This document shows positions 1 through 44,550 of a stretch of DNA of 44,550 bases, in pieces. The notes below the pieces were generated by a model, which was given only the letters and a program-made list of their open reading frames with translations, was not told the DNA's origin and did not search any database. Source of the DNA: an uncultured Mucilaginibacter sp. (GTDB taxonomy: Bacteria; Bacteroidota; Bacteroidia; Sphingobacteriales; Sphingobacteriaceae); contig NZ_CALMAT010000005.1 of NCBI RefSeq assembly GCF_937859865.1, positions 5,627 through 50,176 on the forward strand, in the 5' to 3' direction. A program made the position numbers and the translations under genes. Position 1 is the first letter of the stretch, and every line of letters starts with the position of its first letter.

Positions 1-13
1 CCTTTAACCTTTC

Positions 14-3000
14 TCAAACAACCATATTTACAATGCGGCCTTTTACGACGATCACTTTTTTAGGTTTTTGCCCGGCCAGGTATTTTTGTACGCTTTCATC
101 GGCCAGAACCATTTCTTCCACTTCTTTCTGGTCTAAACTAAGCGGAATATTCAAGTTAGTTTTTGTTTTTCCGTTGATAGAAATAGGGTACGAAAAAGCA
201 TCTTCTACCAAATATTCAGGATTAAATTTCGGATAAGTTGCATAAGATAAAGTTCCGGCCTGGTTGCCCAACAGCTTCCATAATTCTTCGCAAATGTGCG
301 GTGCATAAGGCGATAAAATAATTACCATATCCTGCAGAATGCTTCTTTTAGCACACTTGAGTTCGGTTAGTTCATTCACTGCGATCATAAAGCTGGAAAC
401 GGAAGTATTGAAGGAGAAACGCTCTACATCGTCTTCCACTTTTTTAATGATTTTATGTAAGGCTTTCAGTTCGGCTTTTGTTGGTGCTTCGTTTATCACC
501 CTAAAATTGAAAGCATCATCATGAAACAATTTCCAAAACTTCCGCAGAAATTTAAAAACGCCTTCAATGCCGTTGGTGTTCCAGGGTTTGGATTGTTCCA
601 GCGGACCTAAAAACATTTCGTACATCCGCAATGTATCCGCGCCATAACGTTCAATCATTTCATCAGGATTGACTACGTTAAACTTGGATTTGGACATTTT
701 TTCTACTTCTGGTTTAGTATAGAAAAATTTATCTTCACCATCATTATTATCAAATGGATGAAACAGGCCTTTGTGCCAACATCCAGCTTCGCAAAGAAAA
801 ATGGCACTTTTGTATTCTGAGCCAGAATTATCCTCGATAAATTTTTGAATATTTAATTGATTGGTTTTCGTATCTACACAATTTATATTTACATTGATTT
901 CATAACTATAATACAAATTATTAAAACCATCTTCCTCTCGTTCACTTTCCTTTTTATCTAAGTATATCCTTACATTATTACTGATAACTAATTTTGCGCC
1001 TTCTTTAGCCTCAATTTTCACACCACGGATATCAAAATAATGCCATTTGTTTATAGTAACATGAGTTTTTTCCGAAACTCCTTGAATCATTCCCTGATTA
1101 ATCAATTTTTTAAAAGGCTCTTCGGCTTCCACTAAACCCAAATCTTTCAAAAACTTGTTCCAGAAACGGCTGTATAATAAATGTCCCGTTGCATGTTCAC
1201 TTCCACCGATGTACAAATCCACATCTTTCCAGTATTCTATCGCTTCTTTTGAGGCAAACTCTTGGTCATTCTGCGAATCCATATAACGATACCAGTACCA
1301 GCTGCTTCCCGCCCAACCTGGCATGGTGCTTAATTCGTAAGGGTAAGAATTAACATTACCTTCTTTAAAACTCCCCTCTTGAATAGTTCCATCTTCATTA
1401 AACCGTGCAAGACGTATTTCAAAATCTGTTCTTTCAACATATTTCCAATTCTCAGCCCTGGCTAATGGAGGTTCACCACTTTCAGTTGGCAAATATTTAT
1501 TAACTGCAGGTAAAATTAGCGGTAGTCTATTTTTGCTAACTAATTGCGGCAAACCATCTTTAAAATAAACCGGAACAGGTTCGCCCCAGTAACGCTGCCG
1601 GCCAAAAATAGCATCGCGCATCCGAAAGTTAACTTTAGCTTTTCCAGCACCGAGTTCTTCCAGTTTGGCAATCACGGCGGCAGTTGCTTCCTTGTAAGTC
1701 ATGCCGTTAATGAAATCGGAATTGATGTAACGGCCTTCTTTGGTTGCATCTGCTTCTTTTAGCACCTCTTTTTGGGTATCTAAAATGGCAACAATCGGCA
1801 AATTAAAATGCGTTGCAAAACGATGATCGCGCGCATCGCCGGAAGGAACGCCCATCACCGCGCCGGTTCCGTATCCGGCCAAAACATAATCGGCAATCCA
1901 AACCGGAATTTTCTCATCGTTCAGCGGGTTAATTACATAACTGCGTGTAAAAGCGCCCGAAACAGTTTTGGTATTGGCCATGCGGTCCAGCTCCGATTTC
2001 TTTTTCGCCTGATCAATGTAAGCATCAATATCGGCCTGCTGGTCTGGCGTGGTTAAATCTTTCACCAGTTCATGTTCTGGTGCCAAAACCACGAAAGTTA
2101 CGCCAAAAATCGTATCAACGCGTGTGGTAAAAACAGCAATTTTTGCCGGTTCCAGCGGACTATCCTGCGATAATTTAAAGTTGCCCACAACCGGTTCCAC
2201 TTCAAATTCGACCATTGCCCCAACACTTTTGCCAATCCAATTGCGCTGCATTTCTTTCAGCGGTTCCGGCCAGTCAATCGTATCCAAACCTTTCAGCAAA
2301 CGTTCGGCGTAAGCGGTGATGCGCATGCTCCACTGCATCATTTTTTTCTGTTCCACAGGATAACCGCCGCGTTCAGAAAAACCGTCTTTCACTTCATCAT
2401 TGGCCAAAACGGTCCCTAATGCTGCGCACCAGTTTACGGTGCTTTCGCGGAGATAAGTCAAACGGTATTTCAGTAGTTCTTCCTGTTTTTCGATTTCGGA
2501 AAAGACAGCCCATTCTTCTGCAGAAAAACTGCGCACATCTTCATCCGATACTGCTTTTACCGATGTATTTCCTTCAGCCTCAAACTTTTGAATTAAGGTA
2601 GAAATGGATTCTGCTTTATCCGTTTCCAGGTTGTACCAGGAATTGAACAGTTGCATAAAAATCCACTGCGTCCATTTATAATAATCCGGCGAGCTGGTTC
2701 GTACTTCGCGGCTCCAATCAAAAGAAAAACCAATTTGGTCTAACTGACGACGATATGTGGCAATATTTTGTTCGGTGGTGATGGCCGGATGTTGTCCGGT
2801 TTGTATCGCATATTGTTCTGCCGGCAAACCGAAAGAATCATAACCCATCGGATGCAGCACGTTAAAACCTTTTAAGCGTTTGTATCGCGCAAAAATATCT
2901 GAAGCGATATAACCCAGCGGATGGCCAACATGCAAACCCGCGCCCGAAGGATACGGAAACATGTCCATCACATAATATTTAGGTTTTGGAGAGTTATTAT

Positions 3001-3073
3001 GAGCTTCAAAAGTATTTTTTTCGGCCCAAAACTTTTGCCATTCGCTTTCTATTTTTTTAAACTGATAATCCAT
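14..3073 (-). CDS. leuS: Leucyl-tRNA synthetase
   Basis: Class I aminoacyl-tRNA synthetase that charges tRNA-Leu in the cytoplasm. The frame is complete at 1019 residues, starting MDYQFKKIE. The HIGH motif is HVGH at residues 48-51 and the KMSKS motif is at 792-796. The editing (CP1) domain lies between about 240 and 440, and the C-terminal anticodon-binding region has the usual ELTELK and SPYAPHICEELW segments. An insert around residues 150-205 looks normal for Bacteroidota LeuRS. From memory the protein is longer than relatives (about 930-950): there is extra sequence around 555-590 and in the stretch between MIQGVSEK and KMSKS (about 660-790), which is also AT-rich. The frame stays open, so I read it as functional. 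Two copies of the dispersed 12-base motif lie inside the gene. It is transcribed away from the toxin-like pair to its right. Confidence 0.97.
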   Translation of the reverse strand: MDYQFKKIESEWQKFWAEKNTFEAHNNSPKPKYYVMDMFPYPSGAGLHVGHPLGYIASDIFARYKRLKGFNVLHPMGYDSFGLPAEQYAIQTGQHPAITTEQNIATYRRQLDQIGFSFDWSREVRTSSPDYYKWTQWIFMQLFNSWYNLETDKAESISTLIQKFEAEGNTSVKAVSDEDVRSFSAEEWAVFSEIEKQEELLKYRLTYLRESTVNWCAALGTVLANDEVKDGFSERGGYPVEQKKMMQWSMRITAYAERLLKGLDTIDWPEPLKEMQRNWIGKSVGAMVEFEVEPVVGNFKLSQDSPLEPAKIAVFTTRVDTIFGVTFVVLAPEHELVKDLTTPDQQADIDAYIDQAKKKSELDRMANTKTVSGAFTRSYVINPLNDEKIPVWIADYVLAGYGTGAVMGVPSGDARDHRFATHFNLPIVAILDTQKEVLKEADATKEGRYINSDFINGMTYKEATAAVIAKLEELGAGKAKVNFRMRDAIFGRQRYWGEPVPVYFKDGLPQLVSKNRLPLILPAVNKYLPTESGEPPLARAENWKYVERTDFEIRLARFNEDGTIQEGSFKEGNVNSYPYELSTMPGWAGSSWYWYRYMDSQNDQEFASKEAIEYWKDVDLYIGGSEHATGHLLYSRFWNKFLKDLGLVEAEEPFKKLINQGMIQGVSEKTHVTINKWHYFDIRGVKIEAKEGAKLVISNNVRIYLDKKESEREEDGFNNLYYSYEINVNINCVDTKTNQLNIQKFIEDNSGSEYKSAIFLCEAGCWHKGLFHPFDNNDGEDKFFYTKPEVEKMSKSKFNVVNPDEMIERYGADTLRMYEMFLGPLEQSKPWNTNGIEGVFKFLRKFWKLFHDDAFNFRVINEAPTKAELKALHKIIKKVEDDVERFSFNTSVSSFMIAVNELTELKCAKRSILQDMVIILSPYAPHICEELWKLLGNQAGTLSYATYPKFNPEYLVEDAFSYPISINGKTKTNLNIPLSLDQKEVEEMVLADESVQKYLAGQKPKKVIVVKGRIVNMVV
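339..350 (-). repeat. Dispersed 12-mer (GAAG type) inside leuS
   Basis: On the minus strand it reads TAAAAGAAGCAT, an exact match. It is read in leuS as Ala-Lys-Arg-Ser-Ile, using AGA AGC codons. Confidence 0.7.
1751..1761 (-). repeat. Near-copy of the dispersed 12-mer inside leuS
   Basis: Minus strand TAAAAGAAGCA, an 11 of 12 match. Its 5' neighbour GGTGC resembles the GGTGG/GGTGC seen before other copies. It is read as Leu-Lys-Glu-Ala, so a chance match is possible. Confidence 0.4.
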
Positions 3074-3161
3074 TTTCGCTTGTCCAGGAGAATTGAACCG
3101 CGAAAATAAAAAAATTGGGTGGTTAAAAATTGATTATTCGGAAGTATCAATTTTAGGGTGG

Positions 3162-3173
3162 TAAAAGAAGTAC
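3162..3173 (+). repeat. Dispersed 12-mer, extended form, between leuS and the PBECR-like gene
   Basis: TAAAAGAAGTAC with the extended upstream part TTTTAGGGTGG; the last base deviates. It lies between the divergent leuS and the toxin-like gene. Confidence 0.6.
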
Positions 3174-3231
3174 GGAAGAAGTTTGGAAAGACTGAAAGCC
3201 AAGGTTTATTGGTTAATTACTTTTTGTAGTT

Positions 3232-3540
3232 TTGTTAGTGTTTACAGTTAAAAGTATTACCGATAAAACAATCAGACTAACCGATGAACGTTGGTTGCAT
3301 ATTGTAGAAGGTCATCCTGAAATGGCCGGACATTTAAACGACGTTTTATTGGCAGTAGCAGCACCGGAAATGATTTTGCAAGGAGGAACGGATGAACTGC
3401 TTGCAACTGTTTCTACATATAAAAACAAATGGCTGGTCGTAGTTTATAAGGAATATGAAACGGATGGCTTTATTTTAACAGCTTATTTTACCTTAAAAAC
3501 CAACAAACTTTTAAAAAGAAAGATTTTATGGCAGAAGTAA
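3232..3540 (+). CDS. PBECR-like (barnase/EndoU/ColE5/RelE fold) putative toxin
   Basis: A 102-residue protein. The stretch with IRLTDERWLHIVEGHPEM followed by PEMILQ, LLATVSTYKNKWLVVVYKE and GFILTAYFT matches my memory of small stand-alone proteins assigned to the phage-Barnase-EndoU-ColE5/RelE-like (PBECR) nuclease group, found next to DUF2283. The His of HPEM and the Glu/Lys of the VVVYKE strand are candidate functional residues. The start is uncertain: TTG at 3232 or GTG at 3238. The 3' end overlaps the DUF2283 start by 13 bases, indicating co-translation. A toxin role is inferred from family and context and is not visible directly. Confidence 0.7.
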   Translation: MLVFTVKSITDKTIRLTDERWLHIVEGHPEMAGHLNDVLLAVAAPEMILQGGTDELLATVSTYKNKWLVVVYKEYETDGFILTAYFTLKTNKLLKRKILWQK

Positions 3541-3755
3541 TTATTAACGACATTATGCAGGCACTTAAAGCGGTAAGCCACAGCAATGCAGATAATTTGC
3601 ATATCCGTTTTGATAAAGAAGCCGATGTAATGTATGTCAGTTTCGGCCCTCCGGTTCCTGCAGATGACAGTGAGTTAGGCGAAGACAATATTTTATACCG
3701 CTATAAAAACGGAGAAATTATTGGGCTTACTGTAACCCATTTTAGTAAATGGTAA
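3528..3755 (+). CDS. DUF2283 protein, putative antitoxin partner
   Basis: A 75-residue protein with the DUF2283 pattern: IRFDKEADVMYVSFG, an acidic ADDSELGEDNILYRYK stretch, then GEIIGLTVTHFSKW. The family is a small beta-rich domain typically encoded beside RelE/PBECR/DUF4258-type toxins, which suggests an antitoxin role. It starts inside the last codons of the preceding gene (13-base overlap), so the two form one translational unit. The stop is followed within 15 bases by the inverted-repeat element at 3767. Confidence 0.8.
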   Translation: MAEVIINDIMQALKAVSHSNADNLHIRFDKEADVMYVSFGPPVPADDSELGEDNILYRYKNGEIIGLTVTHFSKW

Positions 3756-3766
3756 AAGCAAAAGCC

Positions 3767-3923
3767 TAAGAAGCTGTTTAAATTCATACACCAAAAATGC
3801 CCATGCTTCTTTTACCCTATAAAAATTGGTGTATGCATCAACCCAAACCAATCAAAAAATAGGTACTTCCTATTTTTTAGGTGATAAAAGAAGCATAAAA
3901 AATAAATTCCTAAACAGCTTCTA
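3767..3923. repeat. MITE-like inverted-repeat element, copy E1
   Basis: A gene-free stretch (3756-4055) filled by repeats. The ends are TAAGAAGCTGTTTA (3767-3780) and TAAACAGCTTCTA (3911-3923), inverted copies of each other. Inside are two inverted 12-mer copies with their AT tracts: minus-strand copy at 3803-3814 followed by CCCTATAAAAATTGGTGT, and plus-strand copy at 3885-3896 preceded by TTTTTTAGGTGA. The whole 157 bases can fold into one long imperfect hairpin. It has no coding capacity. Confidence 0.8.
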
Positions 3924-3928
3924 AGCGT

Positions 3929-4012
3929 ATGTTTAAATTAATATCAGGCACATTGATTTGCCAGGATTGATCATAATGCTTCTTTTACCCTATAAAAATT
4001 AGTGTTTACACC
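3929..4012. repeat. Truncated half of the inverted-repeat element
   Basis: Directly after E1, a second left half: ATGTTTAAATTAAT, then the minus-strand 12-mer at 3976-3987 with CCCTATAAAAATTAGTGT behind it. No matching right half follows before the next gene at 4056. Confidence 0.6.
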
Positions 4013-4055
4013 AATTTCAATAAACTAAAGCCCATTTTTTAACTTAGCTTCGGCA

Positions 4056-5282
4056 ATGGAAGAAAAAAATTTCAGAGAAACAGCTTATCTATTGCCATTG
4101 GCAAATACAGGGGCAGTTTATCCGGAGCACTTTGGCGCATTGGGCGATGGCATCACTGATGATAGTTTAGCTTTGCAAGCTGCAATAGATTCAATTGCCA
4201 ATGCTGGTTCTGGTTATGTTTCTTTAAAGGGCGGAAAAGTTTATAACCTGTCTAAACCTATCCATATCATTAATAAATCAATCCTTTTTGACGGTGCAAA
4301 TGCTACGCTAAATTTGACCGCTGATGCTGCTTCTATATTAAATATCAATAGTTCAAAATGTGAAATCAGAAACCTGAGCTTTGTTAAACAAAAAAATGTC
4401 AAGGCTACTACGGCAATATTTGTTACCGGACTGGAAAATGTATTCAACAATATTTCTTCAAGAGACCAAAAGTTTGAAAACTTCTTTCTGGCACAAAATC
4501 TAAAAGAATCGCACTTTAGAAACATCAGGGTTGACTTGGATATTGCTAACCATACCGGCAATATTTTTAAATTAGAACATTGTGTAAACAACACATTTTC
4601 TGATTCAATGATTGGTTATTGCAACAAAGCTTTTTACGGTTCAAGTTCTGCCCATCCTACTTTTGGTTATAAAAACGAAGGGGTGCTCATTGCCAATGTT
4701 ATTGTTGTTTATGCTGCAGCCGCCTGCAATTTTGATTTTGTAACCTTTCTATCCATCACAAATTCAATCTTTGATTTCTGTTTAACGTATGGCGTATACT
4801 GCAGCAACGGGCAGGATTTAAAAATAGCAAATACATGGATTGCATCTGATACGGCAAATAATTTTTTGGCGGTTGGCACAACTCCAAATTTTGATGATGC
4901 TGCCGTAATGAATTGTACGTTAACAAAAACAATAAACAGCACAACAGCAAATGCGTTTGGGCTATCGGGCACAAATTCAAAAGTTATCGGAAATGTTGTT
5001 AAAAATGGAATGGATGGCGGTGCGGTTACACGTGGCGCCGTAATTGGAAATTCTTATGTTGGCAATGGTTCGCCAATTGCATTTGGCGGTTTACAAACTT
5101 TTATAGAAGGCAATTTAACAGTAAACACCATAACGGTTACGAATGAAACCCTGCTTAAAGCTAAAGGCTTGGCCGAAAATGCCACTGCTGGTTTGCATGG
5201 TACAGTGCCATTAAAAGTAGCCGGTTTTATTATTGTTAATATCGCCGGCAATGACCAAAAGATCCCTTATTTTAACCTTTAA
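4056..5282 (+). CDS. Right-handed beta-helix protein, pectate-lyase-3-like
   Basis: A 408-residue protein. Residues about 22-75 (YPEHFGALGDGITDDSLALQ, then AIDSIANAGSG, VSLKGGKVYNL) match the N-terminal signature of the Pectate_lyase_3 / GH55-like beta-helix superfamily shared by phage tail spikes and polysaccharide-binding enzymes. The rest is rich in short Asn/Ile/Val strands typical of helix coils (for example CEIRNLSF, NTFSDSMIG, VIGNVVKNG). No clear signal peptide is visible. The C-terminus (KVAGFIIVNIAGNDQKIPYFNL) resembles the end domain of such phage or prophage proteins. Substrate and activity cannot be told. It stands alone between repeat copies at 3976 and 5376, suggesting an accessory gene. 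Confidence 0.75.
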   Translation: MEEKNFRETAYLLPLANTGAVYPEHFGALGDGITDDSLALQAAIDSIANAGSGYVSLKGGKVYNLSKPIHIINKSILFDGANATLNLTADAASILNINSSKCEIRNLSFVKQKNVKATTAIFVTGLENVFNNISSRDQKFENFFLAQNLKESHFRNIRVDLDIANHTGNIFKLEHCVNNTFSDSMIGYCNKAFYGSSSAHPTFGYKNEGVLIANVIVVYAAAACNFDFVTFLSITNSIFDFCLTYGVYCSNGQDLKIANTWIASDTANNFLAVGTTPNFDDAAVMNCTLTKTINSTTANAFGLSGTNSKVIGNVVKNGMDGGAVTRGAVIGNSYVGNGSPIAFGGLQTFIEGNLTVNTITVTNETLLKAKGLAENATAGLHGTVPLKVAGFIIVNIAGNDQKIPYFNL

Positions 5283-5375
5283 AAATAATTTGCTTCCTTA
5301 ACTAATTTTTGAAAACGCAACACAGGACAAAATTTATAATTCATTAAAAATTGTTCAACACCAAATTTATACCGG

Positions 5376-5387
5376 TAAAAGAAGCAT
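5376..5387 (+). repeat. Dispersed 12-mer, extended form
   Basis: TAAAAGAAGCAT preceded by AAATTTATACCGG. It lies 4 bases from the stop codon of the small acidic protein gene. Confidence 0.75.
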
Positions 5388-5391
5388 CGCC

Positions 5392-5601
5392 CTAATCCTC
5401 CTTCGGCGCATCCGTAACCGATTGCACCGGCTGTTCCTCGTTTTGGTAATACTCGGCCGGGTTTTCGGTTTTGGCTTTGGCATCATCGTCGTGGTAAGTT
5501 TCATCTTCTTTGCGCAGCTTGCTTTGGTGGCCTTCATCTACTTTTTCAAAAGTTTTATCGTCCGAAGGGGAAGGCTTGTTGTGGTCGTTTGCTTTTTCCA
5601 T
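5392..5601 (-). CDS. Small acidic hydrophilic protein, unknown function
   Basis: A 69-residue, highly charged, probably disordered protein (DDKTFEKVDEGHQSKLRKED, then DDDAKAKTENPAEYYQNEEQ). There is no signal peptide or membrane segment. Similar short acidic proteins are common as uncharacterised genes in Sphingobacteriaceae; I do not recognise a named family. The gene is squeezed between two inverted copies of the dispersed 12-mer: one 4 bases past its stop and one a single base upstream of its start codon. Confidence 0.6.
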   Translation of the reverse strand: MEKANDHNKPSPSDDKTFEKVDEGHQSKLRKEDETYHDDDAKAKTENPAEYYQNEEQPVQSVTDAPKED

Positions 5602-5602
5602 G

Positions 5603-5614
5603 ATGCTGTTTTTA
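5603..5614 (-). repeat. Dispersed 12-mer (ACAG type) at a start codon
   Basis: Minus strand TAAAAACAGCAT, exact, ending one base before the ATG of the small acidic protein gene. Confidence 0.7.
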
Positions 5615-5738
5615 TCTACCTAAAACTGTTATGGCGGCAAATAGTTCTGCAAAAAATTTGGCCTAAAGCAAGCTGTTAATATTTGTTAAACTTTTAGGCA
5701 TCAATTTCAGTATGCTAAAATTAAAGTCAATATTGTTT

Positions 5739-5746
5739 TACCTTTG
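5739..5746 (+). promoter_or_regulatory. Putative Bacteroidota -7 box upstream of ftsX
   Basis: TACCTTTG fits TAnnTTTG and lies 37 bases before the ftsX ATG. No good TTTG -33 element is visible, so this is weak. Confidence 0.35.
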
Positions 5747-5783
5747 AACAGGCTTTTTCTATTTTCGCAAAAAGGTTTGGGCT

Positions 5784-6665
5784 ATGTTAGAAGAATTTGA
5801 AGCAAGCGCTTCGGCAAAAAAAACAAAAACAATCTATATTTCTACCGTCATCAGCATTGCTATAGTTTTGTTGATGGTGGGTTTGTTGGGTTTGATTTTG
5901 GTACATGCACACAATTTATCGCGTTATGTAAAAGAAAACATCGTGCTGAACATAATTGTGGACGATGCCGCCCGCGAAACCGACATTTTACAGTTGCAAA
6001 AACAGTTAGACGTAAACCCGCAGGTAAAACAAACGCAATACATTACCAAAGAACTGGCCGCACGCAACCTGCAAAAAGACATGGGCGAAGATTTTATCAA
6101 GTTTTTGGGCTACAACCCGCTGCTTTCGTCCATTGATGTTTACCTCAAGGCCGATTATGCCAACAACGCCAACATCACCAAATTTAAAGCTGAACTCACT
6201 AAAAACCCATTGGTAAAAGAAGTAATCTACCAGCAATCGTTGGTTGATTTGATGAACCAAAAAATTTATTCCATCAGTTTGGTGATCCTGGCTTTTGCCG
6301 GCATTTTCCTGATCGTTTCCATCGCTTTGATCAACAATACCATCAGCCTGGCCATTTATTCGCAACGCTTTCTCATCAAATCCATGCAATTGGTAGGCGC
6401 AACCAAAGGCTTTATCCGCTGGCCTTTTGTCGGTTTTGCTTTGTTGCACGGCTTGTTGGGCGGCTTTATTGCAATTATCCTGCTGGTTGGCCTATTGTAT
6501 TTAGGTTACAGCGAAATCCCGGATTTGGTTTTATTGAAAAACTACTACGAGTTCGGCATTATCTTCCTGGCAATCATTGGCCTCGGCATGTTCATTTCCG
6601 GCTTCAGCACTTTCCTGGCCGTCAACAAATTCCTCCGTTTAAAACTTTACGATTTATATAGATAA
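5784..6665 (+). CDS. ftsX: Cell division protein FtsX
   Basis: Membrane subunit of the FtsEX ABC-type complex, which couples septation to peptidoglycan hydrolase activation. At 293 residues it is the usual size, with the FtsX layout: cytoplasmic N-terminus, TM1 at about 23-46, a periplasmic domain (about 50-150, containing VNPQVKQTQYITKELA), then three TM segments near 165-190, 215-245 and 260-280. The partner ftsE is not in the window, as is common in Bacteroidota. It begins the conserved run ftsX - DUF3098 - uppP - truB - ribF with gaps of only a few bases. The VKEVI stretch contains a near-copy of the dispersed motif (6213-6224). Confidence 0.93.
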   Translation: MLEEFEASASAKKTKTIYISTVISIAIVLLMVGLLGLILVHAHNLSRYVKENIVLNIIVDDAARETDILQLQKQLDVNPQVKQTQYITKELAARNLQKDMGEDFIKFLGYNPLLSSIDVYLKADYANNANITKFKAELTKNPLVKEVIYQQSLVDLMNQKIYSISLVILAFAGIFLIVSIALINNTISLAIYSQRFLIKSMQLVGATKGFIRWPFVGFALLHGLLGGFIAIILLVGLLYLGYSEIPDLVLLKNYYEFGIIFLAIIGLGMFISGFSTFLAVNKFLRLKLYDLYR

Positions 6666-6667
6666 AA

Positions 6668-6901
6668 ATGGCACTTAAACACACCGAAAAAGAGGTAAAA
6701 CCAATACCTTTTGTATTTAACCAAAGCAATTACCGCTGGATGCTCATCAGCATGGCCATCGTTGTTGTTGGTTTTCTATTGATGACCGGCGATACCGACA
6801 TTTACGATTTCCGCAAAATTGTATTGGCGCCGGTACTTGTATTAGCTGGTTTTGGTTTAGGTTTTTATGCGATTTTAAAAAAACCTGAAACAAAAGCATG
6901 A
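6668..6901 (+). CDS. DUF3098 two-helix membrane protein
   Basis: A 77-residue protein with two membrane helices (about 22-40 and 53-70), separated by [18 protein letters not shown]. This matches the DUF3098 family, almost always encoded between ftsX and uppP in Bacteroidota. Its function is unknown; context points to the cell envelope or division. It starts 2 bases after ftsX ends and overlaps the uppP start by 4 bases (ATGA). Confidence 0.88.
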
Positions 6902-7689
6902 ATTTGATCCACGTTATTATTCTGGCCATTATTGAAGGCATAACCGAATTTTTGCCCATCTCTTCTACCGGCCACATGGTTATTGCCAGCGCTTTTATGG
7001 GCATCGGGAAAAACGATTTTGTAAAGTTGTTTGAGGTTTGCATCCAATTGGGCGCCATACTTTCGGTGGTGGTGCTTTATTACAAACGCTTTTTTCGCTC
7101 CATTGATTTTTATTTAAAGTTGGTTGTTGGCGTTATCCCGGCTGTTATCGTTGGTGTTTTATTTAAAAAGAAGATTGATGTGCTGCTCGAAAGTCCGCTT
7201 GTGGTAGCTGCCATGCTGCTGATTGGCGGTATTGTTTTGCTTTTTGTGGACGACTGGTTTAACAAACCTGTTGTGGATAAAGAAAAGGAAATTGATTATC
7301 GAACTGCTTTTAAAGTGGGTTTGTTTCAATGTCTGGCTGTCATTCCGGGCGTTTCCCGTTCGGCTGCAACCATTGTCGGCGGGATGAGCCAAAAACTTTC
7401 GCGCAAAGCAGCAGCCGAATTTTCTTTTTTCCTGGCCGTTCCAACTATGTTTGGCGCAACGGTAAAAGAATTGTGGGATTACCATAAACACCATGCGCAA
7501 ATGTTCGACGGCGATCAGATCAAGTTCCTGCCGATTGGCAATGTTATTGCTTGTGTGGGTGCCTTGCTCGCCATTAAAACTTTTATCACCTACTTAGAAA
7601 AACACGGTTTTAAACTTTTTGGCTGGTACCGTATTATTGTTGGAATTGTATTGATCGCTTTATATTTTGCAGGGCATTTATCTGCATGA
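6898..7689 (+). CDS. uppP: Undecaprenyl-diphosphatase UppP/BacA
   Basis: Integral membrane phosphatase that converts undecaprenyl diphosphate to the monophosphate, recycling the lipid carrier for peptidoglycan and other glycans. It has 263 residues, about the family size. The two signature stretches are present: [14 protein letters not shown] near the N-terminus (catalytic Glu and the SSTGH segment) and [10 protein letters not shown] in the middle. There are about eight hydrophobic helices. Translationally coupled to DUF3098 by an ATGA overlap. Confidence 0.96.
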
Positions 7690-7690
7690 G

Positions 7691-7718
7691 ACTAAAAAAT
7701 AGGTGGTAAAAGAAGTAT
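7691..7718 (+). repeat. Dispersed 12-mer, extended form, after uppP
   Basis: TAAAAGAAGTAT at 7707-7718 preceded by CTAAAAAATAGGTGG, immediately after the uppP stop codon (TGA, 7687-7689). Confidence 0.75.
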
Positions 7719-7727
7719 CTTTAGAAC

Positions 7728-7907
7728 ATGAACGAAATATTTTTTTTGATTAAGGAAGCAGTAGAAGGCGGTTATACCGCACATGCTTTAAGTGAAGCCA
7801 TTTTTACAGAAGCAGAAACATTGGATGAACTCAGATCAGAAATTGAGGAAGCCGTATTTTGTCATTTTGATAGAAACCCTTTACCAAAAATCATACTAAG
7901 TACTTAA
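7728..7907 (+). CDS. HicB-like antitoxin-type small protein (orphan)
   Basis: A 59-residue protein: MNEIFFLIKEAVEGGYTAHA, then LSEAIFTEAETLDELRSEIE and EAVFCHFD, ending PLPKIILST. It matches the short HicB-like beta-alpha-beta family often misnamed 2-oxoisovalerate dehydrogenase. Such proteins usually sit beside a HicA toxin of about 70-80 residues; none is present, since truB starts 11 bases downstream. It interrupts the otherwise conserved uppP-truB junction and has a copy of the dispersed motif on each side (7707-7718 and 7927-7938), suggesting a later insertion. Confidence 0.8.
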   Translation: MNEIFFLIKEAVEGGYTAHALSEAIFTEAETLDELRSEIEEAVFCHFDRNPLPKIILST

Positions 7908-7918
7908 TTTTCCAAATT

Positions 7919-8644
7919 TTGCCCGATAAAAACAGCATCCACAAAGAGTTCAACTTCTCTGAAGGAGAACTCCTTTTAATCAACAAACCGTACAATTGGA
8001 CAAGTTTTGATGTCGTCGGCAAAATCCGCAATGCTTTCAAACCATTGAAGCTGAAAGTTGGCCATGCCGGAACTTTAGATCCGCTGGCAACCGGCCTGTT
8101 AATTATTTGCACCGGAAAACTAACCAAACAAATTGACACTTTCCAGGCTGAAGAAAAAGAATACACCGGAACGATGGTTCTCGGTGCCACTACGCCTTCT
8201 TACGATCTGGAAACTGCGGTTGATCAAAGTTTTCCTTTAGATGGAATTACGGAAGATCAAATCCGGGCAAACTGTGAAACTTTTTTGGGCGAAATCAACC
8301 AATTTCCGCCAGCACATTCGGCCATCAAAATTAACGGCGAACGTTTGTATGAAAAAGCGCGCCGCGGCGAAGAAGTAGAACGCCGGACACGAAAAGTAAC
8401 CGTCAACGAATTTGAAATCACCAGAACCGAACTGCCCGAAATTGATTTCCGCGTAGTTTGCAGCAAAGGCACGTACATCCGTTCTTTGGTACATGATTTT
8501 GGTGCGGCTTTAAACAACGGCGCTTATCTTTCCAAACTTACCCGCACCCGCAGCGGCAACTTTAACTTAACCGATGCGTACGAGGTGATGGAACTGGTGA
8601 ACCATATCCGTTCACTCAAAACTGAAATTGCCACTGTTGGTTAA
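7919..8644 (+). CDS. truB: tRNA pseudouridine(55) synthase TruB
   Basis: Makes pseudouridine 55 in the T-loop of tRNAs. It has 241 residues, with the early INKPYNWTSF motif and the catalytic GHAGTLDPLATG motif (Asp54); SKGTYIRSLVHDFG and LTRTRSGNF further on are also typical. A TTG start at 7919 gives a normal N-terminus, and no ATG fits better. An ACAG-type copy of the dispersed motif is read as codons 4-7 (Lys-Asn-Ser-Ile). A copy also overlaps the stop codon. Confidence 0.95.
   Translation: MPDKNSIHKEFNFSEGELLLINKPYNWTSFDVVGKIRNAFKPLKLKVGHAGTLDPLATGLLIICTGKLTKQIDTFQAEEKEYTGTMVLGATTPSYDLETAVDQSFPLDGITEDQIRANCETFLGEINQFPPAHSAIKINGERLYEKARRGEEVERRTRKVTVNEFEITRTELPEIDFRVVCSKGTYIRSLVHDFGAALNNGAYLSKLTRTRSGNFNLTDAYEVMELVNHIRSLKTEIATVG
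7927..7938 (+). repeat. Dispersed 12-mer (ACAG type) in the truB N-terminus
   Basis: TAAAAACAGCAT, exact, preceded by CAAATTTTGCCCGA, so the AT tract plus spacer is present although the copy is coding. Confidence 0.7.
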
Positions 8645-8685
8645 TACTTCTTTTATCACCCAAAAACCAGTGCTAAAAACAGCAT
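8644..8685. repeat. Converging pair of dispersed 12-mers between truB and ribF
   Basis: ATACTTCTTTTA (8644-8655, minus-strand motif, overlapping the last base of the truB stop) and TAAAAACAGCAT (8674-8685), whose last two bases are the first two of the ribF ATG. The two cores are of different types, so they would pair only imperfectly. Confidence 0.75.
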
Positions 8686-9691
8686 GCAAGTTTACCACAA
8701 CATCCAGGAATTTAAGCCGCTGCAAAACGCTGTTGTTACCATCGGCACTTTTGATGGCGTACATCTTGGCCATCGTAAAATTATTGCCCGATTGCAGGAA
8801 GTGGCCAGGCAGATAGGCGGCGAAACCGTTATTTTAACATTTTTTCCGCACCCGCGGATGATTTTGCATCCGGAAGACCAGAACCTGAAACTGATTACTA
8901 CCATCGAGGAAAAAGCGGAACTGTTGGCGGGTTTGGGCATTGACCATCTCATTATCACGCCTTTTTCCCGCGATTTCTCCAATCTTTCTGCCGAAGAATA
9001 TATCCGGGAAATATTGGTAAACCGCATCGGCACCAAAAAAATTGTGATTGGCTACGACCACCGTTTTGGCAAAGACCGCAGCGGCGGATTGGCCGAACTG
9101 CTGCAGTTTGCACCGATTTATAATTACCAGGTCGAAGAAATTACAGAACAGGACGTAAACGAAGTTGCGGTAAGTTCCAGCCGGATCCGTAAAGCCGTAT
9201 TAAATGGCGAAGTTGGTTTGGCCAACCAATATCTGGGCTATGCTTTTTTTATCACCGGAAAAGTAATCCGCGGCGATCAAATCGGCCGCACTTTGGGTTA
9301 TCCAACCGCCAATTTGTTCATCGAAGAAAGCTATAAATTAATTCCTGCCGATGGGATTTATGCGGTAGAAATAAGAGCGGTGAGCGAAGAGCGAGGAGCG
9401 GAAAATCAAAAAGGAGACAGGACGCTTCCTAATCCTAATTCCCCGCTCCCCGCTCCTCACACCTCACACCTAAAAGGCATGGCTTACATCGGTCATCGCC
9501 CAACCATCAACGGCATGACGCGGAATATTGAAGTGAACATTTTTGATTTTAACCAGGATATTTACAACCAAACGTTGCAGATGAGTTTCCACAGCTTCAT
9601 CCGCCACGACATTAAATTTGCTGGCCTGGAAGAACTGACCGAACAATTAGGCCGCGATAAAGAAAGCGTGCTGGCCTACTTTTCTTCCTGA
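8684..9691 (+). CDS. ribF: Bifunctional riboflavin kinase / FAD synthetase
   Basis: Phosphorylates riboflavin to FMN and adenylates FMN to FAD. It has 335 residues. The N-terminal FMN adenylyltransferase domain shows VTIGTFDGVHLGHRKI (nucleotidyltransferase HxGH-type motif), FFPHPR and VAVSSSRIRKAV. The C-terminal kinase domain shows ITGKVIRGDQIGRTLGYPTAN and GMAYIGHRPT. Between DGIYAVEI and LKGMAYIG there is an extra low-complexity stretch of about 33 residues (231-263) encoded by a partly palindromic GC-rich insert; the frame is preserved. The ATG overlaps a copy of the dispersed 12-mer. Confidence 0.95.
   Translation: MQVYHNIQEFKPLQNAVVTIGTFDGVHLGHRKIIARLQEVARQIGGETVILTFFPHPRMILHPEDQNLKLITTIEEKAELLAGLGIDHLIITPFSRDFSNLSAEEYIREILVNRIGTKKIVIGYDHRFGKDRSGGLAELLQFAPIYNYQVEEITEQDVNEVAVSSSRIRKAVLNGEVGLANQYLGYAFFITGKVIRGDQIGRTLGYPTANLFIEESYKLIPADGIYAVEIRAVSEERGAENQKGDRTLPNPNSPLPAPHTSHLKGMAYIGHRPTINGMTRNIEVNIFDFNQDIYNQTLQMSFHSFIRHDIKFAGLEELTEQLGRDKESVLAYFSS
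9374..9472. repeat. In-frame partly palindromic insertion within ribF
   Basis: 99 bases (33 codons). The left arm is rich in GAGCGAGGAGCGG and the right arm in CCCCGCTCCTCACACC, which are imperfect inverted copies separated by about 40 bases. It encodes Ser/Glu/Arg then Pro/Asn/His-rich sequence unlike the surrounding kinase domain. It resembles short GAGCGAGGAGCG-type interspersed repeats of Bacteroidota intergenic DNA, and behaves like a protein-tolerated palindromic element. Confidence 0.6.
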
Positions 9692-9723
9692 AAAACCTTT
9701 ACCTTTCCGTTCAAATTTCGGCT

Positions 9724-10779
9724 TTGGAAAAATTAGACCTCGATAAAAACGAAAGCGAATTTCTGGACGAAACCATCGGTTTTTGGCAAAAACAAGGTTT
9801 GCTCGACGAACCAACCGCCAAAAACCTGCAAAACAGTTATGCGGTAAAAGGGTTCGATTGGAAACGCCTGGCGCAATACTCTTTTTGGGTGGCTTTATTT
9901 TGCGGTTTGATTGCCATTGCTTCCCTCATTATTGATGACAAAGTATTGAACTGGCTGAAGCAATTGTACAACACGCCAGATATTTTGATCAGTGCATTCT
10001 CTGGGATATTGGCTGCCTTTCTTTTTCTGCGCGGACGAAGGCTCAAAAAAATCGCGCCGCAAAAAGTGTTCAGCAATGAAGCCGTTATTTTCCTTGGAAT
10101 TTTGTTTACCGCCAACTGCATTGCTTACCTCGGCAAAACTTTCGACAACGGTTCCGGCCATTATTCAATACTGTTTTTACTATCGGTTTTTGTGTATGGT
10201 TTTATTGCCTACAAACTCAATTCGCATTTGATCTGGCTTTTCGCGCTCATTTCTTTGGGAAGCTGGTTTGGCACCGAAACCGGTTACCAAACTGATTGGC
10301 GACACTACTTTTTGGGCATGAACTATCCGTTGCGTTTTGTGGTTTTTGGGGCGATCTTGGTTGCATTTTGTTTTGTGCTGCGGAAGAAAAAATGGTTAGA
10401 ATATTTCCGAGAGTTCACTTACATTGTGGGCATGGCTTACCTTTTTTGCTCGTTGTGGTTGCTTTCCATTTTCGGCAATTTTGGCACGATAAACGATTGG
10501 CTTCGCGTAAAGCAAATCACACTGTTTTATTGGGCCTTAATTTCGATTGCGGCTTCCGTCGCTTTTATGTTTTATGGTTTGAAAAAGAAAGACGAAGTGG
10601 CCCGCGAGTTTGGCATCACTTTTTTGCTCATCAATATTTACACCCGCTACACCGAATACTTGTGGGATAATATCAACAAAACCTTGTTCTTTGCCATTTT
10701 GGGATTATCGTTTTGGCTGATCGGAAGAAAAGCGGAAAAGATTTGGAACCTGGATAGTTTGAAAGGGAAAGAAGCGTGA
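9724..10779 (+). CDS. DUF2157 polytopic membrane protein
   Basis: A 351-residue protein. The N-terminal about 45 residues are soluble (DETIGFWQKQGLLDEPTAKN), followed by about ten hydrophobic segments, the pattern of the DUF2157 family. Function unknown. The start is a TTG at 9724, chosen because the preceding sequence has no in-frame ATG and this gives the typical soluble leader. It sits 32 bases downstream of ribF on the same strand, the last gene of the cluster; the next gene converges from the right. Confidence 0.75.
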   Translation: MEKLDLDKNESEFLDETIGFWQKQGLLDEPTAKNLQNSYAVKGFDWKRLAQYSFWVALFCGLIAIASLIIDDKVLNWLKQLYNTPDILISAFSGILAAFLFLRGRRLKKIAPQKVFSNEAVIFLGILFTANCIAYLGKTFDNGSGHYSILFLLSVFVYGFIAYKLNSHLIWLFALISLGSWFGTETGYQTDWRHYFLGMNYPLRFVVFGAILVAFCFVLRKKKWLEYFREFTYIVGMAYLFCSLWLLSIFGNFGTINDWLRVKQITLFYWALISIAASVAFMFYGLKKKDEVAREFGITFLLINIYTRYTEYLWDNINKTLFFAILGLSFWLIGRKAEKIWNLDSLKGKEA

Positions 10780-10798
10780 GGAAGTTTTCAAAATCCAA

Positions 10799-11533
10799 TC
10801 AATAACTGCCGAGATACAAAGCTTTGTAGGAATTATTTTGATAAAAAACATCATATCGCCAGCCATGCTTGAGGGTACAGCCAGCCGGGCAATCACCAGA
10901 TTTAACGGCAAAATCAATATGTGCAACTGAACTGTTTGTGGTATTTATGGTGTAAGTTATATCGTTACCGTCTCCAAGAGTATTATTGTTTTGTGCATCA
11001 ATAACAAATGAAAACTTTTTAAAGGCTTCCAACAAAGGAACCAGGTTATAAGAACGAGGAGTTTTTATCGCAACAAAACCATAATTGGGCAGGTTAACTG
11101 TGTTTCCATAAAAAGTAAAACTATACTGCGACATCAGGTTATCAAAAGCAGTATTTCCGCTTGTCTGATAATTCATTAATCTTTTCCCTTCTAAAGTTGA
11201 TTGGTTTACTTGCAAGATAACAGATTGTAAACTTACATAAGGAAAAACATGAACTTTAGAAATGAAGAAAATACTGTCTGTTTGCCTTGTTTTTAAATTG
11301 TAAACGGCTTGCAGGCTGTGTAAAATTTTATCCAATTCGGTTTGGTTAAATTCGGGTTTGTTTTTATCGGCAACAACGCTGCCGTTTTGCAACATCCTGA
11401 AAAGTAATTGGCGGGCATCTTCAGTATAATTATCGGCAATAAACGGATCTATATTTTGATTGGCCGTAGTGTTATCTTTTTTACAAGAGACAAGCAACAA
11501 CAATAGCACCGCAATCAGTAACAACTTTTTCAT
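10799..11533 (-). CDS. Putative lipoprotein, unknown function
   Basis: About 244 residues from the MKKLLLIAVLLLLLVSCKKD start; the frame extends 10 codons further upstream. It has a signal peptide with a SCKKD lipobox, so it is probably membrane-anchored. The body contains DNYTEDARQLLFRMLQNGSV and a conserved-looking C-terminus with two Cys in DCPAGCTLKHGWRYDV. I do not recognise the family. It stands alone, converging with the DUF2157 gene with only 19 bases between, and element E2 lies upstream. Confidence 0.75.
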   Translation of the reverse strand: MKKLLLIAVLLLLLVSCKKDNTTANQNIDPFIADNYTEDARQLLFRMLQNGSVVADKNKPEFNQTELDKILHSLQAVYNLKTRQTDSIFFISKVHVFPYVSLQSVILQVNQSTLEGKRLMNYQTSGNTAFDNLMSQYSFTFYGNTVNLPNYGFVAIKTPRSYNLVPLLEAFKKFSFVIDAQNNNTLGDGNDITYTINTTNSSVAHIDFAVKSGDCPAGCTLKHGWRYDVFYQNNSYKALYLGSY

Positions 11534-11614
11534 GATCAAATGTTTAATAATGATTACGAACAAAAGGTAATCAATGCTACATTTAAGCAGGATAATTTCT
11601 TTTGTTAAATATTG

Positions 11615-11778
11615 AAAGCTGTTTTAATTTTTATACAAGAAAAAATGCCATGCTTCTTTTACCCCATAAAAATTGGTAAACATTTGGTTTTTGATTTTAT
11701 TTAAATTGATGCGAACACCAATTTTTATGGGATAAAAGAAGCATTGCTATTTTATTTGGTAAATTTTAAACAGGCTTT
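11615..11778. repeat. MITE-like inverted-repeat element, copy E2
   Basis: Left end AAAGCTGTTTTAATTT (11615-11630), right end AAATTTTAAACAGGCTTT (11761-11778). Inner inverted arms: minus-strand 12-mer at 11650-11661 followed by CCCCATAAAAATTGG, and plus-strand 12-mer at 11733-11744 preceded by CCAATTTTTATGGGA. These inner arms pair almost perfectly over about 25 bases. It accounts for most of the gap 11534-11794. Confidence 0.8.
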
Positions 11779-11794
11779 AAAATACTTTACAATC

Positions 11795-12499
11795 TCAATT
11801 CACCTTAAACTGATAAACTTCCGATTCGGAAGAATTGCCTTGCGCATCTTTGGTAACTACTTTCCAATAGTAAATGGTATTTGATGTTACCGCAACCGAG
11901 AGGCTTTGATTGTAGGGTTTGGTAGTTCCGGCCAAAGCAAGCGTACTGTTTTTACCGATGTAAATTTCATAACCGGCAATATCGCCATCCACATCACTTC
12001 CATTCCAGGTCAGGGCAATTGTGTTTCCTGTTAAATCAACCGCCTGGCCCATAGCCGGGAATGTAAGTGTTGCCGGAAATGGTGCATAAGAAAGCTGCCC
12101 AACGCCGGAATTGTAGAATTTCCAGGTATCGCTAACGGCAGTAACCGTAGTTTTGGAAGACACCGAAGTTACCGTCCACGAAAAAGGCGTTGCCCGCGGA
12201 AGCGTTAGTTTAACGTCGGATGTTTTACTGGTTGCTTCTGTTATGGCGCCAGTTTTTAGATTTTTAAGCGATAACAGATAACCATCAGCATTGGCAGCAT
12301 CGGCCCAATCAAAATGAATGGTGTTTTCTGTTGGCGTTGGGTTTTCACCTGCCGCACAAACTTCATTTTTAAAAGGAAACGTTAGTATGGGTTTGGCTGG
12401 TGGCAGTGCGGGTTCTTTGCCTTTGATGCAACCCAAAACCAGCGTTGCCAACAAACCCAATAGGGTGAAATTAAACTTTTTTAACCGATGCTTGCTCAT
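11795..12499 (-). CDS. Fibronectin-type-III-like surface lipoprotein
   Basis: A 234-residue protein. The signal peptide is followed by a lipobox (LVLGC, Cys at 24). It has two FN3-like beta-sandwich domains: about 45-135 (HFDWADAANADGYLLSLKNL, WTVTSV) and about 140-234 (ALTWNGSDVDGDIAGYEIYI, YYWKVVTKDAQGNSSES). The start overlaps the stop of the giant T9SS gene by 4 bases (ATGA), so the two are translationally coupled. A role as a surface partner or anchor of the giant protein is an inference. Confidence 0.85.
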   Translation of the reverse strand: MSKHRLKKFNFTLLGLLATLVLGCIKGKEPALPPAKPILTFPFKNEVCAAGENPTPTENTIHFDWADAANADGYLLSLKNLKTGAITEATSKTSDVKLTLPRATPFSWTVTSVSSKTTVTAVSDTWKFYNSGVGQLSYAPFPATLTFPAMGQAVDLTGNTIALTWNGSDVDGDIAGYEIYIGKNSTLALAGTTKPYNQSLSVAVTSNTIYYWKVVTKDAQGNSSESEVYQFKVN

Positions 12500-15400
12500 T
12501 TTTTGATGATCTTAATACGTGTTTCAGTATGGTCTAACACAAGTTTTAGTACGTAATTTCCCGGTAAAAGTCCGGGTACATCAAAAGCACAATTTCCCTG
12601 GTTTACACCTGTTTTGCCACGGTAAACCATTTTGCCCTGCATGTTATAAACTTCGGCTGTTGCCGCTACAGATTTGTTGTTACCGATATTTAAAGATAAA
12701 GTTTGTTCAACCGGGTTCGGATAAACTACAATTCCGGCTGGCAGTTCAATCGTTTTAGCATAAACCCCTTGGCAAATACTGCTTGTGCTTACCTGTAAAC
12801 TATTTTTTCCGGCCGCAAGCGGAAGGGAAACAGAACTTTGCGTAGTGGTGTAAGTTGCACCGTTCAGGCTGATGTTGTAAGAACTGGCGCCTGCCAAACT
12901 CAAACTTAATGTACTTGATGTTGGGTTGATGACAGCGGAAACCGCAAGGTCTTGAGGTTGAGTTACGGTAACATTAAAACACTGGCTATAATCAGGATAA
13001 CCCGCAACCGTGATGCAAACCGGGTAAATACCGGCAGGCAGGTTTTTAACGGACAGTTGATTGGTAAAAGGATAAGCAGTGCTTGTACCTGCCACCACAA
13101 TGGTTGCTGTATAGTTTTGGCTGCTGGCGGCCGTAATATTGATTTCCCCGTTTTTGCTGTTTTTGCAGCTTTCGCCGGTTGCACTAACTGTAAAATTCTT
13201 TGCCGGAAGCGAAAAAACAATTGCTAAAGTCTGGCTAACGGATTCGGCAGCAAGGTAATTGGTATTTCCGCTTTGTGTGGCCGTTATAGTTGCGGTTCCG
13301 GGCGCAACCAAGTGTAATTGTCCGTTTACGATTGTTACAACTGCCGGGTTGCTGCTGGCAAAACTAACCGGCAAACCTGAAGATGCTGTTGCAGCAGGCG
13401 TAAAATCGGGATTGCCAAAAGCCTTGGCGGCCAAAGTGCCAAACGTAATGGTTTGGGCAGCTTGTGTTACCGTTAAAGTTCCGGGAATATAGGTAATGGC
13501 GTAGTTATCACTTGCAGCACCGCTTATGGCAATTGGGTAAGTACCGGCAGCAGATGTGGAGGTTGCGGTCGTACTTGCCTTTGGTAAAGCGTTTAAATTT
13601 GTTTGGGTTTCAGCATTCACAAAACCGCTGTATGTAATGGTCAAGGCCGGGTTAGCCGATCCGAAAGCGCGTGTCTGGTCATCTGCTTTAATGGTCAATG
13701 CTGCTTTTAGCACGGTTAAATTTTGTGTCGCATTGGTTGCTGCAAAGTTTGCATTACCAGCTTGCGAAGCGGTGATGGTGGTTGTACCGGCCATCAGTAC
13801 ATGCACCTTACCATCAGTAGTTACCGTTGCAACAGCCGTATTGCTGCTGGCATAAGTAAATAACAGGCCGGAAGACGAGGTTGCATTCAAATTAAAATCG
13901 GCATCGCCATAATAAGTATTAGTTGGAAGCGAAGCAAAAGTGATCGTCTGGCTTGCTTGTTTTACCATTAAAGTTTGGGCAACCGGAGTAGCTGCGTTGT
14001 AATTGTTGTCTCCGACTTGTTGTGCGGTTATGGTTACCGTTCCTGCGGAAAGAAGATGAACATTTCCGTTAGCATCAACACTTGCAACCGAAGGATCACT
14101 GCTGGAATAAGCAACGGCAAGGCCGGAAGAAGCTGTAGCACCGAGCGTAAAATCGGTATCGCCATAAGTTTTATCCGGAATCGAAGCAAAAGTGATAACT
14201 TGAGAAGCTTTCTTTATGGTTAAAGTTCCGGGTAAGTAAGTAAAGGTATAATTGTTGCCTGCCGCGCCAGTAGCGGTTATCGGATAATCGCCGGCAGGCG
14301 AAGTTGCAGTAGCTGTGGTAGCGGCAGTTGGCAAGGCGGTTAAAGCAGTTTCCTTGGTATCACCATTTACAAAACCACTGTAAGTAAGGGTTAACTCAGG
14401 ATTAGCTTCATTATACGTTTTGCTTTTGTTTTCGGCGGTAATCGTCAATACTGTTTTTACCACTATAAAATTCTGACTAACTGGTGTAGCTGCATTGTGG
14501 GTTGAATCTGCTGCTTGGTTTGCCGTAATGGTTGCTGTTCCGGCACCTACAATGTGTATTTTACCATCCACAATGGTTGCAACGGCAGGGCTACTGCTGG
14601 TATAAGTAAGCGCAGCAATAGCGTTGTTGGTGGAAGTTGCACTGGGCGCGAAATCTGCATCACCATAAGTTTTTGTGGGAAACGCAGCAAAGGTGATGGT
14701 TTGGGCAGCCTGGGCACGGTTTACGGTTAAAGTATAAGTTTGGGTGGTGGTGCTATCTTGGGCGGTAACAACAGTTTTAATGGTATTGCTGCCGATATTT
14801 AGAGGGATCGCAGCAGAGGCACTTCCTGCTATTACGGCTACACCATTGACTTTTACGCTTGCGGTTGCATCTGCCAATGTTGGGGTTAAGGTGATGCTGG
14901 TAGTAGAATTAGAAACCGAAGCCGTATAAGCAATTGTGCCGGCAGCAAACGCAGGAGTTAAGCTGCCCGAACTTAAAGCAAGGTTGGAAAGCTGGGCATT
15001 GGTTGATACCGGAAGATCATAATATTTAACATAAACCCCATCGGAGGAATAAGCCAGGTACAGTTTATTGTTATTAACCAAAAGACTGGTAGAATTGACT
15101 GCACCAGCACTAACAAAAGGTTGGCCAACTGTAATCCAGTTACTACCATCAAACCTGCTAACGGTAGCCCTACTACCGTATGCTGCATAAGGCGTATCTC
15201 CTACCAAAGCAAATGAAACAGGCGCCGTTGAAACAAACCCAGAGGTACTGACGGTTACCCATTTAATGCCGTCAAATTTCTGAATGGTTTCTACCCCATC
15301 AAGATAGTTAGTATAAGATACGTAAGGCGTGTTACCATTGAAAACAATAGAGGGATACACGATTCGATCTGATGAAAACCTTGCACCTCCTACCGTTACC

Positions 15401-18400
15401 CAATTTGTACCATCAAATTTTTTGACTGTTGCCCTGGCCTGACTGGCAAAATTGGCACTGGGAGGCCCATCCGAGTAAATTACATAAGGTGTGTCGCCAT
15501 TAAAAGCAAGCGAAGGATAATTACTGTTAAATGCAATACTGGAGCCGACGGTAATCCAATCTGTGCCATTAAACTTTTGCACAACAATTGTCCCTCCGTT
15601 TACAATACCTGTTTGATAAACAACATAAGGTACACCATTATTAATTTTTATGGAGGGATAAGTAACCGTAGTTTGTTTGAAGCCTGATGCACCTACAATT
15701 ACCCAATTGCTGCCATCAAATTTCATTACTGCACCCGTACCAAAATTGCCTCCTAAATCCCCGTAAAAAATATAAGGTGTCCCATTGCTTACGGTGAGAG
15801 AAACCTGATCTACGTAACGTGTAGTAAAACCTTCCATCCCAACTGCTACCCAATTACTGCCATCAAATTTCTTCACTGTAACTTTACCGCCATTGTTATT
15901 ATCAGAATAAGCAATATAAGCCGTAATACCACTAAAAGCTAAGGAAGGTGAACCAGTCGGGCCTCCGGAGATACCTGAACCTACCGTAACCCAACTACTA
16001 CCGTCAAATTTCTTTACGATTGCTTTGCTACTATTGCCATCATCCCTGTAAATTAAATATGGTATATTGCCGCTAAACGCAAGAGATGTGTAAGTTGCAA
16101 CGCCTGTTGAAAAACTCACTGTGCCTACCGTTACCCAACTATTGCCATCAAACTTCTTAACAGTAGCTTTACCTGCGTCTCCGTCTTGATAAGCGATGTA
16201 TGGTGTATTTCCACTAAAAGTAAGGGAAGCATAATTGGCTGGCCCCGTGGAAAAGCCTAAAGCGCCTACTGTTGCCCAATTGCTACCATTAAGCTTTTTT
16301 AAAGTTGCTTTACGGCCATTGCCACCATCAGCGTAAGCAACATACGCAGTACCACTGTTAAAAGCAAGTGAGAGGTATAGTGCCGCGCCTGTTGTAAACC
16401 CGGGTGTTCCTACTGTTGTCCAACTACTACCGTTGAAATTTTTTAAAGTTGCTTTGCCATTATAATCGTTATCGCCATAAACCACATAGGGTATAGTTCC
16501 ATCAAACGCAAGTGAAAGAGAGGGGTCGAAATTACTTGAAAAAAAGCCCACAGTACCTAACGTAGCCCAATTTGTGCCATCAAATTTCATAACTGTGGCT
16601 CTTTTCGTATTGTTTACAAGCTCAGCATAAGATATATATGGCATATTTCCGTTAAAAGTAAGTGTGGGATTAGTAATTTGACCATCTGAAAACCCTGCTG
16701 TACCTACTGTTGTCCAGTTACTCCCATCAAACATCATAACGGTAATTTTTTGGCTATTGGAAAAATCCCTATAAGCAACATAGGGTATACTTCCATTTAG
16801 GGCAAGCGATAGGTAATTGGCTGTACCTGCCGAAAAACCTGCCGTACCTACAGTTACCCAATTACTACCTTGAAATTTCTTAACCGTTACCTTACCGCCG
16901 TTACCTACATCAGAAAAAGCGATATATGGTATACCGCTTGGGTCTGTTACAATATTTGTAAAATTAGCGATCCCAGCAGAAAGTCCGGGAAGGTCATCCG
17001 GCCCCAAAGGTTTCCAAGTTAGTACCTGCCCTGGGTTTTGTGGTTGCCCTACCGTTAGGGTTTGTACCACATCAGGTGCTGCTAAATAATCGGTGCTTCC
17101 TACCTGCGAAGCCGTAATATTTGCTGTACCGGCCGAAACAAGATGAATTAAACCATTGGCCGTAACAATAGCCACAGCCGGATTGCTGGTGGTGTAAGAT
17201 ATAGGAAGCCCCGAAGAAGCAGTTGCACCGGGCACAAAATCCGCATCGCCATAAGTTTTGGCAGGAAGCGCAGCAAAGGTGATGGTTTGGGCAGCTTGGG
17301 CGCGGTTTACGGTTAGCGTATAAGTTTGGGTGGTGATGCCGTCCTGTGCGGTAACAACCGTGGCAATGGTATTATTGCCAACAATAAGCGGAGTGGCAGC
17401 CGATGCAATTCCTGATGCTACGGCTACGCCGTTTACGGTTACGCTTGCGGTTGCATCTGCCAATGTTGGTGTTAGGGTGATGCTACTGGTAGTATTAGGG
17501 ACCGAAGCCGTATAAGAACTTATACCCGCAGCAAACGCAGGGGCTAAAGTGCCCAAACTTAAAGCAAGATTGGAAAGCTGGGCATTACTTGATGCAGGGT
17601 TAGCAAAAGATTTAACATAGGCACCGTCTAGATCATAAGCCAAATAAACTTTATTATTATTTACCAATAATGAGGTACTGTTTATCCCACTTATCCCGCC
17701 AGCAGAAATGCCAGGCGTTCCTACAGTTATCCAATTATTGCCATCAAATTGTTTAACCGTCATTTTATTGCCAAAAGAAGCATCAGCATAACCAACATAA
17801 GGTGTGTTGCCGTTAAAAGCAAACGTTACATAACTGGCCCCGCTTGCTGATAAGCCTGCAGCACCTACATTTACCCAATTACTGCCATCGAATTTTTTGA
17901 CCGTCAATTTGTTACTTGCGTTTGGGTCATTATAAGCAGCATAAAAAGTAGTACCATCAAAAGCAAGCGGAGGATAAGCGCCTGCCGAAAAGTTAGGTGT
18001 CCCTACCAATACCCAACTTGTTCCGTTAAACTTCATCACGGTTAATTTCCCACCATTGCTGTTATCGGCATAAGCCACATAAGGAACTGTACTATTAATC
18101 CCGAATGCAAGCGAGTTGACTGCACCTGCCGAAAATTCTGCTGCACCTACTGTTTGCCAACTGCTGCCATCAAATTTTTTGACCGTGACTTTGCCGGAAT
18201 TACCATAATCTCCATAAGCTACATAAGGGGTAGTGCCGTTAAAAGCAAGCGAAATGTAAGGAGCTGCACCGGATGAAAAGCCGGCTACACCTACAGCAAC
18301 CCAATTACTGCCGTCAAACTTCATCACGGTAGCTTTACTACTATTTGCGTTATCACTGTATGATAAGTATGGCGTACCTCCATTAAAAACCAATGAATTT

Positions 18401-19671
18401 TTGAGAGTTTGGCCTGTTGAAAACCCTGCTGCACCTACTGTTGTCCAATTGCCCCCGTCATATTTTTTAACGGTTGCTTTATTGCTGTTGCTGCCATCAG
18501 AATAAGCCAGGTAGGGTACATCGTTATTAAATGCAAGGGAAGTAAAAGTAGCAGCCCCGATAGAAATACTTCCCGTCGAACCGGCCACAACCCAGTTGCT
18601 GCCATCAAACAACATGGCCGTACCTTTTTTAGTATCGGCATTTTTGAAGGTTACAAAAGGTATGCTTCCAGCCAAAGCAATGGAGGTATTTTCTGCATAA
18701 CCTGCCGAAAAGCCTTCTACACCTACCGTTACCCAGCTTTGTCCGTTATACTTTTTTACGGTTGCTTTGCCGTTTAAGCCGCCATCTTCGTAAGCTACAT
18801 AAGGCGTACCGTTTGAGGCAATCGAGATATAAGCGGCAGTATTGGTCGAAACATTTGTATTGCCTACTTGCACCCAGTTACTGCCATCAAATCTTTTGAC
18901 AGAGAGTTTATAATTATTGTTAGCATCGGTGTAAGCCACAAAAGGTATATTACCATAAAAAACGAAAGCAAAAAAACTAACCTGCCCTGCTAAAGTTGAA
19001 GGTGTACCCACAGTTACCCAACTGCTGCCCACAAACTTTTTCACGGTAGCTTTAGGAGCAGCACTGGTTCCGTAATCTAAATAAGCGACGTAAGGAATAT
19101 TATTACTATCAAACGACATGACCGTACTTGATGCTGATGTTGAAAAACCTGTTGCACCTACCATCACCCAATTGTTGCCATCAAACCGTTGCACTGTTCC
19201 TCCGTAAGCAACATAAGGTGTATTACCATTAAAAGAAATCGAAATATTACCTGCACTACCCGTAGAAAAACCTGCCGCACCTACCGTTACCCAGCTATTG
19301 CCATCAAATTTCATTACCGTAGCTTTACCACTGTTGGCGGCATCAGAAAATGCTACATAAGGTGTAACTCCGTTGATAGCCAAAGAAATTAAACCGGTAG
19401 TACCGCCCGAAAAGCCTGCTGCCCCTACCATTATCCAGTTACTGCCGTCAAACTTTTTGACCGTGAGTTTGCTAGAGTTATTGGCATCCGAAGAAACAAC
19501 ATAAGGAACACCATCCGGAGAGGTAACAATATTATTGTACTTGATAAGGCCCGAAAAAGCTTCGTTGTTATCATCCGGCCCAACCGGCTTCCAGGTTTGT
19601 GCCTGGCCGGTAAACCTTCCAAGCAACAAAAACAATAAAACAACAATGAGTTTAGGTAAAGTTTTATCCAT
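12496..19671 (-). CDS. Giant T9SS-secreted repeat protein with two propeller-like blocks
   Basis: 2391 residues from MDKTLPKLIVVLL (19671); the frame is open 23 codons further upstream. Order: signal peptide (1-24); repeat block 1 (about 28-685) of 13 units of about 45-50 residues with the core KKFDGSNWVTVGAAGFS and a following SLAFNGTTPYVAYxD; a cadherin-like beta-sandwich (SNAQLSNLALS, TPTLADATASV); an Ig-like domain (TFAALPAKTYGDADF); block 2 (about 885-1545), again 13 units; a second cadherin-like domain; then alternating Ig-like and MBG-like domains (NKSKTYNEANPELTLTYSGF, DDQTRAFGSANPALTITYSG); a Cys-containing domain; and a C-terminal type A T9SS sorting domain (VVYPNPVEQTLSLNIGN to the end). 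Probably exported and surface-bound; the ligand is unknown. It is almost free of the dispersed 12-mer (one near miss at 17772). Confidence 0.9.
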   Translation of the reverse strand: MDKTLPKLIVVLLFLLLGRFTGQAQTWKPVGPDDNNEAFSGLIKYNNIVTSPDGVPYVVSSDANNSSKLTVKKFDGSNWIMVGAAGFSGGTTGLISLAINGVTPYVAFSDAANSGKATVMKFDGNSWVTVGAAGFSTGSAGNISISFNGNTPYVAYGGTVQRFDGNNWVMVGATGFSTSASSTVMSFDSNNIPYVAYLDYGTSAAPKATVKKFVGSSWVTVGTPSTLAGQVSFFAFVFYGNIPFVAYTDANNNYKLSVKRFDGSNWVQVGNTNVSTNTAAYISIASNGTPYVAYEDGGLNGKATVKKYNGQSWVTVGVEGFSAGYAENTSIALAGSIPFVTFKNADTKKGTAMLFDGSNWVVAGSTGSISIGAATFTSLAFNNDVPYLAYSDGSNSNKATVKKYDGGNWTTVGAAGFSTGQTLKNSLVFNGGTPYLSYSDNANSSKATVMKFDGSNWVAVGVAGFSSGAAPYISLAFNGTTPYVAYGDYGNSGKVTVKKFDGSSWQTVGAAEFSAGAVNSLAFGINSTVPYVAYADNSNGGKLTVMKFNGTSWVLVGTPNFSAGAYPPLAFDGTTFYAAYNDPNASNKLTVKKFDGSNWVNVGAAGLSASGASYVTFAFNGNTPYVGYADASFGNKMTVKQFDGNNWITVGTPGISAGGISGINSTSLLVNNNKVYLAYDLDGAYVKSFANPASSNAQLSNLALSLGTLAPAFAAGISSYTASVPNTTSSITLTPTLADATASVTVNGVAVASGIASAATPLIVGNNTIATVVTAQDGITTQTYTLTVNRAQAAQTITFAALPAKTYGDADFVPGATASSGLPISYTTSNPAVAIVTANGLIHLVSAGTANITASQVGSTDYLAAPDVVQTLTVGQPQNPGQVLTWKPLGPDDLPGLSAGIANFTNIVTDPSGIPYIAFSDVGNGGKVTVKKFQGSNWVTVGTAGFSAGTANYLSLALNGSIPYVAYRDFSNSQKITVMMFDGSNWTTVGTAGFSDGQITNPTLTFNGNMPYISYAELVNNTKRATVMKFDGTNWATLGTVGFFSSNFDPSLSLAFDGTIPYVVYGDNDYNGKATLKNFNGSSWTTVGTPGFTTGAALYLSLAFNSGTAYVAYADGGNGRKATLKKLNGSNWATVGALGFSTGPANYASLTFSGNTPYIAYQDGDAGKATVKKFDGNSWVTVGTVSFSTGVATYTSLAFSGNIPYLIYRDDGNSSKAIVKKFDGSSWVTVGSGISGGPTGSPSLAFSGITAYIAYSDNNNGGKVTVKKFDGSNWVAVGMEGFTTRYVDQVSLTVSNGTPYIFYGDLGGNFGTGAVMKFDGSNWVIVGASGFKQTTVTYPSIKINNGVPYVVYQTGIVNGGTIVVQKFNGTDWITVGSSIAFNSNYPSLAFNGDTPYVIYSDGPPSANFASQARATVKKFDGTNWVTVGGARFSSDRIVYPSIVFNGNTPYVSYTNYLDGVETIQKFDGIKWVTVSTSGFVSTAPVSFALVGDTPYAAYGSRATVSRFDGSNWITVGQPFVSAGAVNSTSLLVNNNKLYLAYSSDGVYVKYYDLPVSTNAQLSNLALSSGSLTPAFAAGTIAYTASVSNSTTSITLTPTLADATASVKVNGVAVIAGSASAAIPLNIGSNTIKTVVTAQDSTTTQTYTLTVNRAQAAQTITFAAFPTKTYGDADFAPSATSTNNAIAALTYTSSSPAVATIVDGKIHIVGAGTATITANQAADSTHNAATPVSQNFIVVKTVLTITAENKSKTYNEANPELTLTYSGFVNGDTKETALTALPTAATTATATSPAGDYPITATGAAGNNYTFTYLPGTLTIKKASQVITFASIPDKTYGDTDFTLGATASSGLAVAYSSSDPSVASVDANGNVHLLSAGTVTITAQQVGDNNYNAATPVAQTLMVKQASQTITFASLPTNTYYGDADFNLNATSSSGLLFTYASSNTAVATVTTDGKVHVLMAGTTTITASQAGNANFAATNATQNLTVLKAALTIKADDQTRAFGSANPALTITYSGFVNAETQTNLNALPKASTTATSTSAAGTYPIAISGAASDNYAITYIPGTLTVTQAAQTITFGTLAAKAFGNPDFTPAATASSGLPVSFASSNPAVVTIVNGQLHLVAPGTATITATQSGNTNYLAAESVSQTLAIVFSLPAKNFTVSATGESCKNSKNGEINITAASSQNYTATIVVAGTSTAYPFTNQLSVKNLPAGIYPVCITVAGYPDYSQCFNVTVTQPQDLAVSAVINPTSSTLSLSLAGASSYNISLNGATYTTTQSSVSLPLAAGKNSLQVSTSSICQGVYAKTIELPAGIVVYPNPVEQTLSLNIGNNKSVAATAEVYNMQGKMVYRGKTGVNQGNCAFDVPGLLPGNYVLKLVLDHTETRIKIIKK

Positions 19672-19946
19672 AGTATTCAGGCTTAATCCAAAAATTATTT
19701 GGGTTTTATAGGTTTTAAAAACAAGGGAAACGGCTATCACGAAACGTTTTTTTGCTTAAAAAAAGAAAGGTTAACTTCTTTTCTTCTTGAAAATAAAACA
19801 AATAAGGCTTCGGTTATTAATATTAATCAGCGGCTAATGTTACAGATGTAAACATACTTAAATAAATAACAAAACCTAATTTAATGTCGAGATTTTCAAG
19901 CCCTCGTTTGAGATTTGATGGGTAAACTTTGATCAAAAAACCGCTA

Positions 19947-19978
19947 TAAAAACAGCATTGTTGTTGATGCTTCTTTTA
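19947..19978. repeat. Diverging pair of dispersed 12-mers
   Basis: TAAAAACAGCAT (19947-19958, plus) and ATGCTTCTTTTA (19967-19978, minus motif) are 8 bases apart, one of each core type. They lie just upstream of the putative -7 box of the GH16 gene. Confidence 0.75.
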
Positions 19979-19989
19979 GGCACATTTAA

Positions 19990-19997
19990 TTATACTT
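19990..19997 (+). promoter_or_regulatory. Putative -7 box of the GH16 gene
   Basis: TATACTTG, one mismatch to TAnnTTTG, 27 bases before the ATG. A TTG at 19964-19966 could serve as the upstream element, which would place a 12-mer copy between the two. Confidence 0.3.
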
Positions 19998-20024
19998 GTA
20001 TCCGCCAAAACCAATAAAACCAAC

Positions 20025-20888
20025 ATGAAAATTTATACCTTATTTTTAACATCCTGTTTGGCCATTGCAAACGCATCGGCACAAACAAAACCGGCCAAAA
20101 TAGATACTTTGTTTTTTGAAGATTTTAACGGCAAAACGCTCGACCGCAGCCGCTGGAACATAGAAATAACCGGAAACACGGCAAACAATGAGCAACAGGC
20201 TTATGTAGATGCCGCTTCAACGCTTTATTTAGTGCACAACAAAAAAGCGGAAGGTGCCAAAAAAGGTGCTTTGGTGATCAAACCGCTTTACCAGCCGGGC
20301 TATACCAGCAAAGAGCAAAAACATTATGATTTTTTGTCCGCACGGATCAATACCAGGGCCAAATTTGAGTTTACTTACGGCACTGCTTCTGTCCGCATGA
20401 AAATGTCATCCGGTGCAGGTTTATGGCCTGCTTTTTGGGCTTTGGGCGAAGGGAAATGGCCGGATTGCGGCGAAATTGACGTGATGGAAACCGTGGGCGA
20501 TTCTTCCTGGGTGAGCCACGCGCTGCACGGCCCGGGCTATTTCGGCAACACGCCGTTGGCTTACCGCGCTTTTTTTGATAAAGGAACGGATGTTTCCCAA
20601 TGGCATGTTTATGCTGTTGACTGGACGCCCAACTCGCTTGTTTTTAAGGTAGATGATAAAGTTACGTACACGGTAACCAAGGAAATGGCAGAAAAATATG
20701 GCCGCTGGGCTTTTGACAACCCGAAGTTCATTATCGTAAATTTTGCTTTGGGCGGCGGTTATCCAAATGGTGTCAATAAAATCACTTTCCCATACTTTGG
20801 CCTTTCGCAACATAGTGTTGACCTGATTAAAGCCCGAAAAGCAAAAACCCTGGTAGATTGGGTTTTGGTAACGAAAAGCAAACCCTAA
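20025..20888 (+). CDS. GH16 family glycoside hydrolase (beta-glucanase/laminarinase type)
   Basis: A 287-residue secreted enzyme. Signal peptide at 1-19 (ends ANASAQ). The catalytic motif is EIDVME, with nucleophile Glu150, Asp152 and acid/base Glu155. Flanking FEDFNGKTLDRSRWN, GLWPAFWALG and WHVYAVDWTPNSLVFKVD are typical of bacterial GH16 endo-1,3(4)-beta-glucanases. The expected product is cleaved beta-1,3 or mixed-linked glucan; exact specificity cannot be read from sequence. Single gene, followed 24 bases later by an inverted pair of 12-mers that could act as a terminator. Confidence 0.93.
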   Translation: MKIYTLFLTSCLAIANASAQTKPAKIDTLFFEDFNGKTLDRSRWNIEITGNTANNEQQAYVDAASTLYLVHNKKAEGAKKGALVIKPLYQPGYTSKEQKHYDFLSARINTRAKFEFTYGTASVRMKMSSGAGLWPAFWALGEGKWPDCGEIDVMETVGDSSWVSHALHGPGYFGNTPLAYRAFFDKGTDVSQWHVYAVDWTPNSLVFKVDDKVTYTVTKEMAEKYGRWAFDNPKFIIVNFALGGGYPNGVNKITFPYFGLSQHSVDLIKARKAKTLVDWVLVTKSKP

Positions 20889-20911
20889 AAAGTCGATCCT
20901 GAAAATATACC

Positions 20912-20956
20912 GGTAAAAGAAGCATCAAGAAGTTTTGGTTTGATGCTTCTTTTACC
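20912..20956. terminator. Hairpin built from two inverted 12-mer copies after GH16
   Basis: A perfect 17-base stem: GGTAAAAGAAGCATCAA (20912-20928) against its complement at 20940-20956, with an 11-base loop. It starts 24 bases past the stop. The U-tract is poor, so the terminator role is tentative, but the inverted arrangement is certain. Confidence 0.55.
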
Positions 20957-20979
20957 CTATAAATTTTGGTACCAAACGA

Positions 20980-21144
20980 AAGCGCTTTTTAAATTTAGAC
21001 AAGAAAAAATACCAATGCTTCTTTTATGCCTATAAAATTGGTGTTGGATATGGTATGGGTTCAGAAACTGCAAAAAAAACAATGATTTTTATATGGTAAA
21101 AGAAGCATGGGAAATAAGCTGGACAAAACTTAAACAAGCCCTTA
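20980..21144. repeat. MITE-like inverted-repeat element, copy E3
   Basis: Left end AAGCGCTTTTTAAATTT (20980-20996), right end AAAACTTAAACAAGCCCTTA (21125-21144). Inner arms: minus-strand 12-mer at 21015-21026 with TGCCTATAAAATTGG, and plus-strand 12-mer at 21097-21108 preceded by GATTTTTATATGG. The right end runs into the stop codon of the histidine kinase gene. With the hairpin at 20912 it fills the gap 20889-21141. Confidence 0.7.
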
Positions 21145-23274
21145 ATCTGCCAACGGCAGGCTGAAATAAAAGGCAGAGCCTTTTCCCACTTCGCTTTCTA
21201 CCCAAATTTTGCCACTATGGCGATGGACAATTTCCGAGCATAAATATAAACCGATCCCAAAACCCGAAATGGTTTGGGTATGTGTTCCTTCTACCCGGTA
21301 ATAACGGTTAAAAAGTTGTTGAATATCTGTTTCATCAATGCCTATGCCTTCGTCTTTTACGCTTACCTGTGTCTGCCCGTCAAAAGAAATGCAAGCTATA
21401 TTGATTGTGCTTCCCGGGGCAGAATATTTAACCGCATTGCTGATGAAATTGTTGATCACCTGGCCAATTTTGTCCCTATCGGCAACTACAAAAGTTGGTT
21501 CGACGGGGGCAAATATAATTTGGTGGGAAGAAATCATGGTTGCGGTTTCTGCCTCGGTTTCTTTAACCAGGTTGGCCATGTCAAACCGTTGTTTATCAAT
21601 ATAAATTTTGCCCGATTCTAAACGCGAAACGTTTAAAAACCCGTTGATGATGGTGGTCATCTTTTTAACCTGGGTTACAGATTTGTCCAGGGCAGTCAGG
21701 ATAAACGGGTCTTGAGTTTTCCTTGCTTTGCCTTGCAATACTTGTAGATAAGCATAAATTGTGGTTACCGGGGTTTTTAGTTCGTGGCTTACGATCCCGA
21801 TAAAATCGTTTTTGCGCTGCTCGTCTAATTTTTGCTCGGTAACATCAATAGACGAGCTGGTGTAGCCGGCAAAAGTTCCGTTGGGATGGAAACGCGGCGA
21901 GCCTTTGGCCAGCAGCCAGCGATAGGCTCCTTGCGGGCCCAAAATCCTGAATTCTGCTGTAAAAGGTAGTTTTTCTTTAAAAGCCGTTAAATAAGTGTTA
22001 AGATAATGCTCCTTATCTTCCGGGTGGACCAAATCAAACCAGCCATGTTTCAGCAATTCTGAGGTTGGCCTGCCCGTCAAATCTGTCCAGGCCTTATTAA
22101 AATAAGTGGAGTTGCTTGCTTCATCGCTTACAGCAATCAAAACATGCGTACTTTCGGCCATTGTACGAAAGCGCTCTTCGCTTTCCACTATAGTCTGATG
22201 TGCCTTTACCTGCCCTGTTACTTCCACTGCGGCTTGTATAATACCCACAACCTTACTTCCTTCGTAAAGTGCCCTGTAATTCAAATTAAAGTAACAAATT
22301 TCGTCTTTGCCGTTCCTTTTTAAGGTAACTTGTGCTGCCGTTGTACTATAAGGTTCGCCTGTATGATAAACTTGGTATAAAACATCAACAATCGGCTGGC
22401 CCCTTAGTTCCGGCAATGCGGCAATAAGCGGCTGCCCGATAACAGCCGTACTTTTACCAAGCATTTGCAGCATTGCTTCGTTTACCATCTCAAATACCAT
22501 GTCTTCCCCTTTACAAACCAGGATAGGCAAAGGCGCATATTCAATCAGCGAGCGAAACCTTTGTTCACTTTCGTACAAATTGGTGTTCAGGTTGTACAAA
22601 TCCTCCTGTATGGCCAAAAGTTCTTCATTGGTTGCCGCCAGTTCTTCGTTTGAAGCCGCCAATTCTTCGACGGTAGCTGCCAGTTCTGCCGTACGATCGT
22701 TTACCAGTGCCTCCAGGTTTTGGTTGGAAAATTTTAAGGTATCCACCGCTCTGTTCAGTTCCTGATTGGCCGATACGACTTTCCGGTTTGCGTCGTCCAA
22801 TTGATCGTTCAACCAGTGCAACTGCCCCGAACTTGCTGCCAATGCTTCTTTTGTCAGTACTTTTTCGGTAACGTCATTGGCCAGTTGGATGATGTACTGG
22901 ATTTCTCCTGCTTCATCCAAAACCGGTGTATGGCTCGGGTCCCAATAACGCTGAATAAACTGGCCGAGGTTGTTTACATTGGGCACATCGTACCGCTGGA
23001 TTTGCATATAATGCGGTTTCTTGGTCCGCAACACCTCTTGCAAAGAAGCATTGATGTTTTGCATACCATCTGCATCGGGCAAATCGGGGTTATCCGGAAA
23101 AGCTTCAAAAATATGTTTGCCAACAATTTTTTCCCTACTGGTTTCTATGGCTGCTAAATAAATATTGCTGGCTGTCAAAATGTACAAATCCGGCGAAAGG
23201 ATGAGGTACATATTGGGCACCGTTTCCAGTGCTTTAAGCGTTTCGGCAGAAGGAAGTGCAGGTTGAAGCATCAA
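21142..23274 (-). CDS. Multi-PAS sensor histidine kinase
   Basis: A 710-residue protein without obvious membrane segments, hence probably cytosolic. PAS domain 1 at about 18-140, a coiled coil at about 145-235 (repeats of EELAASNEELAATNEEL), PAS 2 at about 240-355, PAS 3 with PAC at about 365-480, HisKA with the H-box IVSHELKTP (His497), and HATPase_c at about 590-710 with N-box NNFISNAVKYS and G boxes DEGIGID and SGFGIGLYL. Autophosphorylating two-component kinase; no response regulator is next to it (orphan) and the signal is unknown. The stop codon lies at the edge of element E3. Confidence 0.92.
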   Translation of the reverse strand: MMLQPALPSAETLKALETVPNMYLILSPDLYILTASNIYLAAIETSREKIVGKHIFEAFPDNPDLPDADGMQNINASLQEVLRTKKPHYMQIQRYDVPNVNNLGQFIQRYWDPSHTPVLDEAGEIQYIIQLANDVTEKVLTKEALAASSGQLHWLNDQLDDANRKVVSANQELNRAVDTLKFSNQNLEALVNDRTAELAATVEELAASNEELAATNEELLAIQEDLYNLNTNLYESEQRFRSLIEYAPLPILVCKGEDMVFEMVNEAMLQMLGKSTAVIGQPLIAALPELRGQPIVDVLYQVYHTGEPYSTTAAQVTLKRNGKDEICYFNLNYRALYEGSKVVGIIQAAVEVTGQVKAHQTIVESEERFRTMAESTHVLIAVSDEASNSTYFNKAWTDLTGRPTSELLKHGWFDLVHPEDKEHYLNTYLTAFKEKLPFTAEFRILGPQGAYRWLLAKGSPRFHPNGTFAGYTSSSIDVTEQKLDEQRKNDFIGIVSHELKTPVTTIYAYLQVLQGKARKTQDPFILTALDKSVTQVKKMTTIINGFLNVSRLESGKIYIDKQRFDMANLVKETEAETATMISSHQIIFAPVEPTFVVADRDKIGQVINNFISNAVKYSAPGSTINIACISFDGQTQVSVKDEGIGIDETDIQQLFNRYYRVEGTHTQTISGFGIGLYLCSEIVHRHSGKIWVESEVGKGSAFYFSLPLAD

Positions 23275-23434
23275 AAATTATATTAAACGGTAGCTTTGAT
23301 CGTAAAGTTAGCGGTTTCGGCTATTTCAAACAGAATCCGGCAATTAGCAATAAGCTTATAATCGGAAGAAATGTTAGGATCGAAGTCAAAAAAATTGCCC
23401 ATAAAAAAAAGCACAACAGCTTGATATGGCTGCC

Positions 23435-23463
23435 ATGCTTCTTTTATGCCTATAAAATTGGTG
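23435..23463 (-). repeat. Dispersed 12-mer, extended form, after mqo
   Basis: On the minus strand a TAAAAGAAGCAT copy at 23435-23446 is preceded by CCAATTTTATAGGCA. It lies 25 bases beyond the mqo stop codon and matches the inner arm of the E elements. Confidence 0.75.
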
Positions 23464-23470
23464 CGCCGGG

Positions 23471-24982
23471 TTAAACCGTTTCCGGTATGGTTAGGCCTAA
23501 AACTTTGCTGGTTTCTTCGCGGATTTTTCCGGCCAGTTCAGGCTCTTTGCCTAACTTTTTTCCGTAAGAAGGCATCATTTCTTTCATTTTGCTTTGCCAG
23601 GCTTCGGATTGCATTTGTGTTTTAAAACATCTTCCAATCAAATCTACCATAATCGAAACGGCAGTTGATGCGCCCGGCGATGCGCCCAGCAAAGCAGCAA
23701 TACTGCCATCGGCTGCGCTTACCACTTCGGTGCCAAATTCTAAAACGCCTCCTTTTACCGGGTCTTTTTTGATCACTTGCACACGCTGGCCTGCCGTTTC
23801 CAGTTCCCAGTCTTCCATTCGGGCAGTCGGCAAATATTCTTTTAAAGCTTCCAAACGGTCTTCCGGCGATTGTCGCACCTGGTCAATCAAATATTTGGTG
23901 AGCGGGATATTTTTAATCCCGGCCGACATCATCGGGAAAATATTGTCTGGTTTGATGGACAAAGGCAAATCCAAATAAGAACCGTTTTTGAGGAATTTGG
24001 TGGAAAAGCCTGCATACGGGCCAAAAAGCAGTTCGCGCTTGCCTTCGATCATTCGTGTATCCAAATGCGGGACAGACATCGGCGGCGAACCAACCGCAGC
24101 TTTGCCGTAAACTTTGGCCTGGTGGCGTTTGATGACCGCCGGGTTGATGCAACGCAGCCATTGCCCGCTCACCGGAAATCCGCCAAAACCTTTTCCTTCT
24201 TTGATATTTGATTTTTCCAGCAAAGGCAAAGAACCGCCGCCAGCACCGATAAACACAAATTTAGCCGTCAGTTTTCGGCTTTCGCCGGTGCCCAGGTTTT
24301 TTACTTTCACCGTCCAGGAAGCGTCTTTGTTTTGTTCCAAGTCGCGTATTTCGTGGCCATATTCCAAATCAACGCCCTCCATAGTTTTTAGTTTGGCAAA
24401 CATGGCTTTGGTCAAAGCACCGAAATTAACATCCGTGCCCAGTTCCATCCGCGTAGCGGCCACTTTTTCGTTCGGGTCGCGGCCGTCCATCACTAAAGGC
24501 ATCCATTCGGCCAACTGCTTTTTGTCTTCCGAATACACCATCTCCTTAAACAAGTGGTGTTTTTTTAAGGCTTCGTACCGTTTGCGCAGGTATTCTACGT
24601 GTTTTTCGCCCCAAACAAAGCTCATGTGCGGGATGCTTTTGATAAAATTTGGCGCATCCGACAGGAATTGCTGTTGCAGCAAGAAGCTCCAAAACTGTTT
24701 GGATTCCTCAAAAGATTCGGCAATTTTTACCGCTTTTACCGTTTCGATTGATCCGTCAGGCAATTCCGGCGTGTAGTTCAGTTCGCAAAAGGCCGAATGA
24801 CCAGTTCCGGCATTGTTCCAGGCATCCGAACTTTCGGCGGCGGCGCCATCCAAACGTTCAAATATTTTGATGGTTAATTTTGGCTCCAGTTCTTTCAGCA
24901 TTACGCCAAGTGTGGCACTCATGATACCGGCACCGATTAAAATGACATCTGTATTTTCAGAAATATTTCCTGATTGATCCAT
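23471..24982 (-). CDS. mqo: Malate:quinone oxidoreductase
   Basis: FAD-dependent membrane-associated enzyme that oxidises malate to oxaloacetate with quinone as acceptor in the TCA cycle. About 503 residues from MDQSGNISENTDVIL; the frame is open 19 codons further but that leader is not family-like. The N-terminal dinucleotide-binding fold is DVILIGAGIMSATLG. Further family stretches: WNNAGTGHSAFCELNYTP, GVDLEYGHEIRDL, FVFIGAGGGSLPLLEKS, GFPVSGQWLRC, PHLDTRMI and LLGASPGASTAVSIM. Standalone gene. Confidence 0.96.
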   Translation of the reverse strand: MDQSGNISENTDVILIGAGIMSATLGVMLKELEPKLTIKIFERLDGAAAESSDAWNNAGTGHSAFCELNYTPELPDGSIETVKAVKIAESFEESKQFWSFLLQQQFLSDAPNFIKSIPHMSFVWGEKHVEYLRKRYEALKKHHLFKEMVYSEDKKQLAEWMPLVMDGRDPNEKVAATRMELGTDVNFGALTKAMFAKLKTMEGVDLEYGHEIRDLEQNKDASWTVKVKNLGTGESRKLTAKFVFIGAGGGSLPLLEKSNIKEGKGFGGFPVSGQWLRCINPAVIKRHQAKVYGKAAVGSPPMSVPHLDTRMIEGKRELLFGPYAGFSTKFLKNGSYLDLPLSIKPDNIFPMMSAGIKNIPLTKYLIDQVRQSPEDRLEALKEYLPTARMEDWELETAGQRVQVIKKDPVKGGVLEFGTEVVSAADGSIAALLGASPGASTAVSIMVDLIGRCFKTQMQSEAWQSKMKEMMPSYGKKLGKEPELAGKIREETSKVLGLTIPETV

Positions 24983-25136
24983 AGTATTTTTTGAAGAATA
25001 ACGAAGAAAAACAAAGATACATGCAAATTTAAAAAGCAAAGTTTGGAAAGGTAAGCGATTGAAATTTGATCTGCAAATGACAAGCTGTTTTACCTGCTTT
25101 TCTGGATGGTTAACAACAAATTTTTGGTTTTGATTG

Positions 25137-25160
25137 ATGCTGTTTTTATGAGGTAAAATT
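25137..25160 (-). repeat. Dispersed 12-mer (ACAG type), extended form
   Basis: On the minus strand a TAAAAACAGCAT copy (25137-25148) is preceded by AATTTTACCTCA. It lies upstream of mqo. Confidence 0.7.
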
Positions 25161-25292
25161 CATTGTGCGATGCAATACACAGATTTTACCTTCGCATAAA
25201 ACATCCTTTAAAATAAACTCAGGATTTGTAAAGCTAATGTGTCTTTCGGCCTTCCTAAACTTTCGGACTTTACCGACTTCCCAACTTCATCA

Positions 25293-25316
25293 ATACTTCT
25301 TTTACCACCTAAAAAT
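25293..25316 (-). repeat. Dispersed 12-mer, extended form, after the DedA gene
   Basis: On the minus strand a TAAAAGAAGTAT copy (25293-25304) is preceded by ATTTTTAGGTGG. It starts within a few bases of the DedA stop codon. Confidence 0.75.
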
Positions 25317-25318
25317 CA

Positions 25319-25975
25319 TCAACTATTTTTGGCTGCGCTTGAAGTCCGGCTTTTGATGGCTGCAAAAATAGGCGGGATAATAGAAACCAAAATGATCAGC
25401 ACTACAACAATCGTAAAGTTCCTTTTCACCACCGGAATCCCTCCAAAGAAATAGCCGAGAAACAAAAATAAAGCAATCCAGGAAGCGCCGCCAATAAAAT
25501 TGTACAAAGTGTACTTGCCCAGCGGCATTTTCCCAACGCCTGCCACAAAAGGCGCAACCGTTCTAAAAATCGGTAAAAAACGGCTGAAAATTACCGCTTT
25601 GCCGCCGTGCGTATCAAAAAAGGCTTTGGTTTTGAGGTAATAATCCAACTTCAATATCTTGTTTTCCGGCTTAAAAACCTTTACCCCAAAATATTTCCCC
25701 AGCTCGTAATTGGTTGTGTTTCCGGCAACGGCTGCGGCAATCAAAATCAGCAACAATAAAAATAAATTTAAGCCCGAATTGCCGTGCGCAACCAAAGCAC
25801 CGGCAGCAAAAAGCAACGAATCGCCGGGCAAAAAAGGTGTAACCACAAAACCGGTTTCGGCAAAAATGATAAAGAAAAGGATCAAATAAGTCCAGCCCTG
25901 GTACTGTTGGGTAATATCAATCAGGTGTTTATCAATGTGAAGGATAAAATCAATCAGGTTTTTAATCAGTTCCAA
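25319..25975 (-). CDS. DedA family (SNARE-associated) membrane protein
   Basis: About 218 residues. Membrane protein of the DedA/VTT superfamily, whose members include undecaprenyl-phosphate or phospholipid transporters. Signatures: FVVTPFLPGDSLLFAAGALV, the charged re-entrant region NYELGKYFGVKVF, FFDTHGGKAVIFSRFLPIFRT and FVAGVGKMPLGKYTLYNFIGG. I chose the TTG start at 25975 (giving MELIKNLIDFILH) because the ATG at 26035 adds an atypical leader that runs through a 12-mer copy. It is 62 bases downstream of a lipoprotein gene on the same strand. Confidence 0.88.
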   Translation of the reverse strand: MELIKNLIDFILHIDKHLIDITQQYQGWTYLILFFIIFAETGFVVTPFLPGDSLLFAAGALVAHGNSGLNLFLLLLILIAAAVAGNTTNYELGKYFGVKVFKPENKILKLDYYLKTKAFFDTHGGKAVIFSRFLPIFRTVAPFVAGVGKMPLGKYTLYNFIGGASWIALFLFLGYFFGGIPVVKRNFTIVVVLIILVSIIPPIFAAIKSRTSSAAKNS

Positions 25976-26015
25976 AGTGCGCGGTTTTGTATTTTCAAAA
26001 GTAAAAATATTTGGA

Positions 26016-26027
26016 TAAAAGAAGCAG
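26016..26027 (+). repeat. Near-copy of the dispersed 12-mer upstream of the DedA gene
   Basis: TAAAAGAAGCAG, last base off consensus, preceded by AAAAATATTTGGA. With the copy at 25293 it brackets the DedA gene as inward-looking inverted copies. Confidence 0.5.
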
Positions 26028-26037
26028 GGTTGCAAAT

Positions 26038-26748
26038 TTACTTTGTTGCCGGTGGCAAATTGTTAAGCAAACTTAGCGCGAAAGCAGAAGTTGTGGTGGT
26101 ATTGCCGCTGGTGCCGCTGGCATAAAGTGTATAAATTTTGCCGTCGGCCAGCATTTGGTTGGATAAAGCACCCAAACTGCTGCTGCGCACACCGGACATG
26201 AAAGCCCGGAATTCGTAAATCCCGACCGGCACTTCGATAAACGAACCAACTTTGGTGTATTTGATTTTGGTAAAAGCATCGGTTCCGTTTAGTTGGATGT
26301 CCAGCATCGGGCTGCTGCCGGAAGCATTTACAAACCTGATCCTTGCCCTGCCGGCAGCCGGAAGCTTGCTTAGCGTATCATCAATAAAAATGGTTTTGAT
26401 GGTGTCTGCTTTTGAAGAAAAAAACAAGGTGTAGCTTTGGTTATTTTCTAAAAGTACGTTTACCGTATCTGTTGCCAGCGCAGTTGGCGTGGCGGTTGGC
26501 ACGATAGAAACGTTTTTTGTACCGGGCACCGTGCTGATGTAACCACTTGCATTGGGAAAAGCAATTGTTGTCGTGTTGATTTTGGTTCCGTTTAGCCTAC
26601 AATCAAAAGATAAACTGCCCGGGATAGCGTTGACAACCTGCAAACGGGAATAATTGGTTGGGCTGACCGCCGTATTGCTGCACGAAAAAATAAAAAGGCA
26701 AAATACAAGGAGCATCAGGCCTTTTAACAAAAATTTCAAATCACACAT
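26038..26748 (-). CDS. DUF4397 lipoprotein (first of two)
   Basis: A 236-residue protein. Signal peptide and lipobox (FIFSCSN, Cys23). The body has the DUF4397 pattern: LQVVNAIPGSLSFDCRLNG, a threonine-rich turn, SYTLFFSS, then ARIRFVNASGSSPMLDIQLNG and IYTLYASG. DUF4397 proteins are extracytoplasmic beta-rich proteins of unknown function. It lies 61 bases downstream of a paralogue on the same strand. Confidence 0.88.
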   Translation of the reverse strand: MCDLKFLLKGLMLLVFCLFIFSCSNTAVSPTNYSRLQVVNAIPGSLSFDCRLNGTKINTTTIAFPNASGYISTVPGTKNVSIVPTATPTALATDTVNVLLENNQSYTLFFSSKADTIKTIFIDDTLSKLPAAGRARIRFVNASGSSPMLDIQLNGTDAFTKIKYTKVGSFIEVPVGIYEFRAFMSGVRSSSLGALSNQMLADGKIYTLYASGTSGNTTTTSAFALSLLNNLPPATK

Positions 26749-26800
26749 GCTGCAAAATTACGTTTTAATACGATGCAACGTTGTACTGCCGCGGTTTAGT

Positions 26801-26826
26801 ATGCTTCTTTTACCGGGCAAAAGTTT
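26801..26826 (-). repeat. Dispersed 12-mer overlapping a stop codon
   Basis: On the minus strand TAAAAGAAGCAT (26801-26812) begins with the TAA stop of the second DUF4397 gene; the preceding AACTTTTGCCCGG (the AT-tract half) encodes the last residues Thr-Phe-Ala-Arg. Confidence 0.75.
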
Positions 26827-27508
26827 GTGTGGACAAAGCTAAAGAACCTGTTCCGTTTACCGTTCCGGCGCTCCAAATGGTGTAGATTTTACTGTTGTCT
26901 ACCCGAACATTTGGGATGTTGAGCATTGTTTTATTGGTACCGTGTTCGCGCAAAACCAAGTTGTACGTCCCGGCTTTCAATTCGGTATAATTGCCAATCA
27001 TACCAAAACTTACACTGGAGGCAATTACCGGCCCGTTTATGATGGCCAAATCTGCGGCAGACAGACCGGAAGACATATTGGCAAATTTGATTTTGGCGTT
27101 TCCAAAAGATGGCATGCTCAAATCATCTTCCGCAATGGCCGTGGTGGCAACGCCGTTTGCATCAAACACAAAAAAAGTATAGCTCGAATCGCGGACTACT
27201 TTTATCGTGTTGGTTGCCAAAAGCGTGTTGGTCAGGTTGGCTTTGATTTGGATGTTCCGCGTGCCGGAAGTAACCGTTTGATAACCGGTAGTGGTGCCAA
27301 AAGCCAGCGGAATAACATTGAGTTTGTTTCCCGTCCAGTAAAAATCAATGGCCGGAGTGGTTTTTGTGCTGTTGATCACGATCAGATGCGCATTACCAAG
27401 ATCGGTGTCGGTTGAAGTGTCTTCTTTGGTGCAGGAAGAAAAGACCAGCAAAAATGCACTGATCAAAACGAAGGCAGTTGCTTTAAGATACGGTTTTGGA
27501 GCTTTCAT
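26810..27508 (-). CDS. DUF4397 lipoprotein (second of two)
   Basis: A 232-residue protein. N-terminal signal with lipobox (VFSSCTKED). DUF4397-like body: HLIVINSTKTTPAIDFYWTG, TRNIQIKANLTNT, SYTFFVFDANG, AKIKFANMSSGLSAADLAI and IYTIWSAGTVNG. It is clearly related in architecture to the gene downstream but well diverged, so the duplication is old. The stop codon is the first codon of a dispersed 12-mer. It follows dnaN by 66 bases on the same strand and may share its transcript. Confidence 0.88.
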   Translation of the reverse strand: MKAPKPYLKATAFVLISAFLLVFSSCTKEDTSTDTDLGNAHLIVINSTKTTPAIDFYWTGNKLNVIPLAFGTTTGYQTVTSGTRNIQIKANLTNTLLATNTIKVVRDSSYTFFVFDANGVATTAIAEDDLSMPSFGNAKIKFANMSSGLSAADLAIINGPVIASSVSFGMIGNYTELKAGTYNLVLREHGTNKTMLNIPNVRVDNSKIYTIWSAGTVNGTGSLALSTQTFAR

Positions 27509-27574
27509 AAACTAAAGTTTGGCCTTGTTAAATACGGCAAGGCCAGGCTTTAGTTACATCAGTTTTCAACAATT

Positions 27575-28699
27575 TTAGGCATAGCTGTTCAGCATTACCG
27601 GCATCACCAGCATCAAAACATCTTCGTTTTCGTCTCCGCCTTGCGGCAATAATAAACCGGCGCGGTTTGGGGTTGACATTTCTAAAGAAACTTCTTCGCA
27701 GTTTAAATTTCTCAGCATTTCGATCAAAAAACGGGCGTTAAAACCAATTTCCAAATTTTCGCCTTCGTACTGGCAGGCCAGTTTTTCGTGGGCTTCGTTG
27801 GAGAAATCCAAATCTTCCGAAGAAATATTCAACTCGTTTCCTTCCACTTTCAGCCTCACTTGGTGCGTGGTTTTGTTGGCGTAAATGGCTACACGACTTA
27901 ACGAACCGAGGAAAGACAAACGGTCAATCGTTAGTTTATTTGGGTTGTTGGTTGGGATAACCGCATCGTAATCCGGATAACGTTCGTCAATCAAACGGCA
28001 AACCAGATTGATGTTGCCAAATTTAAAGAAAGCGCTCGTGCTGTTGTATTCTACCGAAACAGCTACATCTTCTGATGGCAGCGAAGACTTCAACAAATTC
28101 AATGCTTTTTTTGGCATGATAAAAGAAGTACTCGTTGCCGAATATGCATCTTTCCTTCGGTAACGGACTAATTTATGCGCATCCGTGGCCACAAAAGTAA
28201 AATGCTGCGGCGTAAGCTGACAGTAAACGCCCGTCATGGCTGGCCGCAACTCATCATTACTTACCGCGAAAATGGTTTTATTGATGGCTTCTGCCAAAAC
28301 CGAAGCTGGCAAACTAACCGAAGAAGCGTTTTCAACCACCGGGATTTTCGGGAAATCTTCCCCGTTTTCCCCACTTAATTTATAACTGCCGTCGCCTGCT
28401 TTAATTTCTACCGCAAAGCTTTTATCATCCACCAAAAACGTAACCGGCTGTTCTGGCAGCGATTTTAAAGTGTCCAGCAAAATACGCGACGGAATGCAAA
28501 TCCTTCCATCTTCGTTGGTTTCAACAGATAAAGAAGTGGTCATGCTAGTTTGCAAATCGGTTGCCGAAATGGTCAAATTTCCGTCTTTAATCTGGAACAA
28601 AAAGTTTTCTAATATCGGTAAAACCGTACTACTGCTCAGCGCACCGCTTACGGCCTGCAACTGTTTAAGTAAGGTTGAAGTAGAAACAATAAATCTCAT
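27575..28699 (-). CDS. dnaN: DNA polymerase III beta subunit (sliding clamp)
   Basis: Ring-shaped processivity clamp of the replicative polymerase. 374 residues, normal length. N-terminal MRFIVSTSTLLKQLQAVSGA, middle NLTISATDLQTSMTT and ELRPAMTGVYCQL, with FVATDAHKLVRYR, and C-terminal NELNISSEDLDFSNE, IGFNARFLIEMLRN and VLMLVMPVMLN, fit DnaN's three-domain fold. A near-copy of the dispersed motif (28120-28131) is read as Ser-Thr-Ser-Phe-Ile. It follows gldG by 33 bases but has its own -7 box candidate. Confidence 0.97.
   Translation of the reverse strand: MRFIVSTSTLLKQLQAVSGALSSSTVLPILENFLFQIKDGNLTISATDLQTSMTTSLSVETNEDGRICIPSRILLDTLKSLPEQPVTFLVDDKSFAVEIKAGDGSYKLSGENGEDFPKIPVVENASSVSLPASVLAEAINKTIFAVSNDELRPAMTGVYCQLTPQHFTFVATDAHKLVRYRRKDAYSATSTSFIMPKKALNLLKSSLPSEDVAVSVEYNSTSAFFKFGNINLVCRLIDERYPDYDAVIPTNNPNKLTIDRLSFLGSLSRVAIYANKTTHQVRLKVEGNELNISSEDLDFSNEAHEKLACQYEGENLEIGFNARFLIEMLRNLNCEEVSLEMSTPNRAGLLLPQGGDENEDVLMLVMPVMLNSYA
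28120..28131 (+). repeat. Near-copy of the dispersed 12-mer inside dnaN
   Basis: TAAAAGAAGTAC, one base off at the end. The coding-strand neighbourhood (ACTTCTTTTATCATGCC) resembles intergenic copies such as the one at 8644. Confidence 0.5.
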
Positions 28700-28718
28700 A
28701 TAAATCTAAATCTTGTAC

Positions 28719-28726
28719 CAAAAGTA
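28719..28726 (-). promoter_or_regulatory. Putative -7 box of dnaN
   Basis: Minus strand TACTTTTG fits TAnnTTTG and lies 20 bases before the dnaN ATG. No convincing -33 element. Confidence 0.35.
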
Positions 28727-28732
28727 GAAAAT

Positions 28733-30424
28733 TTAAGCCGCATACTTTCTTCTGCGGAAATATTGTTGAAAAATACCGAATAAAAGAAGTATGCCTAGCG
28801 GCAGCGCGTTGTTAAGGATTTGCCAGTACAGTTTTCGGGATTTGATTTGCGCACGGTTTAACAATCGGATCTTGATTTCCTTGTTTCTAAGGTTGATCAA
28901 GCCGGAATCGTCCGTCATGTAATCGGCAATATTCAGCAAAAAGTTTTTGTTGCCGTAAGTTTGCTGTGTGTACCGGTCAAAACCCAAAGGAAACGGGGAA
29001 CCATCGGCCTCGTTGATTTGGTTTTTAAAAATATCGCCGTCGCTAATGACGATCATTTTAGTGGGTTTGCTTTGTTGCAGCACATCAATTTTTTCTGTAA
29101 ATCCTTCGGGGATTGGCCGGTTTTTGAAATCCGATTTAAAACTTCCTTCCAGCAAAACGCCAACTGTTTTTGGCGGGCTTTGAAAAGTTTTCGGGTCAAT
29201 GTCCTGCTCCACCATTTGCAGCGAAATCAAATGTGGCGTGTTCAGTTTTTCGTTGAACGGGGAAGAAGCCAATAACACTGTTTTTTTAACGCCCGGAACC
29301 GCAATCGTATCAATCGTGCTGATAAATTCCGTCCGGATGCCATCCAAATTTTTAACCAAAGGATGCTTGGAAACCGGCATCAGGATTGGATAAAAAAGCC
29401 AAGGCAGCATTTGGATTTGCCCTTGCCCGGCCACATTGCCCACGTTTATCGGAATTTGTGCACTACTCATATCGGCAACCAAATCAAAATTTAAGCGGAT
29501 GCCGTAGCTAAAAAGTTGGTCGTCCAGGTTCAGTTGTTTGTTAAAAGCCAGTTGCTCGCCGCCGTGTCCGCGCATACTGTCCAGTTCGGCCGTAACTGGG
29601 TCAATGGTCCATAAAATTCTTCCGCCGTGCATCAGGAATTGATCAATTCTGAATTTCTCCAATTCGGTAAAAGGCTGGTCGGGTTTTGGAACAACTAACA
29701 ACTTCAACTTTTCCAAACCCGAAAACGGAATGGTTTTGAGGTCAACGCGCCCAACTTCAAAACCATCGGAAAGCGAACGCATGGCATCGTTCAGTTGCAG
29801 ATCGCTCAATTCGTGGTGGCCTTCGGTAAAACCAATGCGTGGTTTGCCGCCGCTGTTTACTTTTTTTATCGCCGAAGTAAAAGCATATTCCAGGTTTTGG
29901 ATAGAATTGTTCAGCACTTCTTCCGGCGATAAACCAATGCGCGTTTGCAGCAGTTTCACCGGAATTTGCCTTTCGCCGCTTTTTACTATCGCTGCCGGAA
30001 ATATAATTTTTTGGGTTAAACCGCTTTCAGTTTTTACGCTGAGGTTGGTAGGTTCAATGCCCTGGTTTTGCAAATCCTGCAAAATTTGTGTTTGCTGTTC
30101 TGTATTTGCGCCGGCAAGCGGGTCAACAAAAGTTACTTTTAAACGGTTGTGTCCGAAAGCGTTGTAATCGTCCAGCAAATCCCGAGTGGCGCGTTGCAAA
30201 CGTTTAAACCCAGAAGGAAAATCGCCCTGCAAAAAAACGGTAACCTCCACCGGCTTTTGCAAACTGTCCATCAAATTGCGTGTAATGGGCGAAAGTGTAA
30301 AACGTTTTTCGGAAGTAAAATCAAATCGTGTAAAAAAATAATTCGAAAAAATGTTGAGTAAAAGAAGTATCACCAACACCAGGCCGACTTGCAGCAAATC
30401 TTTTTTCTTGCGGAAGCTTACCAT
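28733..30424 (-). CDS. gldG: GldG, gliding-motility-associated ABC transporter substrate-binding subunit
   Basis: A 563-residue protein. N-terminal TM (about 12-32, VGLVLVILLLLNIFSNYFFT), a long extracytoplasmic domain (ABC_transp_aux / GldG type: FTSEKRFTLSPITRNLMDSL, NDAMRSLSDGFEVG, GGRILWTIDPV) and a C-terminal TM (about 535-555). With GldF and GldA it forms an ABC transporter needed for gliding in some Bacteroidota. It overlaps gldF by 7 bases. Two exact 12-mer copies lie inside, in the codons of the two membrane helices (ILLL in both). Confidence 0.92.
   Translation of the reverse strand: MVSFRKKKDLLQVGLVLVILLLLNIFSNYFFTRFDFTSEKRFTLSPITRNLMDSLQKPVEVTVFLQGDFPSGFKRLQRATRDLLDDYNAFGHNRLKVTFVDPLAGANTEQQTQILQDLQNQGIEPTNLSVKTESGLTQKIIFPAAIVKSGERQIPVKLLQTRIGLSPEEVLNNSIQNLEYAFTSAIKKVNSGGKPRIGFTEGHHELSDLQLNDAMRSLSDGFEVGRVDLKTIPFSGLEKLKLLVVPKPDQPFTELEKFRIDQFLMHGGRILWTIDPVTAELDSMRGHGGEQLAFNKQLNLDDQLFSYGIRLNFDLVADMSSAQIPINVGNVAGQGQIQMLPWLFYPILMPVSKHPLVKNLDGIRTEFISTIDTIAVPGVKKTVLLASSPFNEKLNTPHLISLQMVEQDIDPKTFQSPPKTVGVLLEGSFKSDFKNRPIPEGFTEKIDVLQQSKPTKMIVISDGDIFKNQINEADGSPFPLGFDRYTQQTYGNKNFLLNIADYMTDDSGLINLRNKEIKIRLLNRAQIKSRKLYWQILNNALPLGILLLFGIFQQYFRRRKYAA
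28781..28792 (+). repeat. Dispersed 12-mer inside gldG (3' end)
   Basis: TAAAAGAAGTAT, exact; read on the opposite strand as Ile-Leu-Leu-Leu in the C-terminal membrane helix. Confidence 0.65.
30359..30370 (+). repeat. Dispersed 12-mer inside gldG (5' end)
   Basis: TAAAAGAAGTAT, exact; read on the opposite strand as Ile-Leu-Leu-Leu in the N-terminal membrane helix. Confidence 0.65.
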
Positions 30425-31140
30425 TTTCTTCCTCCCAAAACCGTTTTGGTTAACAGTAAAAACAGGCCGATCATGCTTAAAAAGTAAACCAGATCGCGCG
30501 TATCCAAAACGCCGCGACTGATGGCCTGATAATGTTCGTTGATACCAAAATTCTGGATTTCGGCATTTTGAAAAGACAGCAAACCACTGAGCGAATCAAA
30601 ACCACTGAACATAAAAAAGCACATAAAAACAGCAATGGCAAAAGCAATAATCTGGTTTTTGGTGATGGAAGAGGCGAAAATACCGATGGCCACAAAAATT
30701 GCGCCCAGCAAAAACAAACCGCTGTAAGAACCGATCACGGCACCAGTATCTAAGTTTCCAACCGGGTTTCCTAACTGGTAAATAGAATAAACATAAACCA
30801 AAGTCGGAATCAGTGCCAGCAAAACCAGCAGCAAACAGGCTAAGTATTTGCCCAATACAATCTGCCAATCGGTAATGGGCCGTGTGGCCAGCAGTTCAAA
30901 AGTGCCTTCTTTTCTTTCTTCGGCCAAAGAACGCATGGTGATGGCCGGGATCAGGAACATAAACAAATAAGGCGTGGTGTTGAAAAGGCTGCCCAGATCG
31001 GCATAGCCATAATCTAAAATGCTGCTATCTGGGAAAATCCACAGAAACAATCCCAGCACCAACAAAAACAAACCGATGGTTATGTAGGCAACCAGCGAGC
31101 TGAGGTAAGCAGTAATTTCTTTTTGAAGGATTGTAAGCAC
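30418..31140 (-). CDS. gldF: GldF, gliding-motility-associated ABC transporter permease
   Basis: A 240-residue permease with six hydrophobic segments. Typical stretches: LQKEITAYLSSLVAYITIGLF, LFNTTPYLFMFLIPAITMRSLAEERK, GTFELLATRPITDWQIVLGK and FSGFDSLSGL. It belongs to the ABC-2 permease family, and the immediate overlap with gldG identifies it. The ATPase subunit gene gldA is about 2.8 kb upstream, separated by two unrelated genes. Confidence 0.92.
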   Translation of the reverse strand: MLTILQKEITAYLSSLVAYITIGLFLLVLGLFLWIFPDSSILDYGYADLGSLFNTTPYLFMFLIPAITMRSLAEERKEGTFELLATRPITDWQIVLGKYLACLLLVLLALIPTLVYVYSIYQLGNPVGNLDTGAVIGSYSGLFLLGAIFVAIGIFASSITKNQIIAFAIAVFMCFFMFSGFDSLSGLLSFQNAEIQNFGINEHYQAISRGVLDTRDLVYFLSMIGLFLLLTKTVLGGRKW

Positions 31141-31187
31141 CAGACTTTTGTGTGAAAGCCAAAATTATACAAAAACCGGCAAAGCAA

Positions 31188-31217
31188 AAAGGTTCTGCAC
31201 GCAAGCACAGAACCTTT
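31188..31217. terminator. Bidirectional terminator hairpin
   Basis: AAAGGTTCTG and CAGAACCTTT form a 10-base stem with a 10-base loop, followed by a T run on the plus strand and preceded by an A run, so it can act on both strands. It lies after the stop of the 31282-32805 gene. Right after it comes TTTTTAGGTGGTA, the upstream half of the extended 12-mer motif without the core. Confidence 0.7.
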
Positions 31218-31281
31218 TTTTAGGTGGTATATATTAACACCTATTCATTCAGTAAGATCAATTGTCTGATAATTTCAGAAA

Positions 31282-32805
31282 CTAAAAAACTTTTTTAGGT
31301 TCGATACTCATACTTAGTAAGTTTCCAGTTGTTATTTCTCTGGTTGTGTAGCTACCATTATTATTAGAAATAATTATAGGTTGATCGAAAGACAAAGTTG
31401 CTTCACCAATGAAATCGGAATTTAAAGTAGTTTTAACACTGTAAGTACGTTTCTCAGTTGTAGTAGCACTAGCACCAAATTTTGTACCTACTTTGTTAAA
31501 TGGGGCAGTTAATTCAAAATTGGTTGCATATGTGGTAGTATTCTCATATGATTGAGTAACTTCTTGAGCGTTATCATTTTCATATACAACAAATTTCCAA
31601 GCTGTACCATAATTTTGTAAATCCCAAGGCACTAATTCAACATTTGGGTGATATTCTTTTGGAGTAATTGAAGTAACTTGATAAAAATAGTAAGCGAATT
31701 CTTGCCTTAATTTACCTTGTACATCATATAAATCAGTAGGCTTAACACTTATCACTTTACTTAAATCATTTCCGATACCATTTTTCGAATTTATCAAGAC
31801 AGTTATTGTAAATTCATAATTTCCCTCTGTCCAAAAATAACCATTGCTGCTAGGTCTTCCAATCATTTGACCATCTGTTGATCTTGGATCACCATCTTGA
31901 TCTGACATTTTTGATATTGCATTAGTCGAAAATTTCATCGATGTAATAAATTCACTATAATTGTTTTTGAATTGACCAACAGGTTGACTGGGGGTTATAC
32001 CATAATACACATAATCTCTTTGCCAATCTGTTCCAGAATTATATGCGTTGATATTAACTGCGTCAATACCACTTGCATCAGTAACTCTGCTTGGTTTTAC
32101 TTTATCTGTAATTACTTTTGAATTAATGTTATCGAAAGCTTCATCAGCAAAACTTAAAACTAAACTACCGTCGTTATACACTATAGGTGATTTTGAATTT
32201 GTTGAACTTGAAGCTTTGCTTGTTGAAGTTGTATTTGAACCCACAACTACTCTTTCGTTCAGCTTTATTAAGACTAAAGGAAAAGCAGGAATCTCATTTG
32301 GCGCAATTGCTACTTCTTTACCTTGGTTATCATAAAATGAAAAACCTTTATTCAAAGCGTTTGTAGCGGCTACCACAGGAACTTCTGTATCTGCGTTCCA
32401 ACTTTCAGGAGAAAAATTAACTAACGTTGGAACAAATATTGTTAACAAGGGAAGCTTTTGTTCAATTGTTTCCAATTCTGCTTTTGATGAGGCAAAACGA
32501 ATTAATTTTTCATGAAGTGTTTCCAAATTATTTATTTTTTTGTCTTTTACCATTTGATATAAAATATCATGGTCATTATCAAATTGTTTCAAGCTCTCTT
32601 CTTTTAAGAATGATCGTAAAGGAGCATCGTTTTTAACAGCCTTAGCCAAAATATTTGCAAAGGTGATTTGTAATTTGTTTACTTCAGAGTTACCAGAAAT
32701 AGCGTTTTCAGAAATACTGCTTTTTGAAGTTAAATCTTTTTTACAAGATTGTACAAGAAAAAGACAAACACAAACGAAAATTGATAATAGAGTAGATTTT
32801 TTCAT
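31282..32805 (-). CDS. Putative lipoprotein, about 507 residues, unknown function
   Basis: Starts MKKSTLLSIFVCVCLFLVQS with the lipobox SCKKD. The alternative ATG at 32847 lies on top of a likely -7 promoter box, so I chose 32805. After a linker, the N-terminal part is helical (KLQITFANILAKAVKNDAPL, LRSFLKEESLKQFDNDHDI) and the rest appears beta-rich. There is a Ser-rich stretch (STSKASSSTNSKSPI) near 195-210. I do not recognise a named family. It is more AT-rich than neighbouring genes, which may point to transfer. Bounded by a hairpin terminator on each side. Confidence 0.75.
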   Translation of the reverse strand: MKKSTLLSIFVCVCLFLVQSCKKDLTSKSSISENAISGNSEVNKLQITFANILAKAVKNDAPLRSFLKEESLKQFDNDHDILYQMVKDKKINNLETLHEKLIRFASSKAELETIEQKLPLLTIFVPTLVNFSPESWNADTEVPVVAATNALNKGFSFYDNQGKEVAIAPNEIPAFPLVLIKLNERVVVGSNTTSTSKASSSTNSKSPIVYNDGSLVLSFADEAFDNINSKVITDKVKPSRVTDASGIDAVNINAYNSGTDWQRDYVYYGITPSQPVGQFKNNYSEFITSMKFSTNAISKMSDQDGDPRSTDGQMIGRPSSNGYFWTEGNYEFTITVLINSKNGIGNDLSKVISVKPTDLYDVQGKLRQEFAYYFYQVTSITPKEYHPNVELVPWDLQNYGTAWKFVVYENDNAQEVTQSYENTTTYATNFELTAPFNKVGTKFGASATTTEKRTYSVKTTLNSDFIGEATLSFDQPIIISNNNGSYTTREITTGNLLSMSIEPKKVF

Positions 32806-32844
32806 TTTTAATTTAAATTTTAGTGAATAATATTTATAGTCATC

Positions 32845-32852
32845 CAAATTTA
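32845..32852 (-). promoter_or_regulatory. Putative -7 box of the unknown lipoprotein gene
   Basis: Minus strand TAAATTTG, a full fit to TAnnTTTG, 39 bases before the chosen ATG at 32805. It supports that start. Confidence 0.4.
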
Positions 32853-32884
32853 GAAAAAAGTTAATTTTATAAGGTTTATTAAAA

Positions 32885-32922
32885 ATTAAGTTTTTGTTAA
32901 GTTTTTGTTAAGTTTTTGTTAA
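32885..32922. repeat. 11-base tandem repeat upstream of lipoprotein gene
   Basis: TTAAGTTTTTG three times in a row plus a partial TTAAG. It lies about 35-75 bases upstream of the -7 box, where copy-number change could alter expression. Confidence 0.85.
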
Positions 32923-32930
32923 GAGTTATT

Positions 32931-33098
32931 TAGAGCCTGTTTAAATTTAAATCATAAAATTTTGCAATGCTTCTTTTATGCCTATAAATTTGGTGTGCTT
33001 AGATATTTTACCAAAACAAAAACCACAAAAAGACAATGATTTTTAGGTGGTAAAAGAAGCATTGAAAATGAGTTTAACAAAATTTAAACAGGCTCTTA
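32931..33098. repeat. MITE-like inverted-repeat element, copy E4
   Basis: Left end AGAGCCTGTTTTAAATTT (32931-32948), right end AAAATTTAAACAGGCTCTTA (33079-33098). Inner arms: minus-strand 12-mer at 32967-32978 with TGCCTATAAATTTGG, and plus-strand 12-mer at 33051-33062 preceded by TGATTTTTAGGTGG. The ends differ from E1/E6 (GAGCC in place of GAAGC) but both ends changed together, keeping the inverted pairing. Confidence 0.85.
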
Positions 33099-33141
33099 AA
33101 ATAGTGCTTTACAACTTTGCATTATTTAATAAAACAAAAAA

Positions 33142-33163
33142 GTTCTGAACCTAAACTCAGAAC
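33142..33163. terminator. Terminator hairpin of the barrel-protein gene
   Basis: GTTCTGA and TCAGAAC pair around an 8-base loop, with A and T runs outside, 26 bases past the stop of the gene at 33189 on the minus strand. The stem resembles that at 31188. Confidence 0.65.
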
Positions 33164-33188
33164 CTTTATTTTTTGATAATAAAGAAGC

Positions 33189-33773
33189 TTAAAATTTGTA
33201 AGCAACACGGAGTGCAAGCTGATCTAACTGTCCGTTTTGCGACCAGCCTTCGTAACGTATTCCCGCATCAATTGCAGATTTACCAATCAACGGAATGGAA
33301 ACACCAATACCCGGTGCATAAGCAAAAGCAGTACCATGCCCGCTTAAAGTACCATAACCAACTGTTGATTGTTGTATACCTATTGCTGCACCGATCTCAC
33401 CTCCAACATAAAATACCGGACTCACGTAATATTTACCACCGGCTTTTAGAGGAATATAACCAGCAGGTTTTGCTTTTATACCAAAGGCATTTAATGCGTT
33501 TTTTACATTATCCTTTAAATAAAAACTGGTGTAACCGGCCGTTGCGGTAATGGCAAATTGTGGCGTAGCCGGGATTTCGATCTTACCGGAACCACCGAAC
33601 CCTACATTGTACAGGTTTTTTGCATCGCCGGTTGGTGCGCCCAATTCTAAACCGACACTAAATTTTGTTGGCATTGCTGCTTTTTTTCTTTTGGTTGTGG
33701 TACGTTGCGCTGAAACGGCAGAAGCTGTTACGGCAACAATGGTGAACATTAAAAATAATTTTTTCATTTTCAT
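33189..33773 (-). CDS. Outer-membrane beta-barrel protein
   Basis: A 194-residue protein. Signal peptide at about 1-22 (MKMKKLFLMFTIVAVTASAV), a basic linker, then alternating strands ending in an aromatic residue: FSVGLELGAPTGDAKNLYNV, FAITATAGYTSFYL, YYVSPVFYVGGEIGAAIGI, AFAYAPGIGVSIPL and AIDAGIRYEGW, with the terminal LALRVAYKF ending in Phe as expected for BAM-inserted barrels. Similar to the small OmpA/OprF-like 8-strand porin-type family (outer_membrane_beta-barrel). Exact role unknown. Confidence 0.85.
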   Translation of the reverse strand: MKMKKLFLMFTIVAVTASAVSAQRTTTKRKKAAMPTKFSVGLELGAPTGDAKNLYNVGFGGSGKIEIPATPQFAITATAGYTSFYLKDNVKNALNAFGIKAKPAGYIPLKAGGKYYVSPVFYVGGEIGAAIGIQQSTVGYGTLSGHGTAFAYAPGIGVSIPLIGKSAIDAGIRYEGWSQNGQLDQLALRVAYKF

Positions 33774-33835
33774 AAACTGGATTTTAAATGGAAAACAAAC
33801 CCAAAAAGCATACCTTTTTTGTGCCTTCTTTTTCG

Positions 33836-33860
33836 ATGCTGTTTTTACCGGGTTAAATTT
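33836..33860 (-). repeat. Dispersed 12-mer (ACAG type), extended form
   Basis: On the minus strand a TAAAAACAGCAT copy (33836-33847) is preceded by AAATTTAACCCGG. It is 63 bases upstream of the barrel gene start. Confidence 0.7.
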
Positions 33861-33935
33861 AGTACGGCTTACAAAATGGATTGGATGCTTTTTTTGTTTG
33901 CCTAAAATTTGTTTCCCGCCTTTAAATACTAATTG

Positions 33936-34643
33936 TCAGTTGGTTAATTTAATGAAGATTTTTTCCAACGATTGGTTTTGGTGCTGCTGGTACAAATTGG
34001 AAAGTGCATCATCGGCCACAATTTTTCCTTTGTTGATGATGATGACCTGGTCGCAAATTGCCTCTACTTCCTGCATAATATGGGTTGATAAAATCACAGT
34101 TTTGTTTTTGCCCAGATCTTTGATCAAACTGCGGATGCCGATCAATTGGTTTGGGTCCAGGCCGGAAGTTGGTTCATCCAAAATCAAAACCTGCGGGTTG
34201 TGCAAAATGGCCTGCGCCAGGCCAACGCGCTGTTTGTAGCCTTTAGAAAGCTGTCCGATCTTTTTTCGCTGTTCCGGCCCTAAACCGGTTTGCTCAATCA
34301 CTTCGGCGATCCGTTTTTCCGGCTCGTGGATTTGATGGATGGAAGCCACAAAATGCAATGCTTCTTTTACATACAAATCCTGGTACAAGGCATTACTCTC
34401 GGGCAGGTAACCAATTTGCCGCCGCACCTGCAATGCTTCTTTTACCGTATCAAAACCGTTGACCGTTGCCGTACCGGAAGTTTGCGGGATAAAGCAAGTC
34501 AAAATTTTCATCGTGGTCGATTTCCCGGCACCGTTTGGGCCGAGAAAGCCAAGCACTTTTCCTGGTTCTGCGGAGAAAGAAATGGCATCAATAGCTTTTT
34601 GTGTGCCGTAGGTTTTAGAGAGGTTTTGGACTTGGATGCTCAT
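33936..34643 (-). CDS. gldA: GldA, gliding-motility-associated ABC transporter ATPase
   Basis: 235 residues, an ABC ATPase with Walker A GPNGAGKST (35-43), signature LSKGYKQRVGLAQ, Walker B VLILDEPTSGLD and switch His in ILSTHIMQEVE. High similarity in layout to GldA (MSIQVQNLSKTYG start, DLYVKEALHFVASIH). It should energise GldF/GldG, encoded 3-5 kb downstream on the same strand. Two exact 12-mer copies 75 bases apart are both read as Val-Lys-Glu-Ala-Leu (residues 67-71 and 92-96). Confidence 0.92.
   Translation of the reverse strand: MSIQVQNLSKTYGTQKAIDAISFSAEPGKVLGFLGPNGAGKSTTMKILTCFIPQTSGTATVNGFDTVKEALQVRRQIGYLPESNALYQDLYVKEALHFVASIHQIHEPEKRIAEVIEQTGLGPEQRKKIGQLSKGYKQRVGLAQAILHNPQVLILDEPTSGLDPNQLIGIRSLIKDLGKNKTVILSTHIMQEVEAICDQVIIINKGKIVADDALSNLYQQHQNQSLEKIFIKLTN
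34358..34369 (-). repeat. Dispersed 12-mer inside gldA (copy 1)
   Basis: Minus strand TAAAAGAAGCAT, exact; coding for Val-Lys-Glu-Ala-Leu at residues 92-96. Confidence 0.65.
34433..34444 (-). repeat. Dispersed 12-mer inside gldA (copy 2)
   Basis: Minus strand TAAAAGAAGCAT, exact, 75 bases from copy 1; coding for Val-Lys-Glu-Ala-Leu at residues 67-71. Flank CCGGTAAAAG differs little from intergenic copies. Confidence 0.65.
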
Positions 34644-34649
34644 AAATGG

Positions 34650-34681
34650 CTATTAGCTTTAAGCTTTCGGCTATCAGCTTC
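34650..34681. repeat. Short AGCT/TAAGCTT low-complexity repeat
   Basis: GGCTATTAGCTTTAAGCTTT followed by CGGCTATCAGCTT: imperfect copies of a GGCTATNAGCTT unit filling the gap between gldA and the DUF5615 gene. Such AGCTTTAAGC tracts occur between Bacteroidota genes. Confidence 0.4.
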
Positions 34682-35030
34682 ACCGAATGATAACTCCGTC
34701 AGCACTAAGTTCAAGAAAATCATAACTTTCAAAAAGTGATTCTATCAAAGCCAAATTGTTTCTAATCAAATCGAATAAAATCCGATTTCTGGTATTACCT
34801 GTGGTTATCAGTAAAAGTTTCGAAGGTTTTTTGTACATTACATGAGCGTAATAAAAGTCATAATCTTTAGTGATCATTATGCGACTTTCTTCATCAGCAA
34901 AATCTATAATAATATTGTCTGGAGTAAGTGTTCCGATCAATAATTCTCCGACGTGTTTAGTATTATAACCTTTTTGCTTCAATATTTCACATAATAATGG
35001 CGAAATGTGTGCATCAATCAGAAACTTCAT
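34680..35030 (-). CDS. DUF5615 PIN-like protein, putative toxin (left pair)
   Basis: About 116 residues from MKFLIDAHISPLLCEILKQK; the frame is open further upstream but the ATG at 35030 overlaps the partner's stop as ATGA. The family has the PIN-like acidic pattern: Asp in LIDAHIS, Asp/Glu in FADEESRIMITKDYDF and a late TTGNTRN. DUF5615 proteins pair with DUF433 proteins and are considered RNase-type toxin candidates. Function inferred from family and context. Confidence 0.85.
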   Translation of the reverse strand: MKFLIDAHISPLLCEILKQKGYNTKHVGELLIGTLTPDNIIIDFADEESRIMITKDYDFYYAHVMYKKPSKLLLITTGNTRNRILFDLIRNNLALIESLFESYDFLELSADGVIIR

Positions 35031-35266
35031 GCAAGAACTGCAGAAACAAATTTTACCCGAAGCAATTTCGCTGCAAAAGCCAAGCAAGCTAAAATATCTT
35101 CTTCTTGCAATTCTGGAAAATCTTCTAAAATCTCCTGATTAGTCATTCCGGAGGATAACAAATCTAAAATTACTTCTACCATGTACCTTCTATTACGGAT
35201 CGTTGGTTTACCATGACAGATTTCTGGATTGATGGTAATTCTGCTTAACAGCTCTTTTTCGTTCAT
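35027..35266 (-). CDS. DUF433 protein, putative antitoxin (left pair)
   Basis: A 79-residue protein with the DUF433 helix-turn-helix-like pattern: ITINPEICHGKPTIRNRRYM, VEVILDLLSSGMTNQEILED and FPELQEEDILACLAFAAK. Family members are partners of DUF5615 or MNT/PIN-like toxins and probably bind their own promoter. 4-base overlap with the DUF5615 gene. Divergent from glyS, with a 127-base shared upstream region. Confidence 0.87.
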   Translation of the reverse strand: MNEKELLSRITINPEICHGKPTIRNRRYMVEVILDLLSSGMTNQEILEDFPELQEEDILACLAFAAKLLRVKFVSAVLA

Positions 35267-35393
35267 GTTCTCTTCTTTGAATATTGCTTCACGAAATTAC
35301 ACACTTTTTACATATTTATTTCTCATAAGTTACCATGATTTGCTCAAACTACTTACTAGATATTCACACATCTTTCACATCTTTGCCCCCGTT

Positions 35394-36866
35394 ATGAGCA
35401 AAAACAACGACGAGCTTTTCAAAAACGTGATCGCCCATGCCAAAGAGTATGGCTTTGTGTTCCAGTCCAGCGAAATTTATGATGGTTTGAGTGCAGTTTA
35501 TGATTACGGCCAGTACGGTGCCGAATTGAAAAACAACATCAAAACCTATTGGTGGAAAGCGATGGTGCAGTTAAACGAAAATATTGTAGGCATTGATTCT
35601 GCTATTTTTATGCACCCAAAAATTTGGGAAGCCAGCGGACACGTGGCAGGTTTTAACGACCCGATGATTGATAACAAGGATTCTAAAAAGCGTTACCGGG
35701 CCGACCAGTTGCTGGAAGATAAGATTGCGAAATACGATAAAGAAGGCAAAACCGACAAAGCAGAAACGTTGCAGTTGGCCATGGACGACGCTTTAAAAGC
35801 TGAAGATTTTTCCCGGTTAAAAGAACTGATTGAAGAACATGAAATTGCCGATCCGGTTTCGGGAACGCGGAATTGGACAGAAGTCCGGCAATTTAACTTG
35901 ATGTTTTCCACACAATTTGGCGCGATGGCAGAAGGTTCTGATCAGGTTTATTTACGACCAGAAACTGCTCAAGGGATTTTTGTCAACTTTTTAAACGTGC
36001 AGAAATCAGGAAGAATGAAAATTCCTTTTGGTATTGCACAAATTGGAAAAGCTTTCCGCAACGAAGTAATTGCCCGTCAGTTTATTTTACGGATGCGCGA
36101 ATTTGAACAGATGGAAATGCAGTTTTTCATCAAACCAGGAACCGAAATGGAATGGTTTGCGCATTGGAAAGCAGCACGTTTAAAATGGCATTTGGCTTTG
36201 GGTACTTCGCCCGAAAAATACCGTTTTCACGACCATACCAAATTGGCACATTACGCCAATGCGGCCACGGATATTGAATTTGAGTTTCCGTTTGGGTTTA
36301 AAGAAGTAGAAGGAATCCATAGCCGTACTGATTTTGATTTATCTCAGCATGAAAAATTTTCCGGCAAAAAACTGCGTTTCTTTGATCCGCAGGAAACCGA
36401 CAAAGAGAAACAAAGCTACGTGCCCTATGTGATCGAAACTTCCATTGGTTTAGACCGCATGTTTTTACTCACGCTCATCAACGCTTACGAAGAACAGGAT
36501 TTAAGCGAAGGCGATAAAAAAGACAGCCGCATGGTGTTGAAGTTTCCTCCTGCTTTGGCACCGATCAAAGCAACCGTGCTTCCTTTAACCAAAAAAGATG
36601 GTTTGCCCGAAAAAGCACGCGACATTATGGACAAGCTGAAACTGGATTTCAATTTACAATATGATGAAAAGGATTCGATCGGCAAACGTTACCGCCGCCA
36701 AGATGCGATTGGAACACCGTTTTGTATCACCGTAGATCATCAGACTTTAGAGGATAATTCCGTAACCATCCGCCATCGCGATACCATGGTGCAGGAACGG
36801 GTAAATGCTGATGATCTGGAAAAAATAATTGGCGATTTGGTAAGCTGGAAAAAGGTGTTGGCATAG
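35394..36866 (+). CDS. glyS: Glycyl-tRNA synthetase (single-chain type)
   Basis: 490 residues from MSKNNDELFKNVIAHAKEYG at 35394; the open frame begins at 35229 but that leader is non-conserved. Class II synthetase of the alpha2 type (as in eukaryotes and Bacteroidota), not the alpha2beta2 type. Motifs: YDGLSAVYDYGQYGAELKNN, YLRPETAQGIFVNF, RNEVIARQFILRMREFEQME (motif 2), YVIETSIGLDRM (motif 3) and a C-terminal anticodon-binding domain (TVLPLTKKDGLPEKARDIMD, RYRRQDAIGTPFC). Attaches glycine to tRNA-Gly. It is flanked on both sides by DUF433/DUF5615 pairs reading away from it or with it. Confidence 0.97.
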   Translation: MSKNNDELFKNVIAHAKEYGFVFQSSEIYDGLSAVYDYGQYGAELKNNIKTYWWKAMVQLNENIVGIDSAIFMHPKIWEASGHVAGFNDPMIDNKDSKKRYRADQLLEDKIAKYDKEGKTDKAETLQLAMDDALKAEDFSRLKELIEEHEIADPVSGTRNWTEVRQFNLMFSTQFGAMAEGSDQVYLRPETAQGIFVNFLNVQKSGRMKIPFGIAQIGKAFRNEVIARQFILRMREFEQMEMQFFIKPGTEMEWFAHWKAARLKWHLALGTSPEKYRFHDHTKLAHYANAATDIEFEFPFGFKEVEGIHSRTDFDLSQHEKFSGKKLRFFDPQETDKEKQSYVPYVIETSIGLDRMFLLTLINAYEEQDLSEGDKKDSRMVLKFPPALAPIKATVLPLTKKDGLPEKARDIMDKLKLDFNLQYDEKDSIGKRYRRQDAIGTPFCITVDHQTLEDNSVTIRHRDTMVQERVNADDLEKIIGDLVSWKKVLA

Positions 36867-36906
36867 GTTGAATTACAATCGTTATATTTGGTAAAAGCAA
36901 AAACTG

Positions 36907-37131
36907 ATGGAAAACTGGAAAGCAAGAATTACGATAAACCCTGAACAATGCGGCGGACGACCTTGTATTCGTGGCATGAGGATTCGGGTAATTGATATTT
37001 TGGATTTGCTTGCTAATGGACTTACGCAGAACCAGATTGTAGAAGAATTGCCAGATTTAGAATTAGCCGATGTGGAAGCTGCTGTAAAATATGCTATAAG
37101 TAAAACGAACCACCCGGTAATCACTTCATGA
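36907..37131 (+). CDS. DUF433 protein, putative antitoxin (right pair)
   Basis: A 74-residue protein: MENWKARITINPEQCGGRPC, IRGMRIRVIDILDLLANGLT, QNQIVEELPDLELADVEAAV. Clear DUF433 pattern, starting 40 bases after glyS. The sequence differs considerably from the left-hand DUF433 protein, so this is not a recent copy. ATGA overlap with the next gene. Confidence 0.87.
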   Translation: MENWKARITINPEQCGGRPCIRGMRIRVIDILDLLANGLTQNQIVEELPDLELADVEAAVKYAISKTNHPVITS

Positions 37132-37475
37132 CGATTTGGATAGATGCACAAATTTCTCCTGCAATTGCTGCTTTTGTAAACCGTAATTTCACTGGTGTTG
37201 AAGCGAAATCTGTTCGGTCTTTAAATTTGCTCAACTCTGATGACGTAGAGATATTTATGAAAGCAAGGGCAGAAAATGCAATCATTATGAGTAAAGATGT
37301 TGATTTTTTAAATTTGCTCGAACAATTTGGCGTTCCTCCTCAAATTATATGGATTACTTGCGGTAATACCTCTAACACCTATATGTGTAATATTTTGCAA
37401 CTTGCTTTAGAACAAGCGTTACAAATACTAACTGCTGGTGAACCGATGGTTGAAATAAGCAATATGATTAAATAA
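37128..37475 (+). CDS. DUF5615 PIN-like protein, putative toxin (right pair)
   Basis: A 115-residue protein: MTIWIDAQISPAIAAFVNRN, an acidic SDDVEIFMKARAENAIIMSK then DVDFLNLLEQFG, and ITCGNTSN. Same PIN-like acidic layout as the left-hand protein (Asp in WIDAQIS, Asp in SKDVDF). 4-base overlap with its DUF433 partner. Confidence 0.85.
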   Translation: MTIWIDAQISPAIAAFVNRNFTGVEAKSVRSLNLLNSDDVEIFMKARAENAIIMSKDVDFLNLLEQFGVPPQIIWITCGNTSNTYMCNILQLALEQALQILTAGEPMVEISNMIK

Positions 37476-37489
37476 TAAAAACCAAACCC

Positions 37490-37795
37490 ATGTTTACACA
37501 CCACGTTTTCTTCTGGCTAAAAAATAAAATCAGCGATGCCGACCGGGAAGATTTGTTAAAAGGCTTGCAAACTTTAGCAGCTATCGAACCTAAAAACCTG
37601 ATCCATATCGGCATAAAAGCAACTACCAACCGGCCAGTGATTGATACTTCGTATGATTTTTCTTTATTGTTGATTTTCAACAATTTAAAAGAGCAGGAAA
37701 GTTACCAGGTGCATGCGGTACACCAGGAATTTGTTAAAAACTGCCAGCACCTTTGGGAAAAAGTTACCATTTATGATGCTGTTGATGCTGCTTGA
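37490..37795 (+). CDS. Dabb family (stress-responsive A/B barrel) protein
   Basis: A 101-residue protein, the size of a single Dabb domain: MFTHHVFFWLKNKISDADRE, DLLKGLQTLAAIEPKNLIHI, DTSYDFSLLLIFNNLKEQES and YQVHAVHQEFVKNCQHLWEK. Ferredoxin-like dimeric barrel; role unknown. The 3' end has a GATGCTG repeat (four GATGCT units from 37774) that runs into a 12-mer copy, with the TGA stop overlapping it. Confidence 0.85.
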   Translation: MFTHHVFFWLKNKISDADREDLLKGLQTLAAIEPKNLIHIGIKATTNRPVIDTSYDFSLLLIFNNLKEQESYQVHAVHQEFVKNCQHLWEKVTIYDAVDAA

Positions 37796-37867
37796 TGCTT
37801 CTTTTACCATACAAAAAACGCGCTCCCAAAAATCAGGAACGCGTTTTTTATGCCATAAAAACAGCAT
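37795..37867. terminator. Bidirectional terminator flanked by inverted 12-mers
   Basis: Core stem AAAAAACGCG (37813-37822) with CGCGTTTTTT (37840-37849), a strong terminator between convergent genes. Directly outside it are ATGCTTCTTTTA (37795-37806, GAAG type) and TAAAAACAGCAT (37856-37867, ACAG type), so the motif pair frames the hairpin and touches the stop codons of both genes. Confidence 0.85.
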
Positions 37868-39195
37868 CAATGGTTAACCGGATTGTCCGGCCGTTTGATG
37901 GTTCCGTTGATGTATAAAATCTGGTCAACTTTTTTCGGGTCGCCCTGGTAAACCCAACTGATGTTGCCGACGTAACGGCGGAAAGCCGTATTCACTTCGT
38001 CCGGCGTTAGTTTTTTCACGTCATCTGCCAAAGTTAAAGAGCGTTTCCAGTTATCGTGCAAAACTTCGTTAGCTGCGATGGATGAAGCCTGTGCACTGTT
38101 GGTTTCCTGTTTATAGTAAAAGCTGGTGAGGAAGGTAGTTTTCATATCTTTCACTTCGGCAGCATTAAAACCTTCTTTTTTAATCCGTTCTACCAATTGG
38201 TCAAATACCTTAATATAAGCATCGGGTTGCGTTGTAGAAACCACAAAACGGGCAGAAGCTGTAGCGCCGCCGCTAAAATAAGCACTCGGCGCGTAAGATA
38301 AACCGTTGTTGGTGCGCACGTCCAGAAAATGCTTGTCGTAAAAAATACGCATAGCAACCTGGAAAGCGTCAAAATCAGGCGTTCCGGGCTGCGGCCCACT
38401 GGTAATGCCTTCGATATAATTGGTCGCCAATTCTTTTGGCGTTGCGGTAAAGGTGTTTTTATAAATGCGGAACGATGATTTTTTAAGGGTAAAAGAAGCA
38501 CCGGGTTTAATGCCGTCCAACATCGCTTTTACTTTGTTTTCAATTTCGGATTTATCCAGATCGGCAACTACCACAACCAACATCCGGCTACGCGTTAAAA
38601 TAGATTGGTAATAAGCTTTGGTAGCAGCCGCCGTGAAACTTTGCAAAGATTCAACCGTTCCCATTGGGTCTTTGGCGTAATCGCGTCCGGCAAAAGCAAC
38701 CTGTTCTGCAAATTTATTAATGGCGGCATCCGGCCGAGAGTTTTGTGCTTTCAAATTATTAATGGCATCCTGTTTTACACGCGCAAATTCTTTTTCATCA
38801 AACCGCGGCTGGGTCAAAGCATCAACATAAAGCGGCCAAACGGTATTAAAATCGCCTTTGATGCAGTTCATCCTAAACACGGCGTAATCCTTGCTGGTGT
38901 AGCCGTAAACCTGCGCGCTCACTTTGTCCAGCTTGTTTTTGAAGCTGTTTTTATCATCGTTTTTTGTGCCGCATTCCGTTAAGGCCGACATGGCCAATGA
39001 TTCAATCCCGGTTTTATCTGCCGCATAGTTTTGAACGCCGCCTTTCAAAACGGTTTGCACTTCTACAATATCGTTTCCGCTGGGCTGTACAATTACTTTT
39101 ACGCCGTCAACCGTCATTTCGTAAGCTGGTTTTTGGGCTTGTGCCAGATTAAATAACCAACCGGTTAAAAACAGCACGATCAGGGTTTTTTTCAT
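37867..39195 (-). CDS. M16 family peptidase-like protein lacking the zinc motif
   Basis: About 442 residues from MKKTLIVLFLTGWLFNLAQA (signal peptide); open 16 codons further upstream. Insulinase/M16 fold: GGVQNYAADKTGIESLAMSA takes the place of the HxxEH helix, and RSRMLVVVVADLD, NGLSYAPSAYFSGG and FLTSFYYKQETNSAQASSIA are typical M16C parts. The HxxEH zinc site is absent, so this is the non-catalytic half of a pair. The active-type half is encoded 16 bases upstream. Periplasmic. A near-copy of the 12-mer lies at 38490-38501. Confidence 0.88.
   Translation of the reverse strand: MKKTLIVLFLTGWLFNLAQAQKPAYEMTVDGVKVIVQPSGNDIVEVQTVLKGGVQNYAADKTGIESLAMSALTECGTKNDDKNSFKNKLDKVSAQVYGYTSKDYAVFRMNCIKGDFNTVWPLYVDALTQPRFDEKEFARVKQDAINNLKAQNSRPDAAINKFAEQVAFAGRDYAKDPMGTVESLQSFTAAATKAYYQSILTRSRMLVVVVADLDKSEIENKVKAMLDGIKPGASFTLKKSSFRIYKNTFTATPKELATNYIEGITSGPQPGTPDFDAFQVAMRIFYDKHFLDVRTNNGLSYAPSAYFSGGATASARFVVSTTQPDAYIKVFDQLVERIKKEGFNAAEVKDMKTTFLTSFYYKQETNSAQASSIAANEVLHDNWKRSLTLADDVKKLTPDEVNTAFRRYVGNISWVYQGDPKKVDQILYINGTIKRPDNPVNH
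38490..38501 (+). repeat. Near-copy of the dispersed 12-mer inside an M16 gene
   Basis: TAAAAGAAGCAC preceded by GATTTTTTAAGGG, so the extended half is present although coding (Gly-Ala-Ser-Phe-Thr-Leu on the gene strand). Confidence 0.55.
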
Positions 39196-39211
39196 GAGGT
39201 TTTGTGTGAGG

Positions 39212-40594
39212 TTATTTAGGTGCAACAAAAAAGGAAGAAACATTGGCCTGCTTGTTCAATGCCGCGTTTAAAACAATGCCTGCCACAACCGGCTTTTTAA
39301 TAATGTAAGTGCTCAGGAATTTTTTAATATCGGCACGCGTTACTTTTTGGTAATTTTTTTCCAGATCAGTTGCATAATCCAACGATGTGCTGCACCAATG
39401 GTAACTTAACTGGCCGGGCAAACTGGATGGTTTTTCTTTCCGGCTGATATCATTTCGCAGTAAAATCGCTTTCGCATCTTCCAATTGCTGGTCGGTATAA
39501 TAATCCGGGCTGGCAAAAAGCGCAATCTGGTGGTTCACTTCATCAAAACATTCTTTTAGTTTAGTAGGGTTTGGCACGATGTCCATTTCTATCGGGCCGG
39601 TATAGCGCGCCGTAGAATAATTCAGTCCTGCATTGGTAGCCAGCCCTTTATCAACCAAAGCTTGTTGCAGTTTGGATGAATTTAAACCAACAATCGTTGA
39701 AAAAACATCGGCAGCCAAAGTAGCGGCAGAATCCGTTCCGGCAGAAGGGCCTTGCCACGAAAACATCATATAAGGCGTTTCGGCGATAGAAGATTCTTTC
39801 ACAAAAAAAGCAGGCTTGCTTAATGGTTTAAAAGGCGGGATCGGATACTTTTTCTGCGGGTCTTCTGCTGCCGGAGTCCAGCTACCGAAAATAGTTTCGG
39901 CCATTTTAAAAGCGTCATCATGGTTTACATCGCCGCAAATCGTCAGCAAACTGTTGTTCGGCACGTAATATTTATCCTTGATGATCATCATTTTGGCCGG
40001 CGTTGCCGTGTTGATAATTTCGTGGATGCCAATTGGGTTTTTCCGCGTGATCTGGTCTCCCCACAAATACTTTTGCGATTCGTGCCATAACTGAAAATCC
40101 GGATCGCTTTCTGCCCGCTGAAACTCGCCGTCAACCACCGGCCGTTCCTTTTTCATATCTTCTTCCCGGTAAATCGGAAAACGGATGGCGGCATTCATAA
40201 ACCTTAAACCGGCATTCAGGCTGTCTTTATCAAACGTAAAAAAATAATTCACACGTTCTACATCAGTCGTCCCGTTCCAGATTGCGCCCAGTTCCTGCGT
40301 ACGTTTCAAAAATTTTTCCTGCGTCGGATAATCTTTGTTCGCCTTAAAAAACATGTGCTCGAACAAGTGCGAAAGCCCGCTGTATTCTGGTCCTTCCGTG
40401 TAAGCGCCGTTTTTTACGGCAATCTCAATGGTGGTTAGCGGAACTTTTCGGTTTTCAATCACCACAACCTGCAAACCATTGGGCAATTTTTTCCAGTAAT
40501 AATTTTCGGGCAAATGCGGGTCGCTGGCAAGGCATACTGTTTTTAGCAGGCAAAAAAGCAGCAAGCCCAATAAATGTAAAGATTTTGTTTTCAT
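39212..40594 (-). CDS. M16 family zinc metallopeptidase
   Basis: A 460-residue protein with signal peptide (MKTKSLHLLGLLLFCLLKTV then CLAS). Zinc-binding inverted motif HLFEH (His76, Glu79, His80) in YSGLSHLFEHMFFKANKDYP. Further: ELGAIWNGTTDVERVNYFFT, SLLTICGDVNHDDAF, SSKLQQALVDKGLATNAGL. Processes small peptides in the periplasm together with its partner gene product. Same strand, 16-base gap, so one operon. Substrate unknown. Confidence 0.92.
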   Translation of the reverse strand: MKTKSLHLLGLLLFCLLKTVCLASDPHLPENYYWKKLPNGLQVVVIENRKVPLTTIEIAVKNGAYTEGPEYSGLSHLFEHMFFKANKDYPTQEKFLKRTQELGAIWNGTTDVERVNYFFTFDKDSLNAGLRFMNAAIRFPIYREEDMKKERPVVDGEFQRAESDPDFQLWHESQKYLWGDQITRKNPIGIHEIINTATPAKMMIIKDKYYVPNNSLLTICGDVNHDDAFKMAETIFGSWTPAAEDPQKKYPIPPFKPLSKPAFFVKESSIAETPYMMFSWQGPSAGTDSAATLAADVFSTIVGLNSSKLQQALVDKGLATNAGLNYSTARYTGPIEMDIVPNPTKLKECFDEVNHQIALFASPDYYTDQQLEDAKAILLRNDISRKEKPSSLPGQLSYHWCSTSLDYATDLEKNYQKVTRADIKKFLSTYIIKKPVVAGIVLNAALNKQANVSSFFVAPK

Positions 40595-40710
40595 GTAACT
40601 CGATTTTAGGAACGGAAATTATTAATTTTTTTTCAGAAACAAACAGGCAGGTTTCAATAAAAGCAAGCTTTTCATCCATCCGGTATAAACTTGTTAATCC
40701 ATACCAAATT

Positions 40711-40738
40711 TACTGTTTTTATGCCGGTAAAAACAGTA
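40711..40738. repeat. Perfect inverted pair of ACAG-type 12-mers
   Basis: TACTGTTTTTA (40711-40721), 6-base spacer TGCCGG, TAAAAACAGTA (40728-40738): perfect 11-base inverted repeat in the 250-base gap between divergent genes. Outer bases deviate from the 12-mer at the last position. Confidence 0.8.
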
Positions 40739-40844
40739 AGTTTTTTAACGTAAAGTAATTTGAAAACAGGCTTAATTTTTTTGAAAAACCAACGTAACTA
40801 ACTGAAAATGTACACGTATAACACTTCACCAACCAACAAAACCA

Positions 40845-41153
40845 ATGAAAAGATTTAGCTATTTCTACTTGTTTGCCATCTTAGTAGTTGCTGCCACTTA
40901 TGCTTATTTACTTTTAACTTATTTCTGGATTATGACAGCCTTTATCGTTGCTTCAAGCTTGTTTAGTTTTATGGTTTTTTTAGTAAAAACCCGTGTTACA
41001 AACACGGTTACAGACGAACTGTACCAAGAACAACCGATTGATTTTTATAAAACCGAAACCAGGACAAGCTATTACTTGAACACGGAAGAATCGTACTTCG
41101 ATAAGGACTTGTCTTTTTTTGATGAAGAGCTTAAACAGGCCAACGCCAGCTAA
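40845..41153 (+). CDS. Small membrane protein, unknown function
   Basis: A 102-residue protein with two adjacent hydrophobic helices (about 6-26 and 28-46: YFYLFAILVVAATYAYLLLT and WIMTAFIVASSLFSFMVFLV), then a hydrophilic, acidic, Tyr/Phe-rich tail (EESYFDKDLSFFDEELKQAN). No recognised domain. Standalone, divergent from the M16 pair; a hairpin follows at 41248. Confidence 0.65.
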   Translation: MKRFSYFYLFAILVVAATYAYLLLTYFWIMTAFIVASSLFSFMVFLVKTRVTNTVTDELYQEQPIDFYKTETRTSYYLNTEESYFDKDLSFFDEELKQANAS

Positions 41154-41193
41154 ACAAAGCAGCGCAAAAACGGCCTGATAAAACAACAAGCCC

Positions 41194-41216
41194 ATACTGT
41201 TTTTATCCTGCAAATT
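41194..41216 (-). repeat. Dispersed 12-mer (ACAG type), extended form
   Basis: On the minus strand a TAAAAACAGTAT copy (41194-41205) is preceded by AAAATTTGCAGGA. Confidence 0.7.
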
Positions 41217-41247
41217 TTAGCGGCAGGAGCAATTTCAAGCCGATCAA

Positions 41248-41291
41248 AAAGCAGCTTTTTTGCAGAAGTTTTTTCTGCCGAAGCTGCTTTT
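41248..41291. terminator. Nested hairpin, probable terminator
   Basis: AAAAGCAGCTT and AAGCTGCTTTT form the outer stem; GCAGAA and TTCTGC form an inner one. About 100 bases after the small membrane protein gene, with T-rich DNA following. Confidence 0.55.
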
Positions 41292-41322
41292 GTGTTTTGC
41301 CCCGGTCTGGCCGCAAACGCAC

Positions 41323-41344
41323 ATACTGTTTTTACCGGTATATT
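41323..41344 (-). repeat. Dispersed 12-mer (ACAG type), extended form
   Basis: On the minus strand a TAAAAACAGTAT copy (41323-41334) is preceded by AAATATACCGG. It is 80 bases upstream of the exonuclease start. Confidence 0.7.
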
Positions 41345-41414
41345 TTCTATTTTGATAAATCCTCGTAATTTTAAAACGCCAATTAGAATTACCTGATGAG
41401 ATTGATTTTTTGTT

Positions 41415-42119
41415 GTGACAGATAACCTGCTTTTTATTGATACCGAAGCTTCCGGCCTGCCTAAAAAATGGAACGCACCTTATTCTAAAGTCAATAACTG
41501 GCCGTTTTCCGTCCAAATTTCGTGGCTGGTTTATAACCCGCAAGGCGGTTTGATCAAGCAGGAAGACCATTACATCAAAGACGACGATTTTAAAATCACG
41601 CCTGCTGCCCTCAACATCCATGGCATTACGCGCGAGTTTTTGAACCAACACGGGCAGCCGCGCTACCAGGTGATGCAGTTGCTGGCTAATGATATTTTAA
41701 GTTACCAGCCTTTGCTCGTTGGCCATTTTATGGAATTGGATTACCACGTTATCAGTGCCGATTTTTTTCGTTCGGGCGTAGAAAACCCGGCCGTTAATGC
41801 CAAAATGTTTTGTACCATGCTGGCAACGAAGCAGTTGGCGCGCAACCCGCAAAGCAAATACCTGCGTTTGGGCGATCTGTACGAGTGGTTGTTTAACCAA
41901 CCTTTAATGCACCAACACAATGCATTGGTGGATGCCAAAGCCACCTCCGAATGCTTTTTTGAACTGACAAAAAGGGGCGAAATAGACGACGAATACATTT
42001 TAAAACAGCAATCGCTTAAACATGACGAGCCACCTTTAAACCATTTTATTGGCTGGGCTTTGGTAATTTTGATCGTTTTAATACTCATCATTTTAATTAC
42101 CTACCGTGGAACCACTTGA
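41415..42119 (+). CDS. DnaQ-like (DEDDh) 3'-5' exonuclease with C-terminal membrane anchor
   Basis: A 234-residue protein from a GTG start. ExoI motif LLFIDTEASGLP (Asp9, Glu11), middle motif LVGHFMELDYHV and ExoIII HQHNALVDAKATSE (His and Asp), the DEDDh layout. The exonuclease domain spans about 5-190. A hydrophobic helix closes the protein (about 210-230, GWALVILIVLILIILITYRG), which is unusual for a DnaQ-fold enzyme and suggests tethering to the inner membrane. It overlaps the start of the next gene by 14 bases, so the products are likely to act together. Confidence 0.88.
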   Translation: MTDNLLFIDTEASGLPKKWNAPYSKVNNWPFSVQISWLVYNPQGGLIKQEDHYIKDDDFKITPAALNIHGITREFLNQHGQPRYQVMQLLANDILSYQPLLVGHFMELDYHVISADFFRSGVENPAVNAKMFCTMLATKQLARNPQSKYLRLGDLYEWLFNQPLMHQHNALVDAKATSECFFELTKRGEIDDEYILKQQSLKHDEPPLNHFIGWALVILIVLILIILITYRGTT

Positions 42120-44007
42120 ATTTTTGCAAAAAACCGCACCTTTTAATTTACTGTCTGCCGAAACTTTGGCCAGTACCGCGCCGCAACTGCAAAAGGTAAC
42201 TTACGATAAAGAAATGGTGGTTTACCAGCAGGAAATCACCAAGATGAAAGGCGTGGATTTGATTGTTTCCGGCGGGTACGAATCCTTTTTTTACGATAAT
42301 ACCCACAACCGGCGGCTGGTTGAAAACCACAGCCAGGGTTTTTGCTTTGGCGGTCAATCCATCTTGCTCAACCGAAACCGTTCTTTACGCACCGTAATTG
42401 CAAAAGAAGGAACGGTGGTTTACTTTCTTCCGCGCAAAACCTTTAAAGCGCTTTGCCAAACTTTTGATGATTTTTTCCAATTCTTTACCATTGATTTTGG
42501 CCGAAGGATGATGAACGAAGAATTTGCCAACTTTTTTAAAAACCCGGCTGCTTTTGCCGAAACGCATCTCGCTTCTGATCAAATCTATTCTAAAAAAATC
42601 ATTGATATTGAGCAACGCGCCATTGTTTCCTGCCCCGCCGATACGCCGGTTTATTTGGCAGCAGCGCAAATGGCGCATGCCAAAGTAAGCTGTCTTTTTG
42701 TTACCGATCAGGAAAAAATTGTTGGTTATGTTACCGATATCACCATCCGCGACAATGTAGTGGCCAAACAGGTGAATGCCGCAACGCCGATTGGGGAAGT
42801 AATGGATGCCCCAATCCTGTCTATCAATGCACATGCTTTTGTTTACGAAGCTATTTTGATGATGTTCCGTACCCAAACGCGTTATTTGCTGACGGAGGAA
42901 AACGGAAAATACATCGGTTTTTTAAGCCGGAACAAATTGCTGAGCGACCAGGCGCAATCGCCCCTGGTTTTTATCCAGTCGGTAAAATCTGCCGTATCGG
43001 TTAAGGAGTTAAAGCAAAAATGGCAGCGCGTGCCCATGTTTGTAACGCAATTGTTGGACCGCGGCGTAAACGCAGAAATTGTAAACCAGGTAATCACCAC
43101 GATTGCTGATACGATTGCGCTAAAAGTGATCGAATCGGTCATATCCGAATTGGGAGAACCGCCGGCAAAATTTGTTTTTATGGCTTTGGGAAGCGAAGGC
43201 CGAAAAGAACAAACTTTAAAAACCGACCAGGACAACGCCATCGTTTACGAAGACAAAGCCAACGAACACCGCGAACTGGTGCGCGAATATTTTTTAATGT
43301 TTGCCGATATTGTTTCCGAGCGTTTAAACAGCATCGGTTTTAGTTTTTGCACCGGTGGTTTTATGGCGAAGAACCCGAAATGGACACATTCTTTATCGCA
43401 CTGGAAACGAAATTACACCGAGTGGATGGAAGAATCCGTTCCGGAAACGATCATCAATTTTTCTACTTTTTTTGATTGCCGTTTTATTTACGGTGATATC
43501 ACAATCATGAACGACCTGCAATCGTTTTTGGACGAAGCCCTGAAAAAACCGATGGAAAAAGTATTCTTCCACATGGCCAACAACGCATTGCAATACGAGC
43601 CGCCGCTTACTTTTTTTCGTAATATCCGGACGATTACGCGCGACAATTTGGAAGTTTTTGACATTAAAAAAGCCATGACACCGATTGTAGATTTGGTTCG
43701 GATCTACGCTTTAAAAAACCGCATTTTTGATGTCAACACCGGCGAACGTTTAAAAGCCTTGCACGAAAAAGGCGTTTTCACAGAAACCGAATTGAACGAG
43801 CTGTTGCAATCCTACTATTTTTTGATGAGCATGCGGTTGAAAAACCAGGCCAACCAAATCATCCACCAAAAATCGGAACCCAACAATTACATCCAGATCA
43901 GCAATTTAACCACCATTGAAGAAGCAACTTTAAAAGAAATTTTCAAGATTATTAAGAATTTTCAGTTGGGGATCAGGGTGCGTTTTACCAATCGTTTGTT
44001 GGGGTAA
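42106..44007 (+). CDS. cNMP-binding / CBS / DUF294 nucleotidyltransferase-like protein
   Basis: A 633-residue protein with a GTG start inside the exonuclease gene. cNMP-type beta-roll at about 8-120 (VDLIVSGGYESFFY, FCFGGQSILLNRNRSLRTVI), tandem CBS domains at about 165-290 (VSCPADTPVYLAAAQMAHAK, IGEVMDAPILSINAHAFVYE), a DUF294 nucleotidyltransferase-like domain at about 300-460 with ALGSEGRKEQTLKTDQDNAI (GS and DxD residues) and a DUF294_C domain to the end. Probably a cytosolic sensor of adenine nucleotides or cyclic dinucleotides; the substrate is unknown. Pairing with a DnaQ-like exonuclease is a recurring context for this family. Confidence 0.92.
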   Translation: MEPLEFLQKTAPFNLLSAETLASTAPQLQKVTYDKEMVVYQQEITKMKGVDLIVSGGYESFFYDNTHNRRLVENHSQGFCFGGQSILLNRNRSLRTVIAKEGTVVYFLPRKTFKALCQTFDDFFQFFTIDFGRRMMNEEFANFFKNPAAFAETHLASDQIYSKKIIDIEQRAIVSCPADTPVYLAAAQMAHAKVSCLFVTDQEKIVGYVTDITIRDNVVAKQVNAATPIGEVMDAPILSINAHAFVYEAILMMFRTQTRYLLTEENGKYIGFLSRNKLLSDQAQSPLVFIQSVKSAVSVKELKQKWQRVPMFVTQLLDRGVNAEIVNQVITTIADTIALKVIESVISELGEPPAKFVFMALGSEGRKEQTLKTDQDNAIVYEDKANEHRELVREYFLMFADIVSERLNSIGFSFCTGGFMAKNPKWTHSLSHWKRNYTEWMEESVPETIINFSTFFDCRFIYGDITIMNDLQSFLDEALKKPMEKVFFHMANNALQYEPPLTFFRNIRTITRDNLEVFDIKKAMTPIVDLVRIYALKNRIFDVNTGERLKALHEKGVFTETELNELLQSYYFLMSMRLKNQANQIIHQKSEPNNYIQISNLTTIEEATLKEIFKIIKNFQLGIRVRFTNRLLG

Positions 44008-44060
44008 GGTTAATTCAATTTGCCCTTCAATTTCAACTGAAAATATTAACGTCTCTTAAT

Positions 44061-44346
44061 TAAGCCTGTTTAAATTTTGCTTGATTTATTTTCCATGCTT
44101 CTTTTACCACCTAAAAATTAAAGCGTTATGTTTTTATCATGCCGGGCTTGTTCCGGCATCCTGATGATTGGCCTGTTGTTTTGTCCTGAGAAATCCTGCA
44201 TCAAGTTAGGATGACAGTTCAATACTTCTTTTACCACCTAAAAATTGGCAAGTATTTAATTTTGGTTTATTTAAATTGATGCAAACACCAATTTTACAGG
44301 GTAAAAGAAGCATTAGATATTTCTTGCATTAAAATTTAAACTGGCT
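44061..44346. repeat. Composite inverted-repeat element, copy E5, with inserted sequence
   Basis: Left end TAAGCCTGTTTAAATTTT (44061-44078), right end AAATTTAAACTGGCTA around 44332-44347. Three 12-mer copies: 44095-44106 (minus), 44222-44233 (minus), 44302-44313 (plus, preceded by CCAATTTTACAGGG). Between the first two sits about 100 bases with the palindrome ATGCCGG...CCGGCAT (44139-44159) and decayed AGTTAGGATGACAG, like other Bacteroidota intergenic repeats. The element thus looks like one copy into which another repeat was inserted. Confidence 0.7.
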
Positions 44347-44514
44347 AAGAAGCTGTTTAAATTTTGTTTAAGTTATTGGCAATGCTTCTTTTAGCACATA
44401 AAAATCATTGCCTTTTTGTAGTTTTTGTAACAGTAGGATATCCGGGCGCACCAATTTTATAGGCATAAAAGAAGCATCGCAAAATTTTATGCTATAAATT
44501 TAAACAGCTTCTTA
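44346..44514. repeat. MITE-like inverted-repeat element, copy E6 (best preserved ends)
   Basis: The most perfect copy, 169 bases: terminal TAAGAAGCTGTTTAAATTT (44346-44364) and its exact complement (44496-44514), a 19-base perfect inverted repeat. Inner 12-mers: 44382-44393 (minus) and 44466-44477 (plus, preceded by CCAATTTTATAGGCA). It abuts E5. No coding capacity. The whole region 44008-44550 holds only repeats. Confidence 0.88.
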
Positions 44515-44550
44515 GCTGGACTTTAGCCAAATCAGGCGGCACGGGCTAAT

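Follow-up and report, generated by a model that had tools for sequence, protein, structure and literature searches.

The window analysed here, a stretch of 44,550 nucleotides from an uncultured Mucilaginibacter sp., carries ribF, whose product scored above the cut-off of NCBIfam NF004160 and TIGR00083. A preliminary description had placed a 99-base palindromic element in frame within this gene; RibF residues 231–263 correspond exactly to that element (Table 1), and its arms, GAGCGAGGAGCGG (9389–9401) and CCGCTCCTCAC (9450–9460), were confirmed. The arms are short arrays of degenerate heptamers, (GAGCGRN)n on the left and their inverse on the right, where the match of a lag-7 scan covered 9439–9473. 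The element was present in RibF of all three genomes of the genus examined, the window's own (G000) and two others (G001 and G002). An assembly error was rejected because of its presence at the same ribF site in three genomes. A known RNA at this site was also rejected (Rfam matches at gathering score in the window, 0; tRNAs in the window, 0).

Table 1. Features of ribF and its inserted element, and the leuS gene of the same window (positions in the window)
Feature	Position	Strand	Remarks
ribF, bifunctional riboflavin kinase/FAD synthetase, 335 aa	8684–9691	+	PF06574 (FAD_syn), PF01687 (Flavokinase)
Heptamer-armed palindromic element, in frame, RibF residues 231–263	9374–9472	+	
Left arm, GAGCGGT GAGCGAA GAGCGAG GAGCGG, 27 nt, (GAGCGRN)n	9375–9401	+	contains a 14-nt direct repeat
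Spacer, 40 nt	9402–9441	none	
Right arm, CCCGCTC CCCGCTC CTCACAC CTCACAC, inverted heptamers, 28 nt	9442–9469	-	
leuS, span of two matches	68–3073	-	G000:C5:5694-8699; loop span 42 aa, no lag-7 signal

The element forms a stem-loop with terminal inverted repeats, as Rickettsia palindromic elements (RPEs) do. Its minimum free energy was -40.8 kcal/mol compared with a mean of -21.3 for shuffled sequences (z = -6.12; none of 200 dinucleotide shuffles was as good), and its palindrome score of 13 compares with an average of 6.0 after shuffling (none of 100 shuffles was as high). The lag-7 self-identity of 0.59 was reached by none of 500 codon shuffles. The equivalent ribF segments of G001 and G002 gave z = -2.29 (3 of 200 shuffles) and z = -2.82 (1 of 200), respectively; stems fold in all three genomes, but the pairings differ. 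The preliminary description had proposed modelling whether the segment loops out of the beta-barrel. An AlphaFold2 model was built from a 56-sequence alignment (mean pLDDT 90.4, pTM 0.87), in which the insert, predicted without secondary structure, forms a disordered hairpin tip between strands 224–232 and 263–274, with pLDDT 54–65 in blocks across residues 231–260. The reading frame is intact and the fold around the loop is predicted with confidence. The low pLDDT of the insert may come in part from most of the aligned relatives lacking the loop. In the alignment with the solved RibF structure 4uzf, the inserted segment contained a 13-residue gap.

Loop lengths were measured in 74 RibF sequences including that of the window: the best 30 of 58 matching in a sample of 60 relatives, 40 from the 195 matching in a family sample of 201 genomes, and four named loci. 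Because most of the 40 extra loci were picked for the length of their match, the frequency of long loops in this set does not estimate that in the population. It had been supposed that the motifs DGIYAV and GMAYIG are adjacent in relatives; this did not hold, since a loop of 10–12 aa separates them in many, and the net gain over the nearest genus sampled is consequently ~26 aa. The loop is 10–12 aa long in many genera and 23–30 aa in others, with a maximum of 61 aa. Among the first 30 loci (L003–L032, own included) it measured at least 27 aa in nine and 23–26 aa in seven, some of them without a heptamer signal. A named-locus survey gave 50 measurements from 80 loci (4 had no ORF and 26 were unmatched by the loop pattern), and the shortest form was found in 44 of these 50 across the phylum; the two long ones were named Pedobacter. 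In two unmatched loci (L118 and L121) the loop was by eye longer than usual. The named relatives closest by RibF identity were Mucilaginibacter and Pedobacter, and we take the family to be Sphingobacteriaceae-like. In a tree of 70 RibF proteins with the loop excluded, the genus of the window grouped with the nearest genus sampled, g14 (SH-aLRT 95), all three rows of which have 10-aa loops. On this tree, the heptamer label requires at least 14 changes and the long/short label at least nine, with thresholds of our own. The alignment proposed in the preliminary description shows a gain in length over the nearest genus sampled, but other genera have 23–30 aa at this position.

A possibility raised at the outset was an ordinary variable loop. 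In its fuller form, this explanation holds that a low-complexity hairpin tip drifts freely in the family and that its repeats reflect only local slippage in unconstrained DNA. The loop is indeed variable in the family, ranging from 10 to 61 aa, and loops of 25–30 aa without lag-7 signal occur in several genera (L006, L009, L011, L013 and L015). Codon comparison shows little protein-level constraint on the insert: among 34–35 codons compared, nonsynonymous and synonymous changes numbered 16 and 0 (G000–G001), 14 and 4 (G000–G002) and 17 and 5 (G001–G002), compared with 26 and 82, 25 and 106, and 23 and 109 in 300 flank codons of the same pairs. Within the genus of the window the loop drifts in place (DNA identity 72–79% versus 83–86% in the flanks). 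Against such free drift stand the 10-aa loops of the nearest genus sampled and the heptamer period of the long loops. The mean lag-7 identity was 0.445 in 42 RibF loops of at least 27 aa (L107, a duplicate of L200, was left out) versus 0.244 in 211 controls, which were same-length segments upstream in the same ribF genes. In the same loops, the mean was 0.405 at lag 14 and 0.25–0.31 at lags 4, 5, 8, 10, 11 and 13. Lag 7 was the strongest of the seven lags tested in 31 of the 42, and it reached p<0.01 in 28 and missed it in 14. Direct 7-nt units therefore exceed other unit lengths in RibF loops, as they do in heptanucleotide tandem repeats. Palindromy is not general, since it reached p<0.05 in just 13 of the 42. 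By eye the units differ by species: AAAGTTG, GAAGTCC, GAGTTTA, CTCAAAT, ACCCTAC or GAGCG. Local slippage also leaves unexplained the large loop differences between near-identical ribF genes. In G172 and G183, whose flanks are 99.3% identical in protein and 90.2% in DNA, the loops agreed in 62 of 100 aligned columns; in L007 and L196 (98.0% and 95.6%) they agreed in 64 of 113, the replaced loops keeping a common RNKNQ core. No pair of an empty and a filled site within one species was found among the genomes sampled.

The preliminary description had also anticipated the same arms elsewhere in the genome, and heptamer arms do recur there and in other core genes. Matches to GAGCGRNGAGCG numbered 23, 26 and 24 in G000, G001 and G002, respectively, versus 0–3 in each of 14 other genomes (counts include overlapping units; reversed-pattern control, 0–2). 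This weakens the variable-loop explanation further, as does the recurrence of a genus-specific ribF heptamer in ispG, valS, leuS, prmC and intergenic DNA; nor does local slippage explain arms that are inverted copies of each other. We consider that explanation unlikely. Other units were distributed differently among the same 17 genomes. AAAGTTGAAAGTTGA was matched only in four of the five g13 genomes and in G179 (reversed, this pattern still matches the same series of heptamers and cannot serve as a control), and CTCAAATCTCAAATC in 10, including some without it in RibF (one control match overall). CTCAAAT heptamers were present also in G029, with a RibF loop of 10 aa, and in G184, which belongs to g14. 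The donor stock is not always visible, since both AAAGTTG matches of G093 lie within RibF itself and AGCTGATAGCTGATAG, found in three of the 17 genomes, occurs in G000 only within ispG.

GAGCG elements were found in frame in conserved genes and between genes, as RPEs are. The three genomes together had 58 distinct GAGCG clusters, 33 of which lay in crude ORFs of at least 110 aa, several of these ORFs being putative, and the family is therefore not mainly non-coding as heptanucleotide repeats are; the distinct intergenic clusters of G000 numbered 12, with the overlapping L098 and L099 counted once. Several elements were shared, at orthologous positions, by two or all three of these genomes. When 425 kb were scanned strictly at lag 7, four clusters emerged, three of them in ORFs (one ribF, two ispG). 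At other lags the same scan returned none at 4, 5, 8, 10 and 13, six at 14, three at 9, two at 11, and one each at 6, 12 and 15; it misses degenerate elements and drew on contigs already met in matches, and its counts do not represent a genome-wide density. GAGCG matches in AlaS and in what we take to be RecF and a CrtI-like gene look native in length. In the alaS genes of the window's genome (L085) and of G001 (L239), the heptamer-like DNA (encoding RSEEERGAVSG) stands by eye in a stretch of apparently native length, as though an ordinary stretch had come by drift to resemble the heptamer pattern, or had been its source.

Other repeats were noted in the same DNA. The motif TAAAAGAAGYAT, in most cases with a degenerate ACACYAWTTTTANGYGR before it, occurred 309 times in the 425-kb sample, about once per 1.4 kb (230 intergenic, 79 in crude ORFs). 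Between tandem genes it had no orientation bias (58 sense, 61 antisense), and it sometimes formed facing pairs; in the window it lies near 3803, 3976, 8644, 11650, 20943, 21015, 23431, 25293, 32963, 44095, 44222 and 44382. A dispersed repeat around GGGCGTGCCC and GGTCGGGCTTTCCGCTGCAAGTCCTCGC adjoins several intergenic heptamer elements in G000, G001 and G002 (L097, L098, L238, L241, L244, L248 and L255). A long array of degenerate direct repeats, many at a spacing of 141–147 nt, occupies 13300–19600 of the window and is perhaps a repeat-rich surface protein.

The core enzymes with GAGCG heptamers were identified by NCBIfam matches above cut-off (RibF, IspG, ValS, PrmC, ArgC and AlaS in G000; LeuS and AroA in G001). 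All three genomes have the heptamers in frame in RibF, IspG site 1, ValS and PrmC; G001 and G002 have them also in IspG site 2, LeuS and AroA, and G000 also in ArgC. Relative to solved structures, ValS gains ~31 aa before VATTRPET, PrmC ~17 aa, LeuS of G001 ~14 aa and ArgC ~6 aa; AroA gains none. IspG site 2 measures 24–25 aa in 12 of 30 loci (L279 is incomplete there), 45 aa with a lag-7 identity of 0.42 in G022, and 56 aa throughout the window's genus (three genomes), where the units are GAGCG heptamers in G001 and G002 and AGCTGAT heptamers in G000. At IspG site 1 the lag-7 identity was 0.41 in G010 and 0.49 and 0.43 in G037 and G041 (other families), and weak in the genus of the window (0.26–0.37). 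The LeuS loop was 29 aa in 6 of 19 genomes (the incomplete span of G010 excluded), and longer spans with lag-7 identities of 0.37–0.49 were found in seven, G001 and G002 among them; the lag-7 measure is weak on short spans, as G022 LeuS reached 0.40 without an insert. Separately, a whole DUF559 endonuclease-like domain (PF04480) was found in frame in two leuS genes, L306 of G172 (117.5 bits) and L313 of G166 (109.3 bits), at the loop before the editing domain and with palindrome remnants of the LTPTLSEGEG / LSKGEGQGEA type on its flanks. L311 of G010, which ends at a contig edge, looks by eye like a case of this kind, and G078 leuS has the palindrome alone, without DUF559.

Copies of an RPE share a consensus along the length of the unit. 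Searching the window's genome with the whole RibF element returned one other match, a weak one (73% over 66 nt) carried by the arms, and no full-length consensus was seen; an RPE unit measures 105–146 bp (PMC2229807, as excerpted). The likeness to RPEs drawn in the preliminary description therefore stands as far as an in-frame palindromic repeat in the loop of a core enzyme is concerned, and fails as to a family of the Rickettsia type. According to the excerpted accounts, RPEs are short repeats that fold into stem-loops; they lie between genes and also, in frame, within conserved proteins, there as a rule in segments without structure, and the palindromes of Wolbachia and Methanocaldococcus resemble the present elements in the same way (PMC2229807, PMC2996958). 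In contrast, the elements here are built of heptamers, show no full-length consensus, differ in unit sequence by lineage, hit the same loops repeatedly, and reside in a host outside the groups named for RPEs in those excerpts. The analogy is right in kind and wrong in family, because there is no full-length consensus and the loop itself is variable, and the best reading is a heptamer-built variant of protein-coding palindromes that is not filed as an RPE.

The same observations bear on a classical non-autonomous transposable element, RPE- or MITE-like and mobilised by a transposase. A stem-loop of ~100 bp with intergenic and in-frame copies, together with a short loop in the nearest genus sampled, would suit such an element; the want of a full-length consensus, the orthologous positions of several elements and the lack of any target duplication seen by eye speak against it, and we regard it as improbable. 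REP sequences moved by a resident RAYT (Y1 transposase) were rejected as very improbable: the window's genome does have one Y1_Tnp match (L055), but its flanks carry, by eye, another palindrome, AACGGGTTTAAACCCGTT, and no GAGCG heptamers, and GAGCG elements lie also inside genes, unlike extragenic REPs.

Other described systems share single traits with the elements. Tandem heptanucleotide repeats (GGGAATC in Xanthomonas, GGGGAYT in Nostoc, TAACTGA in Beggiatoaceae, Cyanobacteria and five Bacteroidetes) likewise have a dispersed, lineage-specific 7-nt unit, but in the accounts as excerpted they are direct arrays over-represented in non-coding DNA (PMC4692102, PMC4679880), whereas here inverted pairs of short degenerate arrays lie inside core coding genes. 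The coding palindromes of Nematomorpha mitochondria are similarly kept within protein genes, with gains and losses, but are perfect repeats with arms as long as 142 bp, located in conserved regions; the excerpted account makes no mention of a 7-nt period (PMC6649704). In titles and abstract beginnings of the open-licence literature, none of the matches listed reported in-frame palindromes or heptamers in Bacteroidota enzymes.

We conclude, with a probability of about 0.7, that the RibF segment belongs to a family of short stem-loops, specific to the lineage, whose arms are degenerate tandem heptamers; it occupies the permissive tip of a beta-hairpin of the kinase domain and would have been shaped by slippage and template switching. 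Most likely the peptide forms a tolerated, predicted-disordered loop without a function of its own. The arms would gain and lose units through 7-nt slippage, and switching of templates across the stem during replication would keep them complementary and could invert the spacer. Elements may be seeded or swapped by ectopic copying that starts from heptamer microhomology. Since a single 7-nt step shifts the frame, only combinations totalling a multiple of three would survive in ribF, and selection would keep copies free of stops in the frame used and of such a length. One orthologous intergenic pair, L100 (G000) and L225 (G001), is instructive: the surrounding DNA is colinear (79% over 2,088 columns), the stem-loop matches in reverse complement (89.7% over 78), and the spacer scored 24 in inverted and 13 in direct orientation (1000 shuffles reached at most 8). 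Spacer inversion was seen in this one pair and in none of the ribF elements. Template switching between inverted repeats is described as leaving inverted spacers and homogenised arms, also in coding DNA (PMC8604942, as excerpted), and polymerase slippage has been suggested to be biased towards 7 nt (Mrazek 2007, cited in the excerpted PMC4679880). Taking the inverted pair together with these two reports, we read the element as plausibly maintained by both processes. Quasipalindrome template switching, as that excerpt describes it, acts within an inverted repeat and alone does not explain the dispersal of a genus-specific heptamer.

A broader proposal, which we put forward only as a rather doubtful one, is that many Bacteroidota have an unrecognised process, perhaps with its own 7-nt-register machinery, by which heptamer palindromes peculiar to each lineage are inserted into exposed loops of essential enzymes, and exchanged there, at a higher rate than the neighbouring DNA changes. 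If true, protein innovation would be concentrated at these loops, which could also take up larger inserts, as with the DUF559 domain in LeuS. The insert also carries a warning: with 14–17 nonsynonymous and 0–5 synonymous changed codons, such a loop can look like fast adaptive evolution when processes at the DNA level may suffice. In the sources as excerpted, the described hosts of protein-coding palindromes are a small number of intracellular bacteria, one archaeon and certain mitochondria (PMC6649704, PMC2996958, PMC2229807). The family of Bacteroidota considered here has coding palindromes repeatedly at the same loops, with a repeat family that differs between close species, and offers natural replicates for asking by what route repeats get into proteins, what kinds of loop accept them, and whether new peptide sequence arises from 7-nt slippage and template switching.
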